Below are positions 1-12,227 of a stretch of DNA of 12,227 nucleotides, in pieces. The notes under the pieces are model-generated. The model had not been told where the DNA came from and did no database searches. It worked only from the letters and a program-made list of their open reading frames with translations. The stretch spans positions 1-12,227 of the forward strand of contig CALVUB010000017.1 in NCBI GenBank assembly GCA_944363385.1, given 5' to 3'. The translations under genes and the position numbers were made by a program. Source of the DNA: an uncultured Clostridia bacterium. GTDB lineage: Bacteria; Bacillota; Clostridia; Christensenellales; UBA1242. Within the stretch, counting starts at the first letter, position 1; every line of letters starts with the position of its first letter.

Positions 1-4
1 AAGC

Positions 5-34
5 AAAACAAATTGCTTAAATCCCCTTAAAGCA
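5..34 (-). terminator. possible weak terminator after dnaK
   Basis: On the minus strand, just past the dnaK stop, a hairpin with arms TGCTT/AAGCA (imperfectly extended inward by AA/TT around a GGGG-containing loop) is followed by a T-rich run (ATTTGTTTTG). An alternative stem AAGCAA/TTGCTT at 1-18 overlaps it. The window ends here, so neither structure can be judged fully. It could be the operon terminator or only a processing hairpin ahead of dnaJ. Confidence 0.35.
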
Positions 35-47
35 CTTTTTATTAAAA

Positions 48-1874
48 TTATTCAACATCAACAACAGGGTCGCCGTCGTTTGAGCCACCAGCAGAGCCAT
101 TGCTGCCGTCACCATTTGGGTTTGCCCCATTTGGATTTGCCGAACTATACATTTTGCTTACAATGCCGTTTGATGCTGTGGTAAGTTCGTCAAGCGCCTT
201 TTTAACTGTGTCAATATCGTCACTTTCAAACTCTTTCTTAGCTTTTTCAATGGCATCTTGCAATTTTTTCTTGTCATCTTCGCTTATCTTGTCGCCGTTT
301 TCTTTAAGCATTTTTTCAAGGCCATAAACCATGTTGTCTGCTTGGTTTTTGGTTTCAACAAGCTCTTTTCTCTTCTTATCTTCTTCAGCGTGAGCCTCAG
401 CCTCTTTGATAGCCTTTTCGATGTCTTCGTCTTTAAGGTTTGAAGATGCTGTGATAGTGATGTTCTGCTCTTTGTTTGTTCCAAGGTCTTTTGCAGAAAC
501 TTTTACAATGCCGTTTGCGTCGATATCAAAGGTAACTTCGATTTGTGGAACCCCTCTTGGTGCAGGTGGAATGTCGGTAAGTTGGAATCTTCCAAGAGTT
601 TTGTTTTGAGCAGCAAATTCTCGCTCGCCTTGAAGAACATGAATGTCAACGCCTGGTTGATTGTCAACTGCGGTTGAGAAGATTTGTGATTTTTTTGTTG
701 GAATGGTTGTGTTTCTTTCAATAAGTTTTGTAAACACTCCGCCCAAGGTTTCAATGCCAAGAGAAAGTGGAGTTACATCAAGAAGAAGCACATCTTTAAC
801 CTCTCCGCCAAGCACGCCAGCTTGGATTGCAGCGCCCACAGCAACACATTCGTCTGGGTTGATGCCCTTGTATGGTTCTTTGCCAGTGTAAGCTTTGACA
901 GCCTCTTGAACAGCAGGAATACGAGTTGAACCACCCACTAGCACAACCTTATCGATTTGGCTTGTTGAAAGTTTTGCATCAGCAAGAGCGCGTTTTGAGC
1001 AGTCGATTGTTTCTTTTACAAGATCTTCAGTGATAGCGTCAAATTTTGCACGAGTAAGTTCATATTCCATATGTTTTGGCCCAGTTGCATCGGCTGAAAT
1101 AAATGGAAGAGAAATTGTGGTTTTTGGTGTTGCTGAAAGGTCGATTTTAGCCTTTTCTGCAGCCTCTTTAAGTCTTTGCATTGCAAGTTTGTCGGTTGAA
1201 AGATCGATGTTGTTTGTCTTTTTAAATTCTTCCACTAAAAGGTCGATAATTCTGTTATCAAAGTCATCACCGCCAAGACGAGTGTTTCCGTTTGTTGACA
1301 AAACTTCAAACACGCCATCTCCAATTTCAAGAATAGAAACATCAAATGTTCCGCCACCAAGGTCGTAAACCAAAATCTTTTGATTTGAGTTTTCGCCCTT
1401 ATCAAGACCATAAGCAAGCGCTGCCGCAGTTGGCTCGTTGATTATTCTAAGCACTTCAAGCCCAGCGATTTTGCCAGCGTCTTTTGTGGCTTGACGCTGA
1501 GAGTCGTTGAAGTACGCGGACACAGTGATAACAGGTTGAGTGACAGGTGAACCGATATAGCTTTCAGCATCAGCTTTAAGTTTTGAAAGAATCATGGCAG
1601 AAATCTCTTGTGGAGAATATTCCTTGCCATTGAGCTTTACTTTATAGTTTGTGCCCATCTCTCTTTTGATAGATTGAATTGTGTTTTCAGCATTGACAAT
1701 TGCTTGTCTTTTTGCAACTTTGCCAACAAGTCTTTCCCCTTCTTTTGTGTAAGCTACAACTGAAGGTGTTGTTCTGTCGCCCTCAGCATTTGCGATAACC
1801 GTTGGTTTTCCGCCTTCCATAACAGCCACGCAAGAATTTGTTGTTCCTAAGTCAATTCCAATAATTTTACTCAT
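48..1874 (-). CDS. dnaK: Molecular chaperone DnaK (Hsp70)
   Basis: ATP-driven Hsp70 chaperone of the cytosol; it binds exposed hydrophobic peptides and works with DnaJ and the exchange factor GrpE. The 608-aa length is normal for Bacillota. Visible: phosphate-1 loop GIDLGTTNS (residues 6-14), Lys70 in SIKRE, phosphate-2 loop DLGGGTFD (171-178), adenosine motif [10 protein letters not shown], interdomain linker [13 protein letters not shown], beta-sandwich substrate domain, helical lid, and a Gly/Asn/Ser-rich tail ending in acidic VVDVE. The start is the ATG at 1872-1874, preceded by GGAGGG, 4 bp after the grpE stop, so it is the third gene of the CIRCE-controlled operon. Odd point: residue 119 is Ser (codon 1518-1520, TCC) in [10 protein letters not shown], where Hsp70s almost always have VPAYFND; this is the proline-switch position (E. 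coli Pro143). The partner Arg of the switch (R127) is kept. Identification is certain; the effect of Ser119 is inference. Confidence 0.98.
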
Positions 1875-1878
1875 TTTT

Positions 1879-2532
1879 CTAACCCTCCTTTTTATTGACT
1901 ATGACTTTTGCATATCGTATAACTTTTCCGTTTAAAACATAACCTGCTTGATATTCATCTAAGATTATGTCGTCATCTTTATCCGCAACGCTTAAAACGG
2001 CAATAACATTGTGGACATGTGGATTGTATTTTTCACCAATTGAAATGATTTTTTCAACGCCAATCTGCTTAAGAGCTTCATTGATTTTGTTTTCAATCAT
2101 TTCAATGCCTTTCAAAACCTCTGCATCAGAAATAGATTTTTTTGCCTCTTTGAAAGTGTCAAGACATGGCAAAAAGGCTTCAATAACAGAGGCTTGACCT
2201 GAAAAGCGCGCTTGTTTTAAGTCTTCAATTGTCCGCCGTCTGAAGTTTTCAAAATCGGCTTGAATTTGCCGTGCAAGATTTAAGTATTCTTCGCTCTTGC
2301 CATGCTCGCATCCACATTCATGCTCGCGCCTTTCATTTTCACAGTCGCAATTTTCATCGCAGTCACATTCTTTATGCCTACAACAATTTTTGTCATGTTT
2401 TTTGTGACGCTCATGCTCGCACTTGCACTCTTCGTTGCACTTATGCTTATCTGTGCATTTGCATTCGTCAGTGCAGTCGCACTCTCCACTGCAACCACAG
2501 TTTTTCATCTCTTCATTTTGCTCTTTTGCCAT
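1879..2532 (-). CDS. grpE: GrpE nucleotide exchange factor with a Cys/His-rich N-terminal domain
   Basis: GrpE is a homodimeric co-chaperone that releases ADP from DnaK. The core is clear from about residue 82 on: end of the dimer helix with FENFRRRT (94-101), LPCLDTF, PHVHNVI (171-177) and the beta-domain signature [16 protein letters not shown] (197-212). The first 80 residues are unlike ordinary GrpE tails, which are acidic and poor in cysteine: they hold 17 Cys, including seven CxC motifs (12-14, 18-20, 24-26, 36-38, 56-58, 62-64, 73-75), and 7 His among Asp/Glu/Lys. That resembles metallothionein-type metal binding. Part of the usual long dimerisation helix appears replaced. The ATG at 2530-2532 abuts the hrcA stop (TAAATG) and has AAGGAG inside the end of hrcA, so the start is secure and the tail is in the same frame as the core. 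GrpE identity is certain; metal or redox binding is inference. Confidence 0.96.
2302..2499 (-). other. Cys-rich, metallothionein-like segment of GrpE
   Basis: This stretch encodes GrpE residues 12-77, with 17 Cys and 7 His in 66 residues. CxC units recur every 6-20 residues (CGC, CDC, CKC, CKC, CDC, CDC, CGC), joined by short charged linkers such as TDE and NEE. The repetition suggests growth by duplication of a short CxC-charged unit. No sequence family is recognised with confidence; it may bind Zn, Cu or another soft metal, or sense oxidants. Confidence 0.75.
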
Positions 2533-3516
2533 TTATTCTCCTTTTAAGTCTTTAAGACTGTCAATCACAATTTTTAGCGCCGAAGCAATACCCGCATAGT
2601 CCATTCGTTGAGGTCCAAGCACACCAATTGAGGCAAGTTGGTTTCCGTTAACACAAATTGGAGCTTTCATCACCGCACCTTCATCACTTACAACGGCTTC
2701 AATTTTTTCGCCTTCAACTTTGGCAATATCGGCAAGTTTTTGCTCATCATCAAGCACATTCAAAACCCTTTTTGCCTCGTCAACATCTTTGTTGTCAAGC
2801 AGTTTTGCGCTCCCCTCGCGATGAACATCAATAAGTCTGGAATGATTTAACTTTTTCAGTCCATCAATAAGCGAATTGACCACATTTTGGAAGGCTTCAA
2901 TTTCACTTTTCATGCCTTCTTCAAATTGAAAGATGTTGTCCATCATAAAGCCGATTGTTTCGCCTTTAAAGTTTTTGGTAAGATAATTTGAAGCATCTTC
3001 ACATTCTTTTGGACTTGCCTTAATATTCATCTCTTCAGAAATATACCCCGACTTTGTGCCAATCAAAACCATAACTTTTTCACTCAGCATTGGTATGATT
3101 TTAAACTCGCTAAGCACAAAGTTTTCAATTCCATTCATCACGACAACCGTTGGATAAGAAGTCGCCTGCGAGATAATTTTGGCAATGCCACTTACAATTT
3201 CGGTAAGCGAAGTGGTTCGAGAAGAAATCAGCGCCTTAACCTCTTCAAGTTCGCCGTTTGAAGCTGATGAATTTGCAAGCAGGTTTTCAACATAATATCG
3301 ATAGCCCTGCACTGTTGGAATTCTTCCGCCAGATGTGTGAAGCTGTTTTAAATAGCCCATAGCCTCTAAGGCATTAAGCTCATTTCTAAGTGTGGCAGTT
3401 GAGCAATCAAGCTTTGCTTTGTCTTTGACCAAGCCACTTGTGATTGGCGCGCAGTCTTTGATGTATTCTTCAATTGCCATGCACAAAATTTGATTTTTTC
3501 GCTCTGACAGTTTCAT
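2533..3516 (-). CDS. hrcA: Heat-inducible transcription repressor HrcA
   Basis: HrcA dimers bind CIRCE and repress class I heat-shock genes; GroEL normally keeps HrcA active. The protein is 327 aa. An N-terminal winged helix covers roughly residues 1-75 (LSERKNQIL, then STATLRNELNALEAMGYL at 39-56, then HTSGGRIPTVQGYRYYV at 60-76), followed by the GAF-like and dimerisation region ending in a conserved-type GPQRMDYAGIASAL. The ATG at 3514-3516 is preceded by AAAGAGG with a 5-base gap. It is the first gene of the operon and its stop touches the grpE start, implying translational coupling. Its own promoter carries CIRCE, so it is autoregulated. Nothing is broken or missing. Confidence 0.97.
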   Translation of the reverse strand: MKLSERKNQILCMAIEEYIKDCAPITSGLVKDKAKLDCSTATLRNELNALEAMGYLKQLHTSGGRIPTVQGYRYYVENLLANSSASNGELEEVKALISSRTTSLTEIVSGIAKIISQATSYPTVVVMNGIENFVLSEFKIIPMLSEKVMVLIGTKSGYISEEMNIKASPKECEDASNYLTKNFKGETIGFMMDNIFQFEEGMKSEIEAFQNVVNSLIDGLKKLNHSRLIDVHREGSAKLLDNKDVDEAKRVLNVLDDEQKLADIAKVEGEKIEAVVSDEGAVMKAPICVNGNQLASIGVLGPQRMDYAGIASALKIVIDSLKDLKGE

Positions 3517-3541
3517 AAAAACCTCTTTATTCGACTTTTTG

Positions 3542-3568
3542 TTAGCACTCTTTTTATTTTAGTGCTAG
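3542..3568 (-). promoter_or_regulatory. CIRCE operator (HrcA binding site)
   Basis: The inverted repeat TTAGCACTC-N9-TAGTGCTAG, read on the plus strand, matches the CIRCE consensus TTAGCACTC-N9-GAGTGCTAA. One arm is perfect and the other has 7 of 9 bases. It lies immediately downstream of the -10 box and covers the expected start site, the usual place for HrcA repression. It belongs to hrcA-grpE-dnaK on the minus strand. Confidence 0.95.
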
Positions 3569-3572
3569 CACT

Positions 3573-3601
3573 ATTATATGCAGTTTTGAAAAATTAGTCA
3601 A
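3573..3601 (-). promoter_or_regulatory. sigma-A promoter of hrcA-grpE-dnaK
   Basis: On the minus strand TTGACT (3596-3601) and TATAAT (3573-3578) are separated by exactly 17 bp, close to the vegetative consensus. The predicted start, near 3566, falls inside CIRCE. This is a strong promoter that would be held down by HrcA. Confidence 0.93.
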
Positions 3602-3724
3602 CTGATTTTGCCAAATTTTCAATTTTTTTTGCAACTTTTTTGTCTTTTGTTAAAAGTTTACTTCACTTTTTGCATTGACGCGATATTTTTATACGCAAAG
3701 TTTTAGAAAAATCCTCTTTCAAGC

Positions 3725-3752
3725 AAAAAAAACATGGCGCTATGCCATGCTT
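3725..3752 (-). terminator. Rho-independent terminator of the tsaD-pnuC-U32 operon
   Basis: Minus-strand hairpin CATGGC / GCCATG (3744-3749 and 3733-3738) with a 5-base loop, extended by a G-T wobble and A-T pairs, followed by eight T. It sits about 37 bp after the U32 gene stop and insulates the heat-shock promoter downstream. Confidence 0.9.
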
Positions 3753-3788
3753 ATATAAAGATATATATTTTTAATGTTATAATCAAAT

Positions 3789-4973
3789 TTAATTTGACTT
3801 TCTTAATATGTCGCCTTGTTTTAAGTCAAGCGGGCAATTTATTGTGACGATTTCTTGAACGCGTTTGCAGTCATCAATTGGCTCGCCTTTAGCATTTATA
3901 ATGTTTGTGATTTTGATTTTTTTCAAAAAGCTGTCGGTTGGTGACAAAACTTCAAGCTCGTCACCTGTTTTAAAGCGGTTTCTCATCTCTACTTTTACTG
4001 TGCCTTTTTGACTGTCTTCAACCACTTTTGCAATAAACTCAGCCGTTTGAATTGGCATAGAGCTTGCCAAAAATTCCTTGTCGTCACTGCCAAAATAGAA
4101 ACCTGTGGTGTATCGTCTATGGCTGGTTTTTTCAAGTTCTTCTTCAAGTGTTTGTATGTCGTTTTTATTATCGAGCGCCCTTCTATATGCGTTGACAACA
4201 GAAGCTACATAATAGTCCGACTTCATTCTGCCTTCAATTTTAAGCGAACAAATGCCCGCATCTTCAAGCTCTTTAAGGTGCTTAATCATGCAGAGGTCTT
4301 TAGAATTTAAAATATATGTTCCCCTCTCATCTTCTTCAATTGGGTATTCTTCTGTTTTGTTGACCTCTCGTATTGTATAGTTCCATCTGCAAGCCTGAAC
4401 GCAAGCACCACGATTTGAGTCTCTGCCCGTCATATAGTTTGACAGCAAACATCTGCCAGAATATGAAATACACATCGCTCCATGCACAAAAGCCTCAAGT
4501 TCAACTTTATCCCCCACCGCTAAAGCAATCTCTTTAATCTGATTAAGGCTAAGCTCTCTTGCAAGCACAATTCTTGTCACTCCCATATCAGCATAAAATT
4601 TGGCAGAATAACAGTTGTTGACATTTGCCTGCGTTGACACATGCACATTAAGCGATGGAAAGTTTTTTCTTATATAATAAATCATGCCTGTATCGCTGAC
4701 AATAACGCCATCAACTTTTGCTCGAATCAAAAGCTCTAGAAATTGGTCAATATGCTTAAAGTCGCTATCATTTGCCACAATATTGAGAGTCACATATCCT
4801 TTTTTGCCATGCTGATGAAGATAATTCATGGCTTTTACAATCTCATCATCTTCAAAATTGCCAGCAAAAGCACGAAGTCCATACATCTTTCCAGCAAAAT
4901 AGACAGCATCTGCACCAAAATGCACTGCTGTTATCAGTTTATCAAAATTTCCTGCTGGCGCTAAAAGTTCCAT
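3789..4973 (-). CDS. U32 family protein, probable tRNA 5-hydroxyuridine synthesis protein (TrhP-like)
   Basis: Members of family U32, long labelled peptidases, include TrhP (hydroxylation of U34 in tRNA), RlhA (23S rRNA) and UbiU/UbiV; those studied carry an iron-sulphur cluster. This 394-aa protein begins with the TIM-barrel start LLAPAGNFDKL and contains the U32 signature EAFVHGAMCISYSGRCLLS (160-178). Cysteines at 168, 175, 191/195 and 228 have nearly the spacing of the four UbiU cluster ligands. The C-terminal region (about 305-394) looks like the small beta domain of the TrhP/YrrO branch. The ATG at 4971-4973 has AAGGAG at good distance. It is the last gene of the tsaD-pnuC operon, 10 bp after pnuC, with its own terminator. 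tsaD in the same operon also modifies the anticodon loop, supporting a tRNA role. Family is certain; the exact substrate is inferred from family resemblance. Confidence 0.9.
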   Translation of the reverse strand: MELLAPAGNFDKLITAVHFGADAVYFAGKMYGLRAFAGNFEDDEIVKAMNYLHQHGKKGYVTLNIVANDSDFKHIDQFLELLIRAKVDGVIVSDTGMIYYIRKNFPSLNVHVSTQANVNNCYSAKFYADMGVTRIVLARELSLNQIKEIALAVGDKVELEAFVHGAMCISYSGRCLLSNYMTGRDSNRGACVQACRWNYTIREVNKTEEYPIEEDERGTYILNSKDLCMIKHLKELEDAGICSLKIEGRMKSDYYVASVVNAYRRALDNKNDIQTLEEELEKTSHRRYTTGFYFGSDDKEFLASSMPIQTAEFIAKVVEDSQKGTVKVEMRNRFKTGDELEVLSPTDSFLKKIKITNIINAKGEPIDDCKRVQEIVTINCPLDLKQGDILRKSN

Positions 4974-4983
4974 AATATTCTCC

Positions 4984-5733
4984 TTAATTTTGAATTTTAT
5001 CTACCTTTTCATCAATCTTTCCCTCTTTTTGCTGTTTTAAAGCACCTTTAAACCAATTGACTGTGCCAAAAATGTTGGAAATCGCGTAAACCAACATTGT
5101 TGCAAGCATTGGCGCAGTTTCAAAATTGAGTGCTTGCCCTTCAATGATAGGCAACAGCCAAATAAGAAAGGTGGCTATGTTGACACAAATAAATCCTATA
5201 AACATAAAAGGACTTTTTCTGACCATTAAATAATGTGACGAAATTGTGAAGAAAATGCTTATGCTTGCCACCAACAAATTTGGAGTATCAAACTCAGCCA
5301 AAATAAAGTAAAAGGCAACTGAAAGTGCAAGATTGACAATCAACAGTATAATCCATTCATTTCTGCTTAGTTTTTTGCTGGTAACAGTGACTCCTGAGCT
5401 TTTTCTAAACCACCCTATAATGCTAAGTAAAATAAGAGGAAGAACAACTACGATATTTAAAACAAACTCTCCCCAATTATGATATAAAGCTGACTGCGCA
5501 ATATATAGTAATGTTTTAATAGCTCCAAAAATTAACCCAATTTTTAATTTTCTTGCAAGGCAAGCTACATACAAAATGCCAAAAATGGAATATGCGATGG
5601 TTATTGCAGAGCTTTTTGCAAGTAGCGACAGCACCACAACGGCAACCAGCCCCAAGCTAAAATAGAGATATTCATACCATTTGAAACTTAAAAAAATTTC
5701 TTTTATTGCTTTGGAAAAATTTTCTTTTGTCAT
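4984..5733 (-). CDS. pnuC: PnuC-family transporter (nicotinamide riboside/mononucleotide type)
   Basis: A polytopic membrane protein of 249 aa with about seven hydrophobic segments (near residues 24-39, 42-60, 66-83, 89-107, 127-146, 152-170, 176-196, with a last one near 207-225) and a charged C-terminal tail. PnuC-like features are YSIFGILYVACLARK (48-62), the NWGE-like stretch at 86-89 before a Pro-containing helix ending in W108, and SSHYLMVRK (165-173) followed by a helix with FICVN. PnuC proteins import NAD precursors by facilitated diffusion driven by intracellular phosphorylation. The start overlaps the tsaD stop by 4 bases (ATGA), with GGAG in the end of tsaD, so translation is probably coupled. 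No riboswitch is seen ahead of it. The family call is good; the actual vitamer (riboside, mononucleotide or another) cannot be read from sequence. Confidence 0.8.
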   Translation of the reverse strand: MTKENFSKAIKEIFLSFKWYEYLYFSLGLVAVVVLSLLAKSSAITIAYSIFGILYVACLARKLKIGLIFGAIKTLLYIAQSALYHNWGEFVLNIVVVLPLILLSIIGWFRKSSGVTVTSKKLSRNEWIILLIVNLALSVAFYFILAEFDTPNLLVASISIFFTISSHYLMVRKSPFMFIGFICVNIATFLIWLLPIIEGQALNFETAPMLATMLVYAISNIFGTVNWFKGALKQQKEGKIDEKVDKIQN

Positions 5734-6791
5734 ACAAGCTCCACATTCGCCTTTGCCGTAAGGTCAAGATTTGCAAGCCCCAAACCACTTTTTAGCATAA
5801 AGAAACCTGCCGAGCCAATCATAGCTGCGTTGTCTGTGCAATATTTTAAAACTGGCGCATAAAAGTCAATTTTTTGCTCTGAACAAGCGCTTGCCAATTT
5901 TTCTTTGAGCCTTGAATTTGCTCCCACTCCACCAGCAACAACAAGTTTTCCTGTTCCGCCCTCTTTGCAAGCCCTGACTGCCTTCTCGCAAAGTTCTTCT
6001 GTGACAGCTTCTTGAAAAGAACAAGCAATGTCTGCTTTATCTAGCTCTTCCTTTTTCTGCTGTTTGTTATGCACAAAATTGACAACTGCCGTCTTTATGC
6101 CAGAAAAAGAAAAGTTATAGCTATTTTTAAGTGCATTCGACACCGAAAAGTGATAATTATTCTGTCCTTCTCGAGCAAGTTTATCAATTTCAGGCCCACC
6201 AGGATAAGGCAAATTTAAAACTCGTGCCACCTTATCAAAACACTCACCCACTGCATCATCGACTGTGCTTCCAATCAGCTTGAACGAGCAGTAATCTTCA
6301 ACTTTTAAAATGGCGGTATGTCCACCGCTGACCATAAGACAGGTAAAAGGGGGAGTAAGTGCGGGATGTGAGATATAGTTTGCCGAGATATGCCCAAACA
6401 CATGGCTGACGGCGATAAGAGGAATGTCTAAGGAATAGGCAAGTGCTTTTGCAAAATTGACGCCAACAAGAAGAGCTCCAATAAGCCCTGCTCCATAGGT
6501 AACTGCCACAGCGTCCAAATCAAATTTGCTAAGACCAGCTTCTTTCAAAGCTTCATCAAAAATATTTGAAATTGCCGTGATATGATTTCTTGATGCCACC
6601 TCAGGCACAACGCCACCAAAACGCCTGTGAATATCAATTTGCGAGGCAACGATGTTTGACAAAACTTCCCTTCCATTTTTGACCACAGCCACGCTTGTTT
6701 CATCACAAGATGATTCAACGGAAAGGATTATAACATCTTTTTTCTCTTGAAGAGCTTGAAATTTTTGCTCCATTCTTTGAAAGTAATTCAT
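5730..6791 (-). CDS. tsaD: tRNA N6-adenosine threonylcarbamoyltransferase TsaD
   Basis: TsaD transfers threonylcarbamoyl from TC-AMP to A37 of ANN-decoding tRNAs, with TsaB and TsaE. All signatures are present: VESSCDETSVAVV (25-37), metal ligands in SHVFGHI (HxxxH), MVSGGHT, GSTVDDAVGECFDKVAR, YPGGPEID, SFSGIKTAV, VAGGVGANS, and the C-terminal YCTDNAAMIG metal-binding Asp. The preferred start is ATG 6789-6791 (353 aa). A TTG three codons upstream is in frame but would lie inside the expected untranscribed region. About 20 residues precede the usual start of the fold, a modest extension; an ATG at 6771-6773 is another possibility. There is no Shine-Dalgarno, and a promoter ends 9 bases before the ATG, pointing to a leaderless transcript. 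It is first in an operon with pnuC and the U32 gene. Confidence 0.96.
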   Translation of the reverse strand: MNYFQRMEQKFQALQEKKDVIILSVESSCDETSVAVVKNGREVLSNIVASQIDIHRRFGGVVPEVASRNHITAISNIFDEALKEAGLSKFDLDAVAVTYGAGLIGALLVGVNFAKALAYSLDIPLIAVSHVFGHISANYISHPALTPPFTCLMVSGGHTAILKVEDYCSFKLIGSTVDDAVGECFDKVARVLNLPYPGGPEIDKLAREGQNNYHFSVSNALKNSYNFSFSGIKTAVVNFVHNKQQKKEELDKADIACSFQEAVTEELCEKAVRACKEGGTGKLVVAGGVGANSRLKEKLASACSEQKIDFYAPVLKYCTDNAAMIGSAGFFMLKSGLGLANLDLTAKANVELV

Positions 6792-6800
6792 TGCAATCAA

Positions 6801-6829
6801 ATTATATCAAACAAAAACAAGAAAATCAA
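6801..6829 (-). promoter_or_regulatory. sigma-A promoter of tsaD, probably giving a leaderless mRNA
   Basis: Minus-strand TTGATT (6824-6829), a 17-bp spacer and a perfect TATAAT (6801-6806). Counting seven bases on from the -10 box puts +1 near 6794, only 3 bases before the ATG at 6791. The prfB terminator lies directly upstream, so tsaD needs its own promoter here. Confidence 0.8.
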
Positions 6830-6848
6830 CTTTTTTACTTTGAAATAT

Positions 6849-6872
6849 AAAAGGCGAGCTTTTCTCTCGCCT
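6849..6872 (-). terminator. Rho-independent terminator of prfB
   Basis: On the minus strand AGGCGAG and CTCGCCT form a 7-bp stem around a 7-base loop, followed by TTTTATATTT. It begins 6 bases after the prfB stop codon and separates prfB from the tsaD operon. Confidence 0.88.
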
Positions 6873-6878
6873 AAAAAA

Positions 6879-7983
6879 TTATTTACCGCTTGTTTTTTTC
6901 AAATATTCATTGATAAACTCTTGAATGTTTCCGTCCATAACCCAATTGATATTGGGTTCTTCATAGCCAGTTCGATGGTCTTTGACCAAAGTGTATGGAC
7001 AAAAGACATAGCTTCTTATTTGACTGCCCCATTCAATCTTTTTGATTTCACCGCGAACTGACGCCATTTCCTCCATTTCTTTAGCTTCTTGCATTTCAAC
7101 CAGCTTTGAGTAAAGCATTTGCATGGCAACTTCTCGATTTTGAAGTTGTGAGCGTTCATTTTGACAAGCAACAACAATGCCTGTTGGAATATGTGTTATT
7201 CTTATTGCGCTTTCAGTTTTATTGACATGCTGACCGCCTGCACCTGACGAACGATAGGTGTCAATTTTAAGGTCTTCTGGCTTTATCTCGATGTCTGGCT
7301 TATCTTCAATCTTAGGCATAACTTCCACGCTAGCAAAAGAGGTATGCCGTCTTGCGTTGGCATCGAAAGGAGAAATTCTAACCAAGCGATGCACGCCTTT
7401 TTCGCACTTTAAAAACCCATAAGCGTTTTCGCCTGAGACCTCAAAAGTGATAGATTTTAAGCCTGCCTCTTCGCCATCAAGACTGTCAAGAACTTTGACA
7501 GACCAACCATTTTTGACGCAATACATTTGATACATTCGCCAAAGCATATCCGTCCAATCGCAAGCCTCTGTTCCTCCAGCCCCAGAATGCAAGGTCACAA
7601 TAGCATCAAAACTGTCATATTTTCCAGACAAAAGCGTTTCAATCTTGGCTTTTTCCACCTTCTCTTCACAATCATGCAAGCCTTCTTCAATTTCTTTTTC
7701 AAGCGAATTTTCACCAAACTCTTGAAAAAGTTCAATAAGCGCTTGCGTGTCGTCATAAGATGATTGAAGGCTTTTAATAAGGGCAATTCTATGCTCTGCC
7801 TCTTTAATTTTTCTGCCTACCGCCAACACTCTTTTTTGGTCAAGATAAAAATTTTCACTTATCTGTTCTTGTTCAAGCTCTTTTATTTTGCCTTCTGCTC
7901 CAGCGTAGTCAAAGACACTCCTTTATAAATTCAATATCTTTTTTAAGTTCCTCCATTCTTGCAATAGCGTTTTCAATAATCAT
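6879..7983 (-). CDS. prfB: Peptide chain release factor 2 (RF2), made by +1 programmed frameshift
   Basis: RF2 releases peptides at UGA and UAA. The gene is in two frames: a 24-codon first part from ATG 7981-7983 (AGGAG upstream, 6-base gap) to TGA at 7909-7911, then a +1 shift into the main frame from GAC (7908-7910). The joined product is 367 aa, close to the 365 aa of E. coli RF2. It shows the stop-codon-recognition tripeptide SPF (204-206) and the catalytic GGQ (249-251) in RSSGAGGQHVNKTES, both at near-identical positions to E. coli. SPF rather than PxT marks RF2, not RF1. The helical N-terminal domain bridges the shift. Expression should be autoregulated: low RF2 slows termination at UGA and favours the shift. 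The gene has its own promoter and terminator and is not joined to secA. Confidence 0.97.
7908..7923 (-). promoter_or_regulatory. prfB programmed +1 frameshift site
   Basis: Reading the minus strand: AAGGAG-TGT-CTTTGAC. An internal Shine-Dalgarno lies three bases before the CTT-TGA slippery site, the same arrangement as in E. coli prfB. CTT slips to TTT and the T is skipped, so UGA at codon 25 is bypassed. It is a conserved sensor of RF2 level, not a sequencing error. Confidence 0.97.
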
Positions 7984-8011
7984 AACATTCTCCTATTTTC
8001 TAGTTTTTTAC

Positions 8012-8040
8012 AATATATCACAAAGCCAAAAAAAAATCAA
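8012..8040 (-). promoter_or_regulatory. sigma-A promoter of prfB
   Basis: Minus-strand TTGATT (8035-8040), 17-bp spacer, TATATT (8012-8017). The predicted start near 8005 gives a leader of about 22 bases containing the AGGAG site. It is back to back with the plus-strand promoter at 8063-8092. Confidence 0.75.
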
Positions 8041-8062
8041 CTAAAATTCTTATGCTAGAGGT

Positions 8063-8092
8063 TTAACACAAAACAAGGCTCAGGCATATATT
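8063..8092 (+). promoter_or_regulatory. sigma-A-like promoter of the 220-aa hypothetical gene
   Basis: TTAACA (8063-8068, 5 of 6 to consensus), 18-bp spacer, TATATT (8087-8092). The predicted start near 8099 gives a leader of about 83 bases. One arm of a repeated near-palindrome (8055-8066) overlaps the -35 box. Confidence 0.65.
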
Positions 8093-8101
8093 AAAATAGT
8101 T

Positions 8102-8156
8102 GATTTTTCTAAATGCGCACTTTCCCCTCGCATAAAAAATCACTAAACCTTTAGTG
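8102..8156 (+). promoter_or_regulatory. structured 5' leader: two hairpins before the ribosome site
   Basis: Hairpin 1 pairs GATTTTT (8102-8108) with AAAAATC (8135-8141), and inside it ATGCG (8113-8117) with CGCAT (8129-8133), leaving a pyrimidine-rich loop with CCCC. Hairpin 2 is the perfect inverted repeat CACTAAACCTTTAGTG (8141-8156). The SD AGGGAGG (8169-8175) follows and is unpaired in this fold. It may stabilise the mRNA or, as DNA, serve as an operator. No known riboswitch class is recognised. Confidence 0.45.
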
Positions 8157-8181
8157 CAAAAAGAATATAGGGAGGTAAAAT

Positions 8182-8844
8182 ATGTCTTTTTACATTAACA
8201 ATACAAATCCAAACAGACCTGGCCCAATCGGCGGAAATGGTTTAAACGGAATTTGTGAAAAAGTACTTATCGAAACAACAAAAGTTTTTGACGCTTGCGT
8301 AAGCCAAACAACAGAAAGCGGAATAATTTTGCCAGTTACAAACTTCAACCCACCATCACCTGCCTTGCCACTGGCTTACATTTCAGCTCAAAACACATCT
8401 CTCTCGACAGTCACAGTGTCAGACATCACAATTGACAGAATAGAGCAAACGCCAAACTATGCAAATGTAAGCCTGACGCTCACAATTCCTGTGACCGTCA
8501 CCTATCGAGACGCAAATGGCGTGATTGGAACGGCAACTTCAACTTTAACCATTGTAAAGAGCGTGGTTCTCTTTGTGCCACAGCCATCACTCTCACCTGT
8601 TAACATCACCGCCAACGCACTCTTTACAAGTTCAATCGGAGCTTACACTGCCGACAACACCTTTACAGTAACTGGGTGCATTCAAGTGATTGTAAAAGTT
8701 ACTTCTGTGGTTGACCTTCTCGTGCCAAGCTATGGCTATCCTGTAATACCACCTTGCCAAGCTCCAGAGCCTGCCTCTGCCTGCCCTGGTTTCCAAAATG
8801 TGCCACTATATCCAACGGCGAGCGCTTCAAGGACAATAAACTAA
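8182..8844 (+). CDS. Uncharacterised beta-rich protein, possibly a spore/cell-envelope type protein
   Basis: A 220-aa protein with no signal peptide or membrane helix. The first 24 residues are Asn/Pro/Gly-rich. Then come ICEKVLIETTKVFDACVSQ (24-42) and a Ser/Thr/Val-rich region of alternating hydrophobic residues (70-180), which suggests beta strands. The end has VPSYGYPVIPPC (181-192) and CPGFQNVPLYP (201-211). Five Cys (25, 39, 166, 192, 201) are spread out. The start pattern (Cys, then KVFDAC) and the ending (VPSYGY-P-PPC, CxGF, PLYP) recall uncharacterised Clostridia proteins related in style to spore-coat or SPOCS-like proteins, but this is from memory of patterns, not a firm family call. 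The ATG follows AGGGAGG by 6 bases, so the start is secure. It is a single-gene transcript, divergent from prfB, closed by a bidirectional terminator. Function unknown. Confidence 0.85.
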   Translation: MSFYINNTNPNRPGPIGGNGLNGICEKVLIETTKVFDACVSQTTESGIILPVTNFNPPSPALPLAYISAQNTSLSTVTVSDITIDRIEQTPNYANVSLTLTIPVTVTYRDANGVIGTATSTLTIVKSVVLFVPQPSLSPVNITANALFTSSIGAYTADNTFTVTGCIQVIVKVTSVVDLLVPSYGYPVIPPCQAPEPASACPGFQNVPLYPTASASRTIN

Positions 8845-8871
8845 AAACATTCTCTTTAACAATTTTAAAAC

Positions 8872-8904
8872 AAAAAAACACGCAAACTTTTAAAGCGTGT
8901 TTTT
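8872..8904 (+). terminator. bidirectional terminator between the 220-aa gene and tlyA
   Basis: AAAAACACGC and GCGTGTTTTT form a 10-bp stem around an 11-base loop. The T tract on either strand (TTTTT on plus, seven T on minus) allows it to end both convergent genes. A second small hairpin TTAAGG/CCTTAA (8911-8929) lies between it and the tlyA stop, without a clear T tract. Confidence 0.88.
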
Positions 8905-8933
8905 CATTTTTTAAGGTTTTTTGCCTTAATTTA

Positions 8934-9734
8934 TCAAAAAAAATGTCGATTTTCTTTAATTTTCTTTAATTTTTCAAACGCCTCGTCAACAACTTTTGAA
9001 ACATTGCCCTCAAAATTTGCCATTCCATTCAAATAGAAAAGATATTCAAGATTGCCTTCTTTGCCTTGAATGGAAGAGTAGCAAAGTCCACTGATTTTGA
9101 AACCAAGCCCTTTAAGATAAAGGCAAAATTTTTCCAACAAATTTTTATGAAGTTTTTTGTCAAGCACCACACCCTTAAATTTTTTGGCAAGCTCTTTTCC
9201 ACACTCAAATTGCGGTTTGAAAAGCATGCAGACCTCTTTTGAAGTGCCAAAAATTTCAACTAACTTTGGAAATATATGCCGAAGCGAAATAAATGACAGG
9301 TCGCCAGTGATAAAGTCAACATCTTGAAAAGCCTCTTTTGAAACCTTGCGAAAATCGGTGTTTTCAATGTCAATCACCCGCTTGTCAAATTTAAGTTTTT
9401 TGTCAAGCTGACTTTTGCCAACATCGAGAGCATAAACCTTTTTTGCGCCATTTTCAAGACAAACTTCACTAAACCCTCCAGTTGAAGCGCCGATATCAAG
9501 CACCACCTTTTCATTAAGATCTATGCCAAATTTTTCAATTGCGCCCAAAAGTTTGTATGCTCCGCGCGAGACATACATTTTGCCTTCTTTTATCTCCACC
9601 TTTTGCCCTTCCACTTCAAACGCTGGCTTGGTTTGAATTTTGCCGTCAACAAAAACTGCGCCAGATTTTATAACCTCTTGCGCCCTAACTCTCGAACAAG
9701 CCAATTTTTCACAAACAACTCTGTCAAGCCTCAT
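8934..9734 (-). CDS. tlyA: TlyA-family rRNA 2'-O-methyltransferase (hemolysin A / YqxC type)
   Basis: TlyA enzymes methylate cytidine 2'-OH in ribosomal RNA using SAM. The protein is 266 aa: an S4 RNA-binding domain at the N-terminus (about 1-55, RLDRVVCEKLACSRVRAQEVI), then an FtsJ/RrmJ-type Rossmann methyltransferase with SAM motif LDIGASTGGFSE (79-90). A Lys-Asp-Lys-Glu catalytic tetrad is visible at K61 (SRGAYK), D145 (GDLSFIS), K173 (LFKPQFE) and E230 (GNLEYLF), with the same spacing as in M. tuberculosis TlyA to within one residue. The start at 9732-9734 is where the family begins, but no Shine-Dalgarno precedes it; an AGAGG lies 16 bases away, too far. A promoter placed exactly for a leaderless transcript is seen. 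The 'hemolysin' name is historical. Whether 16S, 23S or both are modified cannot be told. Confidence 0.94.
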   Translation of the reverse strand: MRLDRVVCEKLACSRVRAQEVIKSGAVFVDGKIQTKPAFEVEGQKVEIKEGKMYVSRGAYKLLGAIEKFGIDLNEKVVLDIGASTGGFSEVCLENGAKKVYALDVGKSQLDKKLKFDKRVIDIENTDFRKVSKEAFQDVDFITGDLSFISLRHIFPKLVEIFGTSKEVCMLFKPQFECGKELAKKFKGVVLDKKLHKNLLEKFCLYLKGLGFKISGLCYSSIQGKEGNLEYLFYLNGMANFEGNVSKVVDEAFEKLKKIKENRHFF

Positions 9735-9740
9735 ATTTAT

Positions 9741-9769
9741 ATATTACCAGCCTCTTTCCCAAAAAGCAA
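9741..9769 (-). promoter_or_regulatory. putative tlyA promoter, leaderless arrangement
   Basis: Minus-strand TTGCTT (9764-9769), 17-bp spacer, TAATAT (9741-9746), then six bases to the ATG. With standard spacing +1 is the A of the ATG. The boxes match consensus only moderately (3/6 and 4/6). A terminator at 9772-9798 closes the upstream gene, so a promoter is expected within these few bases. Confidence 0.55.
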
Positions 9770-9771
9770 AG

Positions 9772-9798
9772 AAAAAATAGGACAAAGCCCTACTTTTT
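9772..9798 (-). terminator. terminator overlapping the stop codon of the XRE gene
   Basis: On the minus strand AAAAAGTAGGG pairs with TCCTATTTTTT around loop CTTTG (11 bp, including two G-T wobbles). The last codons and the TAG stop of the regulator gene form the left arm, and the T tract is the right arm. It also reads acceptably on the plus strand. Confidence 0.7.
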
Positions 9799-10089
9799 CA
9801 AAAATTCAATCATGTTTTTCTTTTTATCAATAGAAAGTCCTTCAATCAAAGATTGAAGCTCATTGTCAACATCATAGCTATAAATATTTTTGCTGAAGAA
9901 ACGCTCAATTGGAAAATTGCAAACTTCCAAAACCGCAAGAAGCTTTTCCATAGTCAAAACAATCTTGCCACTTTCAACTTTAGCAATATATTGCGGACTC
10001 ATTCCAATCCTTTGACTAAGCTCTCTGGCTGACAAATTAGCCTGATTCCTCACATATCCCAGCCTTGTTAAAATTTCTTTTAAATCCAT
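9790..10089 (-). CDS. Small XRE/HTH-type DNA-binding regulator
   Basis: A 99-aa protein. The first two thirds are a Cro/CI-type helix-turn-helix: LTRLGYVRNQANLSARELSQRIGMS (start near residue 7), with recognition part SPQYIAKVESGK and a following helix MEKLLAVLEVCN, then FPIERFF. The C-terminal third (about 68-99) is Lys-rich and helical, perhaps for dimerisation. The start ATG 10087-10089 follows AGAGG by 6 bases; the frame stays open 20 codons further upstream, but that part has no ribosome site. It is divergent from the SLOG-like gene, with palindromes between them, so it may control that gene and itself. Transcription likely ends at the hairpin built over its stop codon. No partner or ligand domain is seen. 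Confidence 0.88.
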   Translation of the reverse strand: MDLKEILTRLGYVRNQANLSARELSQRIGMSPQYIAKVESGKIVLTMEKLLAVLEVCNFPIERFFSKNIYSYDVDNELQSLIEGLSIDKKKNMIEFLKK

Positions 10090-10162
10090 AATTTTCCTCT
10101 TACTTAATTTTACCTTAAAGGAAATACTAGCTTTAATATTTATAATCATAAAAAATATTAAA

Positions 10163-10199
10163 AATATTCAAAATGAATATTATAAATCATAAATTTATG
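10163..10199. promoter_or_regulatory. two palindromes between the XRE and SLOG-like genes (candidate operators)
   Basis: AATATTCA-AAA-TGAATATT (10163-10181) is a perfect 8-bp inverted repeat with 3-bp centre. CATAAATTTATG (10188-10199) is a perfect 12-bp palindrome. The second fills the spacer just before the SLOG gene's -10 box and the first overlaps its -35 region, which is where a repressor would sit. The XRE protein encoded next door is the obvious candidate binder, by inference only. Confidence 0.5.
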
Positions 10200-10200
10200 C

Positions 10201-10206
10201 TATAAT
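10201..10206 (+). promoter_or_regulatory. -10 box of the SLOG-like gene
   Basis: A perfect TATAAT, 24 bases before the ATG, with start expected near 10213. No good -35 hexamer is found at 16-18 bp (TATTAT at 10178-10183), so the promoter may be weak or need an activator. AGGAGG (10220-10225) gives strong ribosome binding. Confidence 0.6.
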
Positions 10207-10230
10207 AAGATTATAAATAAGGAGGTAAAT

Positions 10231-10668
10231 ATGAAAACATGTTGTTTTTTTGGAGATGTTAAGATTAAGGATATAAGTCATTGCTACAAATTGTTGTATG
10301 CTTTGATTGACGAAATGATTGCGAAAAAATATACGCGCTTTCTGCTTGCAGATGACAGCGAGTTTGGAGCAATGGCAATTGAAAGTTTTATCATTTTTAA
10401 AGTTAAATACCACCATATTGAAAGAGTGCTTGTGCAATCTGTAAACTTTTATGACCCATATTATATCAAATATTTTGAGCGCTTTTTTGATAGTTTGCTT
10501 TTCAAAAACCTTAGACTAACCCCTTTTGAGCAATACAAGAACATGATTGACAACAGTTCAATTTGCGTGGTTTATTTTGATGAAAATGTGCCATCTATTG
10601 ACATCAAAAAAGCTGTTCAATATGCAAAAGAACATGACAAAAAAGTTTTAAATTTGCACTTTAAATAG
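10231..10668 (+). CDS. Short SLOG-like (DprA/YpsA-type Rossmann) protein of unknown function
   Basis: A 145-aa protein. The layout matches small SLOG-like/DUF1273-type clostridial proteins: start MKTCCFFGD where relatives have CCFxGH, a second strand then helix TRFLLADDSEFGAMAIESF (35-53), a conserved late motif MIDNSSICVVYFDEN, and final helix and strand VQYAKEHDKKVLNL. SLOG proteins share a Rossmann-like fold thought to bind nucleotide-type ligands; some act in stress and defence signalling. Differences here: the His of the GH motif is Asp (residue 9), the glycine in the second loop is replaced (LLADDSEF rather than a G-x-SEF type loop), and the protein is somewhat short. The start follows AGGAGG and TAAAT. 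It is divergent from an XRE regulator, has its own promoter and shares a terminator with fakA. The superfamily call rests on motif recognition, so is moderate; function unknown. Confidence 0.75.
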   Translation: MKTCCFFGDVKIKDISHCYKLLYALIDEMIAKKYTRFLLADDSEFGAMAIESFIIFKVKYHHIERVLVQSVNFYDPYYIKYFERFFDSLLFKNLRLTPFEQYKNMIDNSSICVVYFDENVPSIDIKKAVQYAKEHDKKVLNLHFK

Positions 10669-10672
10669 TTAT

Positions 10673-10709
10673 AAAAAAAGACCTAAAGTGTTTAGCTTTG
10701 GGTCTTTTT
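10673..10709 (+). terminator. bidirectional terminator between the SLOG-like gene and fakA
   Basis: GACCTAAAG (10680-10688) pairs with CTTTGGGTC (10696-10704), one T-G wobble, around a 7-base loop, flanked by A5 and T5. It ends the plus-strand gene 5 bases after its stop and lies 13 bases beyond the fakA stop on the minus strand. Confidence 0.92.
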
Positions 10710-10722
10710 GCTTTATTCTGTT

Positions 10723-12227
10723 TTATTCAACGCTTACAAGATAATAATAAACTGGTTGACCGCCATAGACAGCGCTTACCTCAACCTCTGGGTATTTTTT
10801 GCTGAGCGACTCAACAAGTGAGTTTGCCTCTTCTTCGCGAATGTCTTCGCCATAGAAAAGGGTTATATTCATCACTGAGTCATTCATCATCTTTTCAATA
10901 AGCTTTGTGGTTGTTTCGCCCACAAGTTTGCCTTTTGCAAGAATAGCTTTATCGTCAAGTCCGATGATTTCGCCAACTGCAAGGTCAAAACCGTCAACAT
11001 GAGTGTCGCGAACGGCATAAGTTACCGAGCCAGAGTGAACATTTTTTATGGTCTCTTTCATACTTTCAGAATTTTCTTCAACTGAGCCGTCAGGATTGAA
11101 AGCAAGCGAAGCAGAAATGCCTTCTGGGATTGACCTTGTAGGCACAACAATAAGATTTTTTGAAGTCAAATCATTTGCTTGTTCTGCTGCCAAAACAATG
11201 TTTTTGTTGTTTGGGAAAACGATAACATTTGTGGCAGGAACTTTATCGCAGGCAGCGGCAATGTCCTCTGCACTAGGGTTCATAGTCTGTCCGCCCACAA
11301 TAATTTCATCAACGCCCAAATCTTTGAAAATATTGGCAATTCCGTCACCAGGGGCAACAGCAACCATGCCGATTTCCTTTGTTATCTCTTGCACAAGCGC
11401 CTTTTTCTTGAGTTCACGGTTTTGTTCAAGCATGTTTTCAATCTTAAGGTTGTAAAGTTCTCCAAGTTCAAGCGCATATTCAAGGGCTTTGTTTGGCTCG
11501 TTTGAATGCACATGCACTTTTACAAGGCTAAGGTCACCAATACAAATAACAGAGTCACCAATTGCCATAAGTTTTTCGCGGAGTTTGTCTATATCGGCTT
11601 CAGTGGTCTTTTTCTTCATATTGATAATCATGTATTCGGTGCAATAACCAAATTGAATGTCGCCGAGGTTGTTTATGTCAGCAATAACATCGTCAACCGT
11701 TTGAGGTTTCTTTTCATCGTCAAAACTAAGTTCAAAGTTCTCTTCGCCAATCAAAAGTTTGTAAAAGCCTGTGAAGATAACTATAATTCCTCGTCCGCCC
11801 GCATCAACAACTCCCGCTTTTTTAAGCACTGGAAGCATTTCAGGCGTCTGTTTTAAGATTTCTTCGCCTGTGTCAAGCACTTTTTTGAGGAAAACTTCAA
11901 AGTCGTCACATTTTTTTGCAACATTGACAGCATTTTCAGCCATAACACGAATAACGGTCAAGATTGTGCCTTCTTTCGGTTTTGTAACAGCTTTGTAGGC
12001 AATGTTTGCCCCCTCTTGCATTGCACGAGCAAAAACTTTGGTAGTTATCTCACTACACTTGGCTGTTTCTGAGCAAAAGCCTTTGAAAATCTGAGAGGTG
12101 ATAACACCGCTATTCCCTCTTGCACCCTTAAGCGCGCCCTTAGCAAAAGCCTCGCTAAGAGAGTCCATATTGTTGTTTATACATTTTGAAACTTCATTGA
12201 CTGCCGACTTCATGGTAAGGAACATGT
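10723..12227 (-). CDS. fakA: FakA/YloV-like fatty acid kinase ATP-binding subunit (DhaL domain), 5' end cut by window
   Basis: FakA phosphorylates fatty acids held by FakB, feeding acyl-phosphate to phospholipid synthesis. At least 500 aa are visible; the frame runs off the window edge and about 45 residues, including the DGDTGTN-type nucleotide motif, should lie beyond it. The first visible Met is internal. Seen here: rest of the DhaL/DAK2 domain (GARGNSGVITSQIFKGF at 34-50, TKPKEGTILTV at 81-91, GVVDAGGRG at 138-146); a middle domain with GYCTEY (Cys195) and VHVHSN (His238, His240), matching in spacing the residues reported as metal ligands in S. aureus FakA; then VAPGDGIANIF and GGQTMNPS; and the C-terminal EDD-like domain ending GGQPVYYYLVSVE. 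The ending is typical of the YloV family. No frameshift is seen. Any partner gene would lie outside the window. Confidence 0.92.
   Translation of the reverse strand, partial: MFLTMKSAVNEVSKCINNNMDSLSEAFAKGALKGARGNSGVITSQIFKGFCSETAKCSEITTKVFARAMQEGANIAYKAVTKPKEGTILTVIRVMAENAVNVAKKCDDFEVFLKKVLDTGEEILKQTPEMLPVLKKAGVVDAGGRGIIVIFTGFYKLLIGEENFELSFDDEKKPQTVDDVIADINNLGDIQFGYCTEYMIINMKKKTTEADIDKLREKLMAIGDSVICIGDLSLVKVHVHSNEPNKALEYALELGELYNLKIENMLEQNRELKKKALVQEITKEIGMVAVAPGDGIANIFKDLGVDEIIVGGQTMNPSAEDIAAACDKVPATNVIVFPNNKNIVLAAEQANDLTSKNLIVVPTRSIPEGISASLAFNPDGSVEENSESMKETIKNVHSGSVTYAVRDTHVDGFDLAVGEIIGLDDKAILAKGKLVGETTTKLIEKMMNDSVMNITLFYGEDIREEEANSLVESLSKKYPEVEVSAVYGGQPVYYYLVSVE

Follow-up and report, generated by a model that had tools for sequence, protein, structure and literature searches.

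A cysteine- and histidine-rich, metallothionein-like tail on GrpE and on other proteins in a lineage of Clostridia

Results

The grpE locus

The stretch of DNA analysed here (the window, 12,227 nucleotides from an uncultured Clostridia bacterium) is contig 17 of a genome of 764 kb that is 73% complete and consists of 99 contigs. It holds a CIRCE-hrcA-grpE-dnaK operon, the expected hrcA-grpE-dnaK context for GrpE, with the following features:

48..1874, reverse strand: dnaK, 4 nt downstream of grpE (PF00012, 835.7 bits)
1879..2532, reverse strand: grpE gene including its stop codon (open reading frame and translation)
1882..2298, reverse strand: GrpE core, residues 79-217, dimer helix and beta-wing (PF01025, 109.4 bits; fold match to 1dkg_B, 4ani_B and 9bls_C)
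2299..2532, reverse strand: whole N-terminal tail of GrpE, residues 1-78, with no I, L, V, F, W or Y (translation)
2302..2499, reverse strand: Cys/His-rich, metallothionein-like module, GrpE residues 12-77 (17 Cys, 7 His, 7 CxC; low pLDDT)
2533..3516, reverse strand: hrcA, gene of the heat-shock repressor, directly upstream of grpE, its stop codon abutting the grpE ATG (PF01628, 93.3 bits)
2538..2543, reverse strand: grpE ribosome-binding site AAGGAG, within the final part of hrcA (in the ribosome-site score, 5 bases match AGGAGG)
3542..3568, no strand assigned: CIRCE-type operator upstream of hrcA

The operator has 2 mismatches to TTAGCACTC-N9-GAGTGCTAA, which we take to be the CIRCE consensus; it is the only match in the window, and none of 200 shuffles contained one.

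By profile, fold and context the window protein is a true GrpE. PF01025 matches residues 76-214 far above its cut-off of 25.8 bits, the predicted structure displays the long dimer helix and the beta-wing of the GrpE fold, and all 13 Foldseek matches below 0.001 are of GrpE type. Seven matches below E 1e-4 in a search of solved structures are GrpE proteins aligned through the core, and five weaker ones are unrelated. The same core fold is found in GrpE of E. coli, Geobacillus and M. tuberculosis and in human GrpEL1; we know of no Cys-rich belt in the tails of these proteins. The dimer helix of the window GrpE is predicted to begin at residue 78, directly after the tail.

A first-pass annotation of this DNA had described a segment with 17 Cys, 7 His and seven CxC motifs that reads in frame into an intact GrpE core, and this description is exact to the base: 17 of the 66 residues of the module are Cys. 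Compared with shuffled versions of its own residues, this single tail has a modest excess of CxC (P 0.024). No tandem repeat was found in the tail, and a tandem-repeat artefact was rejected as its origin for that reason. Searched alone, the tail matches no Pfam family up to E 10 and no NCBIfam family, so that membership in a known metallothionein family was rejected as well; the tail of one relative scores 16.1 bits against Metallothio_PEC, under the cut-off of 31.8.

Distribution among relatives

GrpE was matched in 57 of 61 genomes of the same genus and in 188 of 197 genomes of the family. Tails were read in 123 GrpEs of the family, each from a different genome (61 of the same genus and 62 of 41 other genera), with genera beyond g1 sampled from the listed matches, one or a few apiece. 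Start codons were assigned by ribosome-site score, except that L209 and L239 kept an earlier assignment; L010 is cut by a contig end and L246 was dropped as a duplicate. When "rich" denotes at least 6 Cys and 2 CxC, 83 of the 123 tails are rich, 7 intermediate and 33 poor. Within the genus the corresponding numbers are 50, 2 and 9, and 22 of the 42 genera contain at least one rich GrpE tail. The outside-family set of 60 loci, composed of the best Pfam scorers from other families of the order or class and thus not a random draw, includes 0 rich, 3 intermediate and 57 poor tails, the maximum being 5 Cys. This maximum belongs to L135, whose 5 Cys lie in an acidic tail (CGCTEECKEDCDC) and may present an independent small case.

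The search for tail and GrpE core in related Clostridia that the first-pass annotation had proposed thus reveals a lineage-wide N-terminal extension. That annotation had named two things which together would speak against it, an assembly error and ordinary tails in close relatives. The former, or a frameshift, was rejected, because other genomes and assemblies show the same architecture; the latter do occur, as the Cys-poor and intermediate tails within the genus demonstrate, and they mark the trait as labile.

Among the proteins most similar to the window GrpE, 119 of 121 (query included) are rich, and the tail of Candidatus Caccovivens faecavium (L097) closely resembles that of the same-genus genome G030 (L037). 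Searches based on the tail have low sensitivity, recovering known tails in just 9 of 98, 12 of 61 and 25 of 197 genomes. Over the class genomes such a search matched 3 of 291, all three inside the family, which at this low sensitivity is weak evidence of absence outside it; a tail search by region returned two proteins, one of them the query.

Composition and conservation of the tails

Rich tails contain on average 19% Cys, 7.5% His, 30% Asp+Glu and 4.2% ILVFWY, against 0.5% Cys, 1.2% His, 30% Asp+Glu and 15.4% ILVFWY in the poor tails of the family and 0.7% Cys and 0.6% His in tails outside it. Cys in the core is near-equal, with 0.96 (rich), 0.91 (family poor) and 1.15 (outside) per protein. 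The distance from one Cys to the next in distinct tails, counted raw, near-identical strains included and without shuffle comparison, is 2 residues in 1555 of 3374 steps and 4 residues in 766. CxC-G-[DE]-x-CxC and CxC-xx-EN-KC-S-xx-CxC are recurring forms. The number of Cys in rich tails ranges from 6 to 33, and several tails have more His than Cys (C/H of 11/24 in L205, 14/28 in L207, 8/18 in L209 and 11/22 in L230). The ratio of about two to one in these four may point to a shift in metal preference. An adjacent hydrophobic pair is present in 16 of 83 rich tails, versus 22 of 29 poor and 26 of 54 control tails, the latter two counted among tails of 20 or more residues.

When relatives were compared in 37 pairs, no tail entering twice, 513 of 580 Cys columns and 1095 of 2018 other columns were kept, in an alignment that favours Cys-Cys pairing; Cys codons underwent 206 silent versus 67 Cys-replacing changes. 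Five gap-free pairs differed in 2 of 68 Cys columns and in 29 of 309 others (P = 0.09), with 7 silent and 2 replacing changes of Cys codons. Eight close relatives of equal length are invariant in 19 of 19 Cys columns versus 52 of 64 others. The Cys residues are thus likely under constraint, within a tail that is fast-evolving overall. In a quick tree of the GrpE core (135 rows, 139 columns, many unresolved forks) the rich/other state changes 21 times, at least 10 of the changes being forced by starred branches, and the Cys-rich trait accordingly appears clustered but labile. Genera g2, g16, g29 and g41 make up one starred group of tail-poor GrpEs, where two long branches meet.

Other carriers of the module

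Whole-genome searches with the module yielded 52 match loci (some genes being counted repeatedly), 46 in GrpE and 6 elsewhere, so that every one of them lies in GrpE or another carrier and none in a free-standing small protein. The six belong to four kinds of protein, listed here together with a trigger factor of G075 that was found by a separate trigger-factor search:

Three g2 genomes (G061, G198, G208): trigger factor with a CxC-rich extension at its C-terminus, found by module search
L366, 1501-2895, reverse strand: the trigger factor of G061 just listed; L365 and L369 are likewise trigger-factor loci with the extension
L386 (G075, g16): trigger factor with the module followed by a Lys/Thr-rich tail
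L262 (G096, g37), 1042-1812, reverse strand: Jag/KhpB protein whose linker, ahead of the KH domain, holds a CxC-rich insert
L264 (G125, g41), 1495-1791, reverse strand: DUF1858 protein of 99 amino acids, the smallest carrier, with a CxC-rich C-terminal tail
L371 (G202, g18), 1501-2115, reverse strand: protein without Pfam match, with a CxC-rich C-terminal tail

Trigger_N, FKBP_C and Trigger_C all score over their cut-offs in the one g2 protein scanned. In the Jag/KhpB carrier R3H does so, with KH_KhpA-B and Jag_N just under theirs. The trigger-factor gene of L366 adjoins frames that resemble clpP and clpX by eye.

The trigger-factor search covered 30 genomes, with GrpE tails that are Cys-poor in 25, intermediate in 1 and unread in 4, and found the module on trigger factor in two of them, G061 and G075. 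A large protein set queried with that tail contained fourteen module-bearing trigger factors, some from the same genomes. Seven genomes have another carrier, and the GrpE tails read in four of them (G061, G075, G096 and G125; those of G198, G208 and G202 are unread) are devoid of Cys.

In the genome of the window, the homologues of trigger factor, Jag and DUF1858 have no CxC. Scanning of 613 of its 764 kb (60 of the 99 contigs, the three longest to 20 kb) flagged 10 frames, among which GrpE is the sole credible bearer; by eye, the remaining nine looked like noise or antisense frames. A genome-wide Cys habit was rejected on this basis for the part scanned. Contig 1 of G050 (290 kb) holds no frame that was judged credibly Cys-rich by eye. 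G095, with a GrpE tail free of Cys, yielded no clear replacement module among 40 frames listed from 775 kb of about 893 kb. At least 40 frames were flagged there; nine of the 40 listed reach a density of at least 7 Cys per 30 residues, and all 40 were dismissed by eye except one. The exception, a 354-aa frame in L436 (4419-5480, forward strand), has a His/Cys-rich loop with 5 Cys in 30 residues.

In view of G095 and of the low yield of the trigger-factor search, a strict swap of carriers in every genome is unsupported. The case of G095, combined with the frequent changes of the trait, suggests that the module is not needed everywhere. Judged by the proteins that bear it, the module is not tied to GrpE and appears to be portable.

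Discussion

As far as sequence can tell, the tail looks like a disordered acidic chain with regularly placed CxC and His. Such a chain resembles the ligand belts of metallothioneins, and most likely the tail binds metal. In being Cys-dense, in its CxC motifs and in its few hydrophobic residues it agrees with metallothioneins in the broad sense. That the window tail matches no metallothionein family counts against such a reading. Metal binding is expected to order bacterial metallothionein chains. Examples are known from Pseudomonas (PMC7387436). Bacterial metallothioneins of the BmtA/SmtA/NmtA type (PF02069) are likewise Cys-rich with added His; they are small free proteins, whereas the module described here extends GrpE or other proteins, has no PF02069 match and, unlike that type, combines acidic linkers with Cys at regular distances of 2 and 4 residues. 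A profile search that detected the Synechococcus control found PF02069 in 0 of 98 family genomes.

The best explanation, and on balance a probable one, is that the module is a portable, metallothionein-like device that buffers soft metals. The tail would be an intrinsically disordered belt of thiolate and imidazole ligands. Inside these gut Clostridia, whose cytosol would be reduced, it would fold around several ions of soft metals, with Zn(II), Cu(I) and Cd(II) as the probable candidates, and its main job would be the buffering or scavenging of metal. GrpE may have become a carrier because it shares the HrcA/CIRCE operon with DnaK: the two would be produced jointly and increase under proteotoxic stress, which metal excess would cause; the GrpE dimer would offer two belts and thereby doubled capacity. 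Carriers would be chosen for their expression, some relatives using trigger factor, the Jag/KhpB linker or other proteins. We infer metal binding, the identity of the metal, the buffering role, induction by stress or metal, and dimerisation: induction via HrcA/CIRCE follows from the operator-like site, metal wrapping from established metallothionein chemistry, and buffering or scavenging, as the simplest function, from similar belts on unrelated proteins. A possible point against buffering is that a buffer should prefer abundant proteins.

The first-pass annotation mainly favoured a coupling of metal or redox stress to DnaK through the GrpE dimer. In the form considered here, a metal-gated co-chaperone, metal would compact or cross-link the two tails at the tip of the GrpE stalk and alter their contacts with the substrate-binding domain of DnaK, changing substrate release or nucleotide exchange and coupling metal stress to chaperone activity. 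In its favour, the N-terminal tails of E. coli GrpE are described as acting on this domain by binding the substrate groove via a hydrophobic IIM motif (PMC12915176), and the helix predicted for the window GrpE starts right behind the tail. The window tail has nothing comparable, as it is devoid of I, L, V, F, W and Y; the motif, IIM in E. coli, does not define the family. Rich tails mostly have no hydrophobic pair, so tail function may have changed along with the gain of Cys, but the pair is also absent from 28 of the 54 control tails. According to a 2025 review, the tail has not been seen in the DnaK cleft in any structure, and direct insertion is unproven (PMC12987570). Against this explanation stand also the wide range of Cys number among rich tails and the trigger factor, Jag/KhpB and DUF1858 carriers, for which a GrpE-type effect on DnaK is unexpected. 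These and other carriers suggest that GrpE is dispensable for the action of the module. The proposal that the tail acts on DnaK exchange by way of the GrpE dimer is left unsupported; we regard it as unlikely, and buffering, which the same annotation named as an alternative, fits better.

We consider it quite improbable that the thiols form a redox or electrophile sponge or switch, forming disulfides or capturing oxidants, nitrosating agents or electrophiles and thereby switching GrpE or protecting the cell. Such a role has parallels: vertebrate GrpEL2, a GrpE-type factor, is proposed to be redox sensitive through thiol-based regulation, there via one stalk Cys as opposed to a Cys-rich tail (PMC12987570), and metallothioneins can scavenge reactive species of oxygen and nitrogen as well (PMC7387436). 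His, however, rises together with Cys (7.5% vs 0.6-1.2%), as would be expected of a metal site but not of a purely redox role, and where it exceeds Cys it fits metal ligands better than redox thiols; the lineage is, moreover, presumably strictly anaerobic. CxC at a spacing of 2-4 with many acidic residues resembles metal-thiolate belts and not CxxC redox pairs, and the pattern of the tail is of the former kind. Chaperone-linked tails might instead supply metal, such as Zn, while proteins fold on DnaK or trigger factor, the recipients being clients or the zinc sites of DnaJ. GrpE and trigger factor, the two carriers seen most often here, both serve folding chains. The heat-shock chaperone HspA of H. 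pylori is described as nickel-scavenging (PMC8779794). Jag/KhpB and DUF1858 proteins carry the module too, and such metal delivery seems very unlikely to us. Least probable of all is a neutral, functionless expansion, in which slippage at repeats would have packed Cys codons into an acidic, disordered tail. Very variable tail length, the existence of relatives without a tail and the non-significant result for Cys columns in gap-free pairs would suit it; the mostly silent changes of Cys codons, also in gap-free pairs, the invariant Cys columns of the eight close relatives and the absence of tandem repeats from the window tail speak against it.

Metal-binding folding factors have precedents in SlyD and in H. 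pylori HspA. E. coli SlyD is reportedly a folding factor with a Cys/His-rich, metal-binding C-terminal tail, and by that description it resembles the trigger-factor version of the module. The metal-binding extension of HspA is also said to be C-terminal. HspA, of GroES type, is a chaperone component tied to nickel scavenging (PMC8779794) and is thus similar in joining a metal-binding extension and metal scavenging to a chaperone component. It differs in the chaperone and the metal (Ni) and is not known to have up to 33 Cys in a CxC series. GrpE tails in general are known as disordered and variable, with a debated role (PMC12987570; PMC12915176). Among the matches listed in a search of titles and abstract starts of open-licence papers, which targeted the topic only partly, no Cys-rich tail of GrpE or trigger factor is described.

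More tentatively, and as a possibility that we would not call probable, the lineage may have swapped free metallothioneins for a portable, carrier-swapping module. Its main hosts would be proteostasis factors, with GrpE serving in many genera and trigger factor in g2 and g16, and elsewhere it would sit on other proteins. In the GrpE case the module might have displaced the hydrophobic pseudo-substrate motif, physically merging metal storage with the DnaK cycle, with metal load perhaps tuning substrate release. The relatives present a natural experiment, in which the GrpE tail was rebuilt as a probable metal belt in many species and a similar belt is found on another folding factor in some relatives. 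If the proposal is true, metal homeostasis would be linked to the chaperone operon in gut bacteria in whose genomes (0 of 98) PF02069 was not detected, and tail-rich and tail-poor GrpEs of one genus would be matched pairs for testing the function of the GrpE tail. These cells may store or neutralise metals using tails attached to other working proteins.

Other frames in the window

Three further frames of the window deserve mention. At 8182-8844 (forward strand) lies a 220-aa frame with zero Pfam matches, on the strand opposite to its neighbours, and at 10231-10668 (forward strand) a 145-aa frame with a sub-threshold match to DUF7625 only. A gene of the NMN-transporter family (PF04973; 4984-5733, reverse strand) overlaps by 4 nt with the frame of a tsaD-like gene, named by eye.
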